From Defluviitaleaceae bacterium (GTDB lineage Bacteria > Bacillota > Clostridia > Lachnospirales > WRAX01), in NCBI GenBank assembly GCA_009780415.1, contig WRAC01000007.1, positions 1-64,000 of the forward strand: a stretch of 64,000 nucleotides of DNA. Direction: 5' to 3'. The position numbers and the translations under genes are program-made. The notes beneath the pieces are model-generated. The model saw nothing but the letters and a program-made list of their open reading frames with translations. It made no database searches and had not been told where the DNA came from. Shown here piece by piece: positions 1-64,000 of this stretch. How positions within the stretch are numbered: position 1 is the stretch's first letter; each line of letters starts with the position of its first letter.

Positions 1-92
1 AAAATACAGCTGAATCTGTCATCAGTATTGCGTTTTTAGCTATGAACTTAGTAAGGGCTCTTTTATACTTCGTTTTATCATACATACAGTTT

Positions 93-1265
93 TCAATGGT
101 ATGGGCTTTTTAAGTATCGCCTATGTAAGAATAATGATGCTGTAAGTGTGGACAACGCCGCTATCCCTGCCATAAAGAAAAAGCCGAACTTTAGATTTAT
201 GGTGTCGGTCAAAAACCCCATAACAAGCGGGCCTATAGTCATTCCAACACCGTAGATTGATTGATGGAAGCCCATTGCCGCACCGCGTTTTTCCTGGGAA
301 ACCTTCTGTACGCTTAAACCCATCAGCAGCGAATATGTAAGTGTATTTCCAATACCGCCTAGCATTTGGGTTAAATAAAGCTGCCAGACTGCGGTTGTGA
401 AAGGTACCGCCATACAATATAGCGCGGTTACGGCAAAGCCCAGGACAACAAGGTACTTTGCGTCAACCCGTTTTAAAATGAATTTGCTTAAACAAAAATT
501 GAGCGCGATGCTCGGCGAAAGAAGCGCCACATGCAGATATCCAATCTGCGATGCCGACGCGCCAACGGATACGGCGTGGTTTGCGGTGAAAGTGTTATAT
601 GTGGCAAAAGCGATAAGCTGCACTAAAACAGCGAGTATGCTCGTGATAAGCAAATTGCGTTCGCCGCCGACCGTTATCAGTTCGCGGAATGTCATGGGTT
701 TTCTGCCTATGGAGGCTTTATCCTCACGGACAAGCAAACTCATGCCGAAAGCCAGGAACCCTCCGGCTGCACTCAGTAAGAACGCTGACTTGGGCCCAAA
801 GCTTGCCGCGAATAATCCTGCCATCAAAAACGCGGCTAACCGGCCTGCCTGGTTTGCAAGGTTTATCATGGTGATAGAGCGCGTCGCGTGCTCGGGCTTG
901 TGGTAGCTGGAGTACAGCACGGTAAACGGCACCCATGAGGAAGCCGCGACGCCGCCCAAAGCCCGGCCTATCAAAAACCCCGCGGGATTATGGAGCACAA
1001 GCATGCAAAGCGCCGCCAGCCCCGCGCATAAACTGCCCGCGCAAATAAAAAACTTCTTTTGCCATTTATCGGCGGCGATGCCCACGGGTATGCGTAAAAC
1101 GAATTGCGTAAAGCCGTAGGCACCGCCTATGAACCCAATAACGGAAGCGGAAACGCCTATCACAATAAGCTGCGGGTTCACATACGGCGTATACGCGTAC
1201 TGCGCGAACCAAAAAACAGCCGTCACCATAAATAATATTCTCTGTGATATGCTTGCTTTATCCAT
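93..1265 (-). CDS. MFS transporter
   Basis: A 390-residue, very hydrophobic protein with the length and rhythm of a 12-helix major facilitator superfamily permease in the cytoplasmic membrane. The loop after helix 2 carries a motif A-like stretch (RIPVGIAADKWQKK near residue 58), and a related segment occurs in the second half (GFHQSIYGVGMTIGP). The start ATG has an AAAGG-type ribosome binding site about 7 nt upstream. It is transcribed away from etfB across a 160-bp gap. Divergence from an ETF/FAD dehydrogenase operon might suggest import of that enzyme's substrate, but nothing in the sequence shows the substrate; a drug or sugar exporter is equally possible. The first 92 bases of the window, downstream of its stop, hold nothing recognisable. 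Confidence 0.85.
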   Translation of the reverse strand: MDKASISQRILFMVTAVFWFAQYAYTPYVNPQLIVIGVSASVIGFIGGAYGFTQFVLRIPVGIAADKWQKKFFICAGSLCAGLAALCMLVLHNPAGFLIGRALGGVAASSWVPFTVLYSSYHKPEHATRSITMINLANQAGRLAAFLMAGLFAASFGPKSAFLLSAAGGFLAFGMSLLVREDKASIGRKPMTFRELITVGGERNLLITSILAVLVQLIAFATYNTFTANHAVSVGASASQIGYLHVALLSPSIALNFCLSKFILKRVDAKYLVVLGFAVTALYCMAVPFTTAVWQLYLTQMLGGIGNTLTYSLLMGLSVQKVSQEKRGAAMGFHQSIYGVGMTIGPLVMGFLTDTINLKFGFFFMAGIAALSTLTASLFLHRRYLKSPYH

Positions 1266-1351
1266 ATAATAACCTTTCCACCGGGAATTTCACACAGCTT
1301 TGATTATATATCTTTATTAATCAATAATCAACAGAAGTCCTTCTTGATTGT

Positions 1352-1401
1352 TTGCATTAGGAAAACAAGGATGATATAATATCAATGATTACAAAAATCA
1401 T
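1352..1401 (+). promoter_or_regulatory. SigA-type promoter and downstream dyad for the etfBA operon
   Basis: TTGCAT (1352-1357) and TATAAT (1375-1380) are separated by exactly 17 bp. Five bases after the -10 box lies a perfect 6-bp dyad with a 5-nt loop, ATGATT-ACAAA-AATCAT (1385-1401), covering the expected start of transcription, where a repressor could bind. The etfB start codon follows at 1426. The promoter is clear; the operator reading is inference. Confidence 0.7.
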
Positions 1402-1425
1402 GACATTATTATAAAAGAGGTAATC

Positions 1426-2220
1426 GTGGAAATAATATGCTGCATTAAACAAGTACCGGGTACCAACAAAGTGGAGGCAGACGCGGAAACCGGGGTTCTG
1501 CTCCGCAGTACCGCGGAAGCCAAATTGAACCCTTATGATTTATACGCGTTAGAGGCAGCTTTTAAACTGCGCGAATCCATTGGCGGCACGGTGAAGGTAA
1601 TCACCATGGGGCCGCCCCAAGCGGAAGCCGCCGTGCGCGAGGCATTCGCGATGAGAGCCGACAGCGGTGTGATATTATCCGACAAAGCCTTCGCGGGCGC
1701 GGACGTATTGGCAACGGCGCGCACTTTGGCGGATGGAATAAAAAAATCAGGAAGTTTTGACATAATTATCTGCGGCAAACAGACCACCGACGGCGATACC
1801 GCGCAGGTCGGCCCCGAGCTTGCCGAATTCCTGGATATTCCGCATATAGCAAATGTACGGATAATTCTAGGGATTGAGCCTTCAAACACCGGGCATATCA
1901 GGGTGGAGGCCGATATGGGGGACTATATTGAAACCTTTGACGTCCTCCTGCCTTGTTTGATTACGGTTGATAAAGGCGCATATGTACCGCGCCTGCCTTC
2001 GTATAGGCTGATGCTTGCTTCCGCGAGCCGGGAAATACCTGTCCTGACGGCGGCTGACCTTCCGGGGGAATCTGAAATGTATGGATTAAAGGGTTCTCCA
2101 ACGCGGGTTAAACGCATTTATCCGCCGGACGCAAAGAACGCGCGTTTCAATATCGGGGGCAGTTCCGAATCTGTAGCAAATTCGCTGCTTAACGAATTGC
2201 GTAATCTTAAATTTATATAA
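1426..2220 (+). CDS. etfB: Electron transfer flavoprotein beta subunit
   Basis: EtfB pairs with EtfA to carry FAD and, in bifurcating complexes, to accept electrons from NADH. The protein has 264 residues, normal for the family. It starts with the typical CIKQVPGTNKV strand and contains the nucleotide-binding segment GKQTTDGDTAQVGPELA near residue 125. Start is GTG at 1426, preceded by AGAGG. It is the first gene of etfB-etfA-dehydrogenase, with 19 bp to etfA. This gene order matches the lctBCD cluster of Acetobacterium woodii, where the complex couples lactate oxidation by NAD+ to ferredoxin oxidation. Assignment as EtfB is firm; the bifurcating role is inferred from context. Confidence 0.93.
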   Translation: MEIICCIKQVPGTNKVEADAETGVLLRSTAEAKLNPYDLYALEAAFKLRESIGGTVKVITMGPPQAEAAVREAFAMRADSGVILSDKAFAGADVLATARTLADGIKKSGSFDIIICGKQTTDGDTAQVGPELAEFLDIPHIANVRIILGIEPSNTGHIRVEADMGDYIETFDVLLPCLITVDKGAYVPRLPSYRLMLASASREIPVLTAADLPGESEMYGLKGSPTRVKRIYPPDAKNARFNIGGSSESVANSLLNELRNLKFI

Positions 2221-2239
2221 GGGATATACAGGAGAAAAA

Positions 2240-3256
2240 ATGCCGGAATTAAACATAAATATACAAGACTGGAAGGGCATTGCCGTTTATATAGACCAGA
2301 CGGAGGGCGCGGTGCATCCGGTGTCGCTGGAATTAATCGGTAAAGCAAAGGAACTGTCTGCGCAAGAAAATTGGCCTGTATACGCGCTTATGATTGGTGA
2401 CGGCCTGGAGAGCCTGGCCTGTGAGATTTCCGCCTCATACGGGATTAAGGTTTACCTGTGCGAGCACCCGGCGTTAAGACGCTTCCTGCCGGAGCCGTAT
2501 TGCAATGTTTTCGCGGAATTTATACATATGGTTAAGCCCTCGTCAATACTTGCAGGGGCGACGGTTATAGGCAGGAGCCTTGCGCCAAAGATCGCGGCGC
2601 GGTTCGGAACGGGCCTCACCGCCGACTGCACCGCCCTCGAAATTGAGGAAAACGGCGGCCTTGTGCAAATCCGCCCCGCTTTCGGCGGCAATATCATGGC
2701 GCGGATCATTACGCCCGCGCACAGACCCCAAATGGCGACGGTGCGTTACAAGATATTCGACACGCCAGAGAAAATAAACGGCGTTCCAAGCGTTACGCGT
2801 TTTAGCATAGACGAATCCCTGTTAAAAAGCCGCGTTACGTCCGTTTCATACGTCAAAAAGGGTAAAAAGCCCGATATATCAGACGCCGAGGTAGTTGTGG
2901 CGTTGGGAAGGGCGTTTAAATCGCAGAAAGAGCTTGCGCTGGCCGAACGCTTCGCGGAGCTGCTTAGCGCGGAGTTGGCCTGCACCAGGCCGCTGATAGA
3001 AGCGGGGCTGTTCGATCCCACGCGCCAGATCGGTCTTTCCGGCAGGACGGTAAAGCCAAAACTCATAGTTACCTTGGGCGTTTCGGGCGCCGTGCAGTTC
3101 AAGGCCGGGATGCAGAACGCCGATGTTATTTTCGCCGTAAACTCCGATCCGTCCGCGCCAATATTTGACGCGGCCCATTACGCGGTTATCGGGGATGTGT
3201 TTGAGATTCTGCCGATTTTTATTAAACAGACGGAGAGCCGTGAAAGCCATGTATAA
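2240..3256 (+). CDS. etfA: Electron transfer flavoprotein alpha subunit
   Basis: EtfA, 338 residues. The C-terminal FAD-binding domain is clear ([14 protein letters not shown] near residue 258, then [15 protein letters not shown] and [14 protein letters not shown]). ATG at 2240 follows a good AGGAG site. Unlike the EtfA of the A. woodii lactate dehydrogenase complex, no N-terminal ferredoxin-like [4Fe-4S] extension is visible: there is no CxxCxxC cluster in the first 100 residues. Any ferredoxin interaction must therefore use the flavin route alone. It overlaps the next gene by 8 bp, pointing to translational coupling and a fixed complex. Confidence 0.93.
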
Positions 3257-4640
3257 AACCATAGACGAAACGGATATTGCGTATTTCAAGTCGTTCATCC
3301 CGGGAGAACGCGTCAGGACAGGCGGCGAAATAAGCCCGGACTATTCCCGCGACGAACTGGGCGGCGTGGAAAAATACCCCGACGCGTTAATCTTTGTCAA
3401 AAGCGCGGATGAGGTTTCCCGTATAATGCGCTATGCCAACGAACACCGCATTCCCGTTGTGGCAAGGGGTTCGGGTACCGGGCTTGTGGGCGCGGCCGTG
3501 CCGGTGCTTGGCGGTATAATGCTGTGCACGTCGCAGATGAACGCCATATTGGAGCTGGACGAGGAAAACCTTACGCTGACGCTCCAGCCCGGCGTTATGC
3601 TGATGGAAATCTCCGCCTACGCTGAAAGCCGCGGTTTCTTTTACCCGCCCGACCCGGGGGAAAAATCCGCCACAATCGGGGGCAACATCTCCACCAACGC
3701 GGGCGGTATGCGCGCCGTTAAGTACGGAGTTACGCGTGATTATGTACGCGGGCTGGAGGTTGTTTTGCCTTGCGGGGAGATAGTTGAGCTGGGCGGAAAA
3801 GTCGTCAAAAATTCCAGCGGCTACGGCATAAAGGACTTGGTTGTCGGTTCCGAGGGAACCCTTGCGATTATTACGAAGGCCACATTAAAGCTCCTGCCGC
3901 TGCCGGGCGAAACAAGCAGCCTTTTGATACCTTTCCCGGATATTGAAAGCGCCATCGGCTCTGTGGCGGGCATTATGAAGGCAAAGGTTATCCCGACGGC
4001 GGTGGAGTTCCTGGAAAACGAGGTAATCCTTGATTCCGAGAAGTTTTTGGGCAAGAAATTCCCCGACAAAAGCAGCGGGGCTTATCTGCTTTTGACCTAT
4101 GACGGCAATTCCAAGCAAGAGCTCGAAGCCGCGTACGGAATGGCGGCGGATGTGGTTTTCGCGGCGGGCGCGCTTGATATGCTTATCGTGGACACGGATG
4201 AGCGCAAGGAAATGGTGTGGTCGGCGCGGGGGGCGTTTCTTGAGGCGATAAAATCAAGCACCACCGAAATGGACGAATGCGACGTGGTTGTCCCGAAAAA
4301 TAAGGTAGCAGCCTTTGTCCTTTACACCTATGAGCTGAAACGCGAGTTCAGCATCCGTATAAAGAGCTTCGGCCACGCGGGGGACGGAAACCTGCATATC
4401 TACGTCCTTAGGGACGGCTTGGACGGGGAGACCTGGAGGAATACCCTAAACGCCGTTTTTCACCGCCTGTACCAAAAGGCCGCGGAGTTTGGCGGCAAAG
4501 TCTCCGGCGAGCATGGGATCGGCTACGCGAAGCTCCCTTATCTGGCGCAAAGCGAGCATACGGCGGTAATTGAGCTGATGAAGGGCATAAAGCGCGTCTT
4601 TGACCCAAACAATATATTAAATCCGGGCAAGGTGGTTTAA
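3249..4640 (+). CDS. FAD-binding 2-hydroxyacid dehydrogenase (GlcD/LctD type)
   Basis: FAD-linked oxidase of the GlcD/vanillyl-alcohol-oxidase fold, about 463 residues. An N-terminal FAD_binding_4 domain ([18 protein letters not shown] near residue 75; [17 protein letters not shown] near 145) is followed by a C-terminal cap with [25 protein letters not shown] and the closing [11 protein letters not shown]. These are hallmarks of D-lactate, glycolate and D-2-hydroxyglutarate dehydrogenases. The ORF track begins at 3165 inside etfA; I choose ATG 3249, with GTG 3240 as alternative, because family proteins start here and GGAG lies just upstream. Coupling with etfBA suggests electrons go to ETF rather than oxygen. 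Lactate is the best guess for substrate, not proven. Confidence 0.88.
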
Positions 4641-4722
4641 TTCTTGCGTAACCGGCCGGCAGCCGTTGGGATTATAGCCACGAATAAGGACTTCGGTGAA
4701 GCAAATATCTTTTCCAAATAAA

Positions 4723-4750
4723 AAAGCGAGTCCGTGAAAAGGCTCGCTTT
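4723..4750. terminator. Bidirectional intrinsic terminator
   Basis: AAAGCGAGTC and GGCTCGCTTT form a 10-bp stem with one G-T wobble and an 8-nt loop. A-rich sequence precedes it and ATTATTA follows, so it works on either strand. It sits between the convergent dehydrogenase and isomerase genes, as expected for a shared terminator. Confidence 0.8.
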
Positions 4751-4771
4751 ATTATTATGTAATAACGGTTA

Positions 4772-6241
4772 TCAGCTAAACGGGTTTTCCGTCCGATACG
4801 GCAGGCTTGCCGGCTGGTTGCAGGAGATTTTGCCAACGCCAAGATACGTGAACACATCAAACAACGCCTTGCCCGCGTGTCCGAACGCAACCGCGCCATG
4901 GTGCGGGTAACGGTCCGCGATCAGTACATGGCGGTAAAAGCGCCCCATCTCCGGTATGGCGAACACGCCGATTCCCCCGAAGGAACGAGTTGCGACGGGC
5001 AATACCTCGCCATGGGCTATGTACGCGGTCAGGCCGCCCTCCGCCGCCCCCTGCACGCGGTAGAAGGTAATCTTGCCCTCTTTTATATCTCCCTCAAGCG
5101 TGCCGCGCGTGATGTCAGGTTCGCTGTCCGGCTCAAGCAGACGCTTCATTATGCGCTGATACGAGAGTTCCGCGTCTTTAAGGTGGCAGATCGGCGTGTT
5201 GCCGCAATGGAAGCCCATGAATACATCGCGGTGCGTATAGGCTGTTTTGCCCTTTACCTCGCTTTCGTACATATCCGCCGGGACACTGTTGTTGATATCT
5301 AGCAGCGTTACGGGCTGTCCCGTTACGCATGTGCCTATGTACTCGGAAAGCGCGCCGTAGATGTCCGTTTCACAGGCCACGGGAATACCGCGCGATGCCA
5401 GGCGGCTGTTTACGTAGCAGGGCACGAAGCCGAACTCGGTCTGGAATGCGGGCCAGCATTTACTGGCGAACACAACGTATTCGCGGCTGCCTTTATTGGC
5501 CTCCGCCCAGTCCATCAGGGTAAGCTCAAACTGCGCAAGGCGCGGCAGGACGCCGGCCATATTACAGCCCTTGCCCAGCTCGGCGGTCATATCGTCTATA
5601 ACGCCTTGGATCCGCGGGTCGCCTTTGCGCGCGTTGAACGCCACAAGCAAATCCAGCTCGGAGTTTTCCTGTATTTCCACGCCGATATCAAAAAGCTGCT
5701 TTATCGGCGCGTTGCAGGCAAGGAAATCCTGCGGGCGCGGGCCGAAGGTTATGATTTTAAGCTTGCTGACCCCGATTAGCGCGCGCGCCACGGGCACGAA
5801 CTCCGCGATCATCCCCGCGATATCTTTGGCAGTCCCCACCGGATATTCGGGAATAAAGGCTTTGATATTCCTCAGCCCCAAGTTGTATGAGCAGTTCAGC
5901 ATACCGCAATACGCGTCGCCGCGCCCGTCAACCAGCGTATCCCCGGATTCCTCAGCCGCCGCTGCGAACATCGTTGGCCCGTCGAACTTCTGCGCCAGCA
6001 TAACCTCAGGCGTCTCCGGCCCGAAATTGCCCAAAAACACCACCAGCGCGTTAACCCCGGCTTTGTTCACGTCTTCAAGCGCCTTCAGCATATCCGTCTC
6101 GTTTTCGACAGTGACCTTGCACTCGTAAATGTCGCCGTAAGCCTTGGCTACCGCGGCGCGGCGCGATTCGGACAAGCTCGCCGGAAAGCAGTCGCGCGAA
6201 ACGGAAATCAAACCTAATTTTACTTTTGGAATGTTGTTCAT
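4772..6241 (-). CDS. L-fucose/L-arabinose isomerase family protein
   Basis: Ketol isomerase of the fucose/arabinose isomerase superfamily (COG2407 type), 489 residues, interconverting an aldose and a ketose with a divalent metal. Candidate metal ligands sit in family-typical positions: Glu in ACETDIYGALSEYIG, Asp in LLDINNS and His in HHGAVAFGHAG. It lacks the extra N-terminal domain of classic 590-residue FucI. ATG at 6241 has a strong GGGAGG site. It is the last gene of the kinase-kinase-FGGY-isomerase operon, 14 bp after the sugar kinase, so the two should act in succession (isomerise, then phosphorylate). The substrate could be L-fucose, D-arabinose, L-arabinose or another pentose or deoxyhexose; sequence alone does not decide. 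Confidence 0.82.
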   Translation of the reverse strand: MNNIPKVKLGLISVSRDCFPASLSESRRAAVAKAYGDIYECKVTVENETDMLKALEDVNKAGVNALVVFLGNFGPETPEVMLAQKFDGPTMFAAAAEESGDTLVDGRGDAYCGMLNCSYNLGLRNIKAFIPEYPVGTAKDIAGMIAEFVPVARALIGVSKLKIITFGPRPQDFLACNAPIKQLFDIGVEIQENSELDLLVAFNARKGDPRIQGVIDDMTAELGKGCNMAGVLPRLAQFELTLMDWAEANKGSREYVVFASKCWPAFQTEFGFVPCYVNSRLASRGIPVACETDIYGALSEYIGTCVTGQPVTLLDINNSVPADMYESEVKGKTAYTHRDVFMGFHCGNTPICHLKDAELSYQRIMKRLLEPDSEPDITRGTLEGDIKEGKITFYRVQGAAEGGLTAYIAHGEVLPVATRSFGGIGVFAIPEMGRFYRHVLIADRYPHHGAVAFGHAGKALFDVFTYLGVGKISCNQPASLPYRTENPFS

Positions 6242-6255
6242 TATGTATCCTCCCT

Positions 6256-7812
6256 TTATATATGCTCAACAGCGGCCCGCACAATGTTCAGGCCTGCTTT
6301 ATAACGCTCCATAAATACCGCGAATCCGCGCGTAATGTCCTCATCCGGGTCAACGCGGGTGATTTCTTGCTTTGAAAACACCTTATTCTGTAAAAACGCC
6401 TCAAGCGTCTCGCCTGATTTTTCCGCCGTATATGCCGCAAGCAGGGCGATACCCCACGCGCCGCCCTCACCCGCCGCTTCCATCACGGCTACGGGTACGT
6501 TAAGCGCCCCCGCCATCAGCTTCTGCCCGGCGTTTTTGGCCTTGAACAGCCCGCCGTGGCCTTGAAGCAGCTCCAGCTTGATTTTTTCGCCTGCTATGAT
6601 ATCCATGCCTATTTTAAGCGTCGCCATAGCCGCGAAGAGATGCGCGCGCATGAAATTCGCCAGGGTAAAGCGGCTGTCCGGCGTTCTGGCAAAGACCGGG
6701 CGGCCCTCGTCAAAACCGGTCAGATGCTCACCCGCCGTATAATTACAGGCGAAGAGCCCGCCGCAATCCGCGTCGCCGTCCAGCGCCGCCGCGTACAGCG
6801 TGTCATAAAGCGCCGATTTGTCCGTATCGACGCCCAGAAGCGACGCGGCCTCGCCAAAGACCTTAACCCACGCGTCCAGGTCGCCCGTGCAGTTGATGCC
6901 GTGAACCATGGCCACGGGTTTGCCCGCCGGGGTCATCACCATGTCAATTTCCTCATAAAGACGCGACAGCTCTTTCTCCAGCACGAACATGGCGAAAATG
7001 GAGGTTCCCGCAGAAACATTGCCCGTGTTGACGGTTACGCTGTTTGTCGCCACCATTCCGGTGCCTGCGTCACCCTCGGGCGGGCAGAAGGGTATGCCGG
7101 GCTTCAGCAGCCCCGACGGGTCAAGGAGCTTCGCGCCCTCCGCCGTAAGCGTTCCGGCGTTTTCGCCCGCGCCTAAGGATTTTGGTAAAATGTCCGCGAC
7201 CTTCCAGGGCAAGTCCTTGTCCGCGATAAGCGCGTCGAATTCATTAAGCATCCGCATGTTATATGTACCCGTCGCGCTGTCCACGGGGAACATGCCGGAT
7301 GCCTCGCCTATCCCGGCCGCCTTTTCGCCCGTCAGACTGTAGTGGACATATCCCGCCAAGGTTGTCAGGAAATGTATGTCCTTTACGTGCTCCTCGCCGT
7401 TCAGGACGGCCTGGTACAGATGCGCCGCGCTCCAGCGCAGGGGGATGTTGAAGCCGAATATTTTTGTAAGGACCGCCGCCGCGCCGCCCGTGTTGGTGTT
7501 GCGCCATGTGCGGAACCCGGCAAGCTGCCTGCCGTCCTTGTCGAATGGGAGGTAGCCGTGCATCATCGCGGAAATGCCTATGCCGCCGATGTCCTCCGGC
7601 GGCTTTCCGTAGTTGGCGGCGTACTCGTCCACAAGCCGTTTGAAGCTTGTTTGCAATCCCGTCCACACATCGTCCAGATTATACGTCCAATGCCCGTTTT
7701 CGTAGCGGTTTTCCCAGTCGAAGCTGCCCGATGCGGCGGGTATGTAATTTTCGCCGATTAACATTGCTTTAATGCGTGTCGAACCCAGTTCAATGCCTAA
7801 GAAATGCTTCAT
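6256..7812 (-). CDS. FGGY-family carbohydrate kinase
   Basis: Sugar kinase of the FGGY family (xylulokinase, ribulokinase, fuculokinase), 518 residues, transferring phosphate from ATP to a ketose. The N-terminal actin-like domain opens with [17 protein letters not shown], the usual phosphate-1 loop, and [17 protein letters not shown] near residue 90 matches the substrate-binding loop. The C-terminal domain has [20 protein letters not shown], matching the adenosine-binding signature. ATG follows an AAAGGATGG site. It is flanked at 14 bp on each side by the hybrid kinase upstream and the isomerase downstream, so co-transcription and translational coupling are likely. Substrate is unknown beyond the isomerase pairing. 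Confidence 0.87.
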
Positions 7813-7826
7813 TGTTCACCATCCTT

Positions 7827-10800
7827 TTAATCCTCTTGATTTATGTTAGGCTCTAAATACCTCTTCATTTTCCTCACCATATCATCGAAATTGATGGGTT
7901 TCCCGATATGGGAGTTCATGCCTGCTTCATAACATTTTTCTATATCCTCCGTAAAGACGTTGGCCGTCATTGCCAGTATGGGTATTTTGGCGGCCCAGGG
8001 CGTATCCGTTTCGCGAATCCGGCGCGTGGCTTCCAAACCGTCCATCTCAGGCATTTGCACGTCCATCAGTATCAGGCTGTAACGCCCGGGGTTTTCCGAA
8101 AACATGCGCAGCGCTTCCACGCCGTTTGCGGCGCATTCGATTTCAAGGCCTGTAGGCTCAAGCAGGATTTCAACAATCTCCCTATTTATATCCACATCCT
8201 CGGCCAAAAGCACCCGATGCCCCTTAAACGATACTGCGCCCTGATACTCCGCGCGTTCATACCCGGGGGTTGGCGGCACAGGCCCGACTATACTGTCTTC
8301 CCTCCTGCACCCCAATTTAACCGTAAATATGAAAACCGCTCCCTCTTCAAGCTCCGACTCTACCCTGATATCTCCGCCCATAAGGTTTATGATGCGCCTG
8401 GATATGGCAAGCCCAAGCCCCGACCCGCCAAACTTGCGCGAGGTATGGCTCTCGGCCTGCTCAAATGAGTTAAACAGCCGCTGCTGATGCTCGGGGCTGA
8501 TCCCTATGCCGTTGTCCTTAACCGTTACCTGGATGGTGCAAACGCAATCCCGCTCTTCCAGCAGCCGCGAGTCAAAGCTTATCTCCCCAAAGTCCTGCGT
8601 AAACTTCACGGCGTTTGAGAGCAGGTTCGCTATTACCTGGGCCAGACGCTGGTCGTCCCCGGTCACGACACGGGGTATCTCCGGGTCGATTGTTACGATA
8701 AGCTGCTGCCGCTTTTCCTCCGTGCGGAAGCCTATGACGTCCACGGCCTTGCGCACCAGCTTTTCAAAATCGAACTCCACATTGGACAGCTCGAATTTAT
8801 TTGTCTCAATCTTCGACATATCCAGTACGTCGTTTATAACGCCCAGCAAATGAATCGACGCGGTTTCTATTTTCTCAAAAGAGTAATCCTTCCTTTCCGC
8901 GTTGTCCGCGGCCTTGCCTATCATCGTCATGCCTATAATCGCGTTCAGCGGCGTCCTTATCTCGTGGCTCATGTTGGAGAGGAAACTGCTCTTTGCGGTA
9001 TTGGCGGTCTCGGCCCGTTCAAAGGCCTCCTTTAGCTCCTTGTTTATCTCATTCCTTTGCATGGCGTTCGCAATCAGAAGGCTGCCCGAACGCAGTATTT
9101 CCTCCTCGCTTTCTGTGAAATGGCGTTCAACATGGCAATCGTCAAAGCCGACAAACCCCCACGATTCCCCATGTATAAATATCGGCACGACAATCAGTGA
9201 TTTGATGCTCCTCGACCCGAAGAACAACTTTTCGCCCGGTGACATATTGCGGACTAAGGTATTCACGCAATTCCCGTGTTCCATCCTTCCGCGCCACTCC
9301 GGCAAAAGCTCGTCAAGCTTGAAGGAAACGCCTTTCCCATCCCCCTTAACCGGCTCTTCGCCCTTAACCCCGGTCCACACGTAAAGCTGGGTGCTGTAAA
9401 GCCCGTCCTCCTCCATATGGTTTCTTGAAATTACCATACGGTCGGCGCTGACGGCCTCCGCCAGCATTTCCATGCTGCCCAGCATTGCGTCGTTGAACAT
9501 ATTCGTTTCGGCCTCAAGCAGGTTCCTGATTGACCGGTTTACCGCGCTGAGCAGGTTATCGCGCGCTTTAATATCATCCAGCATGTGAGCCATCTGTTTG
9601 TGCGCCTCTTTTATTTCGGCGTCCTGCTCTGAGCGGTGGTATGAGCTGGCGATTATAAGGCTTGCGGAGCGCAGGATGTCCATTTCCTCGTCTTCGAATA
9701 TACGCTCGTTTTGGCAGTCGTCTATGGCGAAGATGCCCCAGAACTCGTCCTGTAAAAAGACCGGGATTATAATAACGGATTTTAAGTTGTAATACCGCAG
9801 GTAATTCTGCTCCGCTTCCGGAAGGCTTACCAGGGAACCGTTCAGGCAGCCGCCGTTACGGAAGAATTCCTCCCAGCCGGGCATGTCGTTATAGCATAAT
9901 TTTGTCGTTAGACGCCTTTGCGCCCCGTGACTGCCCTCCTGGGTGTACCATTCGTGCTTCATGGCGTAGTAGAGGATGCCGTCGTGGCTCTCGTTGCGCC
10001 AGAGCTGCACGCGGTCTACGTTCAGGTTTATGCCTAGCTGCTTCATGCATTCGTACATGGACTTTTTATAATTTTCGCCGTCGTCCACATTCATCAGCAC
10101 CGCCGCCGCCGCGTTTACCGACTGGAGGAGCTTGTCAAGCCGCATCTGCTTAACCGTGGTGTTTAGAAGGTTTAAATTATTGGCGTACAGGTCGTCCCAC
10201 ATTTCCTGCACCTTGCGGGACAGCTCGCCGATTTCGTCGTCGCGTCCGTTTCCGTAAACCGCCGCGGACCCGTCATGCGGCATTTTGGTGATTTGCGAAA
10301 CGCTTTCCGTAAGATGGGAGAGCGGCGTATACACATAGCGGCGCGTTATGACAGAGTTTACGAACATATAGATGATAAGGGCCGATACCACCGCAACGGC
10401 AAAGGGCAGTAAATCCGCCGCGTTAAAGAGGTAATCGCTGTTGTACATGGTTACGACCAGCCATTGCGAGCCTGTTATGGGCGCGATGGAGGCATAGCTG
10501 TACGGCCCGCCCGCAAGCTTGACGACCTCTACCGGCCCTCCGATTGTGCAATAACTGGGGTTATCAAGTATATACTGCTCAAAGGCGGCTCCCAGAAAAG
10601 CGTCGGTGCTCCCTATATGCGTCCCGACGTTCGTAAAGCCGTTGTTTCTGCGCAGGGAATTGTCCATCCTGATAGTTCCCTGCTTGTCGATAACATATCC
10701 CCTTACGCTGTTCTCTTCGTACCAGCCGAACATGCTTTCAAGCACGGAATCAATATGCAGCCAGGAAGCGGCGACGCCGGCGGTTTCCCCGTCAACGCAC

Positions 10801-11345
10801 ACCTTCCGGTTAATCCATATCCGTTCCATCCGCTCCATTTTATCCTTGCCGATATTCAGGGTATATTCGTTGTCCAACTGAAGCATAACGAAATACCAGC
10901 CGTCGTCGGGGTTGTCCCATTCCAAAACGCCGTAGGGGATGAAGTTATCGATACCCGACTCTATGCATATGATATATTCGTTCAGCGAGCCGCTTACATT
11001 GAAATAGAGCTGCGACTGGTACGTCATCTCGGTGTATTCCCTCATAGCCTCAAACGCCGCGGCGCGTTTTTCAGGATTGCCCTCGTCGGCAAACCATTCC
11101 TTAATAATCTTACAGTTCGCCGCCTTTTGCAGCAGAATCAAGTCGCGGCTTATATACGACTCAAACTTATCAACCGCCATTACCGAATAGGCGGTCGCAA
11201 GGTCTTCCGAAGCCCTGCCGGCCACGCCGGTAGCCAAAACAACGGCAAGCACGGTAATCACGGCAAGCACAAGCATCAGCACGCTTAGATTGCTGTACCT
11301 GACGCGCGCGGCCAATTTGCTTCTTCTGGGTTTATGGCTGGTCAT
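7827..11345 (-). CDS. Hybrid sensor histidine kinase (dCACHE-HAMP-GAF-GAF-HK-REC)
   Basis: Membrane sensor kinase of about 1172 residues. In order: a transmembrane helix near residues 20-45; an extracytoplasmic double-CACHE-like sensor to about 315; a second helix ([19 protein letters not shown]); HAMP; two GAF-like domains (about 405-560 and 600-765) with parallel motifs [10 protein letters not shown] and [10 protein letters not shown]; HisKA with [11 protein letters not shown] (His about 794); HATPase_c with [16 protein letters not shown] and GGSGLGLAI; and a receiver domain with phospho-acceptor Asp about 1095 in [11 protein letters not shown]. No Hpt or DNA-binding output domain follows. 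I choose ATG 11345 over GTG 11354 because GGGGTG then sits 6 nt upstream. It lies between a second hybrid kinase and a sugar kinase, suggesting it senses a sugar or related ligand. Confidence 0.9.
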
Positions 11346-11375
11346 TGGTTTCACCCCAAGATAATTTAAATGAAT

Positions 11376-14300
11376 TTAAATGAAATCCGCTTTCTTTTTC
11401 AAATAAAGCTCCATTTTCCTTATCATATCGCCGTATTCGATGGGCTTACCGATGTGGTCGTCCATGCCGGAGGCCAGACAGCGCTCTATATCCTCTCTGA
11501 ATACGTTGGCGGTCATGGCGACTATGGGGATTTCCCTGGCCCAGACGAACCCCAGGCCGCGTATGGCTCTGGTGGCTGTATAACCGTCCATTTCGGGCAT
11601 TTGCACATCCATAAATATCATGTCATAGCGTTCCGGGGCCTTTTTAAACAGCCGCAGGGCTTCCGCGCCGTTTTCGGCGGATTCGATGTCAACGCCCGTC
11701 GGCTCCAGCAGCGCCGCCACGATTTCGCGGTTTATGTCAACGTCCTCCGCTATCAGCACGCAATGACCGGACAAATTGCGGGAATCTTCGCCGTCAAGCC
11801 CCGGCTCCGGCCGTATCTCAAGGTTTTCAACATGATGTATATACTCAGCCATGCACTCCGCAATCAGGGAGGGCAGCAGCGGCTTTTGCAAAAACCTCGT
11901 AACGCCCGCCTCCCGCGCCTCGTCCTCGATGGTTGAGCGCTCGGCCGACATAATCATTATAACCATATGCCTGCCTTGCACATTCTCCCGTATCCACGCG
12001 GAAAATTCGATGCCGTTCATGCCGGGCAGGTGGCAATCCACAAAAAACAGATCATACGGCTTGGAGGCGTTTACAGCATCAATGGCCTCCTCCGCGCTGG
12101 CAACGGTTTGCAGCTCAAACCCCAGCCTGTGCGCTATATCCGCGAAATACTCGCATATATCGCGGTTATCGTCCACCGCCAGCACGCGCAGCTTACTGAA
12201 ATCCGCGGCGGCTATGTCCGGGCGTTTCCTGTCGCTGCGTTCAAGGCGGATGGTAAAATGGAACGCGCTTCCCCTGCCAACCTCCGACTCAATCCAGATA
12301 TCGCCGCCCATCATACGCACAATGCGCTTGGATATGGCAAGCCCCAGCCCCGTGCCTCCGAAATCGCGGGTCGTACGTTTTTCGGCCTGCTCAAAGAGGT
12401 TGAATATATGCTCGAATTTATCCTTGTCAATGCCTATCCCCGTGTCGGTGACGGTAATCTGTATCTCGCAGATATTATCGTCGGTTCGGAGCAGCCGCGC
12501 CTCCAGCTCGATGGAGCCCTCCGGCGGGGTAAACTTCACGGCGTTGGAGAGCAGGTTCGTTATAACCTGCGAAAGCCGCTGGTCGTCGCCGATAAGCATA
12601 TCGGGGATGTTTTCGTCAAGCACCACCGTGAACTGCTGCTGCTTCTCGTCAATACGCAGGTTAATGACATTGACGATGATCCTCAGCATGTTCTCAAAGT
12701 CAAAGTCCACGTAGTTCAGACTGAACTTATCCGCCTCTATCTTAGACATGTCCAGCACGTCGTTTATAATGCCCAGCAAGAGCGTGGAAGCGCCCTCAAT
12801 CCGCGTCAGGCAGTAGTTCTTGCGCTCAATGTCCGCTGCGGATTTACCCAGCGCCGTCATGCCGATTATGGCGTTCATGGGCGTGCGTATCTCATGGCTC
12901 ATATTGGAGAGGAAATCGCCCTTCGCCTTGCTTGACTGCTCCGCCCTGTTACGGGCGTTCTGTATCTCCGTTACGTCCGTGGACGTGATTATATAGCCGT
13001 TTATATTGCCGTCATTGTCAAAGAGGTAGTTTGCGGAGCCTTTAATATAGGTAACGCCGTCCGCAAGGAGCATAACGCTGGCCTCCCTGCCCTCCTCCAA
13101 CGCCGCGATGGGGTCATAAACCGAATTTTCGGGGTAGACGCTGCGTTCCGAGAAGGGCGTCCCGATAATCTCCCCTAACGTTTTATCTATCAGCGCAAGG
13201 CCTTTAGCGTTCACGTAGATGAACCTGCGGTTCTTGTCTATGATACTCTGGGCGTGGCCCACGTTTCTCTCGATATTTTCGCACATTTCGTCAAAGCTGT
13301 TTGCCAGCGTGCCGAACTCGTCCTGCGCGGCGGTCTTGAACCTGAACTGCCGCTCCCCCGCCCGGAACCGCGACATCCCGTCAATAAGCGTATTTATGCT
13401 GGTCGTCAGCGAACCGGCTATCCAGACAGCCACAAGGACAACGCACAGTATCAGCACCAGCGCCGAAACCAGCAGTTGAAGCCCCGTTGACATATGCATA
13501 TCCGATATAACGCCGTCCAGCCGTGTTACGAGCCGCTCCGCCGGGGCCGTAAAGTCCTCCAGCCCCGCGCCTATGGTAACAAAGCCAAAGCCCCGGCGTG
13601 AATAGCCGTTTTCCTCCCCGGGCGCGTACTGCCCGGTGTAGTAAGGCACAGCCGCCGCTGTCGTCAGCTTGTACAGGCCGCTCCAAAGTATCCAGAAGGA
13701 ACCGGAGCCGCCGTCATGCGTCAAATCCATCCAGCCCGTACATTGCGGCGCGTTGTTCAGGTAACGCCCGTCCAAGGCCACCAAACCCCGCCTCGTCAGC
13801 TCGGCAGCGGGTAATTTATCACGGCTTTGGTTGTCAAAGCTTGGCACATGCTTAACATAATCGTACCATTGCTCCACGCCGCTTTCCCGCCACGCCATGT
13901 AAATCGACTCCTCAAGCCACGGAATCTGCGGGCTGCCCGAAAGGGGGTCGAACCCGTAGATGGAGTGATGCCTGGGATGCGCGATATTGCGGCATTGATA
14001 ATCCCAGATAAAGGCATAGTTGCCCTCGTATGCGCTGGGCATTTCCGTGTAGCGCTCGCCCGTGGGCGTTAAACGCTCGACAAATTCCATTATATGGTCG
14101 TGGTTCAGCGCGAATGTCACAAATCCCGTTATTTCGCCGTTTTCATCCGTTACGGGCGCCGCCCAGCGCACAATGCCCTCAAACCGCCGCCCATTGGGGT
14201 TTTCCGCCCCGGCAAAGGCCTGGTTGTAAGGGTCGTAATAGACGTCTATCCCATAAAGGGGGTTGTCCGCCGCGCCCGCCACGATTTCCGGCGTATACAT

Positions 14301-15077
14301 GCCGATAAAATTGGTCGGGACATACGCACCGATAACGTCCGACACATAAATCTCGCCGGGTTTCAAACGTTTCAGCGCGTCAAAGTAATCCTCGGCGTAT
14401 ATATATGTGCCGCTCCTCCTTGTGACATTGTTCAGGCGGCTGTCCATGGGATAATTGATTTTGGTGGAGTTCGGGGATGTGTATTTTACGGTTTCGTTGC
14501 CCTCAAGGTCTATAAACGCGATCTGGTCGTATAAGGGCGCGCGTATGTACGCAAATGTGTCCGGCGCGCGGTAAAAAAAGCCGTCCCGGTCATTATTTTC
14601 AATATTTGTCGATTTGTCAAGGTTATGGGCGCTGATTCCGCCAAGCCCCCGCACGGTTGGAATCCAATAGCTCCCGTCCCGGCTCAGGATCCAGTCGTTA
14701 TGCCGGAAAAGCCTGCCAACCTGGCTTTCCGCGAAGGCGGCGTAGTTCTCCTCCGTAGGCTCAAGCTTTGAAAGATAAAGTATATCCGCGTCCCGCGCGT
14801 ACAGGAAACCCGCTATGGCGTTGGCGGTGTCCGTCGTTACGCGTTCGATGTTTTCCCGGGCGAGGTTGTTTAAGGCCCTCGTCGCGTCCTCGCTGGCTAT
14901 CTCCCGGAGCGTGCCGCCCAGGTTCACAATATGCGTCCAAGCCACGGCAGTAAGCACAACCAGCGGAATAACCTTGAATATCAGAAATATGGATATAAGC
15001 TTGGGACGCATATGCAGGCGGATTCTGTTGAAAAGGCCGTTAAAATAGCTGTTTTCCGCTTCGTTTTTCCTTATCAT
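11376..15077 (-). CDS. Hybrid sensor histidine kinase (dCACHE-HAMP-PAS-HK-REC-REC)
   Basis: Membrane sensor kinase of about 1233 residues. A helix near residues 25-50 precedes a very large extracytoplasmic CACHE-type sensor (about 50-530) with many aromatic residues, then a second helix, HAMP, and a PAS-like domain ending in [10 protein letters not shown]. HisKA has [11 protein letters not shown] (His about 728). HATPase_c has [16 protein letters not shown] and GGTGLGLAI. Two receivers follow: Asp about 1014 in [12 protein letters not shown] and Asp about 1157 in [11 protein letters not shown]. No Hpt is present. ATG 15077 lies 8 nt after GGAGGT; ATG 15083 would be only 2 nt from it. First gene of the operon, 30 bp before the second kinase. 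The C-terminal receivers of the two kinases are clearly similar ([19 protein letters not shown]), which suggests duplication. Confidence 0.9.
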
Positions 15078-15126
15078 CCGCATATACCTCCAAGCCTCCG
15101 AGATGAAACCGTTCCGTTAATATAGC

Positions 15127-15155
15127 ATTATACCACCATCATCTTGATTTTACAA
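15127..15155 (-). promoter_or_regulatory. Promoter of the sensor kinase/sugar operon
   Basis: On the minus strand, TTGTAA (15150-15155) and TATAAT (15127-15132) are 17 bp apart, about 44 bp upstream of the first kinase start. The same 122-bp divergent gap must also hold the nucleoside kinase promoter; the best plus-strand -10 is TATAAT at 15170-15175, but its -35 is not convincing. Confidence 0.6.
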
Positions 15156-15205
15156 CAAATAAGTGTTACTATAATACGTGACAGCACAAAAACGGGAGGT
15201 ACGCC

Positions 15206-16855
15206 ATGAAACAAGTAACGGTAAAAATCGGTGCGCGCGAATTGCAAACGGAAGCCGGGTCCACTATAATGAGCCTTGTGCCTGACGCTATGGAAAAGGG
15301 CATTCTCGGGGCCATATGCAACAACGTTATGGCGGAGCTTACCGACCATGTTTACGAGGACAGCGAGATAGACTTCTTGGATATAGGCCGCCGTCAGGGC
15401 CATATGATCTACCAGCGCAGCGCGGCGCTGTTAATGGTGTACGCCGTTAAAACCCTGTTCGGCCCCGGCGCGGATGTCGTGACCAACCATTCCGTAAATA
15501 AAAACCTGAGCTGTGAGCTTGTAGGCGTTTCGGACAAAGATATTGACGGAGTACAGACCGCCCGCATCGAAGCCGCCATGCGCGAGGCCGTCACGCTGGA
15601 CATGCCCATTGAACGCGCCAGCATGAGCCTGCGTAAAGCCAAATCCATATTAGCGGAAGCCGGAGACGCCGTAACCCTGAACACCCTGCGCTTCCGCCGC
15701 GCCCGCACGGTAACGCTGTACATGCTGGGCGGGCATTGGATCTGCCTGCACGGGCCGGTTGCGCCCTCCGCCGGGTATATACGCGATTTCAAGCTTGTGC
15801 CTGTCCCGGGCGGTTTCATATTGCAAATCCCCAACCCGGGCAGCGCGAAGCCCGTGCTGGACGTTACCGGGCTTCGCAAGATACGCGGCGTTTACGCGGA
15901 AAGCTCGGCCTGGGCGGGTGTTATGGGCATAGACAACGTTGGAGCGCTGAACTCCGCCATATGCGAGATGCGCGGCGGCGACATCATCCGCGTAAACGAG
16001 GCCCTGCACGAGAAACGCCTTGCGGCCATTGCGGACGATATCCATAACGGCAAAAAAACCATTGTCTTAATCGCCGGGCCGTCGTCCTCGGGCAAAACCA
16101 CATTCTCGCACAGATTATGCGTACAGCTGCGCGTCCTTGGCTTGGAACCGCATGTCATCTCTCTGGACAACTACTTCCACAGCAGGGACAGAGTGCCCCT
16201 GGACGAATACGGCAAGCCCGATTATGAGAGCTTCGACCATGTCGATAGGGAGCAGCTGAACCGCGACCTCATAAGGCTCCTTGACGGCGAGACCGTCGAA
16301 ATGCCTTCCTATAATTTCCAAAAAGGCGAGCGCGAGTACAAGGGCGACCTGTGCCGCCTGAACCAAAACGGCGTACTCGTAATCGAGGGCATCCACGGCC
16401 TGAACGACGCGCTGACCGACAAAATCGGCAAGGACAGCAAATACAAGGTTTTCATCAGCGCCATGACCCAAATAAACCTGGACCGCCACAACCGCATACC
16501 CACCTCGGACACGCGCCTTATCCGCCGCATAGTGCGCGACATGCGCACCCGCGGGCGCAACGCCGTAAGCACCCTGTACATGTGGGAGAGCGTGGCGCGC
16601 GGCGAGGAAAAGAACATCTTCCCCTATCAGGAAAGCGTGGACGTGGTATTCAACTCCGCCCTCATCTACGAAATGTGCGTCCTGAAGCAATACGTAGAGC
16701 CGCTGCTCTTCGGCATAGACGATTCCGCCGCCTGCAAAGCCGACGCCCGGCGCCTCCTGGGCTACCTCGACAACTTTGTAGCCCTCCCGCCGGACGAGGT
16801 GCCGATAACATCCATCCTACGCGAATTCATAGGCGGAAGCTGCTTCAAGGTATAG
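15206..16855 (+). CDS. Nucleoside kinase with TGS-like N-terminus (uridine kinase family)
   Basis: A 549-residue protein. The first part resembles the TGS and second additional domains of threonyl-tRNA synthetase (VKIGARELQTEAGSTIM; later DIGRRQGHMIYQRSAALLMV). The C-terminal third is a uridine kinase/phosphoribulokinase-type P-loop kinase with Walker A GPSSSGKTTFSHRL near residue 293, the substrate segment SLDNYFHSRD, and VLVIEGIHGLND. Clostridia commonly carry this fusion annotated as nucleoside kinase. It would phosphorylate uridine, cytidine or another nucleoside in the cytoplasm. ATG at 15206 has a strong GGGAGG site. It stands alone, divergent from the sensor kinase operon. What the synthetase-like part does is unknown. 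Confidence 0.88.
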   Translation: MKQVTVKIGARELQTEAGSTIMSLVPDAMEKGILGAICNNVMAELTDHVYEDSEIDFLDIGRRQGHMIYQRSAALLMVYAVKTLFGPGADVVTNHSVNKNLSCELVGVSDKDIDGVQTARIEAAMREAVTLDMPIERASMSLRKAKSILAEAGDAVTLNTLRFRRARTVTLYMLGGHWICLHGPVAPSAGYIRDFKLVPVPGGFILQIPNPGSAKPVLDVTGLRKIRGVYAESSAWAGVMGIDNVGALNSAICEMRGGDIIRVNEALHEKRLAAIADDIHNGKKTIVLIAGPSSSGKTTFSHRLCVQLRVLGLEPHVISLDNYFHSRDRVPLDEYGKPDYESFDHVDREQLNRDLIRLLDGETVEMPSYNFQKGEREYKGDLCRLNQNGVLVIEGIHGLNDALTDKIGKDSKYKVFISAMTQINLDRHNRIPTSDTRLIRRIVRDMRTRGRNAVSTLYMWESVARGEEKNIFPYQESVDVVFNSALIYEMCVLKQYVEPLLFGIDDSAACKADARRLLGYLDNFVALPPDEVPITSILREFIGGSCFKV

Positions 16856-16897
16856 CACCGGCCCTCCCAACCGCCTCAAACACCGGGGTTTTACCTA

Positions 16898-17698
16898 TTA
16901 ACTATTGCCTATTGCCTGTCTCTCAGCATATTCTTCCGCCATCCGCTCCAGCTCCGCAAAATCCCAATCGCGCCCCTTATAATCGGCGAATTTGGATTTT
17001 TGCGGTGTTGGCGGCTTGGCGTCCGGCTGGTTAAGATAACCCTCGAATTTCGCGCCGAACAGCGTTTCCGGGCGCAGAAACTTCACCATATCCGGCCTGG
17101 TTTCCCATTCCAGCGCCTTTTTATCAACAACCGCTATGAAGTCGGCGAGCTTATAGCCCTCGTTCAATCGGGCGTTGATATGCCTGGTGCTGGATTTGCC
17201 GTAAGGCTTGTATTCGGTTTTACAGCGCTTGTTAAAATATTCAATTATTTCGCGTATAACACACGCGCTTTCCCCCGAAGGGGGATTAAGGGGGTTTATA
17301 TTTTCTTTTTCATTTTCTTTTCGTTTATAATAGTCAGTAGTTTGGGCCGTCGTTTTGACAGGCGTTTGTACTGTCGTTTGTACTGTCGTTTGTACTGTCG
17401 TTTTACCGGTATATCTTAACAACGAATTTAATTTATACCTATTCGGGCTCCCCTTTTTACCCTTCTCATATGTTATCAGCCCCGCTTCCAGCAGCTTCTT
17501 CCGGCATTCAACAAATATTTTCTCGTTTTTAAGCTGCACCAACGCCATCAGGTCAAGATTCTGCACCACAAACCACTCGGGCCAGCCCGCGCCGTTTGAC
17601 AGCATAAACAGCTTATACCACAGAAGCTGCGAAGCCGGCGGCAGGAAATTCGTCCTCAGCCATTGGTCGAAAGCGACGCTTTCTCTAATAAAATCCAT
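16898..17698 (-). CDS. DnaD-like / phage replisome-organiser-type protein
   Basis: A 266-residue protein. The N-terminal 90 residues look like a winged-helix replication-initiator domain (LPPASQLLWYKLFMLSNGAG). A Thr/Gln-rich linker (TTVQ repeats, residues about 96-115) follows. The C-terminal domain (about 145-230; EYFNKRCKTEYKP, TRHINARL, FLRPETLFGAKFEGYLNQ) matches the conserved phage C-terminal domain TIGR02220 found with DnaD-type replisome organisers. Such proteins load helicase in phage and plasmid replication. No integrase, capsid, DnaC-like loader or other phage gene is nearby, so this is an orphan, perhaps a remnant. Its last residues fall in an AT-rich CTATTGC direct repeat at the 3' end. 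The ribosome binding site is weak. Confidence 0.75.
   Translation of the reverse strand: MDFIRESVAFDQWLRTNFLPPASQLLWYKLFMLSNGAGWPEWFVVQNLDLMALVQLKNEKIFVECRKKLLEAGLITYEKGKKGSPNRYKLNSLLRYTGKTTVQTTVQTTVQTPVKTTAQTTDYYKRKENEKENINPLNPPSGESACVIREIIEYFNKRCKTEYKPYGKSSTRHINARLNEGYKLADFIAVVDKKALEWETRPDMVKFLRPETLFGAKFEGYLNQPDAKPPTPQKSKFADYKGRDWDFAELERMAEEYAERQAIGNS
17351..17398. repeat. 12-bp in-frame tandem repeat
   Basis: Three perfect copies of CGTTTGTACTGT (17363-17374, 17375-17386, 17387-17398) preceded by a diverged copy (17351-17362). It lies inside the DnaD-like gene and encodes TTVQ units. Because the unit is 12 bp, copy-number changes would alter linker length without shifting the frame. Confidence 0.9.
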
Positions 17699-17733
17699 TA
17701 AACTGTTCTTTTCTTCCCTTTCCTAATTTTATA

Positions 17734-18444
17734 TCAATTCTTTCTCCCTATCCAAAGGGCATGACCGCTTGCCTCAACAACGCCCTCATCTTCGCACGTT
17801 GAATAATGACGTTCCATATGTTTCCGGAAATCCTCATCACTCGCCCCGTTTAATTTGGCTGCGTTATTGTATGCCATACCGTCCGTGCCGATATTATGGA
17901 GCCTTTTAAGCCCGCACTTTACCGCGATTTCCTCTATTTCGCGCGGAGTTGAGCAAAAGAAAACTCCTTCGTAGCTATCGTCAAGGGCTTTATTCAAGCC
18001 GCCTACTACATACGCAAGGGCGATTATGCCGCCCGATTTGCATACGCGCATGCATTCGGAAATTGCTTTTTCCTTCAAGTCATTTGAACTTAAATGATAT
18101 AAAGCCCCCATGCACAGCACCGCGTCAAAGCCGTTTTCCTCAAACCGGGACAAGTCAAGCGCGTTGCAAACCGCTATATCGGTTAACTTATCCGCGTTTG
18201 GCTTGGATTTGATAATATTGACATAGTGTTCAACAATATCACAGGCGGTAACATGGTGCCCTTTATCCGCGAGATAAAACGAATATCTGCCTGTCCCGGC
18301 GCATACGTCAAGAATCCGGCTGCCCGGCGTAAACAAGCGGTCAAAATAGTAAACGGTAGTCAAATATTCCGGCAAATGCGCTTTGTCACGAAATAAGCGT
18401 CCGTCCTCATCATAATTTTCATAGAATTGTATGACGTTTTCCAT
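17734..18444 (-). CDS. Class I SAM-dependent methyltransferase
   Basis: Cytoplasmic methyltransferase of 236 residues with the Rossmann SAM-binding motif I ILDVCAGTGRYSFYLAD near residue 45, the acidic post-I residue in VTACDIVEHYV, and motif IV region FDAVLCMGALYHL. The ORF track starts at TTG 18462, but ATG 18444 is preceded by GGGGGAG at 9 nt, so I start there (MENVIQFYENYD). It is 35 bp upstream of the DnaD-like gene on the same strand. The acceptor substrate cannot be told; the closest general class is the small-molecule Methyltransf_11/25 group. A possible -10 (TATAAT on the minus strand) lies about 80 bp upstream without a clear -35. Confidence 0.82.
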   Translation of the reverse strand: MENVIQFYENYDEDGRLFRDKAHLPEYLTTVYYFDRLFTPGSRILDVCAGTGRYSFYLADKGHHVTACDIVEHYVNIIKSKPNADKLTDIAVCNALDLSRFEENGFDAVLCMGALYHLSSNDLKEKAISECMRVCKSGGIIALAYVVGGLNKALDDSYEGVFFCSTPREIEEIAVKCGLKRLHNIGTDGMAYNNAAKLNGASDEDFRKHMERHYSTCEDEGVVEASGHALWIGRKN

Positions 18445-18645
18445 AATTATCCGCTCCCCCAAATATTTTAACTAACCGTTTTGTCTAACAAAACCTTCTT
18501 TTAAAACGGCTTTAACACTAATAATTATACCACAAACCCTACAAAAAAGCCAGCTTTTTTTTCATTTATTTGACATTTCAAACCCTCTCCCAGCGCGGGT
18601 TTGAGGCGGTTAGGACAGGACTTGAAAAACAATTCGAAATATATA

Positions 18646-18689
18646 TTGACAATTAATATCACATGTAATATAATGCTTACACATGATAT
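18646..18689 (+). promoter_or_regulatory. Consensus promoter with dyad operator around the -10 box
   Basis: TTGACA (18646-18651) and TATAAT (18669-18674) at 17-bp spacing form a perfect SigA consensus. Arms ATATCACATGTAA (18656-18668) and TTACACATGATAT (18677-18689) match at 11 of 13 positions and flank the -10 box symmetrically with an 8-nt gap. This is where an ArsR-type repressor would block RNA polymerase. The operon it drives encodes such a regulator, so autorepression is likely. Confidence 0.75.
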
Positions 18690-18712
18690 CATTACTTAAA
18701 GGAGAGATTCAC

Positions 18713-18985
18713 ATGGAAAGCTACGCGGAAAAATTTTACATTCAATACGAGTTGATTTGGCTAATCCCAAGCGTTGCCGCCGGATTGGCGGCGGTTGTGG
18801 TTATTGTCGCCCTAATTAAGTACGTAAGCAATGTACTTAAAGCAAGGGCGGAGAGCATTAACAGGCGCAAGTTTGACGAGCTGATAGCCGAACTTAGGGA
18901 GGACAACGCCCACATAAAAATAGAGCTTGCCGTTATGAGGGAAAGCCTTGACTCTATCAATAAGATGATGAAGGAGATAGGATAG
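18713..18985 (+). CDS. Small membrane-anchored coiled-coil protein
   Basis: A 90-residue protein of unknown family. One transmembrane helix (IWLIPSVAAGLAAVVVIVAL, residues about 14-36) is followed by a charged, heptad-like cytoplasmic tail ending in MRESLDSINKMMKEIG, probably a coiled coil. The start is ATG 18713, with AAAGGAGAG 6-8 nt upstream; the track start at 18683 lies before this site. One base separates its stop from the ArsR-like gene, so the two are co-translated. The architecture is like PspB or other membrane anchors for regulators, but I see no sequence-level match. It might tether or sense for the partner regulator. Confidence 0.75.
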   Translation: MESYAEKFYIQYELIWLIPSVAAGLAAVVVIVALIKYVSNVLKARAESINRRKFDELIAELREDNAHIKIELAVMRESLDSINKMMKEIG

Positions 18986-18986
18986 T

Positions 18987-19325
18987 GTGGAAAATGACAG
19001 CTTGATTCTATCAAGCCACGAGGATTACACAAAGCTGTTCGACGCCCTCTCCCATCCCATGAGAATCAAAATAGCCGGCGTTCTATCGGAAAAGCGGAGA
19101 TACGTCAGCGAATTGGCGAAAATCATGCACATGAGCAGGCCGCTTCTGTATATCCACCTCAAAAAACTGGAAGAAGCCGCCATTGTAACAGGCAGCTACG
19201 AAATATCCGAATCCGGGAAATCCATGAAGTATTACGCGTTAAGACCCTTCGCCGTCCGCTTAACGCCGGAGCTGCTGGCGGAGCTGTCAAAGACAATCCC
19301 TGTTGATTTAAAGAGCAATGATTAA
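18987..19325 (+). CDS. ArsR-like winged helix-turn-helix regulator
   Basis: A 112-residue winged helix DNA-binding protein: LFDALSHPMRIKIAGVL, then recognition region VSELAKIMHMSRPLLYIHLKKLEEA, and a wing with SGKSMKYYAL. It contains no cysteine, so it is not a thiol-based metal sensor of the classic ArsR kind. GTG start at 18987 has AGGAGATAGG upstream inside the previous gene. It follows the small membrane protein after one base. Its stop overlaps the stop of the convergent response regulator gene by 4 bp. It probably acts on the dyad around its own promoter. Inducing signal unknown. Confidence 0.82.
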   Translation: MENDSLILSSHEDYTKLFDALSHPMRIKIAGVLSEKRRYVSELAKIMHMSRPLLYIHLKKLEEAAIVTGSYEISESGKSMKYYALRPFAVRLTPELLAELSKTIPVDLKSND

Positions 19326-20926
19326 GGCGCCTGCGACGCCTTCCTGTACTCGTCCGCCGTCATGCCCATAAGCTGCTTAAACACGGCGTTAAAGTACTTA
19401 ACATCGTCATAGCCCACTTCCTTAGCCGCGTCAAGCACGCTCATGCCTTGCTTCTGCATCAGCGCCGCCGCTTTCTTTATCCTTAAATCAATGGCGTACT
19501 GGTAAATGTTCATGCCCTCCGCCTTGCGGAATATCTCCACAAGGAACTCAGGCGTCGCGCCAATCTGCGCGGCAAGGCTTGAAATCGGGATATTCCGCCC
19601 GTAATTCTCGTTGATATAATCCTTTACCTTCGCAACAAGCCGCGCGTTGTATTCCTCTTTAAGCTTAATAATGTATGAGCAGAAACTTTTAAGCGCCGTG
19701 TTCAGAAATACGTACGCATCCTCAAGATTATCCAGCGCGATGACCTCCTTGGACGGGAAAAACGTAGTAAAGCGGTCATCAATGTTCATGTTCTGCTCGC
19801 TGGCAAAACGGCTTATGCGGAACAGTATGTCCATAATAATCTTAGGGATAAGCTTATCCGGCAGCGGCCCGCAAGCCCTCAGCGCCTTGAAAATCCCCCC
19901 AAGCAGCTCCCGGCAGCTCTCGTATTCACCCGTAACGGCGGAATACACCAGCCGTTCCTCTTTTTCAAGGGGATAACGGTATGTGATATTGTTCATAGGC
20001 TCCACGAACTGAATCGGGATAACGGTGTTATAACCCATATAATGCCTGTAGCGCAGGGCCGATTCCGACTCCCTGTACGACACCGCAATATCGCGGACGT
20101 TATTGTAAACCCGTCCCAGCCCGATGGTTACGTTTGTCCTGGCCTGGTGCTGGATGTCCAAACGCAGCCCGTCGCAGAACTTTATCGCCTCAAGCAGGGG
20201 CAAATTGCCGCCCAGTATGACGGAAACGGTGTTCAGGCGGTTTACGACCGCGGCGCCGCTTCCGATGCGCTTCAAGCCCTCGTTGATTATAAGCAGAATC
20301 TTATAAACCAGCAGATATTTCTCCATCTCGTCAATCGTCAGAATTATTTTCTTGAAATGGTCTATCCTTACGGTAAAAACGCAGTATCCCGGGGTTAGGC
20401 GTATGTTGAAGTAATTAAGGCTTTGCATAATCTCCGATTCGTCGGTCAAATGCCCCTTCGTCAGGTTGTTCAAAAAGCGGTCCCGGAACATCTCAATATT
20501 ATCATGGTACTGCTCCACCAGCTTCCTGCGTTCCGTCTCAACCCTCAGTATCTCCGCAAAAACCTTCAGCGCGTGGTGCAGGCTCTTCTCAAGGTCGCCC
20601 GGCTTGACCGGCCTGTAGATATAGTTGATAACCCCGTATTCCCCGGATTTCTCCATATACTCGGCGTCGTTGTAAGTCCCGTACAGGATAAACCTCTTGT
20701 CCGGGAAAAACTCGTAAACGTCGCGCAGCTTTTGCAACGCCCCGGTTCCAAGGAAATGAATGTCAGCTATAATAAGGTTAGGGTCCTGTTCCTTGACTTG
20801 GCCGATAAAATCCTTGTCCGGCGCCGCGTACCCGGTTATCTTAATATCCGGGAACGCCATTTTTATGTAAGTCCTGAAATTCCTGATGTTTTCCGCGTCG
20901 GAGTCCGCAAGCATTACTTTCAGCAT
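19322..20926 (-). CDS. Response regulator with AraC-type DNA-binding domain (YesN-like)
   Basis: A 534-residue regulator. The N-terminal receiver (residues about 1-120) has the acidic pair in MLADSDAENI, acceptor Asp in LIIADIHFL and Lys in YRPVKPGD. A long middle region follows. The C-terminal AraC domain has two helix-turn-helix units (ISSLAAQIGATPEFLVEIFRKAEG and VLDAAKEVGYDDVKYFNAVFKQLMG). Start is ATG 20926 with GGAGGGG 6 nt upstream; the track's GTG 20941 overlaps that site. No sensor kinase gene is adjacent. It is one of three response regulators with a DNA-binding domain in or near this region, so it is a candidate output for the hybrid kinases at 7.8-15 kb, though this is only inference. 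Confidence 0.88.
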   Translation of the reverse strand: MLKVMLADSDAENIRNFRTYIKMAFPDIKITGYAAPDKDFIGQVKEQDPNLIIADIHFLGTGALQKLRDVYEFFPDKRFILYGTYNDAEYMEKSGEYGVINYIYRPVKPGDLEKSLHHALKVFAEILRVETERRKLVEQYHDNIEMFRDRFLNNLTKGHLTDESEIMQSLNYFNIRLTPGYCVFTVRIDHFKKIILTIDEMEKYLLVYKILLIINEGLKRIGSGAAVVNRLNTVSVILGGNLPLLEAIKFCDGLRLDIQHQARTNVTIGLGRVYNNVRDIAVSYRESESALRYRHYMGYNTVIPIQFVEPMNNITYRYPLEKEERLVYSAVTGEYESCRELLGGIFKALRACGPLPDKLIPKIIMDILFRISRFASEQNMNIDDRFTTFFPSKEVIALDNLEDAYVFLNTALKSFCSYIIKLKEEYNARLVAKVKDYINENYGRNIPISSLAAQIGATPEFLVEIFRKAEGMNIYQYAIDLRIKKAAALMQKQGMSVLDAAKEVGYDDVKYFNAVFKQLMGMTADEYRKASQAP

Positions 20927-20957
20927 CCCAATCCCCTCCACTGTTTACTATAACACA

Positions 20958-20990
20958 CAATAGGGGCAGACACAAGGTCCGCCCCTATTG
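20958..20990. repeat. Dispersed GGGGCAGAC hairpin, copy 1
   Basis: CAATAGGGGC and GCCCCTATTG form a 10-bp perfect outer stem, continuing with an A-C mismatch and GAC/GTC around the loop ACAAG. The core GGGGCAGACACAAGGTC is shared with the copy at 29742. It lies between vanW and the AraC-type regulator and may also act as a weak terminator. Confidence 0.7.
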
Positions 20991-20997
20991 TTACGCA

Positions 20998-21585
20998 TTA
21001 TAATACATAAAACTCAACGGTTATGGTTCCGCTTTCGTTCCCCACACGTATAACAACCGGGAAATCATACGGGTTCTCAAACTTAAAATCCAGCTTACCC
21101 CTGTGCGAGGTCGTCGCGTCGCGCCCTTCCTCGATATAGGTTATGTCCAGCGAATGCGAATGCCGCTCAACAATCTCCATACCCGCCATTTCCGCCGCGT
21201 TATACAGCGTTGTGCTTACCTGGCATATCCCGCCCCCATAACCCTTGGTTTTCTCGCGGTTCAAGAAAACCGTGGCCTGCTTGTAGCCGTTTGACCTCGA
21301 CGTCGAGCCAACCGTGTCATTAAATGAGAACGTCTCGCCCGGACGCACAATGACTCCGTCCACAGCCTCGGACGCAAGGCGGATGTTGTGGGAACGGCTC
21401 TTGTTATTCTCGTTGTATTCTGTCGAGAAAGCCGAAATGTGGCTGCCCGACGACTTTGAAAAATCCTTTTCGTTGGCCTGCACCTCAACCGTGCCAATGG
21501 GCTGCGCCGCGTTTCCGCCCTCCCCCGCCGCGCACCCGGATAAGAGCAAAACCGGTATTATCAGCAATACAAAACATTTTTTCAT
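20998..21585 (-). CDS. vanW: VanW family lipoprotein
   Basis: A 195-residue protein with a lipoprotein signal peptide (LLIIPVLLLSGCAAG; lipobox Cys about 18), so it is probably anchored on the outer face of the membrane. The VanW domain is recognisable by GETFSFNDTVGSTSR, the GYGGGICQVSTTLYNAA signature and ERHSHSLDITY. VanW accompanies vanG- and vanB-type loci; its biochemical role is not established. It follows the VanT-like gene on the same strand but is separated by 210 bp holding a MITE-like element, so it may or may not still be in the operon. Stand-alone VanW proteins also occur outside van loci. Confidence 0.85.
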   Translation of the reverse strand: MKKCFVLLIIPVLLLSGCAAGEGGNAAQPIGTVEVQANEKDFSKSSGSHISAFSTEYNENNKSRSHNIRLASEAVDGVIVRPGETFSFNDTVGSTSRSNGYKQATVFLNREKTKGYGGGICQVSTTLYNAAEMAGMEIVERHSHSLDITYIEEGRDATTSHRGKLDFKFENPYDFPVVIRVGNESGTITVEFYVL

Positions 21586-21610
21586 ATAGGCACCTCACCA
21601 TAATAATTGA

Positions 21611-21776
21611 TTAGGGACTGTAAGTAAATAAGTTCCCTAAATTTAACGCAGGATTTTTGTCAAAATGCTAGGAAGCTTTGACCGCGTGTGCCCTAGGGCA
21701 CAGAAGGGAGAAGCTGACGACGCAGTTTGGCAAAAAGACAAGTTAAATAGGGAAGTTATTTACGCACAGTCCCTAA
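21611..21776. mobile_element. MITE-like long inverted-repeat element
   Basis: A 166-bp nearly self-complementary element. The ends TTAGGGACTGT and ACAGTCCCTAA are perfect complements. The match continues inward (GTAAATAA, TTCCCTA, TTTAAC) with few mismatches, and the centre is the 16-bp perfect palindrome TGTGCCCTAGGGCACA (21687-21702), within 1 bp of the element's midpoint. It has no transposase gene. The terminal TTA/TAA would fit a TA target duplication, but it is also part of the palindrome, so the target site is not proven. It lies between vanT-like and vanW. Confidence 0.75.
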
Positions 21777-21795
21777 GGGTATTTTGCGCAGAAAA

Positions 21796-22776
21796 TCAAT
21801 ATAAATGCATTTTAACCTGTAACTTCGCTATCAAAACCGAAAACACGCACGAAAGCAGGCATACGGCGAAATAATGAATTAGATTATTAGTTACCAAAAG
21901 GCCGGTAAGCCCGGTAACCCGCGCCGCGCCGCGCACGGCTATAATAACAAGCGGATGCAGGATATAAATCCACAGCGAAACCGTACGCAGAACCGGCCTC
22001 GCTTTGCCGTTCCGCGTAAGCAAAAGGCAAAACAGGAAGAAAACGCACGGGATAAGCATCGCGTACATGCTGTCGTGGCGTTGCAAATCGAAACGGCGCA
22101 AGAGCGCGCCCTCCGCCAGCATAAGCAGCGCGGACGCGGCAAACCCGGCAGCGCTTAACCCAACACCGGGCCGCTTTGCCATTTTCGCCAAAAACGCCCC
22201 CATGGCAAGGAACACGGGCGCATAGAAAACCCCGTTGCGCGTATAGGATGACACCCTAAACAAAGCATCATAGGCCGCGCCAAAAAACGGAGCATTTTCT
22301 ATAACGCCAAAATAACTGTCCCCAAACAAGCCGAAAACATACAACGCAAGCGATATGCCCAGGACAACGCGCAGCGTGAGCTTGCGTCCTAAAACGCAAA
22401 GTAACAGTACACCGATTATAGACGCGGGCAGATACCACAGATGATAGAAGGTCCCGTCAAATATAAGGTTCCTGGCTAAATTGACGGCAATATTCCCCTC
22501 CGAATAATGCCCGGCGTAAATACTGACAGGCAAGTACAGAACAGTCGCCCCTAAATACAGCAGCCCCGTCTTTTTCACCGCTTTCATCGGCGACGACAGA
22601 AAAAACCCCGTAGCCATCAGGAAAAACGGCACCGCTATCCGCGCGAAGACATGGATTACATAAAAATTCAAGTCACCGCTTATCCCGGACAAGGGATACG
22701 TATGTATGCCGGCAACCAGCAGCGCGGCAACCACCCTGAAACAGTCAATTGCGCCGTATTCCCCCTCAGGCTTCAT
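21796..22776 (-). CDS. vanT: VanT-like membrane domain without racemase domain
   Basis: A 326-residue polytopic membrane protein of the acyltransferase-3 fold that matches the N-terminal half of VanT: IDCFRVVAALLVAGIHTYP, FDGTFYHLWYLPASIIG, FGLFGDSYFG, YTRNGVFYAPVFLAMGA and QRHDSMYAMLIPC. Full VanT proteins are about 700 residues, with a C-terminal PLP-dependent alanine/serine racemase that makes D-Ser. Here translation stops just after the last membrane helix (LIAKLQVKMHLY) and no racemase sequence follows. The membrane half is thought to take up L-Ser. One base separates it from vanXY. A MITE-like element lies 19 bp past the stop. Loss of function for D-Ser synthesis, or use of a racemase elsewhere, are both possible. 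Confidence 0.82.
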   Translation of the reverse strand: MKPEGEYGAIDCFRVVAALLVAGIHTYPLSGISGDLNFYVIHVFARIAVPFFLMATGFFLSSPMKAVKKTGLLYLGATVLYLPVSIYAGHYSEGNIAVNLARNLIFDGTFYHLWYLPASIIGVLLLCVLGRKLTLRVVLGISLALYVFGLFGDSYFGVIENAPFFGAAYDALFRVSSYTRNGVFYAPVFLAMGAFLAKMAKRPGVGLSAAGFAASALLMLAEGALLRRFDLQRHDSMYAMLIPCVFFLFCLLLTRNGKARPVLRTVSLWIYILHPLVIIAVRGAARVTGLTGLLVTNNLIHYFAVCLLSCVFSVLIAKLQVKMHLY

Positions 22777-22777
22777 T

Positions 22778-23530
22778 TCAGCCCACCCATTTAGTAATAA
22801 TATACCCGTTCATATTATCCCCCGACACCGAAAACGGCACGTCGCTCTCCGTCTCAAACACCGTCTGCTCACTTCCCGCCGCAAGATAAGAGATACTGAC
22901 GGTGGAACCGTCGAAATCAAATTTAAACGGCTTTTCCCCATACGGAAATTCCTTCATCAACAAATGATATTCCTCAAGGGTAACGCTCATTTCATGCATT
23001 ATCTTCGCGTGGGGCGCGCCAACGTAACGGAAATGCCAAGGCTCGTGCGCAATGCCCGTTATTTTTTCCTTGCCCTCGGGATACCGTTCGATAAACCCGG
23101 CAACGGTGGCCTTCTCCCGGAAAGCCCCGCAATCCCCCGTGTACGGGAAATACGGCCTTATATCGTCTATATCCCGCTGTTTCAAGGCAAGGTCAACCGC
23201 AAGCCCCGTCTGGTGCTCGCTGTGATCCGGCAGCGCCACGTATTTCGCGGTAAATTCAAGGCCGTTGTCCGTCAGCGAATTTTCGTACAGCTTCGTCTGC
23301 TTTTCCTTGGAACGGTAGCCGCTTGTGGCGATTATCTTCTCCCCAAGATTCATATCCCTCATCAGCTTCTTTAAAACATTTGCCGCGCTCTTTTCAATCA
23401 GCACCTTGCCGTTATCGCCGACAGGCATCAGCCTATTCCCGCAATGCTCCGCGTATACCGGGCAATCCCTGTTCACAAGGATCAAGCTGCCGTTGTGGAC
23501 GTCGTTTTTCGATAAGGAAACCGTTATCAT
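22778..23530 (-). CDS. vanXY: D,D-dipeptidase/D,D-carboxypeptidase VanXY
   Basis: A 250-residue zinc peptidase of the VanY/VanX (M15) family, the normal size of VanXY proteins, with no signal peptide, so cytoplasmic. Metal and catalytic motifs are present: SEHQTGLAVDL (His and Asp zinc ligands) and GIAHEPWHFRYVG (catalytic Glu, third ligand His). The enzyme removes D-Ala-D-Ala and the terminal D-Ala of UDP-MurNAc-pentapeptide, leaving precursors ending in D-Ser. It overlaps the ligase stop by 4 bp (ATGA type), indicating coupled translation. The order ligase-vanXY-vanT is the same as in vanG, vanC and vanE clusters. Confidence 0.9.
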   Translation of the reverse strand: MITVSLSKNDVHNGSLILVNRDCPVYAEHCGNRLMPVGDNGKVLIEKSAANVLKKLMRDMNLGEKIIATSGYRSKEKQTKLYENSLTDNGLEFTAKYVALPDHSEHQTGLAVDLALKQRDIDDIRPYFPYTGDCGAFREKATVAGFIERYPEGKEKITGIAHEPWHFRYVGAPHAKIMHEMSVTLEEYHLLMKEFPYGEKPFKFDFDGSTVSISYLAAGSEQTVFETESDVPFSVSGDNMNGYIITKWVG

Positions 23531-24576
23531 GCGCCCACCGCCAGTTCTATCACCCGGTCCAGCACCTGCTCAAAGCTCATGCCGATGGCTTTCAGCATAT
23601 TCGGCAGGCGGCTATGTAAGGTAAACCCGGGGATCGTGTTCGCCTCGCTGAAGTAAATCTCGCCGGACTTCGTCAAAAACATATCCACCCGCGCAAAGCC
23701 CGCGCAATCCAGCGCTTTGTAGACAACCTTCGCCGTATCCTTGATTTCCCCGGCCTTTTGCGGTGTTATACGCGCCGGCACATGTATGGACGACGTTTCA
23801 AGCGTGTACTTCTCCTTGTAATCAAAAAACCCGCCGGACAGCTCAATCTCATCCAGCTGCCCGATAACCAGTTCATCCTTGCCAAGCACCGAACATCCAA
23901 TCTCAATACCGTCGATACATTCCTCAACAATGGCCCTGCTGTCGTATTCAAAGGCCAGCCTGAAAGCCCCGGGCAATTCGTTTTTATTTAACACCTTAGT
24001 AATGCCGAAGGACGACCCCGCCCTGACGGGCTTCACAAACAACGGATATCCCAGAGCGCCGGCCCGCTCCTCCGCCAAAACCTTATCATCGTTTTCCTCC
24101 GCCACAAAAGATTTCGGAATCCTGACACCCGCAACCCCCGCCAGCTTACGCGCCCTGTCCTTGTCCAGGCAAACCGCGGAGGAAAACGTGCCGCAGCCCA
24201 CAACGGGTATGCCCGCAAGCTCCAGCAGCCCCTGAACCGTCCCGTCCTCGCCGTATTTTCCGTGCAGCACGGGCATAGCCGCGTCAAGCCTTACCTCCCG
24301 TACCCCATCAGCCGAAAACTCCAGCAAACCGCGCGTTTCGCGGCTGGGCGATATAACAGCCCTGGTGCAGTCGCCGGGATTGCACCATGTATCATCCTTA
24401 ATTTTACCGGCATCGCCCGTAAACCTGAACCATTCGCCCATTTCTGATATACCTATCAAAACGGGCGTATACTTCCCCGTATCAAGATGCGTTATAACGG
24501 CATACGCGGATTGCAGGGAAACGCAATATTCCGGCGAACACCCGCCAAACAGCACGGCTATTTTTAACTTACTCAC
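23527..24576 (-). CDS. vanG: D-alanine--D-serine ligase, VanG type
   Basis: ATP-grasp ligase of 349 residues, the usual VanG length. Motifs: LKIAVLFGGCSPEYCVSLQS, PVLHGKYGEDGTVQGLLELA, FVKPVRAGSSFGITKV and SEANTIPGFT (Mg/ATP-binding end). The omega-loop region reads FFDYKEKYTL, and EKYTL is characteristic of D-Ala-D-Ser ligases (VanC/E/G) rather than D-Ala-D-Lac enzymes. It would make D-Ala-D-Ser, lowering vancomycin affinity of peptidoglycan precursors. The start is GTG 24576, with GGAAGGAG 8 nt upstream; the track's GTG 24585 overlaps that site. It is the first structural gene of the resistance operon, 92 bp after vanS. Confidence 0.92.
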   Translation of the reverse strand: MSKLKIAVLFGGCSPEYCVSLQSAYAVITHLDTGKYTPVLIGISEMGEWFRFTGDAGKIKDDTWCNPGDCTRAVISPSRETRGLLEFSADGVREVRLDAAMPVLHGKYGEDGTVQGLLELAGIPVVGCGTFSSAVCLDKDRARKLAGVAGVRIPKSFVAEENDDKVLAEERAGALGYPLFVKPVRAGSSFGITKVLNKNELPGAFRLAFEYDSRAIVEECIDGIEIGCSVLGKDELVIGQLDEIELSGGFFDYKEKYTLETSSIHVPARITPQKAGEIKDTAKVVYKALDCAGFARVDMFLTKSGEIYFSEANTIPGFTLHSRLPNMLKAIGMSFEQVLDRVIELAVGA

Positions 24577-24585
24577 ACTACCCAC

Positions 24586-24668
24586 TCCTTCCGATTAATT
24601 TTACCAAAAAGGAACGGGCCGTTTCATAATACTCTATTGTTTAATTATTAAGAAAATATGAAGATTGG
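24586..24668 (-). promoter_or_regulatory. Likely VanR-controlled promoter region of vanG operon
   Basis: The 92-bp gap between vanS and the vanG start is AT-rich in its vanS-proximal half. On the minus strand it holds T-rich segments at about 11-bp phase (TTCATATTTTC, TTAATAATTAA) followed by TATTAT, an arrangement typical of OmpR-family activated promoters with a poor -35. I see no terminator. The exact VanR site cannot be fixed from sequence alone. Confidence 0.4.
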
Positions 24669-25796
24669 TTAAAAGCATGGCAGCTCTACCGTAAATATTA
24701 TATACCCTCCATTGCTGTCCGCCCGTATATTCCCCCCATGCGCCGCGACAATCTCCTTCGCAATCGCAAGCCCCAGGCCCGCTCCGCCCGTATCGGTGGA
24801 ACGCGCGGAATCCAGCCTGTAAAATTTATCAAAAATGGACGAAAGGTTCTCCGCCGGCACGTTCCCGGCGTTTTTAAACACAATTGCGACCATATCGCCC
24901 GACACCGCGGCCGATATATCAATAACGCTGTTATCCGCGCTGTACGCCACGGCGTTTTTTAATATATTCTTAAAAACCCGCGCCAGTTTGTCCGGGTCGC
25001 CGCCAACCGTCAAATCCTCCGGCGCGCTGAGCTTTATCTGTTTCCCCTTTAACGCGAGCAGGGGATGAAACTCCTCCGTCATCTGCGCCAGCATATAATA
25101 CAAATCGATATTTTCCTTAGACAACGTTATGGATTGCAAATTATACCGCGTAATGTCAAAAAACTCGTCCACCAGCCCCTCAAGCAAACTGGCCTTTTCC
25201 AGCGTGATGCCGATATACTTGGCCTTTTGTTCAGGCGGCATGTCCGGCGCCTCGTCCAGAAGGCTCAAATACCCGATAACCGAGGTAAGCGGCGTCTTAA
25301 TATCGTGGGCAAGGAACATAACCACGTCGTTCTTGCGCGCTTCCGCCAATTTCGCGTCTTGCTCGCGCTTCTCAAGCTGGTGTTTTATGGTTTTAATCTT
25401 GCTCTCCATCGAAGCCATTTCATAGGACAGCTTAATCTCGCCGCCATTGTCCTTAACAAGCGCGTCCAAGCCGTCGCTTATCTCATGGAAATACTTGGCG
25501 AACTGCGACAAAAGCGAACCGGATAAAACAACAAAAAAACCCGCCACGCACGCAAACGTTAGAAGATCAATATTACGGCGGATATTACTCCAATAAAACC
25601 TTTGCGCGTAATCGAAAGACATATTAAAAAATCTCTGCATAACCGACACGATAATATCAGCCAGGTTGTTATTTCTGGCAATCACGCGCAGTAAAACAAC
25701 CGTAATCAGCGCGATACCGGTAATCAGCGCGATCCTCCAGTATATCTTCCGCTTAAAGGCCGTATAATCCTGCTTTTGCCCCCGCCTATTTCTCAA
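24669..25796 (-). CDS. vanS: Sensor histidine kinase VanS
   Basis: A 375-residue membrane kinase with two transmembrane helices (IALITGIALITVVLLRVIA near residue 15 and FACVAGFFVVLSGSLL near 80) around a short extracytoplasmic loop, as in VanS. HisKA has FLAHDIKTPLTSVIGYLSLL (His about 165), and HATPase_c has ILKNAVAYS, then GGAGLGLAIAKEIV. It probably senses glycopeptide or cell-wall stress and phosphorylates VanR. The gene begins with TTG 25796 inside the last codons of vanR (11-bp overlap), with no clear ribosome binding site of its own, so it should be translated by coupling. Confidence 0.88.
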   Translation of the reverse strand: MRNRRGQKQDYTAFKRKIYWRIALITGIALITVVLLRVIARNNNLADIIVSVMQRFFNMSFDYAQRFYWSNIRRNIDLLTFACVAGFFVVLSGSLLSQFAKYFHEISDGLDALVKDNGGEIKLSYEMASMESKIKTIKHQLEKREQDAKLAEARKNDVVMFLAHDIKTPLTSVIGYLSLLDEAPDMPPEQKAKYIGITLEKASLLEGLVDEFFDITRYNLQSITLSKENIDLYYMLAQMTEEFHPLLALKGKQIKLSAPEDLTVGGDPDKLARVFKNILKNAVAYSADNSVIDISAAVSGDMVAIVFKNAGNVPAENLSSIFDKFYRLDSARSTDTGGAGLGLAIAKEIVAAHGGNIRADSNGGYIIFTVELPCF

Positions 25797-26481
25797 TTTT
25801 ATAGCCGACCCCCCACACCGTCTTTATATAACGCGGATTATCCGGCGTATCCCCCATTTTCTCGCGCAGATGCCTGATATGCACGGTTATCGTGTTGTTG
25901 CTCTTCGTAAAATACTCGTCGCCCCAAATCTTGTGGAACAGCTTTTCGGCGCTGACAACCGTCCCCTTATGCTCGCACAGTATCCGCAGTATCGAAAACT
26001 CCGTCGGCGTAAGGGACAGCGGCTTCTCGTTCAGCAAAACCTCCCGCGTGTTCACGTTTATGACAAGACCGGAATGCACAATCACGCCGCTGTCACCCGG
26101 CGCTCCCCCGCTGTATTTCTTGTAACGGCGAAGCTGGGCCTTGACCCGCGCCACCAATTCCAGCGGGCGGAACGGCTTTGTAATATAGTCGTCCGCGCCC
26201 AGCGTAAGCCCGGTAATCTTATCCGTCTCCGCGTCCTTGGCGGTCAGCATTATCACCGGATACGTATGCTTCTCGCGTATTTTCTGGCAGATGGCAAGGC
26301 CTGTGGAATCGGGCAGCATAATGTCCAGAACCGCAAGGTCAAATTCCTCCCTGACGATACGCTCCAACGCCTCATGCGCGGTATAATATTTAAAAACGGT
26401 GTAGTTTTCGTTCTGTAAATACAACTCAACCAAGTCCGCAATCTCCCGCTCATCCTCAACTATCAGTATCCTTTCCGAAAT
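25786..26481 (-). CDS. vanR: Response regulator VanR (apparent ATT start)
   Basis: OmpR-family response regulator, 231 residues when started at ATT 26481. The receiver has ILIVEDERE, acceptor Asp in LAVLDIMLPD and Lys in DYITKPFRP. The winged-helix domain ends in RYIKTVWGVGYKIEK. The track begins at TTG 26433, which would delete the first strand and acidic pocket. Upstream in frame there is no ATG, GTG or TTG before a TGA six codons above the ATT, yet the codons give the classic N-terminus SERILIVEDERE. GGGAGG lies 8 nt before ATT 26481, so ATT is the best start; a sequencing error is the alternative. The start overlaps the MocR gene by 26 bp. Confidence 0.85.
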   Translation of the reverse strand: MSERILIVEDEREIADLVELYLQNENYTVFKYYTAHEALERIVREEFDLAVLDIMLPDSTGLAICQKIREKHTYPVIMLTAKDAETDKITGLTLGADDYITKPFRPLELVARVKAQLRRYKKYSGGAPGDSGVIVHSGLVINVNTREVLLNEKPLSLTPTEFSILRILCEHKGTVVSAEKLFHKIWGDEYFTKSNNTITVHIRHLREKMGDTPDNPRYIKTVWGVGYKIEK

Positions 26482-27805
26482 CGCAAGCGCCTCCCTTCAA
26501 TAAAACCGATTTCAAGACCCCTGCGGCACGGGGAATAGCTCCCGCCTCAGCTTTACACGTGCAAAGCCTTATCCCCCCGCTATGCGCGAAGCCATCAATA
26601 TAAAACGTATCCGTACCCATCGTCAGCAAACCGCTCTTTTTAAGCTTTTCAACCAAAACATCCGGCGGCGCGTTTCCCGTATCAATGCAGGCAAAGATAC
26701 CGGAAGCGGGCACATAGCAGTTGAAATCCCTCAATTCGCCGCGTAAAATGTCCATTTTATTCTTATAATAAGCCCTCGTCCGCTTCACATGCGGCCCGTA
26801 CATACTGCTGCGCAGGTAAATCTCCAGCGCGCCCTGAGAAAAGACCGACGAATTAAGGTCTATGGCGTTTTTCCTTTTAATGAACTCATCCTGTATCCGC
26901 GCGGGGATAACAGCCGCCCCCAGCCTAAGCCCCGGCAGCAGCGTCTTTGAGAAGCTCTTGACATAAATAACGTTACCGTCCGTATCAAAAGCCATATACG
27001 GGTCGTTTTTAGGATTTGTTTCCAAATCAGCCAGGTAATCGTCCTCAACGATATACGTATCATACTTCCTCACCAAGCGCAGAATCTCTTTCTTCTGCCT
27101 GTTCGTATACGAAAACCCGGCGGGGTTCTGAAACCTTGGCATCAGGTAGAGGAATTTTATGTCCTTCCGCGCAAGAATCCTTTCCAATTCCCCAAGGTCA
27201 AGGCCGTCCTCCGTCCGTTCAATGCCTGTAACCGGAATTTTATTCAGCCTGATAATATCCAGCATAACATTATAAGTCGGCTGCTCAACAAGGACGGCAT
27301 CGCGCCCGCTGCGGAAATCCATCGCCGCAAGGATATACAGCGCCTGCTGCGCCCCCGTGGTAATGAAGATATCCCGTTCCTTCGCGAATATCTGATGGTT
27401 TTGCAAATGCTTTGCAAGCGCGGCAATCAGCTCCGGCATACCCTTCGCGGGGGAATATGTGAACAGCTTGTTTTCGTAAAGTGAAATGGCCTTTTCCATG
27501 CAATGATGGAAATCCTTGTACGGATTGATCTCAGCCGCGGGGTTTACCGAGAGCATGTCAATGACGGACGGCTCTTGGAGGTCGGGACAGGCGGATTTCA
27601 CCACGTAATACCCGCTCTTGGCCGCCGAGTAAATTAAATGCTCGGATTCAAGAAGCCTGTACGCGCGTATTACGGTATCCGCGTTAAGGGACATCTCATC
27701 GGCCAGCGACAATATGGACGGCAGCTTGCTTCCGGCTTTATAAACGCCGCGCAGTATTTTGTCCCTGATAATATTTGAAACATTTTCGTATTTATAGCGC
27801 GCCAT
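26456..27805 (-). CDS. MocR-type GntR regulator with aminotransferase domain
   Basis: About 449 residues: an N-terminal GntR winged helix (KYENVSNIIRDKILRGVYKAGSKLPS...LADEMSLNADTVIRAYRLLE), a linker, then a class I aminotransferase-like domain with the PLP-lysine region VKSFSKTLLPGLRLGA and FQNPAGFSYTNRQ. MocR proteins bind PLP or its adducts and control vitamin B6, GABA, D-Ala-D-Ala or other amine genes. I choose ATG 27805 because family proteins begin there, and because the long inverted repeat at 27913-27956 would otherwise lie over the start codon. It is divergent from the GNAT gene and overlaps vanR at its 3' end. Its target is unknown. Confidence 0.82.
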   Translation of the reverse strand: MARYKYENVSNIIRDKILRGVYKAGSKLPSILSLADEMSLNADTVIRAYRLLESEHLIYSAAKSGYYVVKSACPDLQEPSVIDMLSVNPAAEINPYKDFHHCMEKAISLYENKLFTYSPAKGMPELIAALAKHLQNHQIFAKERDIFITTGAQQALYILAAMDFRSGRDAVLVEQPTYNVMLDIIRLNKIPVTGIERTEDGLDLGELERILARKDIKFLYLMPRFQNPAGFSYTNRQKKEILRLVRKYDTYIVEDDYLADLETNPKNDPYMAFDTDGNVIYVKSFSKTLLPGLRLGAAVIPARIQDEFIKRKNAIDLNSSVFSQGALEIYLRSSMYGPHVKRTRAYYKNKMDILRGELRDFNCYVPASGIFACIDTGNAPPDVLVEKLKKSGLLTMGTDTFYIDGFAHSGGIRLCTCKAEAGAIPRAAGVLKSVLLKGGACDFGKDTDS

Positions 27806-27912
27806 GCCCAAGCCCCGAATCTGTACCGGTATAGATGCCGTTTTCATTAATTGAACGGCGCTCCGCGTACTGTTATCATAAAGCATATCACATGATTTTT
27901 CAATATTAATTA

Positions 27913-27956
27913 ATACCATCTTGCAATCTTAGTGATAGTTAATTGCAACATGGTAT
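27913..27956. promoter_or_regulatory. Long inverted repeat between MocR and GNAT genes
   Basis: Arms ATACCATCTTGCAAT (27913-27927) and ATTGCAACATGGTAT (27942-27956) agree at 14 of 15 positions with a 14-bp spacer, so the half-site centres are about 29 bp apart. It lies in the divergent region 16 bp before the GNAT start. It is the most likely operator for the MocR regulator, controlling itself and the GNAT gene. Confidence 0.65.
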
Positions 27957-27971
27957 AAGGGGGATGTTTCC

Positions 27972-28760
27972 ATGATCCAATTGGACGAAAGCAAGTATGA
28001 AATCCTGCTGTCACCGTTAAAGCGCGTCGGTTTCAACACATTTTTCGCGCGCTCTGTTATCGCCGGGCATGCGGAGGGCAAGGTCTTTGTTGATTCGGTA
28101 AATAATCCCAAATCATTTTATGCCGTCCATTCCTACGGAAAGATGTCGCTGCTTTTCGGGGATGCCGGGAATGAGCGGTTTAACAATGAACTCACCGCCT
28201 ATTTCGGGCAAAAAAACAGGCGGGACGAATGGCTTCAAGCCCACCCAAGGGCATGGGACGCCTGGCTGGACGGTTTAGCAAACGCAAAAAAAGCGGTTCG
28301 TTACAGCCGCTTGAACTTTGCGTTTGACAGAGAGGAATATAAGAAAAATAACCATGAAATAAACTTGAACGATTATTCAATTATCCCCACAACCGCCGAT
28401 ATGTTTAACTCCATTGACGGCTCGGTAGTCCCCAAGGCGTTTTGGCGTGATGAGCGTCTGTTTTCACAATACTGCGCCGGCTTCACGGCTATGGTTAACG
28501 GCAAACCGGCTGCGACGGCGTTCACGTCTTATCTGCATGACGGCTGTCTGGAAATAGGCATAGAAACGGCGGAGGGGCACAGAGGCAAGGGACTGGCCCG
28601 CGCCGTATGCATGGCGCTTATCAATTACAGCCTTGCGAATAATCTGGAACCCGTATGGTCTTGCCGCCTGGAAAACGCGGCTTCGGTTAACCTGGCGAAA
28701 AAGCTTGGATTCCGGGAAAGTTTGCGCTTACCGTATTATCACGTTCCGGCGCAGATTTGA
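27972..28760 (+). CDS. GNAT family N-acetyltransferase
   Basis: A 262-residue protein with a GNAT fold in the C-terminal half: GCLEIGIETAEGHRGKGLARAVCMALINY contains the acetyl-CoA pyrophosphate loop HRGKGLA, followed by LENAASVNLAKKLGFRE. The N-terminal half resembles the extra domain of the larger GNAT_acetyltran group. It is cytoplasmic. ATG 27972 has GGGGGA 7 nt upstream. It is divergent from the MocR regulator across a strong inverted repeat, so is likely controlled by it. Substrate unknown; amino acids, amines or antibiotics are all possible in this family. Confidence 0.83.
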   Translation: MIQLDESKYEILLSPLKRVGFNTFFARSVIAGHAEGKVFVDSVNNPKSFYAVHSYGKMSLLFGDAGNERFNNELTAYFGQKNRRDEWLQAHPRAWDAWLDGLANAKKAVRYSRLNFAFDREEYKKNNHEINLNDYSIIPTTADMFNSIDGSVVPKAFWRDERLFSQYCAGFTAMVNGKPAATAFTSYLHDGCLEIGIETAEGHRGKGLARAVCMALINYSLANNLEPVWSCRLENAASVNLAKKLGFRESLRLPYYHVPAQI

Positions 28761-28782
28761 GCAGACACAGTCAAGCAAACGC

Positions 28783-28800
28783 GTATAATCCGTGTTATAC
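28783..28800 (+). promoter_or_regulatory. Dyad at the AraC/GyrI-like gene promoter
   Basis: GTATAA-TCCGTG-TTATAC is a perfect 6-bp dyad that contains two overlapping -10-like hexamers (TATAAT and TATACT), 20 bp before the ATG of the AraC-type gene. No good -35 is seen at 17 bp, which suits an activator-dependent promoter. Confidence 0.45.
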
Positions 28801-28820
28801 TGCTCTTAGGAGGGGATGGT

Positions 28821-29735
28821 ATGCACGCATGGGAATCCATTCAGAAAACGCTTGATTATATCGAGGATAATATCAAAGCGGAAATCAGCATTGAGGAGTT
28901 AGCGGATATTGCCGCTCTGTCGTTGTTTTACTATCAGCGTCTGTTCGCCCGGCTTGTAAAAAAGCCTGTCCGCGAATACATTAAGCTGCGCAGGCTGGCG
29001 AGGGCCGGCAAAAGCCTTGAGGACAAGAACCGCCGCGTTTTGGACATCGCGCTTGAATACGGCTTTAACTGCCACGAGACGTTTACGAGGGCCTTTAAGG
29101 ACGCCTACGGGTTCAGCCCATCCGAGTACCGCGACAACCCGGTGCCGCTCAACAATTTCAACAAGCCCGACCTGCTGCTGGGTTATGTGATGATTGACGA
29201 GGGCGTGCCGCTTATCAGCGAGGGGATTGTACTCGAAATCAACCGGAGGGTATTGGAAGAACCCATTGATTTTCTCGGTATTGTGGGGCATATTAACATT
29301 GACGGGCAGATTCCCGCCGGCGAGGTAACCGGTGTGGATGAGCCCGGCGCGGTATGGACGCGTTTTCATGGGGAGAAGCACCGGATAAACCGCAAGCCCG
29401 AAGGACGCGAATTTGGCATGTCGTTTATGGGCGACGCGCCCGAGGGTTGTTTCAGCTATTTCGCGGGGGCGGAGGTTGAACCGGGCGCGGATCACGGCGG
29501 TTTCCATCCGTGGAGGCTTCCCGCGCGGGAGTATATCGTCTGCGGATTCGAGGCCGAGGATTTTGAGAAGCTTGTCACGGACACGCTGTATAAGGCGATG
29601 AATTACAGTTACGCTTGGATTGAAAAACACGGTTTAGAAATTGACTTCTTCTCCGCCGAGTTTTATTACAAAAACCCAGCCGATACCGCCTATATGGAAT
29701 TATGGTATCCGGTAAGCGCGGCGAAGCGTACGTAG
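28821..29735 (+). CDS. AraC-type regulator with GyrI-like effector domain
   Basis: A 304-residue transcription factor. The N-terminal AraC domain (residues 1-105) has two helix-turn-helix units: ISIEELADIAALSLFYYQRLFARLV and VLDIALEYGFNCHETFTRAFKDAYGFSPSEYR. The C-terminal half (about 150-300) looks like a GyrI/BacL ligand-binding domain (FLGIVGHINIDG ... EYIVCGFEAEDFEKLVTDTLYKAMNYSYAWIEKHG ... MELWYPV). Such proteins respond to small hydrophobic compounds. ATG 28821 has AGGAGGGG upstream. A paralogue of the same architecture lies on the other strand at 30731. Target genes are not clear; the adjacent aldo/keto reductase is a candidate. Confidence 0.85.
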   Translation: MHAWESIQKTLDYIEDNIKAEISIEELADIAALSLFYYQRLFARLVKKPVREYIKLRRLARAGKSLEDKNRRVLDIALEYGFNCHETFTRAFKDAYGFSPSEYRDNPVPLNNFNKPDLLLGYVMIDEGVPLISEGIVLEINRRVLEEPIDFLGIVGHINIDGQIPAGEVTGVDEPGAVWTRFHGEKHRINRKPEGREFGMSFMGDAPEGCFSYFAGAEVEPGADHGGFHPWRLPAREYIVCGFEAEDFEKLVTDTLYKAMNYSYAWIEKHGLEIDFFSAEFYYKNPADTAYMELWYPVSAAKRT

Positions 29736-29741
29736 GGTTGG

Positions 29742-29764
29742 GGGCAGACACAAGGTCTGCCCCT
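29742..29764. repeat. Dispersed GGGGCAGAC hairpin, copy 2
   Basis: GGGGCAGAC-ACAAG-GTCTGCCCC is a perfect 9-bp stem with a 5-nt loop in the gap between two convergent genes. The same core occurs at 20958. It may terminate transcription, although no T-run follows directly. Confidence 0.7.
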
Positions 29765-29778
29765 TCATCTTTGTGAAT

Positions 29779-30696
29779 TTACGGCAGAACCTTCCCGGCC
29801 GCCATATACAGGCGGTACCATTCTTCCCTTGTAATTGTAATATCCGCCGCTTTGGATATGGCTTTCAAGCGGTCAAGCTTAGTTGTCCCGACAACCGTTT
29901 GAATCCTTGCCGGATGGCGCAGTATCCACGCCGTTACAACCGCGGAATCCTCCGCGCCGTATTTTTCCGCCAATGCATTAATCTCTTTATTCAATTCGGG
30001 GTATTTCCCGCTTCCCAGGAACACTCCTTCAAACATGCCGTACTGGAAGGGCGACCATGCCTGAATCGTGATGTTATGTAACCGGCAGTATTCCAACACG
30101 CCGCCTTCCCGCACCGCCGCCGCGTCAGACCCGATATTGACGTTCAGGCCCGAATCAAACATCGGGCAGTGGGCGATGCTCAGCTGCAGCTGGTTAATAA
30201 TAATTTTACCGCCGCAGTATTTGTTCAGCAGGGCAATCTGCCCGGGGTTATGGTTGCTTACGCCGAAATACTTAACCTTTCCCGCTTTTTCAAGCAGCTC
30301 AAAGGCTTCCGCCACTTCCTCCGGTTCCATAAGTGTATCGGGGCGGTGCAGCAAAAGGATATCCACATAGTCGGTTTGCAAGCGTTTTAAGCTGCCGTCC
30401 ACGGAGCTGAGGATATGCTCCTTGGAATAATCGTAGCAAAGGCTCGGTTTGATGGAGCACTTGGTTTGAATGACCATCTTTTCCCGTATGGCCGGGGTCA
30501 TACCCGCGGCTTCCGCAAAAAAGGACTCCGACTTGCCGCCGCCGTAAATATCCGCATGGTCAAAGAAATTAATACCCAAGCCGCAAGCGCCGAGGATTAA
30601 ATTATTTGCCTCTTTTTTATCCAGTTCCGTAATACGCATACATCCCAAGGCAATTTCCGGTACGTCAATCTTTCCGCCGATGCTTATTTTTCTCAT
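29779..30696 (-). CDS. Aldo/keto reductase
   Basis: A 305-residue NAD(P)H-dependent oxidoreductase with the (beta/alpha)8 AKR fold. The catalytic tetrad is visible: Asp and Tyr in NFFDHADIYGGGKSE, Lys in VIQTKCS and His in ILLLHRPD. The cofactor-binding end includes TVVGTTKLDRLKAISKAADI. It is close to the YdhF-type group (FEVLEKAGKVKYFGVSNH-like region). ATG 30696 has GGGGAGAG upstream. It follows an AraC/GyrI-like gene by 34 bp on the same strand, so it is probably in that regulator's operon. Substrate unknown. Confidence 0.88.
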   Translation of the reverse strand: MRKISIGGKIDVPEIALGCMRITELDKKEANNLILGACGLGINFFDHADIYGGGKSESFFAEAAGMTPAIREKMVIQTKCSIKPSLCYDYSKEHILSSVDGSLKRLQTDYVDILLLHRPDTLMEPEEVAEAFELLEKAGKVKYFGVSNHNPGQIALLNKYCGGKIIINQLQLSIAHCPMFDSGLNVNIGSDAAAVREGGVLEYCRLHNITIQAWSPFQYGMFEGVFLGSGKYPELNKEINALAEKYGAEDSAVVTAWILRHPARIQTVVGTTKLDRLKAISKAADITITREEWYRLYMAAGKVLP

Positions 30697-30730
30697 GGCT
30701 CTCCCCTTTTCAAAATGTGCTGCATTTATC

Positions 30731-31603
30731 TTACCCTTTTACATCGCCCCCTGTCAATCCCTTCTCTATCGGATACCAAATTTCCATAATGGAGCCCGCC
30801 TCGTTTCCGTTAAAGCGTTCATCATAAAACTCCACGCAGTAGTGGCGGTTGTCCAAAAGCCTTTCGGTATAACCCTCGCCGTTTGACGCAAGCCATTCAT
30901 ACATGGCCTCGTTTTCGCTGTCATAGCCGTTCGCGGGGTATACGTCAAAGGACGCGTAAGCCGACGCGGGGATTTTGAATACAGTGTATCCGTCATCAAC
31001 CTGCTCGTCTGAAACGGCATACCCCGTATAAACAACGCATTTTTCGCCGTCATGCAGCCTAAACTCGTACCCGTTGTCAGACAGCTTATTCCTCAGCGGC
31101 TTTTCCCCGTTCAGCTTTTCAAATGCCTGCCAAACCTCAAGCGTATTAAAACCGTCGCCAACCGTACAGGCTATTATAATCTCGTTCCTTTTAATGATTT
31201 TCGGGTTCACAAAGACTCCTCCTCTTATTCTGTTGGTAAATTTCATAATCATTTCGTCCACAGTTACAATGACGGGTACGAATTCCTGCCTGCGGTATTC
31301 GCTTGGCGGCAATCCGTAGGCGCCGCGGAACGCCCGTGAAAACGCCTGCGCGGAGCTGTACCCGCAATCCAGGCCGACGCCAAGTATAGATTTGTCCGTA
31401 TCCGCAAGCTGGATACACGCGCGCATTAAACGCCTGTCGCGTATATACGCCGTTATTGCCTTACCCACGATAACCGAAAACATCCTGTGGAAATAGTACG
31501 GGGAAAAGTGGAAGCGCCTCGCCAGCGTTTCAAAGCTCATCGGCTCGTCCAAATGACTGTCGATGTACTCAAGCGCGTTCTTTATATTATCGAAATTACT
31601 CAT
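30731..31603 (-). CDS. AraC-type regulator with GyrI-like effector domain
   Basis: A 290-residue transcription factor like the one at 28821. The AraC DNA-binding domain comes first (MSFETLARRFHFSPYYFHRMFSVIVG and ILGVGLDCGYSSAQAFSRAFRGAYGLPPSEYRR). The C-terminal GyrI-like domain follows (KCVVYTGYAVSDEQVDDGYTVFKIPASAYASFDVYP ... YCVEFYDERFNGN ... MEIWYPIEKG). ATG 31603 has GGAGGAAGG upstream. It is 34 bp upstream of the aldo/keto reductase on the same strand and probably regulates it. The two GyrI-like regulators flanking one reductase may be ancient duplicates. Confidence 0.85.
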   Translation of the reverse strand: MSNFDNIKNALEYIDSHLDEPMSFETLARRFHFSPYYFHRMFSVIVGKAITAYIRDRRLMRACIQLADTDKSILGVGLDCGYSSAQAFSRAFRGAYGLPPSEYRRQEFVPVIVTVDEMIMKFTNRIRGGVFVNPKIIKRNEIIIACTVGDGFNTLEVWQAFEKLNGEKPLRNKLSDNGYEFRLHDGEKCVVYTGYAVSDEQVDDGYTVFKIPASAYASFDVYPANGYDSENEAMYEWLASNGEGYTERLLDNRHYCVEFYDERFNGNEAGSIMEIWYPIEKGLTGGDVKG

Positions 31604-31625
31604 AACCTTCCTCCCGTATACGGTT

Positions 31626-31650
31626 ATACAGCCGCTGTATGAGTATTATA
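31626..31650 (-). promoter_or_regulatory. -10 box and palindrome upstream of AraC/GyrI-like gene
   Basis: On the minus strand TATAAT (31645-31650) is followed after 4 bp by the perfect palindrome ATACAG-CGG-CTGTAT (31626-31640), 23 bp before the start codon. The best -35-like hexamer, TTAAGA (31670-31675), is 19 bp from the -10 box, longer than optimal and consistent with an activator-dependent promoter. Confidence 0.5.
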
Positions 31651-31696
31651 TCAGGTGATTACATAGGAGTCTTAACAATTCTTGCCTAATAATTTC

Positions 31697-32128
31697 TTAC
31701 CCGGAAAGCAATTTAATAAACGCGGCTTCAAAACACATGTCGTCTTCTTTCGTGCGCTTGGCCGGGCCTCTCGTTCTGCCGCCGCCCCTGCGCGCCCTCT
31801 GCCCTATATGCCGCTCCAGCAAAAGCCTTTCGATGTTCCCGTCCGTATAAATCAAACCATTCTGATTGACGGCCCTCGCGCCTTTGCCCAGAGCCATAGC
31901 CGCAAGCCCGTAATCCTGTGTCACCACGATATCCTCACGAAAAAGCAGGCCAATCAAAGCGAAATCCACGCTGTCGGCCTGCTTGTCCACCGTTATTATC
32001 GTGCTGTACCCGTCGTTCAGCTTATGCGAGGTGTCCGTTAGCATAATAACGGGGATATCCCGCTCCTTCGCCAGCCGGACGATTATATGCCTGACGGGGC
32101 ACGCGTCGGCGTCAACTAATATACGCAT
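31697..32128 (-). CDS. YaiI/YqxD family DUF188 protein
   Basis: A 143-residue protein of the YaiI/YqxD family with a PIN-like/NYN nuclease fold. The family-defining start MRILVDADACPVRHII is present, along with DIVVTQDYGLAAMAL, which carries acidic residues in nuclease-like positions, and RRGGGRTRGPA near the C-terminus. Cellular role is unproven. It follows the serine hydrolase gene by 29 bp on the same strand, after topB, so the three may be one operon. Confidence 0.88.
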   Translation of the reverse strand: MRILVDADACPVRHIIVRLAKERDIPVIMLTDTSHKLNDGYSTIITVDKQADSVDFALIGLLFREDIVVTQDYGLAAMALGKGARAVNQNGLIYTDGNIERLLLERHIGQRARRGGGRTRGPAKRTKEDDMCFEAAFIKLLSG

Positions 32129-32157
32129 TATATTACCTGAACTCCTAATTTATTTCT

Positions 32158-33174
32158 TTATCTAAGCGCGGGTTCCAGCAGCGGGTATGTATTGATTTCC
32201 GAATTCCCCAGCGCTGAAATGACGGTCTTATTCCCGGGGACATAGGCGGTAAAAAAGTCAACCCCGGAATCCCCGCCCACGGCAAAGTAAACAGCGCCGT
32301 CCTCCCGGCCATTAATATACACGCCAAGTCCGTAATAACAGCCGTCATCATCCCCGTTCCTGCTTACATGCGGCTTCAAAAAAACTTTCGTCATTTCCTC
32401 CGAAAGAACCTTGTTTGAAAAGACCGCGCGCCACAGCTTGTCCAAATCATCCGCGCAGGTGAACAACCCGCCATCGGCTCCGCCTATCACAGGCATGTTA
32501 AAGATGTTTGTCCGCCATTCCCCGTTTTCATCCCCCATATATCCCAAGGCGGTATTGGCGGGCAGCGCATCCATGCGGTAAAAGCCCGTATGCGCAAGGC
32601 CGCAGGGCGCAATTACGGCATCGCGTACATACTGCTGATAAGAAAGCCCGCTTACCGCCTCCGCCACCAAGCCCAGCAAAACATAACCGGCGTTCGAGTA
32701 TCCAAACCGCGCCCCCGGCTCAAACTTAGGCGGCAGCGGCGTAATCATGGGCAGATAATATTCAAGCCGCTCCCATAAATACACAGGATACCGGTTATAC
32801 AACATTTGCAGCTGCCCCATGCTGTCCTCGGTTTCCTCGTCAATATAATCGCCGATGCCGGACGTATGCGTCAGCAGATGGAAAACAGTCACCCTCTCGT
32901 CAATCCGCCCCAGGTCAAAACGCAGTAAATCGCATATCCTGCTGTCAAGCGTCAGTTTTTTATCGTCAATAAGCTTACACACGGCCAGCCCCGTAAACAT
33001 CTTGGTGCCGGAAGCGATGCCAAAAGCGGTATCGCGGTTATTCAAGAGACTTTCGTTCCTGTTGCGGAACCCCCGGCATTCCTCAAATACCACGCCAAGC
33101 TCGTTCCTGGCTGAAAACACCCCGGAAAAGTTTTTTGCATTATGCCATTCGTTCCATATTTGCGCTATATCCAT
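32158..33174 (-). CDS. Serine hydrolase, beta-lactamase class C/EstB-like
   Basis: A 338-residue penicillin-binding-protein-like hydrolase. The SxxK motif lies in FGIASGTKMFTGLAVCKL (Ser about 54) and the YxN motif in FGYSNAGYVLLGLVAEAVSG near residue 160. The third motif is less clear, in the VGGDSGVDFF region. There is no signal peptide, so it is likely cytoplasmic, making an esterase or D-amino peptidase role more likely than beta-lactam resistance. It lies 12 bp after topB on the same strand. Substrate cannot be told. Confidence 0.83.
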   Translation of the reverse strand: MDIAQIWNEWHNAKNFSGVFSARNELGVVFEECRGFRNRNESLLNNRDTAFGIASGTKMFTGLAVCKLIDDKKLTLDSRICDLLRFDLGRIDERVTVFHLLTHTSGIGDYIDEETEDSMGQLQMLYNRYPVYLWERLEYYLPMITPLPPKFEPGARFGYSNAGYVLLGLVAEAVSGLSYQQYVRDAVIAPCGLAHTGFYRMDALPANTALGYMGDENGEWRTNIFNMPVIGGADGGLFTCADDLDKLWRAVFSNKVLSEEMTKVFLKPHVSRNGDDDGCYYGLGVYINGREDGAVYFAVGGDSGVDFFTAYVPGNKTVISALGNSEINTYPLLEPALR

Positions 33175-33186
33175 AAAATCCTCCGT

Positions 33187-35259
33187 TTATTTATCAAACT
33201 TCATATCCTTTAAAGCCGCGAAGGGACTATCCTTATCGCCGCTTTTCCGCTTGTTTTGATTTTCGAGAAATGCCTGCAGCTCCCTCTTGTTCATGCCGTC
33301 GCTTTTTTCGCGCCGCCGTTCGCTGAATGACAGGTTCACGCGCGTATTGCATTCCCTGTCCTGGCAAACCAGCATTTCACCCTTCTTTCCCTTCACTATA
33401 AGCATAAACTTGCCGCAGCCCGGGCATTTGTCCCTTGTCATGTTATCATGTTTGAAGGTTTCGCTGCTGGCCTTGATTTCCTTTATGATTGCGGCTGTGT
33501 ATTGCCTGATTTCCTGTATAAAAGCTTCCTTGCCAAGTTTCCCTTTGGAAATCGCCGAAAGCTTCTGCTCCCAAAGCCCCGTAAGCTCGGGTGACTTCAA
33601 ATCCTTAGGTACAAGCGCAAGCAATTGCCGCCCTTTAGATGTTGAAAAAATCTCCTTGCCCTTTTTCTCAATCAAAAAGTTATCGAACAGCTTCTCAATA
33701 ATATCAGCCCGCGTCGCGACAGTCCCCAAACCGCCGGTTTTCTCAAGCGTCTCCGCAAGTGCCTTATCCTTTGTATCCATATATTTGGCGGGGTTTTCCA
33801 TAGCGGATAAAAGGCTCGCGTCGTTAAAGGGAGGCGGCGGGCTAGTTTTGCCTTCGGTCAGCTTAATGCCTCGGATGTTGATTTTATCGCCGTTTTTGAA
33901 CTTAGGCAGGGTTTGCGGCGGCGCTTCATCCTCTTCATCATCCGTATCGCCGCCCTTGTACACTTCCTTGAATCCCTGCGAAAGGACAACCTTCCCGCTT
34001 GCCGTAAAAACCTCATGCCCTATCTTAAACCTTACCGCCGTCTGTTCATACTCGAAAGGCGGGTAAAACACGGACAGGAAGCGCGTTACAACCAAATCGT
34101 AAACCCTCCACTCCCTATCGCTTAATGAAACCGCGCTGACGGCCTGTTCTGTGGGGATTATGGCGTGATGGTCGCTGAGCCTCGCGTCGTCAACGAAATT
34201 AGCGTTGGCGCGTATGGGCCCGCGCAGGATCTGCGCGGAAATACGGGAATGCTGTTTTGCGCTGCATGCCTTCACCCTGTCATTAAGGGTCGGGACGATA
34301 TCCGATGAAATATAGCGCGAATCCGTGCGCGGATATGTCAGGGCCTTGTGTTCCTCGTAAAGCTTCTGCATGAGCGCCAGAGTTTCCTTGGGCGAGTAAC
34401 CAAAACGTTTGCTGGCATCGCGCTGCAGCTCCGTCAGGTCATAAAGCTTAGGCGGATATTTTTTCTTAACGGTTTTATCCACGCCGATTACCGTTGCTTC
34501 CCTCTGTCCCTGCAACTGCTTTAAAATCCCGTCAATACGCTCCTTCTCAAAACATCTCGCCGAACCGCCCTTATCCGACCAATTCATCGCAAAGGTTCCG
34601 GCATCCGCCGCAAGTCCGTAAAAAGCCTGCGGCACAAACCTGCGTATCTCTTCCTCGCGCTTAACGATAATCGAAACCGTCGGCGTCTGCACCCTTCCAG
34701 CCGAGAGCGGGCTGTTAAACTTCGTGGTCAGGCAGCGCGTGGCGTTTATGCCCACCAGCCAATCCGCCTCCGCCCGCGCCTTTGCCGAATCGCAGAGGTC
34801 CTTGTACAGCTTGCCGTCCTTCAGCCCGGCGAAGCCCTCGCGAATGGCTTTATCCGTGACGCTGGATATCCACAGGCGCTTTATCGGCTTGTTGCAGCCG
34901 GCCTTCTCAATGATCCAGCGCGCTACAAGCTCGCCCTCGCGCCCGGCGTCCGTGGCGATAATTATGCCCGACACGTCCTTGCGGTGTAAAATGTCCCGTA
35001 CCGCGCGGAACTGCTTTGAAGTCTGCGGAATGACGACAAGCTGTAACTTTTGAGGCATAATGGGCAGATGGTCTATATCCCAATTCTTATATTTTTTATC
35101 GTAGTCCTCCGGCTCCGCCAAAGTAACCAAGTGCCCAAGCGCCCACGTAACCACATACTGCGCACTCTCCAAAAAGCCGCTCCCGCCGTTCCTGCAGCCG
35201 AGAACCCTCGCTATATCCTTGCCAACCGACGGTTTTTCGGCAATAATCACTGTTTTCAT
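33187..35259 (-). CDS. topB: DNA topoisomerase III
   Basis: Type IA topoisomerase of 690 residues. An N-terminal TOPRIM domain (KTVIIAEKPSVGKDIARVLG; IIIATDAGREGELVARWI) is followed by the cleavage domain with the active-site Tyr in ALTYPRTDSRYISSD (about residue 310) and the LSAGRVQTPTVSIIVKREEEI segment. The C-terminus carries one zinc ribbon (CPGCGKFMLIVKGKKGEMLVC). It relaxes and decatenates DNA. Firmicutes often have chromosomal TopB copies; similar proteins also travel on conjugative elements, but no transfer genes are nearby. It starts 50 bp after the CD3324-like gene, with a hairpin repeat between. Confidence 0.93.
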   Translation of the reverse strand: MKTVIIAEKPSVGKDIARVLGCRNGGSGFLESAQYVVTWALGHLVTLAEPEDYDKKYKNWDIDHLPIMPQKLQLVVIPQTSKQFRAVRDILHRKDVSGIIIATDAGREGELVARWIIEKAGCNKPIKRLWISSVTDKAIREGFAGLKDGKLYKDLCDSAKARAEADWLVGINATRCLTTKFNSPLSAGRVQTPTVSIIVKREEEIRRFVPQAFYGLAADAGTFAMNWSDKGGSARCFEKERIDGILKQLQGQREATVIGVDKTVKKKYPPKLYDLTELQRDASKRFGYSPKETLALMQKLYEEHKALTYPRTDSRYISSDIVPTLNDRVKACSAKQHSRISAQILRGPIRANANFVDDARLSDHHAIIPTEQAVSAVSLSDREWRVYDLVVTRFLSVFYPPFEYEQTAVRFKIGHEVFTASGKVVLSQGFKEVYKGGDTDDEEDEAPPQTLPKFKNGDKINIRGIKLTEGKTSPPPPFNDASLLSAMENPAKYMDTKDKALAETLEKTGGLGTVATRADIIEKLFDNFLIEKKGKEIFSTSKGRQLLALVPKDLKSPELTGLWEQKLSAISKGKLGKEAFIQEIRQYTAAIIKEIKASSETFKHDNMTRDKCPGCGKFMLIVKGKKGEMLVCQDRECNTRVNLSFSERRREKSDGMNKRELQAFLENQNKRKSGDKDSPFAALKDMKFDK

Positions 35260-35283
35260 AATTAATCACCCACAAAATGGCAG

Positions 35284-35302
35284 GGGCGACCTGAGGTCGC
35301 CC
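35284..35302. repeat. Hairpin repeat GGGCGACC-TGA-GGTCGCCC
   Basis: A perfect 8-bp stem with 3-nt loop between the CD3324-like gene and topB. It resembles the GGGGCAGAC hairpins at 20958 and 29742 in size, GC-rich stem and intergenic position, but its sequence differs, so it is at best a related type. Confidence 0.55.
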
Positions 35303-35309
35303 GTTTGTC

Positions 35310-35591
35310 TTAAGCCTGCATTTTCGCTTTATTGTTATAAATAATTTTACGGATGCTTGCTTCCGATAAACAGAAGTCCTTGATAAGCTCGTTTATGGTG
35401 GCGCCGTTGTTGTAGCAGTTTATTATTGATATATTTCTTGAATAAACCTCTTCACGCAAGCCGCTTAACTGCCCCCAGGAAGCTTTCACTTCGTCTTTCT
35501 TAGGTATGTACAGCATTTCGCCGCACAAATGTTTCTGGACTTCTTTCAACAGCTCAGGCGGAAGAACATCCCTTCCGTTTTTGTATTTCAA
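35310..35591 (-). CDS. CD3324 family protein (Mor-like helix-turn-helix)
   Basis: A 93-residue protein recognised as the CD3324 family of Clostridia. It begins KYKNGRDVLPPELLKEVQKHLCGEMLYIP and ends in a helix-turn-helix (NNGATINELIKDFCLSEASIRKIIYNN) resembling the Mor transcription activator domain. It is probably a small DNA-binding regulator, target unknown. The start is TTG 35591, with a perfect AAGGAGG 9 nt upstream. The start codon and its ribosome site lie inside a 30-codon upstream ORF, and the mRNA leader is about 300 nt long, so expression is probably controlled after transcription starts. Confidence 0.82.
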   Translation of the reverse strand: MKYKNGRDVLPPELLKEVQKHLCGEMLYIPKKDEVKASWGQLSGLREEVYSRNISIINCYNNGATINELIKDFCLSEASIRKIIYNNKAKMQA

Positions 35592-35646
35592 AAATGAAAA
35601 CCTCCTTAAAAATACGAGTAGTTTGCGCTTTAATTTCGATTTTCAT
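35554..35646 (-). CDS. 30-codon upstream ORF overlapping the CD3324-like start
   Basis: Too short for the ORF track. ATG 35646 follows AAGGAGG at a good 9-nt distance and reads MKIEIKAQTTRIFKEVFIFE... to a TGA at 35554-35556, 30 codons. The second AAGGAGG, used by the CD3324-like gene, lies inside it, so translation of this ORF would open or block that site. It could be a leader peptide. I know no homologue, and coding status rests on the ribosome site and position only. Confidence 0.5.
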   Translation of the reverse strand: MKIEIKAQTTRIFKEVFIFEIQKRKGCSSA

Positions 35647-35743
35647 TTTCACACCTCCTTTCTATATTCAAAAAACCAGCGAATGTGTCAAACAGATTAC
35701 AACTTAGTGACAACTGTGTTACAGAGCATGTTTCAATGAAATC

Positions 35744-35763
35744 GGCGGGGCAAAAGCCCCGCC
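35744..35763 (-). terminator. GC-rich hairpin in the CD3324-like leader
   Basis: GGCGGGGC-AAAA-GCCCCGCC is a perfect 8-bp stem with a 4-nt loop, 14 nt after the 11-codon mini-ORF stop on the minus strand. There is no following T-run, so it is a poor intrinsic terminator. It is better read as a possible attenuator or pause hairpin within the leader. Confidence 0.5.
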
Positions 35764-35777
35764 TTGCCCCTTTTAGG

Positions 35778-35813
35778 TTAGGACAAAACCACCCTATTCT
35801 TAGTCAAACCCAC
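35778..35813 (-). CDS. 11-codon mini-ORF in the CD3324-like leader
   Basis: GTG 35813 reads MGLTKNRVVLS then TAA, preceded by AAAGGAGA at 4-5 nt. It lies after an upstream hairpin (CCGTGA...TCACGG, about 35859-35880) and just before the GC-rich hairpin at 35744-35763. Position and ribosome site suggest a leader peptide, but so short an ORF could be chance. Confidence 0.4.
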   Translation of the reverse strand: MGLTKNRVVLS

Positions 35814-35897
35814 ATCATCTCCTTTCGTTTTAGATTTAAGGGTTTTGCCTTGACCAGCCGTGAATGGACTCCATCACGGACTAATCGCGGCAAATAC

Positions 35898-35926
35898 ATT
35901 TTAAACCATCTCTAAGGAGATTGCAA
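35898..35926 (-). promoter_or_regulatory. Promoter of the CD3324-like gene; 360-bp leader region
   Basis: On the minus strand TTGCAA (35921-35926) and TAAAAT (35898-35903) are 17 bp apart. Transcription from here gives a leader of about 300 nt before the TTG start at 35591, holding in order a hairpin, the 11-codon mini-ORF, the GC-rich hairpin and the 30-codon ORF. This accounts for the whole 35592-35951 gap; I recognise no known riboswitch class in it. Confidence 0.65.
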
Positions 35927-35951
35927 CATAAAAATTGTTTTATACTAATTA

Positions 35952-36392
35952 TTACCATCCGAATAAAGTAAACGGAACTCTATCCCTATAAAAATTTATC
36001 GCCGCAAACACGTAATCGACCGTATTAACAGGCAGGCTATCAATATCGGCCCAGATAAGCTCATCGCATTTTTCAGGCTCCGTATTCTTAACGCACCCGC
36101 TCCATTTATCGCAGCTAAAGAAATAATCAATTCTTTCCTCGGTTTCCTTTTTTCTATGCATAACCTGCACAATTTCAAGGTTTTCCAGAAGTATATCAAT
36201 TCCCGATTCTTCTTTGGCTTCCCTTGTCATCGCGGTAAAAACATCCTCTCCGCCGTCCAGATGCCCGGCGGGCACGCTGTAATTTCCATCCTCATAGCCC
36301 GTATTAAACCGTTTTAAGAGTAAAATTTTATTTTCTTTCAATAAAAATAAATGAACCGCCACAGGTAAAACCGCTCTTGGCAAACCGCGCAC
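35952..36392 (-). CDS. NUDIX hydrolase
   Basis: A 146-residue hydrolase cutting nucleoside diphosphate-linked compounds with Mg2+. The NUDIX box is intact: GHLDGGEDVFTAMTREAKEE followed by SGI (GX5EX7REUXEEXGU) near residue 43. The N-terminus AVHLFLLKENKILLLKRFN is typical. It is cytoplasmic. It lies 10 bp after yggT on the same strand and may be the last gene of the sirtuin-sepF operon. The substrate is not indicated; ADP-ribose, (d)NTPs or sugar nucleotides are options, and with a sirtuin in the operon ADP-ribose derivatives are worth considering. Confidence 0.87.
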   Translation of the reverse strand: MRGLPRAVLPVAVHLFLLKENKILLLKRFNTGYEDGNYSVPAGHLDGGEDVFTAMTREAKEESGIDILLENLEIVQVMHRKKETEERIDYFFSCDKWSGCVKNTEPEKCDELIWADIDSLPVNTVDYVFAAINFYRDRVPFTLFGW

Positions 36393-36402
36393 TCCTCTTA
36401 TG

Positions 36403-36714
36403 TTAAAATCTTATCAAACCAACCAGACCCGCAAGCATAATTGCAACCGCGTCCACAAGGAAATAACCGAAGATGGGAGAAAAATCAATGTAAGAATTTG
36501 CGCCGCGAACGGGCGACCGCTGCAGCATATTTCGAAGCGGCCCGAGGATAGGTTCAGTCAGCGCGTGTACAAACGAAAAAATCTGTCCGCCAACGCCAAA
36601 CCCTCCGCGGGCGCGAAAAAACCACGACATAATTATGCGCGCAAAGAACAGAAGCTTTATAACCCGGGCAAATACAAAGATAACCTCTTGTATGAAATAG
36701 CCGCCGCCGGACAT
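36403..36714 (-). CDS. YggT family membrane protein
   Basis: A 103-residue protein with two membrane segments (IQEVIFVFARVIKLLFFARIIMSWFF and FGYFLVDAVAIMLAGLVGLI). The family signature ALTEPILGPLRNMLQ lies between them. YggT/YlmG proteins sit next to sepF in Gram-positive division clusters; a role in division or membrane organisation is likely but undefined. ATG 36714 has GGTAGGGA upstream and follows the sepF stop by 5 bp. Confidence 0.88.
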   Translation of the reverse strand: MSGGGYFIQEVIFVFARVIKLLFFARIIMSWFFRARGGFGVGGQIFSFVHALTEPILGPLRNMLQRSPVRGANSYIDFSPIFGYFLVDAVAIMLAGLVGLIRF

Positions 36715-36719
36715 ATTCC

Positions 36720-37295
36720 CTACCTAAGCCCCGTTTTGAAAGTGGGAAGGAAGGTGGCGAATTCCATCGCTTCTTCGATGTCGTTCTCTATTTCCCAGCC
36801 CTTAGGCGCAAATACGAATGATTTGGGGGAGGCGCTTTCAATGGTGCCGTCGATAGCGTGGGTAACGCCCGAAAGGAAATCGACAATACGCTGCGCCATA
36901 TCATGCTTCACATCGTCAAGTATAACATATATCTGGCAGTTGGCTTTAAGCTTGTCGCTTATAATGCAGCATTCGTCAATAGACCGGGGTTTTGTGATGT
37001 ATGTTTTCCGCTTCTGCGGGCCCGAGTCGATATGGCGTATTTTTTCCCCTCTGGCAGACCACGGCGTCTCCAAACCCAGTTCCTTAGCTTCGCCGTGCAT
37101 AATCGTGAAACGCCTGGTTTCGTCAAAATACGACGCTTTCCTGTCAAAGTCCGCATCCCTGGCGTCCTCTTCGTCACTATAATCCTCGCCGTATCCGTCC
37201 TCGCCATACTCCGGGCCGTACTCGCCCGCTCCTCCGCCGCCAACCCTAAGCGCAAAGTTGTTCACGCGGTCGGCAAGACTCTTAAAAAATCCCAT
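36720..37295 (-). CDS. sepF: Cell division protein SepF
   Basis: A 191-residue SepF. It has the N-terminal membrane-binding amphipathic helix (MGFFKSLADRVNNFAL), a long acidic Gly/Tyr/Asp-rich linker (residues about 18-50), and the C-terminal SepF fold (YITKPRSIDECCIISDKLKANCQIYVILDD ... DFLSGVTHAIDGTIESASPKSFVFAP). SepF anchors and bundles FtsZ at the septum. It lies 40 bp after yggS and 5 bp before yggT. The linker is longer than in Bacillus, otherwise typical. Confidence 0.93.
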   Translation of the reverse strand: MGFFKSLADRVNNFALRVGGGGAGEYGPEYGEDGYGEDYSDEEDARDADFDRKASYFDETRRFTIMHGEAKELGLETPWSARGEKIRHIDSGPQKRKTYITKPRSIDECCIISDKLKANCQIYVILDDVKHDMAQRIVDFLSGVTHAIDGTIESASPKSFVFAPKGWEIENDIEEAMEFATFLPTFKTGLR

Positions 37296-37335
37296 TTAAA
37301 TAGCCTCCGTTCTATTTATTTATAATCATATTTAC

Positions 37336-38040
37336 TTAAATATAATCCCTCGCGCCGAATATAGCCGTACCGACGCGTACCATCGTCGCGCCCTGTTCCA
37401 CTGCCACCTCATAGTCCAGCGTCATCCCCATTGAAAGCACGCCGAGCCTCTTCCCATTACGGAAAAGATTGCCGTTTATGTCATTTAATATATCAGCCAT
37501 TTTCTGGAAATGCGGTCTGTTTTCTTCCGGATTATCCACAAAAGGGGCCACGCACATCAACCCCCGTATGTTTATATTTCCAAACCCCAAAGCGCCGCAG
37601 ACGAAATCAAAAACCCGCTCCGGAAATATCCCGTATTTCGATTCCTCCTTCGCGATGTTTACCTCAACCAGCACATCCATTACCTTGCCAATTTCAGACG
37701 CCTGTTTATCAATCAACGCCGCAAGCTTCATGCTGTCAACGGAATGGATCATGTCCGACGATGCCACGGCATGCTTAACCTTGTTGCTTTGTAAATGGCC
37801 GATCATGTGCCAGCTTAAATCCGGCAGCGTATCCGCCAGCGCTTCCCTCTTTGCCAAAAGCTCCTGCACCCGGTTTTCGCCCGCAATATTTATACCGCCC
37901 CGCGCCATCTGGATTACACTGTCCGGCCCAACCGTCTTGGTAACGCCTATAACAGCAACATCCTCCGGCTTCCGCCCCGCCCGGAGCGCGGCCTCCGCCA
38001 CTTTGTTCAAAACAATCCGCGCGTTTTCCGCTATACCCAT
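37336..38040 (-). CDS. yggS: YggS family PLP-binding homeostasis protein
   Basis: A 234-residue single-domain protein of the alanine racemase-like barrel fold that binds pyridoxal phosphate and buffers its level. The PLP lysine lies in VAVIGVTKTVGPDSV (Lys about 35). WHMIGHLQSNKVKHA and the C-terminal GMTLDYEVAVEQGATMVRVGTAIFG are family signatures; the last one binds phosphate. No enzyme activity is known for the family. It is 9 bp downstream of the HlyD-like gene and upstream of sepF, the order seen in many Clostridia. Confidence 0.92.
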   Translation of the reverse strand: MGIAENARIVLNKVAEAALRAGRKPEDVAVIGVTKTVGPDSVIQMARGGINIAGENRVQELLAKREALADTLPDLSWHMIGHLQSNKVKHAVASSDMIHSVDSMKLAALIDKQASEIGKVMDVLVEVNIAKEESKYGIFPERVFDFVCGALGFGNINIRGLMCVAPFVDNPEENRPHFQKMADILNDINGNLFRNGKRLGVLSMGMTLDYEVAVEQGATMVRVGTAIFGARDYI

Positions 38041-38049
38041 AAAACGCTC

Positions 38050-39612
38050 CTAATAAATCATCTGGTTTTCCACCACATTGGACGCGTCGGACACGATACG
38101 GTCCTGTACGCGCACCCCCGGGTTTCTGGCGGGGTCTATGATGGTGAAGTTGACGTTTTCAAAAACGTCGCCGGAAAGGATAATGCGCCTGAACACAGCC
38201 ATCCCGCTGTTGGTGACATAAACGCCTTTTATTTCCTCCGTTTGCGTAATCATGCGGGTTTCGCCGATTCTGTCCGGCACGATAAGTATATCGTAAAGGT
38301 TGATATCGTTAAGTTCCGCAATAATACTCACAAAATTATTATCCGATCCGAATGTTGTAAGCGGGATCTGATCATAACCGCCCGTCCCGCTGTTGAAGCG
38401 CAGCACCGTTCGCAGGCCGTTTACAACGGTTATGCATTCCTCCGGTATCCTGTATAGCGTCTTGCTGACGATCGCCGAGTTCGGGATTTTCAACCCCTCG
38501 GTTAACCCTTCCTTAATCTTAAAACTGACGGCGCGTCGGTCAAGGAAGTTTGTCACATGGCGGTTCACGCTTAAAACCACATATGCCTCGCCCGTTTGGC
38601 GGTCTGTCTCCAGTATGAAAACACTCGTCTCCAGCGCGCCGTAATAACCGCTGCCGTCGTCAACATATATAGTGCGCGGACGTCCTGCCGCCCAGCCGTC
38701 AACCTGATCCAGAGGCAGATAAGCCGCTATGTACCACTCGTTCGAGTTTACCGTCTTAAACACCGGGTCGCCGGGATAGACGACGGAAGGAATGTAGATA
38801 TTATTGAAATCGACGTCTGTAAGCGTTTCCTCCTTCGTCAAAACCCTGAGCCTTGCGGTTGTCAGGATTTCTTCGAACCCATCCGTTTTATAGCTGATTG
38901 TACCGGACGCCCTCACGCGCATTTCGCTTATCGCCGCGCCAAGCTGGTTCTGGAAGATATCGCGTTCGGTGGACAGTGTCTTCAACGCGCCCTGGCTTTC
39001 GTTAAACAGCAGTTCGTTGCGGTGGCTTATCAGTTGGTCAACCCTATGCGTCAGGGTATACATGGCCTGTGTGTCCAGAGCGTTGATGGAAAGCGCTGTA
39101 TTATCCACAGCGCGTGTCAGCTGCGTGCCTATGCCGCGTATCTCGTTTTCCACGGCGGAGCTGAAATTGCGCCCCGCCTGCGCGCGCAGTATGTTTTCCT
39201 CTATATTCAATATGGTTTCAATGTGCCTGCGCACGGTTTCCTCGTCACGGACGCTTGCCGCCGGGTTTCCCGCGCTTATCCTTTCCTTGTCCTGCCTGTA
39301 ATACATTACGCGCCCCTGCGCGTCGGCCCTGTAGACGGTTTCGTCCCGTACAATGACGCCCGTGAAAACAACGACGGGTTCAATACTGCCGAAAACAACC
39401 ACGGTTTCCGGCACCTTTTCCCGTGCCAGAAACGTATAGATATAGCCGCTGAGATACACTACAAGCAGGATCAGCATAAAACCCAGCAGCACGCCGCCGT
39501 CGTTGTAACGCCGCTTTTTTTTGCGCGGGCCGTTGTCATCAAGCACGCTGTAGCCCTGTTTTGAAACCCCGCTTTCGGCGTAGCTCCTCTGTTTTACGCG
39601 GTACTCCGCCAT
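38050..39612 (-). CDS. HlyD-family membrane-fusion-like protein
   Basis: A 520-residue protein with a cytoplasmic N-terminus, one transmembrane helix (VLLGFMLILLVVYLSGYIYTFL near residue 45) and a large extracytoplasmic part. A split biotinyl/lipoyl-like domain (EPVVVFTGVIVRDETVYRADAQGRV ... GTISYKTDGFEEIL) surrounds a long helical hairpin, as in HlyD adaptor proteins. No ABC transporter is beside it. Homologues sit next to yggS-sepF in Clostridia, so a division or envelope role is more likely than export. It begins 1 bp after the sirtuin gene. Confidence 0.8.
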   Translation of the reverse strand: MAEYRVKQRSYAESGVSKQGYSVLDDNGPRKKKRRYNDGGVLLGFMLILLVVYLSGYIYTFLAREKVPETVVVFGSIEPVVVFTGVIVRDETVYRADAQGRVMYYRQDKERISAGNPAASVRDEETVRRHIETILNIEENILRAQAGRNFSSAVENEIRGIGTQLTRAVDNTALSINALDTQAMYTLTHRVDQLISHRNELLFNESQGALKTLSTERDIFQNQLGAAISEMRVRASGTISYKTDGFEEILTTARLRVLTKEETLTDVDFNNIYIPSVVYPGDPVFKTVNSNEWYIAAYLPLDQVDGWAAGRPRTIYVDDGSGYYGALETSVFILETDRQTGEAYVVLSVNRHVTNFLDRRAVSFKIKEGLTEGLKIPNSAIVSKTLYRIPEECITVVNGLRTVLRFNSGTGGYDQIPLTTFGSDNNFVSIIAELNDINLYDILIVPDRIGETRMITQTEEIKGVYVTNSGMAVFRRIILSGDVFENVNFTIIDPARNPGVRVQDRIVSDASNVVENQMIY

Positions 39613-39613
39613 C

Positions 39614-40348
39614 TTACATCAAATCCTTCAACTCTATCCTGCCCAGTGTTTCGCCGACGGGGTCGCGTATGATCAAATCGGCGCGGTAATCGAGGTTTGT
39701 CTCGGTTTTATTTATTATTACAATATATCTTCCCCTAAAGTAGCCTAAAAATCCGGCGACCGGATAAACCTGCAAGCTTGTACCTGCCACGATAAGCATG
39801 TCCGCCGCGGCTATGCGGTTCACCGCCGCGGAAATGGCGTTATGGTCAAGTTCCTCACCATACAGCGTAACCTTGGGGCGTATAATGCCGCCGCATTCGC
39901 AGCGGGGAACGCCCGTGCTGTTCAGCAGCGCCTCCGTGCCGTATTTCATTCCGCAAGCCATGCAAAACCCTTGGCGAATGCTCCCGTGCATCTCAATAAC
40001 GTTTTCCGATCCGGCGGCTTGGTGCAGCCCGTCAATGTTCTGCGTTATTACGGCGGCAAGCTTTCCGGCGCTTTCAAGCTCCGCTAGCTTCAAATGCGCC
40101 ATATTCGGCTTTGCGTCCATGTAGACCAGCCTTTTCCTGTAGAAATCAAAAAAATGTTCCGGCTGGGATTCAAGGAAGCCGATGGATATAATTTCCTCCG
40201 GCGGGATACGGTGGCCTTTTTCCGTGTAAATACCTTTGGAACTGCGGAAATCGGGTATACCGCTCTCCGTGGACACCCCCGCCCCGCCGAAGAAAACGGT
40301 GGAGGAGCTTGATTTTAACATCTCTGTCAGTGTTTTAACGGCATCCAT
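39614..40348 (-). CDS. cobB: NAD-dependent protein deacylase (sirtuin)
   Basis: A 244-residue Sir2-family enzyme. The NAD pocket reads GAGVSTESGIPDFRS, the catalytic His is in VIEMHGSIRQ with TQNIDGLHQAAG before it, and four zinc cysteines are present (CMAC and CEC region). It removes acyl groups from lysine, making nicotinamide and O-acyl-ADP-ribose. I choose ATG 40348 over TTG 40354 because AGGAA lies 6 nt upstream. It begins 2 bp after the antitoxin-like gene and 1 bp before the HlyD-like gene, so tight co-translation is expected. Confidence 0.92.
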   Translation of the reverse strand: MDAVKTLTEMLKSSSSTVFFGGAGVSTESGIPDFRSSKGIYTEKGHRIPPEEIISIGFLESQPEHFFDFYRKRLVYMDAKPNMAHLKLAELESAGKLAAVITQNIDGLHQAAGSENVIEMHGSIRQGFCMACGMKYGTEALLNSTGVPRCECGGIIRPKVTLYGEELDHNAISAAVNRIAAADMLIVAGTSLQVYPVAGFLGYFRGRYIVIINKTETNLDYRADLIIRDPVGETLGRIELKDLM

Positions 40349-40350
40349 AA

Positions 40351-40560
40351 TCAATTCCTGCCATGAGGCAACACGCGCCTTGTGTCAATTTCGTACGAAT
40401 TTTTATCCGTAACGACAAAGGGCAGCTCACGCGAACGCAGCGTCGCCTTTATAAACATATTTATGGCGGTGGTGATGTTCATGCCCGTATTATCGCAGAA
40501 AATGTCGAATTGTTTCTTGGTTTCCTCGTCGAGACGTATAGTAACATTAACCGATGCCAT
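40351..40560 (-). CDS. Orphan RelB/DinJ-type antitoxin-like protein
   Basis: A 69-residue ribbon-helix-helix protein: ASVNVTIRLDEETKKQFDIFCDNTG forms the strand and helix of a RelB/DinJ antitoxin, and the C-terminal tail (PFVVTDKNSYEIDTRRV) resembles the toxin-wrapping part. No RelE/YafQ-like toxin ORF follows or precedes; the next gene is a sirtuin. ATG 40560 is 10 nt after AAAGGGG, with 40566 as alternative. Its promoter carries a palindrome directly after the -10 box, fitting autoregulation by an RHH protein. It may be an ex-antitoxin now used as an operon regulator. Confidence 0.82.
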   Translation of the reverse strand: MASVNVTIRLDEETKKQFDIFCDNTGMNITTAINMFIKATLRSRELPFVVTDKNSYEIDTRRVLPHGRN

Positions 40561-40625
40561 GCACATACATCCCCTTTATTGATTTATAAAAATAAAAAGA
40601 AACAAAAAAAACATATATAAATCAA

Positions 40626-40678
40626 GTGCAGATTATCCATCTGCACGTAATTATACATGCAATCCTGTGCAATGTCAA
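40626..40678 (-). promoter_or_regulatory. Consensus promoter plus operator palindrome for the relB-like/cobB/sepF operon
   Basis: On the minus strand TTGACA (40673-40678) and TATAAT (40650-40655) are 17 bp apart, a perfect consensus. Starting 3 bp after the -10 box is the palindrome GTGCAGAT-GGATA-ATCTGCAC (40626-40646), perfect 8-bp arms, covering the transcription start. This fits an RHH operator. It could also act as a weak terminator for the flippase gene, with a T-rich stretch 14 nt further on. Confidence 0.75.
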
Positions 40679-40704
40679 TGGTTATTTACAAATTTATTAC
40701 AATT

Positions 40705-42336
40705 TTACAACAAATTTCTACGTTCCAATGCGGACGTGATTTTCTTGCCGTACGGCAGCAAACGAATATCATCTTTTTCCAGGCCTCTGAATTTAACCAT
40801 AAAGAACAGATAAGCCGCGAAACCGGCTGCTATGGCGCATAATGTCGAAACGGTGTTTCCCAAACCGATTAATGTTGAACCCCTGTAGATTGCAAAGCAT
40901 AGCACTCCCATTATAACACTGGACAAAACAGGTTTCAACATCAGCTTTTTAAATTGTATGCGGATTCCCGCTTTCTTTTTTAACCAGTACCAGTTTATTG
41001 AAGCCGCCGTTATATAGCAAAGCGACGTACCGATAACCGCCCCCCTTATATTTATAAACGGCAATGGTATCAGGAACTGGTTGGCGGCAATTTTTACAAA
41101 CGAACCGGCCAGCGCCGCCAAAACGGGGATTTTCAAATACCCCGTGGCCTGGAGCGGCCCGGTCAGTATCTGGTTTAGCGCCATAAACACAACGTTTGCC
41201 GCCCCGATTTGTAATAGAAACCCGCCCTCGGGAAATTGCCGGAAAAGCATGGCGATAATCGACGACCCAAGCACCAGCAGCCCTGCCGCCGCAGGCACGC
41301 AGATCAGCATTGTCATGCGCAGCGCGCTGTTTATCTTGGATTCAACGGCGGGCGCGTCCTTCTTCGCGTTTGACGACGATATGCTGGGTATGGATGCCAG
41401 CGAGAAAACCGCCGCTATTGAGATGGGCAAAGTAATCACATGCGAGTATTTACTCAAATACCCGAACATGATATCGGCCTCCGAAACAGAAAACCCGCCG
41501 GAAACCAATCGCGCCGTAACCATTGTTGCGTCAATGAGGTTTGTGAAGCTTAACACGGCTGTCCCGGCGATAATTGGCATGGCCGTGCGTATTATTAGCC
41601 AGGCGAGCTTACGTGTGCTTTCTTTCTTAGCCGTAACATTCTTAATCGCGGAAAACCGCGTTTTCTTCCGTATACTTCTTCTATTTAATAAATAATAAAT
41701 GATTATGGTAAAAAGCCCAAAAACCGCGCCAACGCCCGTACCCGCCGTACCGCCCGCCGCCCCGAACGCCGCCGGGTCGGTATGCGCGGCAGCTAAACCC
41801 ATAAAAGCCCCGGCAAGGACGACGCTGAACACCGCGTTAAATATCTGCTCAACTACCTGTGAAACGGCAGTCGGCACCGTTGTGCCAAGCCCTTGGAAAT
41901 ACCCCCGGAAAATAGCTATTATCGCGACGATAAAAACCGTAGGCGAAAGCGTCATCAGCGAATAATAGCTTCGCGGCGCGTTTATCGCCCCCGTAAGCCG
42001 CTCCGCGCCAAAGAACAGCACGCACATGCAAACCGCGCCAAAGCTGACCGCAATCGCCAGCGCAACATGGAACACGCGGTGCGCCTCGTCATGCCGGCCC
42101 AAGCTTGCGCGCTCCGCCACAAGCTTCGAGATCGCGGCGGGCATTCCGGCGGAGGACAAGATAATGAAAAATTGGTAGACGGAAAAGGCCCTGGAGTAAA
42201 TACCGTTACCGTCGTCGCCGATCATATTTGTAAGCGGCAGTAAGTAGATAAAGCCTATAAACCGCGAAAGCAGCGACGCCAAAGCCAAGACCATCGCCAT
42301 CTTCACGAAGTTGTTGCCGCTTTTATTATCCAGCAT
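40705..42336 (-). CDS. SpoVB/MurJ-like polysaccharide flippase
   Basis: A 543-residue membrane protein of the MOP superfamily with about 14 helices. It opens NNFVKMAMVLALASLLSRFIGFIYLLPLTNMIG, typical of the SpoVB/YabM/YtgP group, and contains GMPAAISKLVAE and FRGYFQGLGTTVPTAVSQVVEQI. These proteins move lipid-linked cell-wall or polysaccharide precursors across the membrane. It overlaps the TIGR01906 gene by 11 bp and is the last gene of the long dnaG-rpoD-recG run. It could serve as the lipid II flippase of this organism, but several paralogues are usual in Clostridia. Confidence 0.88.
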   Translation of the reverse strand: MLDNKSGNNFVKMAMVLALASLLSRFIGFIYLLPLTNMIGDDGNGIYSRAFSVYQFFIILSSAGMPAAISKLVAERASLGRHDEAHRVFHVALAIAVSFGAVCMCVLFFGAERLTGAINAPRSYYSLMTLSPTVFIVAIIAIFRGYFQGLGTTVPTAVSQVVEQIFNAVFSVVLAGAFMGLAAAHTDPAAFGAAGGTAGTGVGAVFGLFTIIIYYLLNRRSIRKKTRFSAIKNVTAKKESTRKLAWLIIRTAMPIIAGTAVLSFTNLIDATMVTARLVSGGFSVSEADIMFGYLSKYSHVITLPISIAAVFSLASIPSISSSNAKKDAPAVESKINSALRMTMLICVPAAAGLLVLGSSIIAMLFRQFPEGGFLLQIGAANVVFMALNQILTGPLQATGYLKIPVLAALAGSFVKIAANQFLIPLPFINIRGAVIGTSLCYITAASINWYWLKKKAGIRIQFKKLMLKPVLSSVIMGVLCFAIYRGSTLIGLGNTVSTLCAIAAGFAAYLFFMVKFRGLEKDDIRLLPYGKKITSALERRNLL

Positions 42337-43030
42337 TCTTTAGCAACATCCTCCGTAAAACCGTTGTCAGAATAACGGTTATAATCAAAAACGACACAAA
42401 CATTATTATTATAAAGGCCGCGATATCCATAAAAAACTGGTTCGGCAGCATATTTATCATCAGGCTGCTGCGCGGGTTAAACGTCCAATTATCAACGAAA
42501 AACATCTCGTGAAAAATCGTAAACGCGCGGTTAAAATTCAAGGCGATAAGCCCGCCAAGCACGGCAAACGCCGTCAGGCAAAACAGCGCAAAACCGCGCC
42601 AAAGCGCCAAAAGTTGCGGCACAGCCTCTTTCCTTCCCAGCAAAATACATACGGCAAGCGTAGCTAAGAATCCCCATCCTGCTATGTCACGCGCAAGCAG
42701 CCCGATTAAAAACAGCTCCAGCACGTCCTCCATATGCCCTATTTCATCGTTATTCACGTCACCGCTGAAAAACTGCCTCTCCTGCCCGTTGACAACAGCG
42801 CGGACTCCATGGAGCGAATCCAAATCACCGCGCAGGTAATCAATCAAACTCCGCGCGACATTGTGAAGGCTTTCCTCGTCCATCCTCAGCACCGCATACG
42901 TTTGATTCTTATTAAACTGGTAGCGGTAAAACCACATGTTCAGCGACGGTACCTGAATACTCACCGCAAGCAAAAAAACCGCCAAGCACAGCGCATTCAA
43001 CGCGCCGGCAACTATCCGCGCTATCTTCAT
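42326..43030 (-). CDS. TIGR01906 family (DUF1461) membrane protein
   Basis: A 234-residue integral membrane protein. It has an N-terminal helix, an extracytoplasmic segment with NMWFYRYQFNK and FSGDVNNDEIGHMEDVLEL, then three further helices; FHEMFFVDNWTFNPRSSLMINMLPNQFFMDIA is a strong family signature. Function is unknown in this family. It overlaps anmK by 4 bp and the flippase by 11 bp, so it is tightly coupled to envelope-related genes. Confidence 0.85.
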   Translation of the reverse strand: MKIARIVAGALNALCLAVFLLAVSIQVPSLNMWFYRYQFNKNQTYAVLRMDEESLHNVARSLIDYLRGDLDSLHGVRAVVNGQERQFFSGDVNNDEIGHMEDVLELFLIGLLARDIAGWGFLATLAVCILLGRKEAVPQLLALWRGFALFCLTAFAVLGGLIALNFNRAFTIFHEMFFVDNWTFNPRSSLMINMLPNQFFMDIAAFIIIMFVSFLIITVILTTVLRRMLLKNAG

Positions 43031-44196
43031 AAGCCGCTGGGCAAGGCAAGCTTACCCATTATCACGCCGCGATTGGCACCTGTTGCGCCGCGCATGTTGT
43101 TAGGCCGCGCGAACAGGAATTCATTGCCCAAGACCGCGAAAGCCAGCGCTTCCTTGGCATCCGCCGCCATGCTGTCCGTTTTATTGATTTTCCCCGGAAA
43201 AAGGTCCTCCAGGCAGCGCATTAAATACGCGTTTTTCGCTCCGCCCCCCGTTACCGTCACTTCATCGGCAGGCGTATCGTTAAAGTATGTCAAGGCGTAC
43301 CAAAGCGCGTAAGCCGTGTGATTGGTCACCGTGGCAAGGATATCGGGGAAGCTTAGCCCCCATTCATTGCCGCGCCGCATGATCCGCTCGGCGAAACCGA
43401 CGGTGTACAGCTCGCGCCCGGTGCTCTTTGGCGGTTTTATCATTATAAAGCTATCCGCGTCAGCCAGATACTCGCTGAATTTAAGGCTCTGAGCGCCCGT
43501 CTGCGCCAGGCTCCCATAATAGTCAAAATCTTCCAAGCCCTTGGTGTGCAGCCGCATCAGATTGTCGATGATAACGTTCCCCGGCCCGGTGTCAAAGGCC
43601 CGCACATCATCCGGCCCGCATCCGGCCGGCAGAACGGTCACGTTGCCAATTCCCCCCACATTGAATAACACACGGTTTTTTACAGAGTCCTTATATAACA
43701 CATAATCCACAAACGGTACCAGCGGCGCGCCCTGCCCGCCGTAAGCCATATCCGAGGGCCGAAAGTCCCCAACCGCCGGTTTGCCCGTAACGGCGGCGAT
43801 ATCCGCCAGCTCGCCTATTTGCAGCGTGGCGCCAATCTCCGGCATATGGTACATCGTCTGCCCGTGAGACGAAACGACATCCACTGAATCCATATCAATG
43901 CCGCCGCTCTCCGCCGCTTTCAGCACAGCCTCCCCAATCAGTACGCCCAGCTTCTTATTCAGGCGGCAGATATCGGCGACGCTGCTGGTATCCTTGGAGC
44001 TGTTCATCAAAAGCTCCGCTTTCCACGCCGGGGTAAGCGGTATGGTCTGAAAATGCCGCAATTCCGCCTTTGTTTCCGTGCCGCTGCCGCTTATCGCCGC
44101 AAAAGCGACGTCTATGCCGTCAAAGGACGTGCCGGACATAACGCCGGCAAAAAGGCGGACGGGTTTATCCGTAATATCCTTAATGATACCATACAT
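43027..44196 (-). CDS. anmK: Anhydro-N-acetylmuramic acid kinase
   Basis: A 389-residue kinase that opens and phosphorylates anhydro-MurNAc released in cell-wall turnover to MurNAc-6-phosphate. It is recognised by FAGVMSGTSFDGIDVAFA at the N-terminus, VVSSHGQTMYHMP, GGIGNVTVLP, FDTGPGNVIIDNLM and the TVTGGGAKNAYLM ATP-site motif. ATG 44196 lies 6 nt after GGAAG. A murQ etherase is not in the window. It overlaps the TIGR01906 gene by 4 bp. Confidence 0.93.
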   Translation of the reverse strand: MYGIIKDITDKPVRLFAGVMSGTSFDGIDVAFAAISGSGTETKAELRHFQTIPLTPAWKAELLMNSSKDTSSVADICRLNKKLGVLIGEAVLKAAESGGIDMDSVDVVSSHGQTMYHMPEIGATLQIGELADIAAVTGKPAVGDFRPSDMAYGGQGAPLVPFVDYVLYKDSVKNRVLFNVGGIGNVTVLPAGCGPDDVRAFDTGPGNVIIDNLMRLHTKGLEDFDYYGSLAQTGAQSLKFSEYLADADSFIMIKPPKSTGRELYTVGFAERIMRRGNEWGLSFPDILATVTNHTAYALWYALTYFNDTPADEVTVTGGGAKNAYLMRCLEDLFPGKINKTDSMAADAKEALAFAVLGNEFLFARPNNMRGATGANRGVIMGKLALPSGL

Positions 44197-44250
44197 CAAT
44201 ATCTTCCTTTTGTGTTTTTTTGTGTTTTCTGTGGTTTGTATAAATATTTT

Positions 44251-46257
44251 TTATATAATCAGCTTAATCCCGCCAAGCTCAGCCCCGGCCCACTCGTTTC
44301 CATGTTCTTCCCAGTAAGCCTTCGCCGCCGCCTGCGCCTCCTTCAAAATCGCGCCGTCGCGGTAAAGGTTGGCAATCATAAGCTCCGGCAGGCCGTGCTG
44401 CCTTGTGCCAAGGAAATCCCCGGGTCCGCGTATTCGCAAATCCAGATCGGCAAGCTTGAAGCCGTCCGATGTGGCGGTCATGGCCTTCATGCGCTCCTTA
44501 GTAACATCGGACGCCGCGTCGGTGATAAGTATGCAGTAACTCTGCTCCGCCCCGCGCCCGACGCGGCCGCGCAATTGATGAAGCTGTGACAGCCCGAATT
44601 GCTCCGCGTTCTCAACCAGCATGACCGTGGCGTTCGGCACATCAATGCCAACCTCGATAACGGTCGTAGCCACCAAAACAGGAATCTCACCCGACGCAAA
44701 CCCGCCCATAACGGCGTTTTTCTCATCCTGCCTTAATTTCCCGTGCATTATCGCCGTTTTAACGCCCATTGCCCGCGCGGCTTCGGCGGCATAGGTTTTC
44801 ACCGAATTAAGCCCGCGTTCATTATCCTCTATTGCCGGGCAGACAATAAAAGCCTGTCCGCCGCTATCCACTTGTTTCTTTATAAACGTAAAAACCCTGT
44901 CCCGATAACCGGAGTTTACGGCGTTCGTCTTAATATCCTTGCGCCCTGGTGGAAGCTCGTCAATAACCGATATGTCCATGTCCCCGTATAATATAAGCGC
45001 CAGCGTGCGCGGTATAGGCGTCGCCGTCATTACGACGCAATGCGGGCAGCCGCCCTTTTCGTTGAGCAAACCGCGCTGCCTGACGCCAAAGCGGTGCTGC
45101 TCGTCCGTAATGACAAGGCCCAACCTCTCAAACTCCACATTATCAACTATCAGCGCGTGCGTTCCAACGATTATATCCAACTCTCCGCGCGAAAGCCTTT
45201 CCTTCACCGCCGCTTTCTCTTTTAAGGAGAGCGAACCCGTCAAAAGCCCGGTCTTTAATCCAACTTTATCAAAAACACGCTGCAGGCTGACGTAATGCTG
45301 ACGCGCCAAGGTTTCCGTCGGAGCCATCAGCGCGGACTGCAAGCCGTTCTTTGCCGCCAAAAACATCGACGCCATGGCAACCGCCGTTTTACCCGACCCC
45401 ACATCTCCCTGTACCAGCCTGTTCATCACATGCCCCGAGGACATATCGGCCTTCAACTCGCCAAAAACCCGCTCCTGCGCGGCTGTAAACCGGAACGGCA
45501 GCGCCGCCAAGAAATCCCTTTCATCGGTATCAGCCAGAGCAATACCCGGCATTTTCCGTACCAAACCGCGTATGTTCAACAACGAGTATTGCAGCATAAA
45601 TAACTCGGTAAACACCAAAGTATGCCGCGCCGCCCGAAACAGCTTCGCGCTTTCGGGATAATGTATGTTTGTAAGCGCACCGCGCCTGTCCAGCAGTTCC
45701 TGTGATTTTACAACAGCCTCGGGAAGAACCTCTCCGCCGATGCAGCAGGCGTAAGCGTCCAAAGCGTCGCGGAGTATGCGCCGCAAGACCTTTTGCGACA
45801 GTCCTTCGGTCAAAGGATAAACCGGAACAATACGCGCGCCGCTCAGCAGCTCTTTACCCGTAACGGCCTCATATTCCGGCTGCTCCATCGTAAACAAACC
45901 GTTAAAATACGATACCTCTCCCGAAAAGATGTACTCGCCTTTCTTTAACGCGTTCTTCATGTAGGGCTGATTAAACCAGACCGCGCTCAACTCGCCCGTA
46001 CTGTCCGAAAGCGCGGCCGTAACAAGCGTAACCTTATGCTTTATGGCGACAGCCGGAGCCGCGGTTACGCGCGCCTTAACCGTATAATAACCGGACGAAA
46101 GCCCGGTGATCGGGGTAATAACGCTTCTGTCGCGGTAATCTTTGGGCAGGTGGTTAATCAAATCCCCCACAGTGCGTATCCCAAGCCGTTTCAACGCGGC
46201 CTCGCGGCTGGGGCCGATGCCCTTCAAAACAGTTACATTGTCCGTAAGGCTTTTCAT
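44251..46257 (-). CDS. recG: ATP-dependent DNA helicase RecG
   Basis: A 668-residue helicase that remodels stalled forks and branched DNA. The N-terminal wedge domain (DSTGELSAVWFNQPYMKNAL) precedes the helicase core: Walker A QGDVGSGKTAVAMAS, Walker B-like VITDEQHRFG, motif III TATPIPRT, and ATTVIEVGIDVPNATVM and QLHQLRGRVGRG. It is slightly shorter than E. coli RecG (693). The start overlaps the fakA stop by 4 bp. Confidence 0.95.
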   Translation of the reverse strand: MKSLTDNVTVLKGIGPSREAALKRLGIRTVGDLINHLPKDYRDRSVITPITGLSSGYYTVKARVTAAPAVAIKHKVTLVTAALSDSTGELSAVWFNQPYMKNALKKGEYIFSGEVSYFNGLFTMEQPEYEAVTGKELLSGARIVPVYPLTEGLSQKVLRRILRDALDAYACCIGGEVLPEAVVKSQELLDRRGALTNIHYPESAKLFRAARHTLVFTELFMLQYSLLNIRGLVRKMPGIALADTDERDFLAALPFRFTAAQERVFGELKADMSSGHVMNRLVQGDVGSGKTAVAMASMFLAAKNGLQSALMAPTETLARQHYVSLQRVFDKVGLKTGLLTGSLSLKEKAAVKERLSRGELDIIVGTHALIVDNVEFERLGLVITDEQHRFGVRQRGLLNEKGGCPHCVVMTATPIPRTLALILYGDMDISVIDELPPGRKDIKTNAVNSGYRDRVFTFIKKQVDSGGQAFIVCPAIEDNERGLNSVKTYAAEAARAMGVKTAIMHGKLRQDEKNAVMGGFASGEIPVLVATTVIEVGIDVPNATVMLVENAEQFGLSQLHQLRGRVGRGAEQSYCILITDAASDVTKERMKAMTATSDGFKLADLDLRIRGPGDFLGTRQHGLPELMIANLYRDGAILKEAQAAAKAYWEEHGNEWAGAELGGIKLII

Positions 46258-47942
46258 TCAGCGGAAATAATATATTTATAGACGGGCTGCCCGCCGTTTT
46301 GAAGCTCGCATTCCAGGTCGGGATGCTCTTTTTTAATGTATGCCATCAATTTTTCCGCGTCTTTTTGCCTTACACCCTCGCCGTAATAACACGCCACGAA
46401 GGAAATATCCTCCGTAATCAGCGCCGCCGCCATACGCCGCGCGGCCTCCGCCGTGTTTTTATGTGTCAGCGCGATTTTACCGTCAATAATGCAGATAGCG
46501 TCACCCTTTGATATGGACATGTTCTCAATAACGGTGTCCCGCACCGCGTGGGTCAGCAGCCCGGAGTGGATATTCTTGATCATCTCCTCCATAAGCGCCG
46601 CGTTTTCAGCCGCGTTCACGGAATGGACAAAACCCGTCAGCGCCGCCAAACCCTGCGGCATCGAACGCGACGGTATCACAAAAACTTCCTTGTCCGTACA
46701 CATCGACGCGGCCTGCCTCGCGGCAAGAATAATATTTTTGTTATTGGGCAATATAATCACAGACTTCGCGGGAACCGCGCGCAGAGCCTTTATAAACTCA
46801 TCCGCGCTTGGGTTCATGCTTTGCCCGCCCTGTATAACGTAATCCGCTCCCATGCTTGTGAAAAACTCAATAAAACCCTGCCCGTTCGCCACCGCGATAA
46901 ACCCCGTATCCTTCAGGGGGACATCGGGCACCGGTTCCGGCGCGGGTTCGGCCGACGCGCCTTTAGCCGCGGATTCCGCTTGCTGCACGCGCATGTTCTC
47001 AATGCTTATATTATCAATATACCCGAAGGTCAGCGCTTTTTGCAGCACAATCCCCGGGTCGTTGGTATGCACATGGATTTTTACCAAATTATCGTCCGAA
47101 ACCACGACAATGGAATCGCCGATGGTATCGAAAAATTCCATCAGCTCGTTTTCATACTGCTCCGCGTTCTCCCCCGCAGTAATAAACAGCTCCGTGCAAT
47201 AACCGAAAACGATATCCTCCGCCTGTGCCGCGCTGATGTGGGTATGTCCCAAAACGGCGTTGCGGAACGCGCTGCCCTCGTCCTTATAAATACCGGGCGA
47301 CACCGGGACAGGCACATGCTCACCGGTAATCGCGCCGTACATGCCATTAAGGATGACAAGGAAACCCTTACCGCCCGCGTCCTCAACATCGGCGGCCTTT
47401 AAAGCCGGCAGCATCTCCTTTGTTTTGCCAAGCACAACGTTTCCATGCTGGATAATCTTAACAAAAAGTTCGTCTATCCCAATCTCCGGCCCTGTATCCT
47501 GTTCCGTAAGCTGCGCGGCCTTTTCCCCAATCGCGCGCGCCACCGTCAGGATCGTGCCCTCCTTTGGCTTCATTATGGCCCTGTAAGCCGTCTCGGACGC
47601 CCCCGCGAACGCGCGGGCCAAATCATGCGGGCCGGCCTCCGCCAAGCCGTCAAGCGCTTTGGCAAACCCACGGAAAAGCTGCGAAAGTATAACGCCTGAG
47701 TTACCCCTCGCTCCGCGCAGCGCCCCCGCGGAAGCGGCTTTCGCCACCGCGCCCACCGAATTCCCGGCAACCTTTTCAGCCTCCGTTGCCGCCGACAGCG
47801 CGGTTAAGTACATATTAATGCCGGTATCGCCGTCCGGTACGGGGAAAACGTTCATTGCGTCCAGGAGGTCTTTGTTATCGTTCAAGGCGTTTGCCGCCGC
47901 GGTAAAAGCGGCTTGCAGCATATGTCCTGTCAATGTATACAT
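46254..47942 (-). CDS. fakA: DAK2/DhaL-domain fatty acid kinase FakA (YloV)
   Basis: A 562-residue kinase subunit. The DhaL domain reads NVFPVPDGDTGINMYLTALSA (Mg-binding aspartates) and GARGNSGVILSQLFRGFAKAL. A middle linker domain has HVHTNDPGIVLQKAL. The C-terminal FakA domain contains VILPNNKNIILAARQAA and VIPSRSMPQGLAAL. With a FakB protein encoded elsewhere it phosphorylates exogenous fatty acids for phospholipid synthesis. It starts 11 bp after the Asp23-like gene, the usual yloU-yloV-recG order of Firmicutes. Confidence 0.92.
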   Translation of the reverse strand: MYTLTGHMLQAAFTAAANALNDNKDLLDAMNVFPVPDGDTGINMYLTALSAATEAEKVAGNSVGAVAKAASAGALRGARGNSGVILSQLFRGFAKALDGLAEAGPHDLARAFAGASETAYRAIMKPKEGTILTVARAIGEKAAQLTEQDTGPEIGIDELFVKIIQHGNVVLGKTKEMLPALKAADVEDAGGKGFLVILNGMYGAITGEHVPVPVSPGIYKDEGSAFRNAVLGHTHISAAQAEDIVFGYCTELFITAGENAEQYENELMEFFDTIGDSIVVVSDDNLVKIHVHTNDPGIVLQKALTFGYIDNISIENMRVQQAESAAKGASAEPAPEPVPDVPLKDTGFIAVANGQGFIEFFTSMGADYVIQGGQSMNPSADEFIKALRAVPAKSVIILPNNKNIILAARQAASMCTDKEVFVIPSRSMPQGLAALTGFVHSVNAAENAALMEEMIKNIHSGLLTHAVRDTVIENMSISKGDAICIIDGKIALTHKNTAEAARRMAAALITEDISFVACYYGEGVRQKDAEKLMAYIKKEHPDLECELQNGGQPVYKYIISAE

Positions 47943-47953
47943 GCCCGCGCCCC

Positions 47954-48310
47954 CTACTCGTCCAGCTTTAGCCCGTCAACAAAAACGTTCACGGCCAGAA
48001 CCTGCAAACCCGTTGCTTCCTCGACCTTATACTTCACAGTGTCGATAAGCGATTCGCAGATAACGGAGATGCTGGTACCGTACAGTACTATAACATGTAT
48101 ATCAAGTATAACAGCATTCTCCTGCGTGGTAAGGCTTATGCCCTTGGTTTGGCTCTCTTTCTTCAAAAGCCTTGCGATGCCGTCTTTCATGTTCTTCGCC
48201 GCCATGCCCACAATGCCGTAGCATTCCATCGCGGCGGCCCCGGCGATCTTCAGGATAACCTCGTAATCAATGGCGATCTGCCCGTAATCGTTGGTTATTT
48301 TGCAATTCAT
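47954..48310 (-). CDS. Asp23/Gls24 family protein (YloU-like)
   Basis: A 118-residue Asp23/Gls24 protein: GQIAIDYEVILKIAGAAAMECYGIVGMA is the family start, and HVIVLYGTSISVICESLIDTVKY follows. These small proteins associate with membrane anchors or envelope-stress functions; the YloU member always lies before yloV/fakA, and its job is unknown. It sits 23 bp after rpoD and 11 bp before fakA. Confidence 0.92.
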   Translation of the reverse strand: MNCKITNDYGQIAIDYEVILKIAGAAAMECYGIVGMAAKNMKDGIARLLKKESQTKGISLTTQENAVILDIHVIVLYGTSISVICESLIDTVKYKVEEATGLQVLAVNVFVDGLKLDE

Positions 48311-48333
48311 CGTATGCTCCTTCCAATCAGGTT

Positions 48334-49413
48334 TTATTCTAAATAATCCTTCAATTTCTTGCTTCGTGACGGATGCCGCAGTTTACGCAGCGCCTTGGCC
48401 TCAATCTGCCTGATGCGCTCCCGCGTTACATTGAACTCCTTGCCCACTTCCTCAAGCGTCCTGGGGCGCCCGTCGTCAAGGCCGAAGCGCAGGCGCAAAA
48501 CCTTTTTCTCGCGGTCGGTAAGCGTGTCCAGTACACTCAGAAGCTGTTCCTTCAGCAATGTAAACGCGGCGGCATCGGACGGCGCGGGAATATCGTCGTC
48601 GGCGATAAAGTCGCCGATGTGGCTGTCCTCCTCCTCGCCGATGGGCGTTTCAAGGGAAACGGGGTCTTGTGAAAGCTTCATTATAGCCCGTACTTTCTCA
48701 ACGGAAAGCTGCATCTCCCTAGCGATTTCCTCGGCGGTGGGTTCACGGCCCAGCTCCTGCAGAAGCTGCTTGGATACGCGCAGCAGCTTGTTGATGGTTT
48801 CTACCATATGGACGGGTATGCGGATGGTGCGCGCCTGGTCCGCAATAGCGCGGGTGATGGCCTGACGTATCCACCAGGTCGCGTATGTGCTGAATTTGTA
48901 GCCTTTTTTGTAATCGAACTTCTCAACGGCTTTAATCAAGCCCAAATTGCCTTCCTGTATAAGGTCAAGGAAATGCATTCCACGCCCGCCGTACCGCTTG
49001 GCTATGCTGACGACAAGGCGCAGGTTGGCTTCGGTAAGGCGTTTTTTGGCGTCGTCCTCGCCCATTTCCATAGACTTCGCAAGCTCCGTTTCCTCGTCGG
49101 TGGTCAACAGCGGCACCTTGCCGATTTCCTTTAGGTACATGCGAACGTGGTCGTCAACGTTAATGACGACGTCGGAAAGGCCGACATCAATATCCTTGTC
49201 AAGGTCCTCCTCAATCTCAATGCCGCCGCCCACTATGTCGATGTTCTGAAGCTCGAGGTATTCGCAGATTTTCTCTATCTGGTCGGGGTCGATATCCACG
49301 TCGCTCAAGGCTTCGTTTATCTCTTTATAGTCAATGGAATTGTTTTTCTTTTTTGCCAAAGTCACAAGATCCTTGAGAATATTCAGCAAAACGGTATCTT
49401 CCATGGATTTCAA
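48334..49413 (-). CDS. rpoD: RNA polymerase primary sigma factor
   Basis: About 359 residues, the housekeeping SigA. Region 1.2 ([19 protein letters not shown]), region 2 with the -10 recognition helix ([39 protein letters not shown]), region 3 ([17 protein letters not shown]) and region 4 ([23 protein letters not shown]) are all present. I favour TTG 49413, which has GGAAGG 6 nt upstream; ATG 49431 and ATG 49404 lack a well-spaced site. It follows dnaG by 48 bp, the conserved macromolecular-synthesis arrangement. Confidence 0.95.
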
Positions 49414-49461
49414 GCAAATCCTTCCCTTCATCTGTTGTTTACTATTCTTACCATATGATTG

Positions 49462-51222
49462 CTATATATACGAAGCCGGCAGCTCTTTTTGGCGTAATTT
49501 CAAGGTTTCCAGCTTTTCATACTCACTGTTGTCCATCGCGTCCTTAATCCGCTTTTGAATGTATTCACTTTTTATTCTTTTTATCCGCTCGTTTAAATTC
49601 GATTTCAACGCGTCTTCGTTTTCATATTCAATCACCCCGGCGAAAATTACGGATACTATATCCTGTTCGCTTGGCTCCTCAAAATGCCCGGCAAGCTCGC
49701 TCGGGGTAACGGTGCCTTTGGCGTCGCGCTTAGCGCGGATCAGGCCGTAAAGGGTTTTATACACGGGGAAAAGTATTTCCTCAGGGTCAAGGTTGTCCCT
49801 AATGGCCTCATAAAGATTTATATGCGTGGACATCCAATACAATACATTTCGGTAAGCGGCCATCAACGCTTCGGGCAAATCCGTCTTTGTACGCGGGGTT
49901 GGCACAGTTTTAAATACGTTAAAGTCCAATGATTGTTTTCCTTCGGCGGCTTCAACCCGCCCCCGGATGGCTTCAACTGTTACCCCCGTTTCCTTGGCAA
50001 CGGCATTTATATACACATCACGTTCGATAGGATCAGAAAGCTCCGCTAAAACCTGCGCCGCCGCCGACGCATACGCAACCCTGCCGTAATCGTCCTCCGA
50101 AACCTTTCCCCGAACAAGCGCAAACTGAAAATCCGTAGGCAGCATAGCATTGCCAAGAACCTCCGCAAACGCTTCCGCCCCGTATTTTATAAGGAACTCG
50201 TCAGGATCCTTCGCTCCCTCAAGGCGCAGTACCTTTATTTTCGTATTTTCACGGCGAAGGATGGGGATAGCCCTAAGCACCGCCGCCTCGCCCGCCGCGT
50301 CGCTGTCAAACAGCAGCACCGCCGTTTTACCGCGGAAATACTGGTTCAAAGCCCGCGCGTGCTCGCGCCCCATCGCCGTACCCAAGGTCGCCGCGACGCC
50401 CTCGAAGCCCGCCTGGAAAAGGGCCAGCGTGTCCATATACCCTTCAACGATAATAACAACATCGGATTTAGTTTTGCGCGCGAAATTAAGGGCGAAAAGG
50501 TTGCGGTTTTTTGAAAAAACGGGGGTTTCGGGCGAGTTCAGGTATTTCGGCCCGCCGTCGGTAAAGCTCCTGCCGCCGAAGCCGCACACGCGGCCCTGCG
50601 CGTCGATAATCGGGAACATGAGCATGTTACGGAACCTGTCGCCGTATCCGTTCCTTCCTTTGCTTGCCAAACCGCCTTTTTCAAGGACTTCATCGTCAAA
50701 TCCTTGTTCCCGGAGATATTTATACAGCCTGTCCCATCCCGGCGGCGAATAGCCCAACCCAAATTTTGCTGCCATGCTGTTTTTTATGCGGCGTTGTAAA
50801 AGGTACGCCCGCGCATGTTCGCCTTCCGTTTGTTTTAAACAATCGAAATAAAACCGCGCGGCCTTTGCGTTGGCCTCATAAATCGCGTCACGCAGCTTGC
50901 CCATGGCTTTACCCGCGCCGCCGCGTTCCTCCGGCAGCTCGATTCTGGCACGGTCGGCAAGGTGTTTTACGGCATCTACAAAGCTAAGATTTTCCACGCG
51001 CATGATAAAACCGACCACATTGCCGCCAGCATTGCAGCCGAAGCAATGAAACATCTGCATATCCGGGCTTACGGAAAACGACGGGGTTTTCTCCCTGTGG
51101 AACGGACAAAGCCCCAAATAGCGCCCCCCGCGCTGCTTTAACCGGACATAGGACGAGATCACATCAATAATATCGTTGCCGCGCCTTACATCATCCAGCA
51201 CCTCGTCAGAAAAAAACGCCAT
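49462..51222 (-). CDS. dnaG: DNA primase
   Basis: A 586-residue primase that makes RNA primers at the fork. It has an N-terminal CHC2 zinc finger (CPFHREKTPSFSV ... MFHCFGCNAGGN), the RNA polymerase domain with RFRNMLMFPIID and GFGGRSF, and a TOPRIM domain with VIIVEGYMDTLALFQAG and LFDSDAAGEAAV. The C-terminal helicase-interaction region is present. It is first in the long minus-strand run; a likely promoter (TTGCCA, 16 bp, TAAAAA) lies in the 109-bp divergent gap before the PBP gene. Confidence 0.95.
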   Translation of the reverse strand: MAFFSDEVLDDVRRGNDIIDVISSYVRLKQRGGRYLGLCPFHREKTPSFSVSPDMQMFHCFGCNAGGNVVGFIMRVENLSFVDAVKHLADRARIELPEERGGAGKAMGKLRDAIYEANAKAARFYFDCLKQTEGEHARAYLLQRRIKNSMAAKFGLGYSPPGWDRLYKYLREQGFDDEVLEKGGLASKGRNGYGDRFRNMLMFPIIDAQGRVCGFGGRSFTDGGPKYLNSPETPVFSKNRNLFALNFARKTKSDVVIIVEGYMDTLALFQAGFEGVAATLGTAMGREHARALNQYFRGKTAVLLFDSDAAGEAAVLRAIPILRRENTKIKVLRLEGAKDPDEFLIKYGAEAFAEVLGNAMLPTDFQFALVRGKVSEDDYGRVAYASAAAQVLAELSDPIERDVYINAVAKETGVTVEAIRGRVEAAEGKQSLDFNVFKTVPTPRTKTDLPEALMAAYRNVLYWMSTHINLYEAIRDNLDPEEILFPVYKTLYGLIRAKRDAKGTVTPSELAGHFEEPSEQDIVSVIFAGVIEYENEDALKSNLNERIKRIKSEYIQKRIKDAMDNSEYEKLETLKLRQKELPASYI

Positions 51223-51331
51223 TACCTACTTTCCTCCCTATAAATTAATAATTCGACATATATAAAGAAATTACTTTTTTTATCATAGTTTATATGCTTG
51301 GCAAATAAATTAGATATGTAGGAGGCGGATT

Positions 51332-53278
51332 ATGCATACGGCCAACATGAAAATAAAAAGAAAATTGCTTTTTATACTGGCGGTGTTCGAGGCAATGATG
51401 ATTTTCCTCCTATTCCGCGTTTTTTACATACAGGCCTTTGAAGCCGAGCATTTGCAACAGAGGGCATATGAGCAGCAAACCAGGGACAGGCTGATAGCCC
51501 CGAACCGCGGCACGATTTATGACCGCAACATGGTAGGCCTTGCCGTAACCGAAAGCGTTTGCTCAGTCAGCGTTATCCGCGCCCAGATACAGGACCCCGA
51601 GCATGTCGCGCGGGTTTTAGCGGAACTGTTGGATATGGAATACGAGGAAGTGCTGGCAAAGGTCAAGAAACGGGTGGCGCTTGAACGGATTAAAACGAAG
51701 GTGGACAAGGAAACCGCCGATAAAATCCGCGCCCTTGACCTGCCCGGCGTCGTTGTGGACGAGGACATAAAACGGATTTATCCCTTCGGTAACCTGGCAT
51801 CACAGGTAATCGGCTTTGTCGGAAGGGATAACCAGGGCATTATCGGGCTTGAGGCCAAATATGACCGTTTCATGAAGGGTGAGGCGGGCAAGATTTTAAC
51901 CCAGACGGACGCGGCGGGGCGTCAAATTACGGGCGGGGATATCAGCCGTCAGGAACCGGTGGACGGGTTGAACCTTGTAACAACCCTGGATTACGTGGTA
52001 CAGCGCTACGCCGAGCAAACAATTCAAAAAGCAGTGGATTTACGCGGGGCGAAACGGGGCCTTATTATCGTGATGAACCCGCAAAACGGTGAGATTTACG
52101 CCATGGCAAACTATCCCGGTTTTGACCTGAACGAGCCTTTTGAAATCAACGACCCTCAGCTTGCGGCGATCTGGCAGACATTTACAATGGACGAACAGCT
52201 CTCGCACTTAAACCGTATGTGGCGCAACTTCGGCCTGAACGACACCTACGAGCCGGGCTCGACGTTCAAGGTAATGACCGCCGCCGCCGGCCTTGACGAG
52301 GGCGTGATATCGCCCTCGGGCCACTTCAACTGCGGCAGCGGCACCCAAGTGGCGAACCGCTTCATAAAATGCTGGCGTTCACCAAGGAGCCACGGCTCCC
52401 AGAATTTTGTCCAGGGTATGCAAAACTCATGCAACCCCGTGTTTATGGAAACCGCCGCGAGATTGGGCAAAGAGACTTTTTACGAATACATGAACGCATT
52501 TGGGTTTACGTCAAAAACAGGCGTGGATTTGCCGGGTGAGGCCGTCGGTATTTTACATAAATTGGATAATGTAGGCCCGGTTGAGCTGGCGACAATGAGC
52601 TTCGGCCAAAGCTTCCAGATCAGCCCCCTGCAATTGATGCGCGCCGTGTCCGCCTGCGTGAACGGCGGGTACATGGTCACCCCGCATGTCGGCCTGAGGC
52701 TTACGGACTCGAACGGCATGATCGCGGACGAATTCGTTTACGAACGCGGCGAACAGGTTATTTCGGAGGACACCTCACGCCTTATGCGCGATATACTCGA
52801 AAGCGTGGTGGAGACGGGAACGGGCAACCGCTCGTACTTGCCCGGCTACAGGGTAGGCGGTAAAACGGCGACCAGCGAAAAGCTACCGCGCAGAAGCGGT
52901 AAGTACATCTCCTCATTTATAACGCTGGCCCCGGCGGAGAACCCGGCGGTTCTGGCCCTGGTGCTGATAGACGAACCGGTTGGGGCGTATTACGGCGGGC
53001 AGGTTGCCGGGCCGGTCATGAAAGAGCTTTTGGAAAACATTCTGCCGTACTTGGGCGTGGAGCCCGTGTACAGTGATTCGGAGCTTGAAATGAAGGGAGT
53101 CGGCACGGTTTCGGTGCCCCTCCTCACCGGCCTTGATTTTAAGACAGCCTCGGATATGCTTAAAACGCTGGGGGTAAACATCGACAGCTCGGGCGAAGGC
53201 AGCCTGATTACAAGCCAGTTCCCGCCCCCGGGTGAGGAAATCAACCGGGGAAGCAAGGTAATCGTTTACTTTGAGTAA
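51332..53278 (+). CDS. Class B penicillin-binding protein with PASTA domain (SpoVD/FtsI type)
   Basis: A 648-residue transpeptidase that cross-links septal peptidoglycan. It has an N-terminal membrane anchor (KLLFILAVFEAMMIFLLFRVF), a dimerisation domain (RDRLIAPNRGTIYDRN) and a transpeptidase domain with active-site Ser in YEPGSTFKVMTAAAG (Ser about 311) and SxN in MQNSCNPVFME. The usual KTG motif reads KTA in GGKTATSEKLP. One C-terminal PASTA domain follows (VPLLTGLDFKTASDMLKTLG). ATG 51332 has AGGAGGCG upstream. Its place before murE is standard for spoVD/pbpB; sequence cannot say whether it serves vegetative division or spores. No ftsL or rsmH lies upstream. Confidence 0.88.
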   Translation: MHTANMKIKRKLLFILAVFEAMMIFLLFRVFYIQAFEAEHLQQRAYEQQTRDRLIAPNRGTIYDRNMVGLAVTESVCSVSVIRAQIQDPEHVARVLAELLDMEYEEVLAKVKKRVALERIKTKVDKETADKIRALDLPGVVVDEDIKRIYPFGNLASQVIGFVGRDNQGIIGLEAKYDRFMKGEAGKILTQTDAAGRQITGGDISRQEPVDGLNLVTTLDYVVQRYAEQTIQKAVDLRGAKRGLIIVMNPQNGEIYAMANYPGFDLNEPFEINDPQLAAIWQTFTMDEQLSHLNRMWRNFGLNDTYEPGSTFKVMTAAAGLDEGVISPSGHFNCGSGTQVANRFIKCWRSPRSHGSQNFVQGMQNSCNPVFMETAARLGKETFYEYMNAFGFTSKTGVDLPGEAVGILHKLDNVGPVELATMSFGQSFQISPLQLMRAVSACVNGGYMVTPHVGLRLTDSNGMIADEFVYERGEQVISEDTSRLMRDILESVVETGTGNRSYLPGYRVGGKTATSEKLPRRSGKYISSFITLAPAENPAVLALVLIDEPVGAYYGGQVAGPVMKELLENILPYLGVEPVYSDSELEMKGVGTVSVPLLTGLDFKTASDMLKTLGVNIDSSGEGSLITSQFPPPGEEINRGSKVIVYFE

Positions 53279-53341
53279 TACCGGCTTACGTTCTTTATTT
53301 CCTTGAATACAAGCCGGTATAGGGTCGCACTTTGTGCGCCC
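53279..53341 (+). repeat. Inverted repeats downstream of the PBP gene
   Basis: Perfect 9-bp arms TACCGGCTT (53279-53287) and AAGCCGGTA (53311-53319) enclose a 23-nt loop right after the PBP stop. A second small hairpin, GGGTCGCAC-TTT-GTGCGCCC with one bulge, follows at 53322-53341. Neither has a T-run, so termination is uncertain. Confidence 0.5.
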
Positions 53342-53347
53342 GAATCC

Positions 53348-53376
53348 TTGACATTTACTGGGATTTACAATAAAAT
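53348..53376 (+). promoter_or_regulatory. SigA-type promoter for murE operon
   Basis: TTGACA (53348-53353) and TAAAAT (53371-53376) at 17-bp spacing, 21 bp before the murE start codon. It allows murE-murF-mraY-murD-ftsW to be transcribed separately from the PBP gene. Confidence 0.7.
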
Positions 53377-53397
53377 GGAATCTGCGGGGTGATAAGT

Positions 53398-54879
53398 TTG
53401 CAACTATCCAAGCTGTTAAGCGGCGTTAAACTGGTAAACGCCGGTAAAATACACGATATAGAAATAACGGGGCTGGAGGTTGATTCAAGGAAAGTAACCC
53501 CGGGATGCCTATTTGTCTGTATACGCGGAATGACGCAAGACGGGCATGAGTATATCGGGCAGGCGTTATCCTCGGGGGCGGCGGCTGTTTTATGCGAATA
53601 TATTCCTGAAAACGCGCCGGATGCCGCCGTGTACGCCCTTTGCGAGGATATGCCCGCCGCCCTTGGCACAGTATGCGCCAGCATGTACGGTAATCCCTTG
53701 GAAAAGCTTGATTTAGTCGGTGTTACAGGTACGAAGGGCAAAACGTCAACAACTTATTATATATCAGCTATAATGAACAGTACAGGCGCAAAAACCGGAC
53801 TTATCGGCACAAACGGCGCGTTTATCGGAAATAAGCCCATCGACATCCCGTACCAGACATCCTCAACCCCGGACATATTGGAGCTGTACCGCATATTGGC
53901 GGAAATATCGGATAACGGGGCAAAACACGCGGTTATGGAAGCCACCTCCCACGGCCTGGTACAGCGCAGGATGGAGGGCATAACGTTCAAACTTGGCGTT
54001 TTTACGAATATCACGCGCGACCATTTGGATTATCATAAAACCTTTGAAAATTATATCAGGGCAAAAGCCCTGCTGTTCAGACAATGCGAATTGGGGTTGA
54101 TAAACCGCGACGCCAAGTACGTTGGCGAATTGCTTGAAACGGTTACGATCCCCGTTAAATATTTCGGAATCGGAAAAGGCGACGGCTATTTTGCCGATGA
54201 TGTAGAACTTTTGCCGGATGGCGTACGTTTTAAAGTATACATTAAAGGGCGCAAACAAAGCTTTTCCCTTGGCGTGCCCGGAAAATTTACTGTCTATAAC
54301 GCTTTGGCGGCGATTGCGGCGGCCAGTGAATTGGGCGTTCCGGCTGATGCCATAGCGGAGGGCCTTAACGCGATAAAAGGCGTGCCGGGGAGATTCGAGA
54401 GCATCCCAAACAACCGTGGTATCAGCGTTATCGTCGATTACGCCCACACGCCGGACAGTCTGGAGAACATCATCACGGCGGTGCGCGAATTCACGACGGG
54501 TAAGGTTATCACGCTTTTCGGCTGCGGCGGAGACCGCGACAGAGGCAAACGCCCTCAAATGGGCAAAATTGTTGGTGAATTGTCGGATTTTTGCGTTGTA
54601 ACAAGCGACAACCCGCGAAACGAAAAACCGCAGGATATTATTTACGACATCCTGCCGGGAATAAAGGAAACAAACGCGGCCTTTACGGTGGAACCTGACA
54701 GGAAACGCGCCATTGAAACAGCCATAAACACGGCAAAACCGGGCGACACCGTTATTTTAGCCGGAAAGGGGCACGAACCCTATATGGAATTTGAGAACAG
54801 GCGGCGCGAGCCGTTTGATGATAAGGTCGAGGCAAGGAAAGTACTGGACGGGGGTGTGGCCGATGCGCCTAACGCTTAG
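53398..54879 (+). CDS. murE: UDP-MurNAc-L-Ala-D-Glu:meso-DAP ligase
   Basis: A 493-residue Mur ligase adding the third residue of the stem peptide. The ATP loop is GVTGTKGKTSTTYYI, with TSHGLVQRRMEGI and NITRDHLDYHKT after it. The C-terminal VTSDNPRNEKPQDI holds the DNPR motif that binds meso-diaminopimelate, so the wall is DAP type. I choose TTG 53398 (MQLSKLLSGVKL), with GGGGTG about 6 nt upstream, over GTG 53389, which overlaps that site. It overlaps murF by 17 bp. Confidence 0.94.
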   Translation: MQLSKLLSGVKLVNAGKIHDIEITGLEVDSRKVTPGCLFVCIRGMTQDGHEYIGQALSSGAAAVLCEYIPENAPDAAVYALCEDMPAALGTVCASMYGNPLEKLDLVGVTGTKGKTSTTYYISAIMNSTGAKTGLIGTNGAFIGNKPIDIPYQTSSTPDILELYRILAEISDNGAKHAVMEATSHGLVQRRMEGITFKLGVFTNITRDHLDYHKTFENYIRAKALLFRQCELGLINRDAKYVGELLETVTIPVKYFGIGKGDGYFADDVELLPDGVRFKVYIKGRKQSFSLGVPGKFTVYNALAAIAAASELGVPADAIAEGLNAIKGVPGRFESIPNNRGISVIVDYAHTPDSLENIITAVREFTTGKVITLFGCGGDRDRGKRPQMGKIVGELSDFCVVTSDNPRNEKPQDIIYDILPGIKETNAAFTVEPDRKRAIETAINTAKPGDTVILAGKGHEPYMEFENRRREPFDDKVEARKVLDGGVADAPNA

Positions 54880-56215
54880 GGAAATCGCAGCCGCCGTTAA
54901 CGGCAGGCTCAGCAAACCGGAGTATGAAAACCTAATAATATCAGGCGTTACGACAGATTCACGCAATGTACCCGAGGGTTCGCTCTTTGTCGCGGTAGCC
55001 GGGGAATTCTTTGACGGGCATGACTTTATACAAAGCGCGTTTCACAAGGGCGCGTCGTGCGCGGTGACGCATAAGGAGCTTGAATCGGCGCGGCCTTTGG
55101 TAATCGTTGAGGATACGCGTAAAGCGCTGCTTCTTCTGGCGTCTTATTATCTCGGCTTGTTCAATGTAAAAATTGTGGCAATTACCGGAAGCTCCGGCAA
55201 AACCACCACGAAAGACCTTATCGCCTCCGTGCTGTCACAGCGTTACCGAACGCATAAAACCACGGGCAACCTTAACAACGACATCGGCCTGCCCATTACG
55301 GTTTTTGCCATGCCAACCGATACGGAAACCGCCGTGCTTGAAATGGGCATGAACCATTTGGGCGAGATAAGCGTGTTAAGCCGCGTTGCAAAGCCCGATA
55401 TAGCGGTCATAACCAACATTGGCGTGTCACATATTGAGAATTTGGGCAGTCAGAAAGGGATTTTACGGGCAAAGCTGGAAATTCTGGAAGGGTTAAAGCC
55501 GGGCGGCTTTGCCATTTTTAATGGTGATGACGAACACTTAAACACTGTTAAATCAACAGTAAGCATTTACCGCTACGGCCTTGGGAAAGGTTTGCCTTTC
55601 CGTGCGATTAATATTGTGAAGCACGGTATCAGCGGAATCAGCTTTACCTGTCTGGCTGATAATCAAGCTTTCGACGTCTTTGCACCCCTGCCGGGAATGC
55701 ATATGGTATACAACGCGCTGGCAGCCGTTTCCGTTGGCTTGGCGCTGGGGCTTACATGCGAGGAAATCCAAGCGGGCATAAAATCTTTTCAACCTTCATC
55801 CTTCCGCTTAAACATAACGAAAAATAACCGCGGCATTACAATCATCGACGACGCGTACAACTCTAACCCGGTTTCCGCCGCCGCCGCCCTTGATGTGCTG
55901 GCCGAGGCGCAAGGCCGCAGGATTTGCGTCCTCGGCGATATGATGGAGCTTGGGGAGCGCGGCCCTTCAATGCATTACGAAACCGGCAAACACGCGGCGG
56001 GGCTTGGGATAGATTTGATTCTTTGCGTAGGGGAACTCAGCCGCCACACGTATCAAGGCGCGGAGGGTTCAAGCCGCGCAAGATATTTCGCGGATAAGGA
56101 ACAAGCCCTTAGTTTCCTTAAAAACGAATTGAGAACAGGCGACACGGTCTTGGTCAAAGCTTCGCGGGCAATGGCTTTCGAAGAAATATCGCGTGTGTTG
56201 ACGGGAGGGATATAA
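54863..56215 (+). CDS. murF: UDP-MurNAc-tripeptide--D-Ala-D-Ala ligase
   Basis: A 450-residue Mur ligase that adds the terminal dipeptide to the precursor. Motifs: MRLTLREIAAAVNGRL start, GVTTDSRNVPEGSLFVAVAG, ATP loop ITGSSGKTTTKDLIASVL, and IIDDAYNSNPVSAAAALDVL. The track begins at 54791 inside murE; ATG 54863 with GGGGTG upstream is the family start. Its product is the target changed by the van locus: VanG-made D-Ala-D-Ser would be joined by this enzyme. It is followed 1 bp later by mraY. Confidence 0.94.
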   Translation: MRLTLREIAAAVNGRLSKPEYENLIISGVTTDSRNVPEGSLFVAVAGEFFDGHDFIQSAFHKGASCAVTHKELESARPLVIVEDTRKALLLLASYYLGLFNVKIVAITGSSGKTTTKDLIASVLSQRYRTHKTTGNLNNDIGLPITVFAMPTDTETAVLEMGMNHLGEISVLSRVAKPDIAVITNIGVSHIENLGSQKGILRAKLEILEGLKPGGFAIFNGDDEHLNTVKSTVSIYRYGLGKGLPFRAINIVKHGISGISFTCLADNQAFDVFAPLPGMHMVYNALAAVSVGLALGLTCEEIQAGIKSFQPSSFRLNITKNNRGITIIDDAYNSNPVSAAAALDVLAEAQGRRICVLGDMMELGERGPSMHYETGKHAAGLGIDLILCVGELSRHTYQGAEGSSRARYFADKEQALSFLKNELRTGDTVLVKASRAMAFEEISRVLTGGI

Positions 56216-56216
56216 T

Positions 56217-57200
56217 ATGTACGATTTCAACGATGCCGTGTACGCCATACTCATAGCGTTCTTTGTGTGCGTAGCCCTGATTCCGGCGGTTTTACCCATG
56301 CTTAGGCGGCTTAAATTCGGGCAGAACGTACGCGACGACGGGCCAAAGACCCATCTGACAAAGCAAGGCACCCCAACCATGGGAGGTATAGCCATAGTCG
56401 CGTCAATCCTGGCTTCCGGCATGTTCTTCGTAAGAGGCAATCCCGACGCCGCCGCCGTGCTCCTGACAATGGTAGGTTTCGCGGCAATCGGCTTTGCGGA
56501 CGACTATATTAAGGTAGTTATGAAACGTTCGCTGGGGCTTAGGGCGCGGATGAAAATAATCTTACAGATTGCTGTCTGCGCCGGGTTTTGGGTCTTTTTA
56601 TACTGGCGCGGGTACGATACAACGATTTACTTGCCATTTGCCAATTCAAGCTGGGATTTAGGCATTTTTTATACACCCGTTTACCTGATTTGCATGGTCG
56701 GCATTGTAAACGCCGTTAACCTGACGGACGGCGTGGACGGCCTGTCCTCCGGCGTAACCGTCCTCGTAACCGCGTTTTTCATGTTTATCATGCTGGCGCT
56801 TGAAAGCCCGCTCCTTCCCATAGCGGGCGCGGCTGCCGGCGCTTTGATGGGCTTCCTCCTCTTCAACACGCATCCCGCCAGGATTTTCATGGGCGACACC
56901 GGTTCGCTTGCGCTTGGCGGTTTTATCATATCATCGGCAATGATCCTGCGGATGCCGCTTGTACTGGCAATCGTGGGATTCGTTTATATCGCGGAAAACC
57001 TGTCCGTTATCATCCAAACCGGCTGGTTTAAATATACCAAGCGAAAATACGGAGCGGGAAGGCGCGTGTTCAAAATGGCCCCTCTGCACCACCACTTTGA
57101 ACAATGCGGCTTTAAGGAAACACAGGTGGTTGCGTTATTTTACATCGTTACGGCTATTTGCTGCCTGGTCGGATATATCGCGGCGCGGGGGCTGTTCTGA
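56217..57200 (+). CDS. mraY: Phospho-MurNAc-pentapeptide transferase
   Basis: A 327-residue enzyme with about ten membrane helices that moves phospho-MurNAc-pentapeptide to undecaprenyl phosphate, making lipid I. Signatures: GPKTHLTKQGTPTMGGIAI, GFADDYIKVVMKRSLGL (Asp pair), NAVNLTDGVDGLSSGVTVL, FMGDTGSLALGG and MAPLHHHFEQCGFKE. ATG follows GGGAGG. Its TGA overlaps the murD ATG (TGATG), so the two are coupled. Confidence 0.95.
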   Translation: MYDFNDAVYAILIAFFVCVALIPAVLPMLRRLKFGQNVRDDGPKTHLTKQGTPTMGGIAIVASILASGMFFVRGNPDAAAVLLTMVGFAAIGFADDYIKVVMKRSLGLRARMKIILQIAVCAGFWVFLYWRGYDTTIYLPFANSSWDLGIFYTPVYLICMVGIVNAVNLTDGVDGLSSGVTVLVTAFFMFIMLALESPLLPIAGAAAGALMGFLLFNTHPARIFMGDTGSLALGGFIISSAMILRMPLVLAIVGFVYIAENLSVIIQTGWFKYTKRKYGAGRRVFKMAPLHHHFEQCGFKETQVVALFYIVTAICCLVGYIAARGLF

Positions 57201-58588
57201 TGGACGGCACGGATTTCAGGGGCCGCAAGGTTTTGGTCTGCGGGCTTGCGCGCTCCGGGTTCGCGGCGGCGAAACTGCTTCTGTCCGGCGGCGCGGCGGT
57301 TACCGTGTCCGATAAGCTCCCTTACGCGGCGTTCTCAGCGAAAAAACTGGCCTATGCCGAAGAGCTGTCCGCCGCGGGCGCAAAGTTTTTATTCGGGCAA
57401 AGCCCCGAGCCCGTCGTCGGCGGCTTCCATTACATTGTCATAAGCCCCGGAATACCGATAGATTCGGGTTTTATCCTTAGGGCGAAGGAGCTGGGCATAC
57501 CCGTTATAGGCGAGCTGGAGCTGGGGAGCATGGCATGCCGCGCGCCGATTGCGGCGATTACCGGAACCAACGGAAAAACCACGGCAACAACGATTGCCGG
57601 TGAAATTTTATCAATATACCGGCCCGGTTCGCAGGTGCTTGGCAACATCGGCGCGGCGTTCTGCGAAAAGGCAGCCGGTATTCCGCCAACAGCGTGGGCT
57701 GTTATTGAGGCGTCAAGCTTCCAGCTTGAATCCGTCGATAAATTTCACCCAAAGATCGCGGCGGTGCTGAATATTTCCGAGGATCATTTAAACAGGCATT
57801 ATACAATGGAAAATTATATAGTCGCAAAAGAACGTATCTTCGCCCGTCAAGATGAGGCGGACGTATTGGTTTTAAACTATGACGATCCCATTTGCCGCGG
57901 AATGGCGGCCCGCGCGAAAAGCCGCCTCGCGTTTTTCAGTTTATCCGGCGAACCTTCTGGATTGGATAATACGCGCTGTGTATTTAACAACGGCGGTGAA
58001 ATTGTCTACCGCTATAAAAATTACTATGAAACCCTGTGGGAAGCAAGACGTATGCGCACACCGTTCAAGCATATCCTGGAGGACGCTTTGGCGGCGGCGT
58101 TGATTGCGATAGAGGCGGGCGCGGATATCCGGACCATATCCGAAGCCGTCTTGAATTTTACCGGTGTTGAACACCGGGTCGAGCTGGTCGGCGTTGTTGA
58201 CGGCGTTGAATATTACAACGATTCCAAGGCAACAAATGTCGATGCCGCCGTTAAGGCCTTGGCAGCGGTTGACGGACGTGTTATACTGATAGCGGGCGGT
58301 CAGGACAAGAATGCCGATTTCACGCAATGGGCCAAGCTCTTTCCCGACAAGGTGAAACGGCTGGTCATTTTTGGCGAAACAACGAAGCAAATTTCCCAAA
58401 CATGCAGCCGCATCGGGTTTTCAAGCTACGAACCCGTGAACGACTTGCGCGGGGCCGTGGCCGCCGCGAAATGGGCGGCTGCTCCCGGTGACAGGGTTTT
58501 GTTTTCCCCGGCCTGCGCAAGCTTGGATATGTTTGAAAGCTATGAGGAGCGCGGAAAGTTGTTTAAGCGTTACGTATTGGAGGTATAA
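57200..58588 (+). CDS. murD: UDP-MurNAc-L-alanine--D-glutamate ligase
   Basis: A 462-residue Mur ligase adding D-Glu. It has an N-terminal Rossmann part (KVLVCGLARSGFAAAKLLLSGG), ATP loop ITGTNGKTTATTIAGEIL, NISEDHLNRHYTMENYI, and the C-terminal YYNDSKATNVDAAVKAL and LFSPACASLDMFESYEERG. The track starts at 57158 inside mraY; ATG 57200, overlapping the mraY stop, is the family start. Two bases separate it from ftsW. Confidence 0.95.
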   Translation: MDGTDFRGRKVLVCGLARSGFAAAKLLLSGGAAVTVSDKLPYAAFSAKKLAYAEELSAAGAKFLFGQSPEPVVGGFHYIVISPGIPIDSGFILRAKELGIPVIGELELGSMACRAPIAAITGTNGKTTATTIAGEILSIYRPGSQVLGNIGAAFCEKAAGIPPTAWAVIEASSFQLESVDKFHPKIAAVLNISEDHLNRHYTMENYIVAKERIFARQDEADVLVLNYDDPICRGMAARAKSRLAFFSLSGEPSGLDNTRCVFNNGGEIVYRYKNYYETLWEARRMRTPFKHILEDALAAALIAIEAGADIRTISEAVLNFTGVEHRVELVGVVDGVEYYNDSKATNVDAAVKALAAVDGRVILIAGGQDKNADFTQWAKLFPDKVKRLVIFGETTKQISQTCSRIGFSSYEPVNDLRGAVAAAKWAAAPGDRVLFSPACASLDMFESYEERGKLFKRYVLEV

Positions 58589-58590
58589 AA

Positions 58591-59757
58591 ATGGAAAGTA
58601 CATACGGGCGGGGAGGCAAACAGGCAAGCGCCAAAACCGGCGGCGGGAAAAGCCGCATTACCATTACGGAGGTTGACGGCGTTATTGTGGCGACGGTTTT
58701 TGTGCTACTGCTGATCGGCATAATAATGGTATTTTCATCCAGCTACTATACCGCCATGACCAAAGGCCAGAGCATGTTTTCGTTTTTTATCGGGCAAAGC
58801 CGCGCGGCACTGTTGGGGATTGTCGCTATGATTGTTATGTCAAAAATAAACTATAGGATATGGGGAAAACTTACGCCTATTATGTACTTGGCAAGCATAG
58901 TGCTGTTGATTTATACCGGATTTTTTGGCAAACTGGTAAACGGCGCCCGAAGATGGATAGAAATACCGGTTTTCGGATCTTTTCAAACGGTTGAGTTTGT
59001 AAAGCTTGCTCTAATCCTATTCCTCTCCTTTTTATTTTATCACAGGAAGGATATGTTAAAATCATGGGTGGGCATCGGCATTGCGTCCATTATAACCCTC
59101 GTGCCCGCCGCCATAGCCTGGCAGCACACGGACAGCCTTTCTAGCGGCATAACCCTCGCGGCAATCGGATTCGGCATGATATTTATCGCCAGCCCGTATT
59201 TTTGGCGGTTTATCGGGTTGCTTGGCGTCGCGTTCGTTGGCATGGTCTCATATTTAACATTTTCAACCGGACATCAATCCCGGCGTTTCGCCACCTTCGG
59301 CAATCCTTGGGCCGACCCGCTGGGCGCGGGATACCAGACGATTCAAAGCCTGTACGCCGTGGCTTCCGGCGGCTTGTTCGGCTTGGGGCTTGGAAACAGC
59401 AGGCAAAAACTTATGTATATGATTGAGCCGCACAACGACTTTATCTTCGCTATAATCTGCGAGGAACTGGGCCTTGTCGGCGCGTCCGTGGTTATTTTAC
59501 TTTTCTGCATATTAATTTACAGGGGTGTGCGCGTCGCCATGAATGCCGCAGACATGCTCGGCACACTGATAGCGACGGGTATTGTAGTTATGATAACCGT
59601 ACAGGTTATAATAAACATCGGCGTCGTGACGGATACCGTCCCCAATACGGGTGTGCCGCTGCCATTCGTCAGCTACGGCGGTACCTCCATATTATTCCTT
59701 ATGGCTATGGTAGGGATATTACTGAATGTATCAAGGTATACAAGGAAAAGAGGTTGA
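58591..59757 (+). CDS. ftsW: SEDS peptidoglycan glycosyltransferase FtsW
   Basis: A 388-residue membrane protein of the SEDS family that polymerises septal glycan. A basic cytoplasmic start precedes about ten helices. Signatures: FSSSYYTAM, VNGARRWIEIPVFGSFQTVEFVKLALILFLS, GAGYQTIQSLYAVASGGLFGLGLGNS, EPHNDFIFAIICEELGLVG and NTGVPLPFVSYGGTSILF. It is the last gene of this dcw block; murG, murC, ftsQ and ftsZ are not adjacent. Its stop codon overlaps the -35 box of the next gene's promoter. Confidence 0.94.
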   Translation: MESTYGRGGKQASAKTGGGKSRITITEVDGVIVATVFVLLLIGIIMVFSSSYYTAMTKGQSMFSFFIGQSRAALLGIVAMIVMSKINYRIWGKLTPIMYLASIVLLIYTGFFGKLVNGARRWIEIPVFGSFQTVEFVKLALILFLSFLFYHRKDMLKSWVGIGIASIITLVPAAIAWQHTDSLSSGITLAAIGFGMIFIASPYFWRFIGLLGVAFVGMVSYLTFSTGHQSRRFATFGNPWADPLGAGYQTIQSLYAVASGGLFGLGLGNSRQKLMYMIEPHNDFIFAIICEELGLVGASVVILLFCILIYRGVRVAMNAADMLGTLIATGIVVMITVQVIINIGVVTDTVPNTGVPLPFVSYGGTSILFLMAMVGILLNVSRYTRKRG

Positions 59758-59811
59758 CATCAAAACTCTGTTTGTTATAATGGATATATAACATATCTGT
59801 AGTATAGTACA
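59754..59811 (+). promoter_or_regulatory. Promoter and operator of the YtrA-type GntR gene
   Basis: TTGACA (59754-59759) overlaps the ftsW TGA and pairs with TATAAT (59776-59781) at 16-bp spacing. TGTAGTATAGTACA (59798-59811) just downstream is an imperfect palindrome with TGTA/TACA ends, like operators bound by YtrA-type GntR proteins, and probably serves autorepression. Confidence 0.65.
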
Positions 59812-59828
59812 TATAGGGGGTATGTAAT

Positions 59829-60206
59829 ATGTCTATTGAGATCAATACTCAAAATCCAATGCCGATTTATGAGCAGCTTCGCAATCAGATTGTGCTTGGG
59901 ATAGCATCGGGTAAACTGGCTCCGGGTACAAGCCTTCCGCCCGTACGCAAACTCGCCGCCGACCAGGGCGTGAATTTTCACACCGTAAACAAGGCCTACG
60001 CTTCCCTGTGCGATGAGGGCTTTATTATTATGGACAGGCGCAAGGGCGCGGTGGTGGCGGACATACCGTCGGGCGTAAAAGGGCTGCCGCCGGAAATGAT
60101 TGACAAGCTGAATCTGATCTCAGCCGAGGCAATTTGCAAAGGAATGGATTATATGTATTTTGTAAACCTTTGCATGCAGTCTTACCGGTTTGCGAAAGGT
60201 GAATAA
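59829..60206 (+). CDS. GntR family regulator, YtrA subfamily
   Basis: A 125-residue regulator: N-terminal GntR winged helix (NPMPIYEQLRNQIVLGIASGKLAPGTSLPPVRKLAADQGVNFHTVNKAYASLCDEGFI) and a short C-terminal helical tail typical of the YtrA group, which normally controls ABC-transporter operons in response to envelope-active compounds. Here no transporter follows; the next gene is on the other strand past a terminator. ATG 59829 has AGGGGG upstream. It sits right after the dcw cluster. Confidence 0.87.
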   Translation: MSIEINTQNPMPIYEQLRNQIVLGIASGKLAPGTSLPPVRKLAADQGVNFHTVNKAYASLCDEGFIIMDRRKGAVVADIPSGVKGLPPEMIDKLNLISAEAICKGMDYMYFVNLCMQSYRFAKGE

Positions 60207-60226
60207 CAATCGATTGCCATAACGGC

Positions 60227-60263
60227 AAAAAAACACAAGGCAGCGCGTACCCTGTGTTTTTTT
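60227..60263. terminator. Bidirectional intrinsic terminator
   Basis: AAAAAAACACA-GG pairs with CC-TGTGTTTTTTT (one bulged A) round a loop of about 10 nt. T-runs are present on both strands. It ends both the GntR gene and the convergent hydrogenase operon. Confidence 0.85.
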
Positions 60264-60289
60264 GCGTATTTTGTGGCTGAATATAACCT

Positions 60290-62074
60290 TTATATATGCA
60301 ACTCCGCCGGATATTTCTCTTTCGCCGCATATGCCGTATGGAATAACTGATGCGCCCTGTCTCCGCCCGGCTCGCCGATTTCCTCATACAGCTTTTTAAT
60401 GAACGGGTTCTCATGGCTTCTGCGTACCGGCAAGGATTTGTCAACACCATAAATTGCCTTTGCGCGCAACGCGAACACATCGCATTCCGCGGCTGCCAAA
60501 GCATCGACAATCGGCTGCCCGCCGCCCATAATACAACCGCCGGGGCATCCCATAAACTCAATAAAATGATATTCCTCACCGTTTTTGATCTTTTCAAGCA
60601 TCTTCTTCGCGTTAGCCGTACCGCTTACCACCGCGCCCTTCAGCGTGATCTCCGGCAGCCGGACAGTGTACTCCTTAATGCCGTCTTTGCCGCGGGTATC
60701 CGTAAACTCAATATCCTCCGCCCGCTTGCCGGTCAAAAGCTCGGCAACCGTGCGCAAAGCCGCCTCGGTAACGCCGCCCGTCACGCCAAAGATTGCGCCC
60801 GCGCCGCTGGCCTCGCCAAAGGGATTATCAAACGCGCAGATACAATCGCTGTCGTTACAGGAGCAAAGGCTGTTCCAATTCAACCGCGCGGTCTTTATCA
60901 TGCGGGCCAGCTCGCGCGTCGTAAGCACGGCATCCACATCGCGCAGCCCGTCCACTGACATTTCGGGGCGCTGTATCTCATATTTCTTTGCCGAGCAAGG
61001 CATGACGGACACGACGTAAATATTCTTGGGGTCAATGCCTGCCTTTTCGGCGTAGTAGCTCTTTATCAGCGCGCCAAACTTCTGGTGCGGCGATTTACAG
61101 GAGCTGAGGTTCGGTATGAATTCGGGATGGTAGCTTTCAAGGTATTTCACCCAGCCGGGCGAACAGGAGGTAAACAGCGGCAGCGTCCCGTTGTTCCTGA
61201 CACGGTCAATCAGCTCCGTACCTTCCTCCATAATGGTGATATCGGCGGCGGTGTTGGTGTCGAAAACCTTATCGAAGCCAAGGCGTTTCAAAGCATGAAC
61301 CATCTGCCCCGTAACGCTCGTGCCGATGGGCATACCGAACTCCTCGCCAAGGGCGACGCGCACAGCCGGCGCGGTCTGGACGACAACATGCGTATCCGGG
61401 CATGAAAGCGCGTCCCACACACGGTTGATATGGTCTTTCTCATACAGCGCGCCCGTCGGGCAAACATTTATGCACTGCCCGCACATCACACAGGCGATCT
61501 CGTCAAGGCTCGCGTCAAACGCGCAGCCGATTTTTGTAAGAATACCGCGGTTCTGCGCGTCGATAACAGCCGTTTCCTGAATGTTTTTACACATGCCGAT
61601 ACAGCGGCGGCAGAGGATGCACTTGTTGTTGTCGCGCACGATGCTGGGTGACAAGTCGTCGATTTCATGCTCTATGCGCTTGCCCTCGAAGGGCAGCTCC
61701 TCAATATTCAAGTCGCGGGCAATGGCCTGAAGCTCACAGTTCAGGTTACGCACGCAGGTGAGGCAGCTTCTGTCATGTTCTGATAAAATAAGCTCAAGGT
61801 TGGATTTGCGGGCTTCACGTACCTTAGGCGAATTGGTGTACACTTCCATGCCCTCATTGGCAGGGGCTACGCAAGCCGCAAGCAGCACGCGTCCGCCCTT
61901 AACCTCTATCAGGCAGATGCGGCACGCGCCTATTTCGTTAACGCCTTTCATATAGCACAGCGTAGGCACATTGACGTCCGCTTTGCGCGCGGCTTCAAGG
62001 ATAGTTGAACCGGCTGGCACGGATACTTTTTTACCGTCTATGGTCAAATTAATCATGTTCTCCAAAATTTTCAC
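60290..62074 (-). CDS. hydA: [FeFe] hydrogenase catalytic subunit (HndD/HydA type)
   Basis: A 594-residue soluble hydrogenase. It has an N-terminal [2Fe-2S] domain (LCYMKGVNEIGACRICLIEV), a His/Cys [4Fe-4S] site (HDRSCLTCVRNLNC), two ferredoxin [4Fe-4S] motifs (CILCRRCIGMC, CVMCGQCINVCPTGAL), the H-cluster motifs FTSCSPGWVKY, MPCSAKKYE and EFMGCPGGCIMGGGQP, and a C-terminal small-subunit region. It makes or uses H2 with electrons from NADH and ferredoxin when joined to HydB and HydC. The exact start is unclear: GTG 62074, TTG 62065 or ATG 62056 are all possible; the track start is kept. It begins 3 bp after hydB. Confidence 0.94.
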   Translation of the reverse strand: MKILENMINLTIDGKKVSVPAGSTILEAARKADVNVPTLCYMKGVNEIGACRICLIEVKGGRVLLAACVAPANEGMEVYTNSPKVREARKSNLELILSEHDRSCLTCVRNLNCELQAIARDLNIEELPFEGKRIEHEIDDLSPSIVRDNNKCILCRRCIGMCKNIQETAVIDAQNRGILTKIGCAFDASLDEIACVMCGQCINVCPTGALYEKDHINRVWDALSCPDTHVVVQTAPAVRVALGEEFGMPIGTSVTGQMVHALKRLGFDKVFDTNTAADITIMEEGTELIDRVRNNGTLPLFTSCSPGWVKYLESYHPEFIPNLSSCKSPHQKFGALIKSYYAEKAGIDPKNIYVVSVMPCSAKKYEIQRPEMSVDGLRDVDAVLTTRELARMIKTARLNWNSLCSCNDSDCICAFDNPFGEASGAGAIFGVTGGVTEAALRTVAELLTGKRAEDIEFTDTRGKDGIKEYTVRLPEITLKGAVVSGTANAKKMLEKIKNGEEYHFIEFMGCPGGCIMGGGQPIVDALAAAECDVFALRAKAIYGVDKSLPVRRSHENPFIKKLYEEIGEPGGDRAHQLFHTAYAAKEKYPAELHI

Positions 62075-62077
62075 CCC

Positions 62078-63985
62078 TTATTTATAGATCGCCTTAAACG
62101 GGCACGCGGGCACGCAAGCGCCGCATTTTATGCACTTTTCGGCGTCAAGCACATGGACGGCCTTGCGTTCGCCGGTTATCGCGCCCACGGGACATGCCTT
62201 GACGCACAGCGTACAGCCCTTACACTTCTCGGCGGTGATGCCGTATTTCGCCATGGCCTGGCAGGCCCCCGCCGGGCATTTTTTATCGCACACATGGGCT
62301 TCGTACTCATCGCGGAAATACTTGATAGTCGAAAGGACAGGATTCGGAGCGGTCTGTCCCAGCGCGCAGAGCGCAGAGGTCTGGATGCTCTTGGCAAGCG
62401 CCTCAAGCTTCTCGATATCGTCCTTTTCTCCCTTGCCTTCGGTTATCCTCTCAAGAATTTCGTACATGCGCTTTGTGCCGATACGGCACGGCGGGCATTT
62501 GCCGCAGCTTTCGTCTACCGTAAACTCAAGGAAGAACTTGGCGATGTCCACCATACAGTTGTCCTCGTCCATTACGATAAGCCCGCCCGAGCCCATCATA
62601 GAGCCAAGCGCGGTGAGGGATTCAAAGTCAATGCCGGCGTCCAGATGCTGCGCCGGGATACATCCGCCGGAAGGCCCGCCCGTCTGCGCGGCCTTAAATT
62701 CCTTGCCTTTCGGGATGCCGCCGCCTATTTCGTAGATAACCTCGCGGAGCGTAATGCCCATCGGCACCTCCACAAGGCCGACGTTGTTGATTTTGCCGCC
62801 GACGGCGAAAACCTTTGTGCCCTTGGATTTTTCTGTGCCGATACCCTGGAACCATTCGGCCCCGTTAAGTATTATTTGCGGAATGTTCGCATATGTTTCA
62901 ACATTATTTAAAACTGTGGGCTTGCCAAATATTCCCTTTACCGCGGGGAACGGCGGGCGCGGGCGCGGTTCCCCGCGGTTGCCCTCGATAGAACGGATCA
63001 GCGCCGTTTCCTCGCCGCAGACAAACGCGCCTGCGCCGGGGCGTATTTCCATATCAAAGTCAAAACCCGTGCCAAGAATGTTTTTGCCAAGCAAACCGTA
63101 TGCCCGCGCGTCGTCAATGGCTTTCTGCAAGCGGTTCAAGGCGATGGGGTACTCGGCGCGGACATAAACGTAGCCGTGGTTGCCGCCGATGGCGTAAGCC
63201 GCGATTGCCATGGACTCGATGATTACATGGGGGTCGCCCTCCAGCACGGAACGGTCCATAAACGCGCCCGGGTCGCCTTCGTCGGCGTTACAGGCCACGA
63301 ATTTCTGCCCGTCGTCGGATTGGCTCTTCGCCGCGAACTCCCACTTCAATCCCGTGGGGAAACCGGCACCGCCGCGCCCGCGCAGGCCGCTGGCTTTAAC
63401 GATATCAATAACATCGGAGGGTTTTTTCTCCGTCAAGCATTTTTCAAGGGCCACATAACCGTCGTTCGCTATGTATTCGTCAATGCACTCGGGATCAATA
63501 AGGCCGCAGTTTCGCAGGGCAAGACGCATTTGTTTTTTATAGAAGCCTACTTCGTCAAGGGGCAGGATATGCTCGTCCTTGCACAGCGTTTCCGCGTAAA
63601 TAAGGCGTTTTACGATGTTACCGTTCTTTAAATGCTCGGTTACGATTTCAGGTACGTCGTCTACCGTTACCATGCTGTAGAAAACGCCCTCTGGATATAC
63701 GATTACGATGGGGCCAAGGGCGCAAAGACCGAAACAGCCCGTCCTTACGACCATGATATCGTCTTGCAATCCATGTTTAGCTACTTCTTCGTTAAATTTC
63801 GATATGATAAATTCGGAGCTGCCCGCGACGCAGCCTGTTCCCGCGCAAACCATAACATGTGAGCGGAAATGCGTCTCAGACGCAGGGCCCTCGTGCTTGT
63901 ATCCATGCTCCTTGCGCATCAGGATCCTTGTCTTTATCTTGTCCCTGATGGCTTGCAGATCGGCTATTGTTTTCATATTGTTCAC
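62078..63985 (-). CDS. hydB: NAD-linked hydrogenase subunit, NuoF-like (HydB/HndC)
   Basis: A 635-residue flavoprotein. It has an N-terminal thioredoxin-like [2Fe-2S] domain (CAGTGCVAGS; RTGCFGLCALGP) and the FMN and NADH-binding core (RGRGGAGFPTGLKWEFA, CNADEGDPGAFMDRS, GAGAFVCGEETALIRSIEG). The SLBB part and [4Fe-4S] site follow (ESCGKCPPCRIGTKRMYEIL), then two C-terminal ferredoxin motifs (CKGCTLCVKACPVGAI; CIKCGACVPACPFKAI). It links NAD(P)H and probably ferredoxin to HydA, as in electron-bifurcating HydABC. The HydC/NuoE-like gene should lie just past the right edge of the window. Confidence 0.93.
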   Translation of the reverse strand: MNNMKTIADLQAIRDKIKTRILMRKEHGYKHEGPASETHFRSHVMVCAGTGCVAGSSEFIISKFNEEVAKHGLQDDIMVVRTGCFGLCALGPIVIVYPEGVFYSMVTVDDVPEIVTEHLKNGNIVKRLIYAETLCKDEHILPLDEVGFYKKQMRLALRNCGLIDPECIDEYIANDGYVALEKCLTEKKPSDVIDIVKASGLRGRGGAGFPTGLKWEFAAKSQSDDGQKFVACNADEGDPGAFMDRSVLEGDPHVIIESMAIAAYAIGGNHGYVYVRAEYPIALNRLQKAIDDARAYGLLGKNILGTGFDFDMEIRPGAGAFVCGEETALIRSIEGNRGEPRPRPPFPAVKGIFGKPTVLNNVETYANIPQIILNGAEWFQGIGTEKSKGTKVFAVGGKINNVGLVEVPMGITLREVIYEIGGGIPKGKEFKAAQTGGPSGGCIPAQHLDAGIDFESLTALGSMMGSGGLIVMDEDNCMVDIAKFFLEFTVDESCGKCPPCRIGTKRMYEILERITEGKGEKDDIEKLEALAKSIQTSALCALGQTAPNPVLSTIKYFRDEYEAHVCDKKCPAGACQAMAKYGITAEKCKGCTLCVKACPVGAITGERKAVHVLDAEKCIKCGACVPACPFKAIYK

Positions 63986-64000
63986 CCCACTATTTATATT

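Follow-up and report, generated by a model that had tools for sequence, protein, structure and literature searches.

A vanG-type operon with a VanT membrane domain and no VanT-type racemase in a Defluviitaleaceae genome

What becomes of a vanG-type operon when the gene standing in the place of vanT ends just where the serine racemase should begin? In the vanC, vanE, vanG and vanN clusters, VanT is a full-length membrane-bound serine racemase, located after vanXY. In a Defluviitaleaceae bacterium the same place is occupied by the same membrane domain, named VanTm hereafter, while the racemase half, some 370 residues in those proteins, is absent from the gene and from the genome. The stretch of DNA analysed (the window, 64,000 nucleotides) is contig C7:1-64000 of a 2.53-Mb MAG (G000), made of 85 contigs, with an estimated completeness of 100% and a contamination of 1%. 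The locus is known from this single MAG, and the present account is one of sequence analysis.

The operon and its short vanT

The genes are ordered vanR-vanS-vanG-vanXY-vanTm, all on the minus strand (Table 1). The overlap of vanG and vanXY is 4 bp and the end of vanXY is 1 bp away from the start of vanTm, so that VanTm is part of an ordinary tight operon. The ligase exceeds the curated cut-off of its type; VanXY and VanRS are recognised in the same operon, with scores below the type-specific cut-offs. Missing from what defines a vanG-type operon is the serine racemase, be it VanT or the pair VanTm and VanTr. The best PDB match of the ligase is 4fu0 (VanG, E 1.6e-127). It keeps D245, F254 and R326, aligned with D243, F252 and R324 of that protein, which we take to be the residues that determine the use of D-Ser. 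All this points to an inducible operon of the vanG type (vanRS-vanG-vanXY-vanT), with putative synthesis of D-Ala-D-Ser precursors and putatively lowered susceptibility to vancomycin. The VanW-domain lipoprotein, at most a putative member of the operon, is found 210 bp past VanTm, downstream of a palindromic element.

Table 1. Features of the locus in the window, and proteins of the genome that match PF01168
Feature	Position or contig	Strand	Remarks
VanW-domain lipoprotein	20998..21585	-	195 aa; PF04294 166 bits; vanW-gen 76 bits, below cut-off 365
Palindromic, TA-flanked, MITE-like element	21611..21776	.	166 bp; fills the gap where the racemase would stand
VanTm	21796..22776	-	326 aa; membrane (AT3/TmAT) half of VanT, racemase lacking; R14-X10-H25 present
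VanXY D,D-dipeptidase/carboxypeptidase	22778..23530	-	250 aa; NF000149 228 bits
VanG-type D-Ala:D-Ser ligase	23527..24585	-	352 aa; NF000091 525.5 bits, cut-off 495
VanS sensor kinase	24669..25796	-	NF033091 381 bits
VanR response regulator	25786..26433	-	NF000401 412 bits; NF033117 348 bits
Alr	C44		the genome's single alanine racemase; PF01168 match
BhcC-like aldolase with D-Ser-dehydratase-type domain	C45		PF01168 match
Ornithine-racemase-like (Orr-like) protein	C50		PF01168 match
YggS-like protein	C7		PF01168 match; putative label, read from a 237-aa frame
Short PF01168 match	C64		

VanTm is encoded by a complete reading frame, from ATG to TGA. It covers positions 4-329 of NF033132 (vanT-CELN, 697 positions; 238.5 bits), that is, the membrane domain of the VanT of vanC/E/G/N clusters, as well as nearly the full length of NF000033 (the VanT-L membrane subunit, 329 positions) and, end to end, Pfam Acyl_transf_3 (PF01757; 99 bits for a cut-off of 31). 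It is a VanT-type membrane domain, and its frame ends at the domain boundary, where the racemase would start, with no PLP racemase domain in it. An earlier note on this DNA, which had read the gene as VanT without its racemase half, is borne out by these matches; only its lower edge, placed at 21777, has to be corrected, being 19 bp past the stop codon at 21796. Nor had it found racemase remnants before vanW, and rightly so: 166 of the 210 bp of that gap (21586-21795) belong to the palindromic element, with no remnant of a racemase and no room for one. There is no frameshift: no racemase coding sequence follows VanTm in any frame, which rules out a racemase concealed in the gap or read in a different frame.

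The palindromic repeat

The element that fills the gap starts 20 bp after the VanTm stop. Its inverted ends of 29 bp are 90% complementary, with TA on both sides. The core is present at about eight other sites of the genome with other arms, TA-flanked in most of the copies read; identity between the other copies and the present element stays at or below about 80%, over 45-90 bp. The repeat family (window:21611-21776; L121-L128) is about 160 bp long, palindromic and mostly TA-flanked, with a common core, GCGTGTGCCC...GGCACAGAAGG...GACGACGCAG, and terminal arms that differ by genome site; the 64-kb window contains a single copy.

A false join of the assembly at the repeat is unlikely: the stop codon of VanTm precedes the repeat, and the resemblance to other copies does not exceed about 80%. 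As the only cause of the missing half, the MITE-like repeat has to be rejected: its insertion alone would not remove some 1.1 kb; a deletion would have been needed.

Search of the genome for a racemase

The earlier note had left room for a stand-alone racemase elsewhere. Profile scans of the assembled genome speak against this: those with PF01168, NF033132, TIGR01121, PF00291 and PF01177 retrieve nothing VanT-like or labelled serine racemase, and no protein has a VanT-type score. Five proteins match PF01168 (Table 1). Among them Alr deserves attention as a possible relocated VanT racemase. Against NF033131, the NCBI model for the VanT catalytic subunit (cut-off 460), it scores 348 bits, below the cut-off, while three van-linked racemases of relatives score 484, 530 and 553 bits and four full-length ordinary alanine racemases 357-400 bits. 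A tree built from 111 racemases unites all 78 van-linked sequences in a single group (SH-aLRT 95) and places Alr among alanine racemases. The TITN(E/D) motif has its Asn in 78/78 van-linked racemases, where Alr has Tyr (TVNYE); Alr agrees with VanT at none of eight discriminating positions. This Asn/Tyr site is reportedly named as a Ser/Ala switch in the VanT crystal-structure paper (mBio 2015). Score, tree placement and signature residue together rule out Alr as the missing half of VanT.

Other routes to D-Ser were considered. The genome has no D-amino-acid transaminase (TIGR01121). The fold-II and Asp/Glu-type candidates scanned are cysteine synthases, the D-cysteate lyase CuyA, OrtB, a diaminopropionate lyase, a TrpB-like enzyme and the cysteate racemase CuyB, and an Asp/Glu match on contig C5, located after the housekeeping Ddl, is likely to be glutamate racemase. 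CuyB lies near the D-cysteate sulfo-lyase CuyA (G000:C12:48676-51447; L192, L199), the two making a cysteate degradation locus in this gut clostridium.

The locus among its relatives

The 80 nearest VanTm loci were collected from 84,980 species genomes. A VanG ligase is in view at 72 of them, and at 71 of these 72 the racemase is fused or adjacent to VanTm, the remaining one (L068) being cut by a contig end; at two loci (L072 and L095) the racemase gene precedes VanTm. Relatives do have the racemase at this position, then, either fused or as a neighbour. They do not all display a short form with a separate racemase, a pattern that would have spoken against the earlier note. A census of the order, in which VanTm occurs in 31 of 392 genomes, gives a similar picture: wherever VanTm adjoins VanG or VanXY in other loci, the racemase is next to it (24/24). 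Within the family, VanTm is found in 1/16 genomes, that of the window, and in 0/15 others. No other locus examined combines VanG, VanXY and VanTm with the absence of a VanT racemase from the whole genome, and the papers retrieved describe no such operon.

The nearest relatives of VanTm are 51-58% identical to it. In the tree it groups, with moderate support, with four MAG sequences (L039-L042), presumably from termite guts, as read from the isolate names. For the ligase, the sister sequence is that of L041 (SH-aLRT 97), and since the VanT of this nearest ligase relative is full length and fused, the short VanT is derived, the racemase having been lost here. A recent plasmid transfer of the locus was also considered and rejected, there being no near match in plasmids.

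That the two halves may be encoded apart is already known from the vanL system, represented by the models NF000033 and NF033133, where VanTm-L and VanTr-L have a gene each (PMC11597547). The vanL membrane subunit is a stand-alone protein of the same length as VanTm, but its cluster includes the racemase gene, whereas in the present case a separate racemase gene is nowhere in the genome. What is new is a VanTm whose genome lacks a VanT racemase altogether.

The presumed termite-gut genomes G096, G097 and G098 (L039, L040, L042) show another arrangement. Like that of the window, their VanTm, of the same subclade, is an orphan away from the racemase; unlike it, it is also away from VanG, and G097 and G098 do have a VanT racemase, which is bound to VanG. 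In G097, VanG overlaps a free VanTr, with VanTm on a different contig; in G098, VanG and VanTr make one reading frame, with VanTm elsewhere in the genome. The window's ligase falls in a different subclade from the ligases and racemases of G097 and G098, so that the separation of racemase from membrane domain has taken place more than once. At the first of these loci (L153:3579-5772; G097:C44) the overlap is 38 bp, with neither VanXY nor VanTm beside; at the second (L154:1-1653; G098:C64; also L134, L139) the fusion comprises at least 551 aa, the contig start cutting it.

Further arrangements were observed in passing. Several Bacillota have VanT-type membrane domains as orphans (L150, L185, L186, L099, L039), the flanks read containing neither ligase nor racemase; that of L150 adjoins a two-component system. 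In G095 (L151:711-2659; C188) a Ddl/VanG-superfamily ligase (242 bits to VanG) is directly followed by a distant (32%) VanTm-like AT3 protein, and the contig ends without a racemase. In G001, of the same family, a lone VanW-VanG fusion of 550 aa (L157:6907-8559) comes with no VanT, VanXY or VanTm, and its ligase has L and N at F254 and Y260 (window numbering).

Nature of the membrane half

One paper describes the role of the VanT membrane domain as unknown and cites an older proposal of an L-serine transporter (PMC9558356); recent work notes the fold of AT3 acyltransferases in this domain (PMC12423673). It has been placed in the TmAT superfamily, where its function has not been considered so far (PMC12423673). 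In evolved Clostridioides difficile, vanT was mutated repeatedly, and reintroduction of the mutations did not recreate resistance (PMC11326576).

The AlphaFold2 model of VanTm has a pLDDT of 90 and a pTM of 0.89. Its leading fold matches in the PDB are mostly human HGSNAT, with a probability of up to 0.84, and are weak (TM 0.37-0.45, E about 0.2), while amino-acid carriers stay below a probability of 0.1; a search of PDB sequences with VanTm gave no match. The R-X10-H motif, absolutely conserved in AT3 proteins (PMC9833829), is made here of R14 and H25, the latter invariant in the comparison with relatives. With this motif and a full PF01757 match, VanTm belongs with the AT3/TmAT acyltransferases, which have the HGSNAT fold (PMC12423673, PMC9833829); the RXXR motif of their TMH3 is not seen in VanTm, which has lysines instead. 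VanTm is a complete stand-alone AT3-domain protein, with a putative acyl transfer activity. The earlier idea that transport and racemisation had been split is half right: the separation of membrane domain and racemase is real in relatives, but a transporter is just one proposal of the literature and the fold is probably that of AT3/TmAT proteins (PMC12423673).

Loss, decay or function

Conserved columns, computed from relatives, are violated at 0/61 positions in VanTm, 1/58 in VanXY and 4/98 in VanG (medians over all members 1, 0 and 1, respectively). Because these three proteins keep their conserved residues, simple decay, which the earlier note had also envisaged, is not favoured for the remaining genes, although such retention may equally reflect a recent loss. 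A supply of D-Ser is argued for because stripping D-Ala-D-Ala by VanXY, with no D-Ser-containing replacement, should be costly.

To a scenario in which VanT lost its racemase domain, the AT3 domain being kept as a stand-alone protein and D-Ser coming from outside or from a side activity of Alr, we give about an even chance. A vanG-type operon (vanRS-vanG-vanXY-vanT) would have lost the racemase half of VanT, a mobile palindromic repeat possibly sitting at the break point. It would still make D-Ala-D-Ser ends, with D-Ser taken up in the gut or obtained as a by-product of Alr, its one housekeeping alanine racemase. The AT3 domain would work, in serine handling or in acyl transfer at the envelope, with no racemase attached or encoded. 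A step further, we put forward tentatively that the membrane half has a role of its own in D-Ser-type glycopeptide resistance, through one or the other of these activities, distinct enough from racemisation for the racemase to have been dropped and the membrane half kept under VanRS control.

An early stage of decay is rather unlikely. The repeat would have mediated a recent deletion of the racemase, leaving a non-working operon whose other genes are too young to have degraded: a repeat of mobile type does lie just past the VanTm stop, no other member of the family has VanTm, and G001 retains just its VanW-VanG fusion, with altered specificity residues. Yet ligase and dipeptidase are intact, as are membrane domain and regulators, the violations are near zero in the three proteins tested, and VanXY was retained when it would be harmful without D-Ser. 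It is quite improbable that assembly or binning left out a VanT-type racemase of the organism, which would then have split VanTm and VanTr in the manner of vanL. The MAG is in 85 contigs, and two of the split systems of relatives have VanTm and racemase on different contigs; however, completeness is estimated to be full, and in every split van cluster seen the racemase adjoins VanG or VanTm, both neighbourhoods being assembled here without it. Finally, it is very improbable that the ligase has given up D-Ser (to become, say, a second ligase of the D-Ala-D-Ala type under VanRS), making a racemase unneeded: the VanG-type ligase of G001, with F254 changed to L, Y260 to N and no VanT, speaks for it, but the window's ligase is above the VanG D-Ser cut-off with its three residues kept, and the adjoining VanXY would destroy D-Ala-D-Ala.

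Meaning for the VanT family

An operon that keeps the membrane domain without a racemase, taken together with relatives in which the racemase has moved onto the ligase, tells us that the halves of VanT are separable. For annotation, equating 'vanT' with serine racemase would be wrong here. For experiment, the operon is a direct system for testing the membrane half of VanT alone. If that half indeed has its own role, the locus would amount to a separation-of-function mutant, made by nature, that isolates VanT's unexplained AT3 domain.
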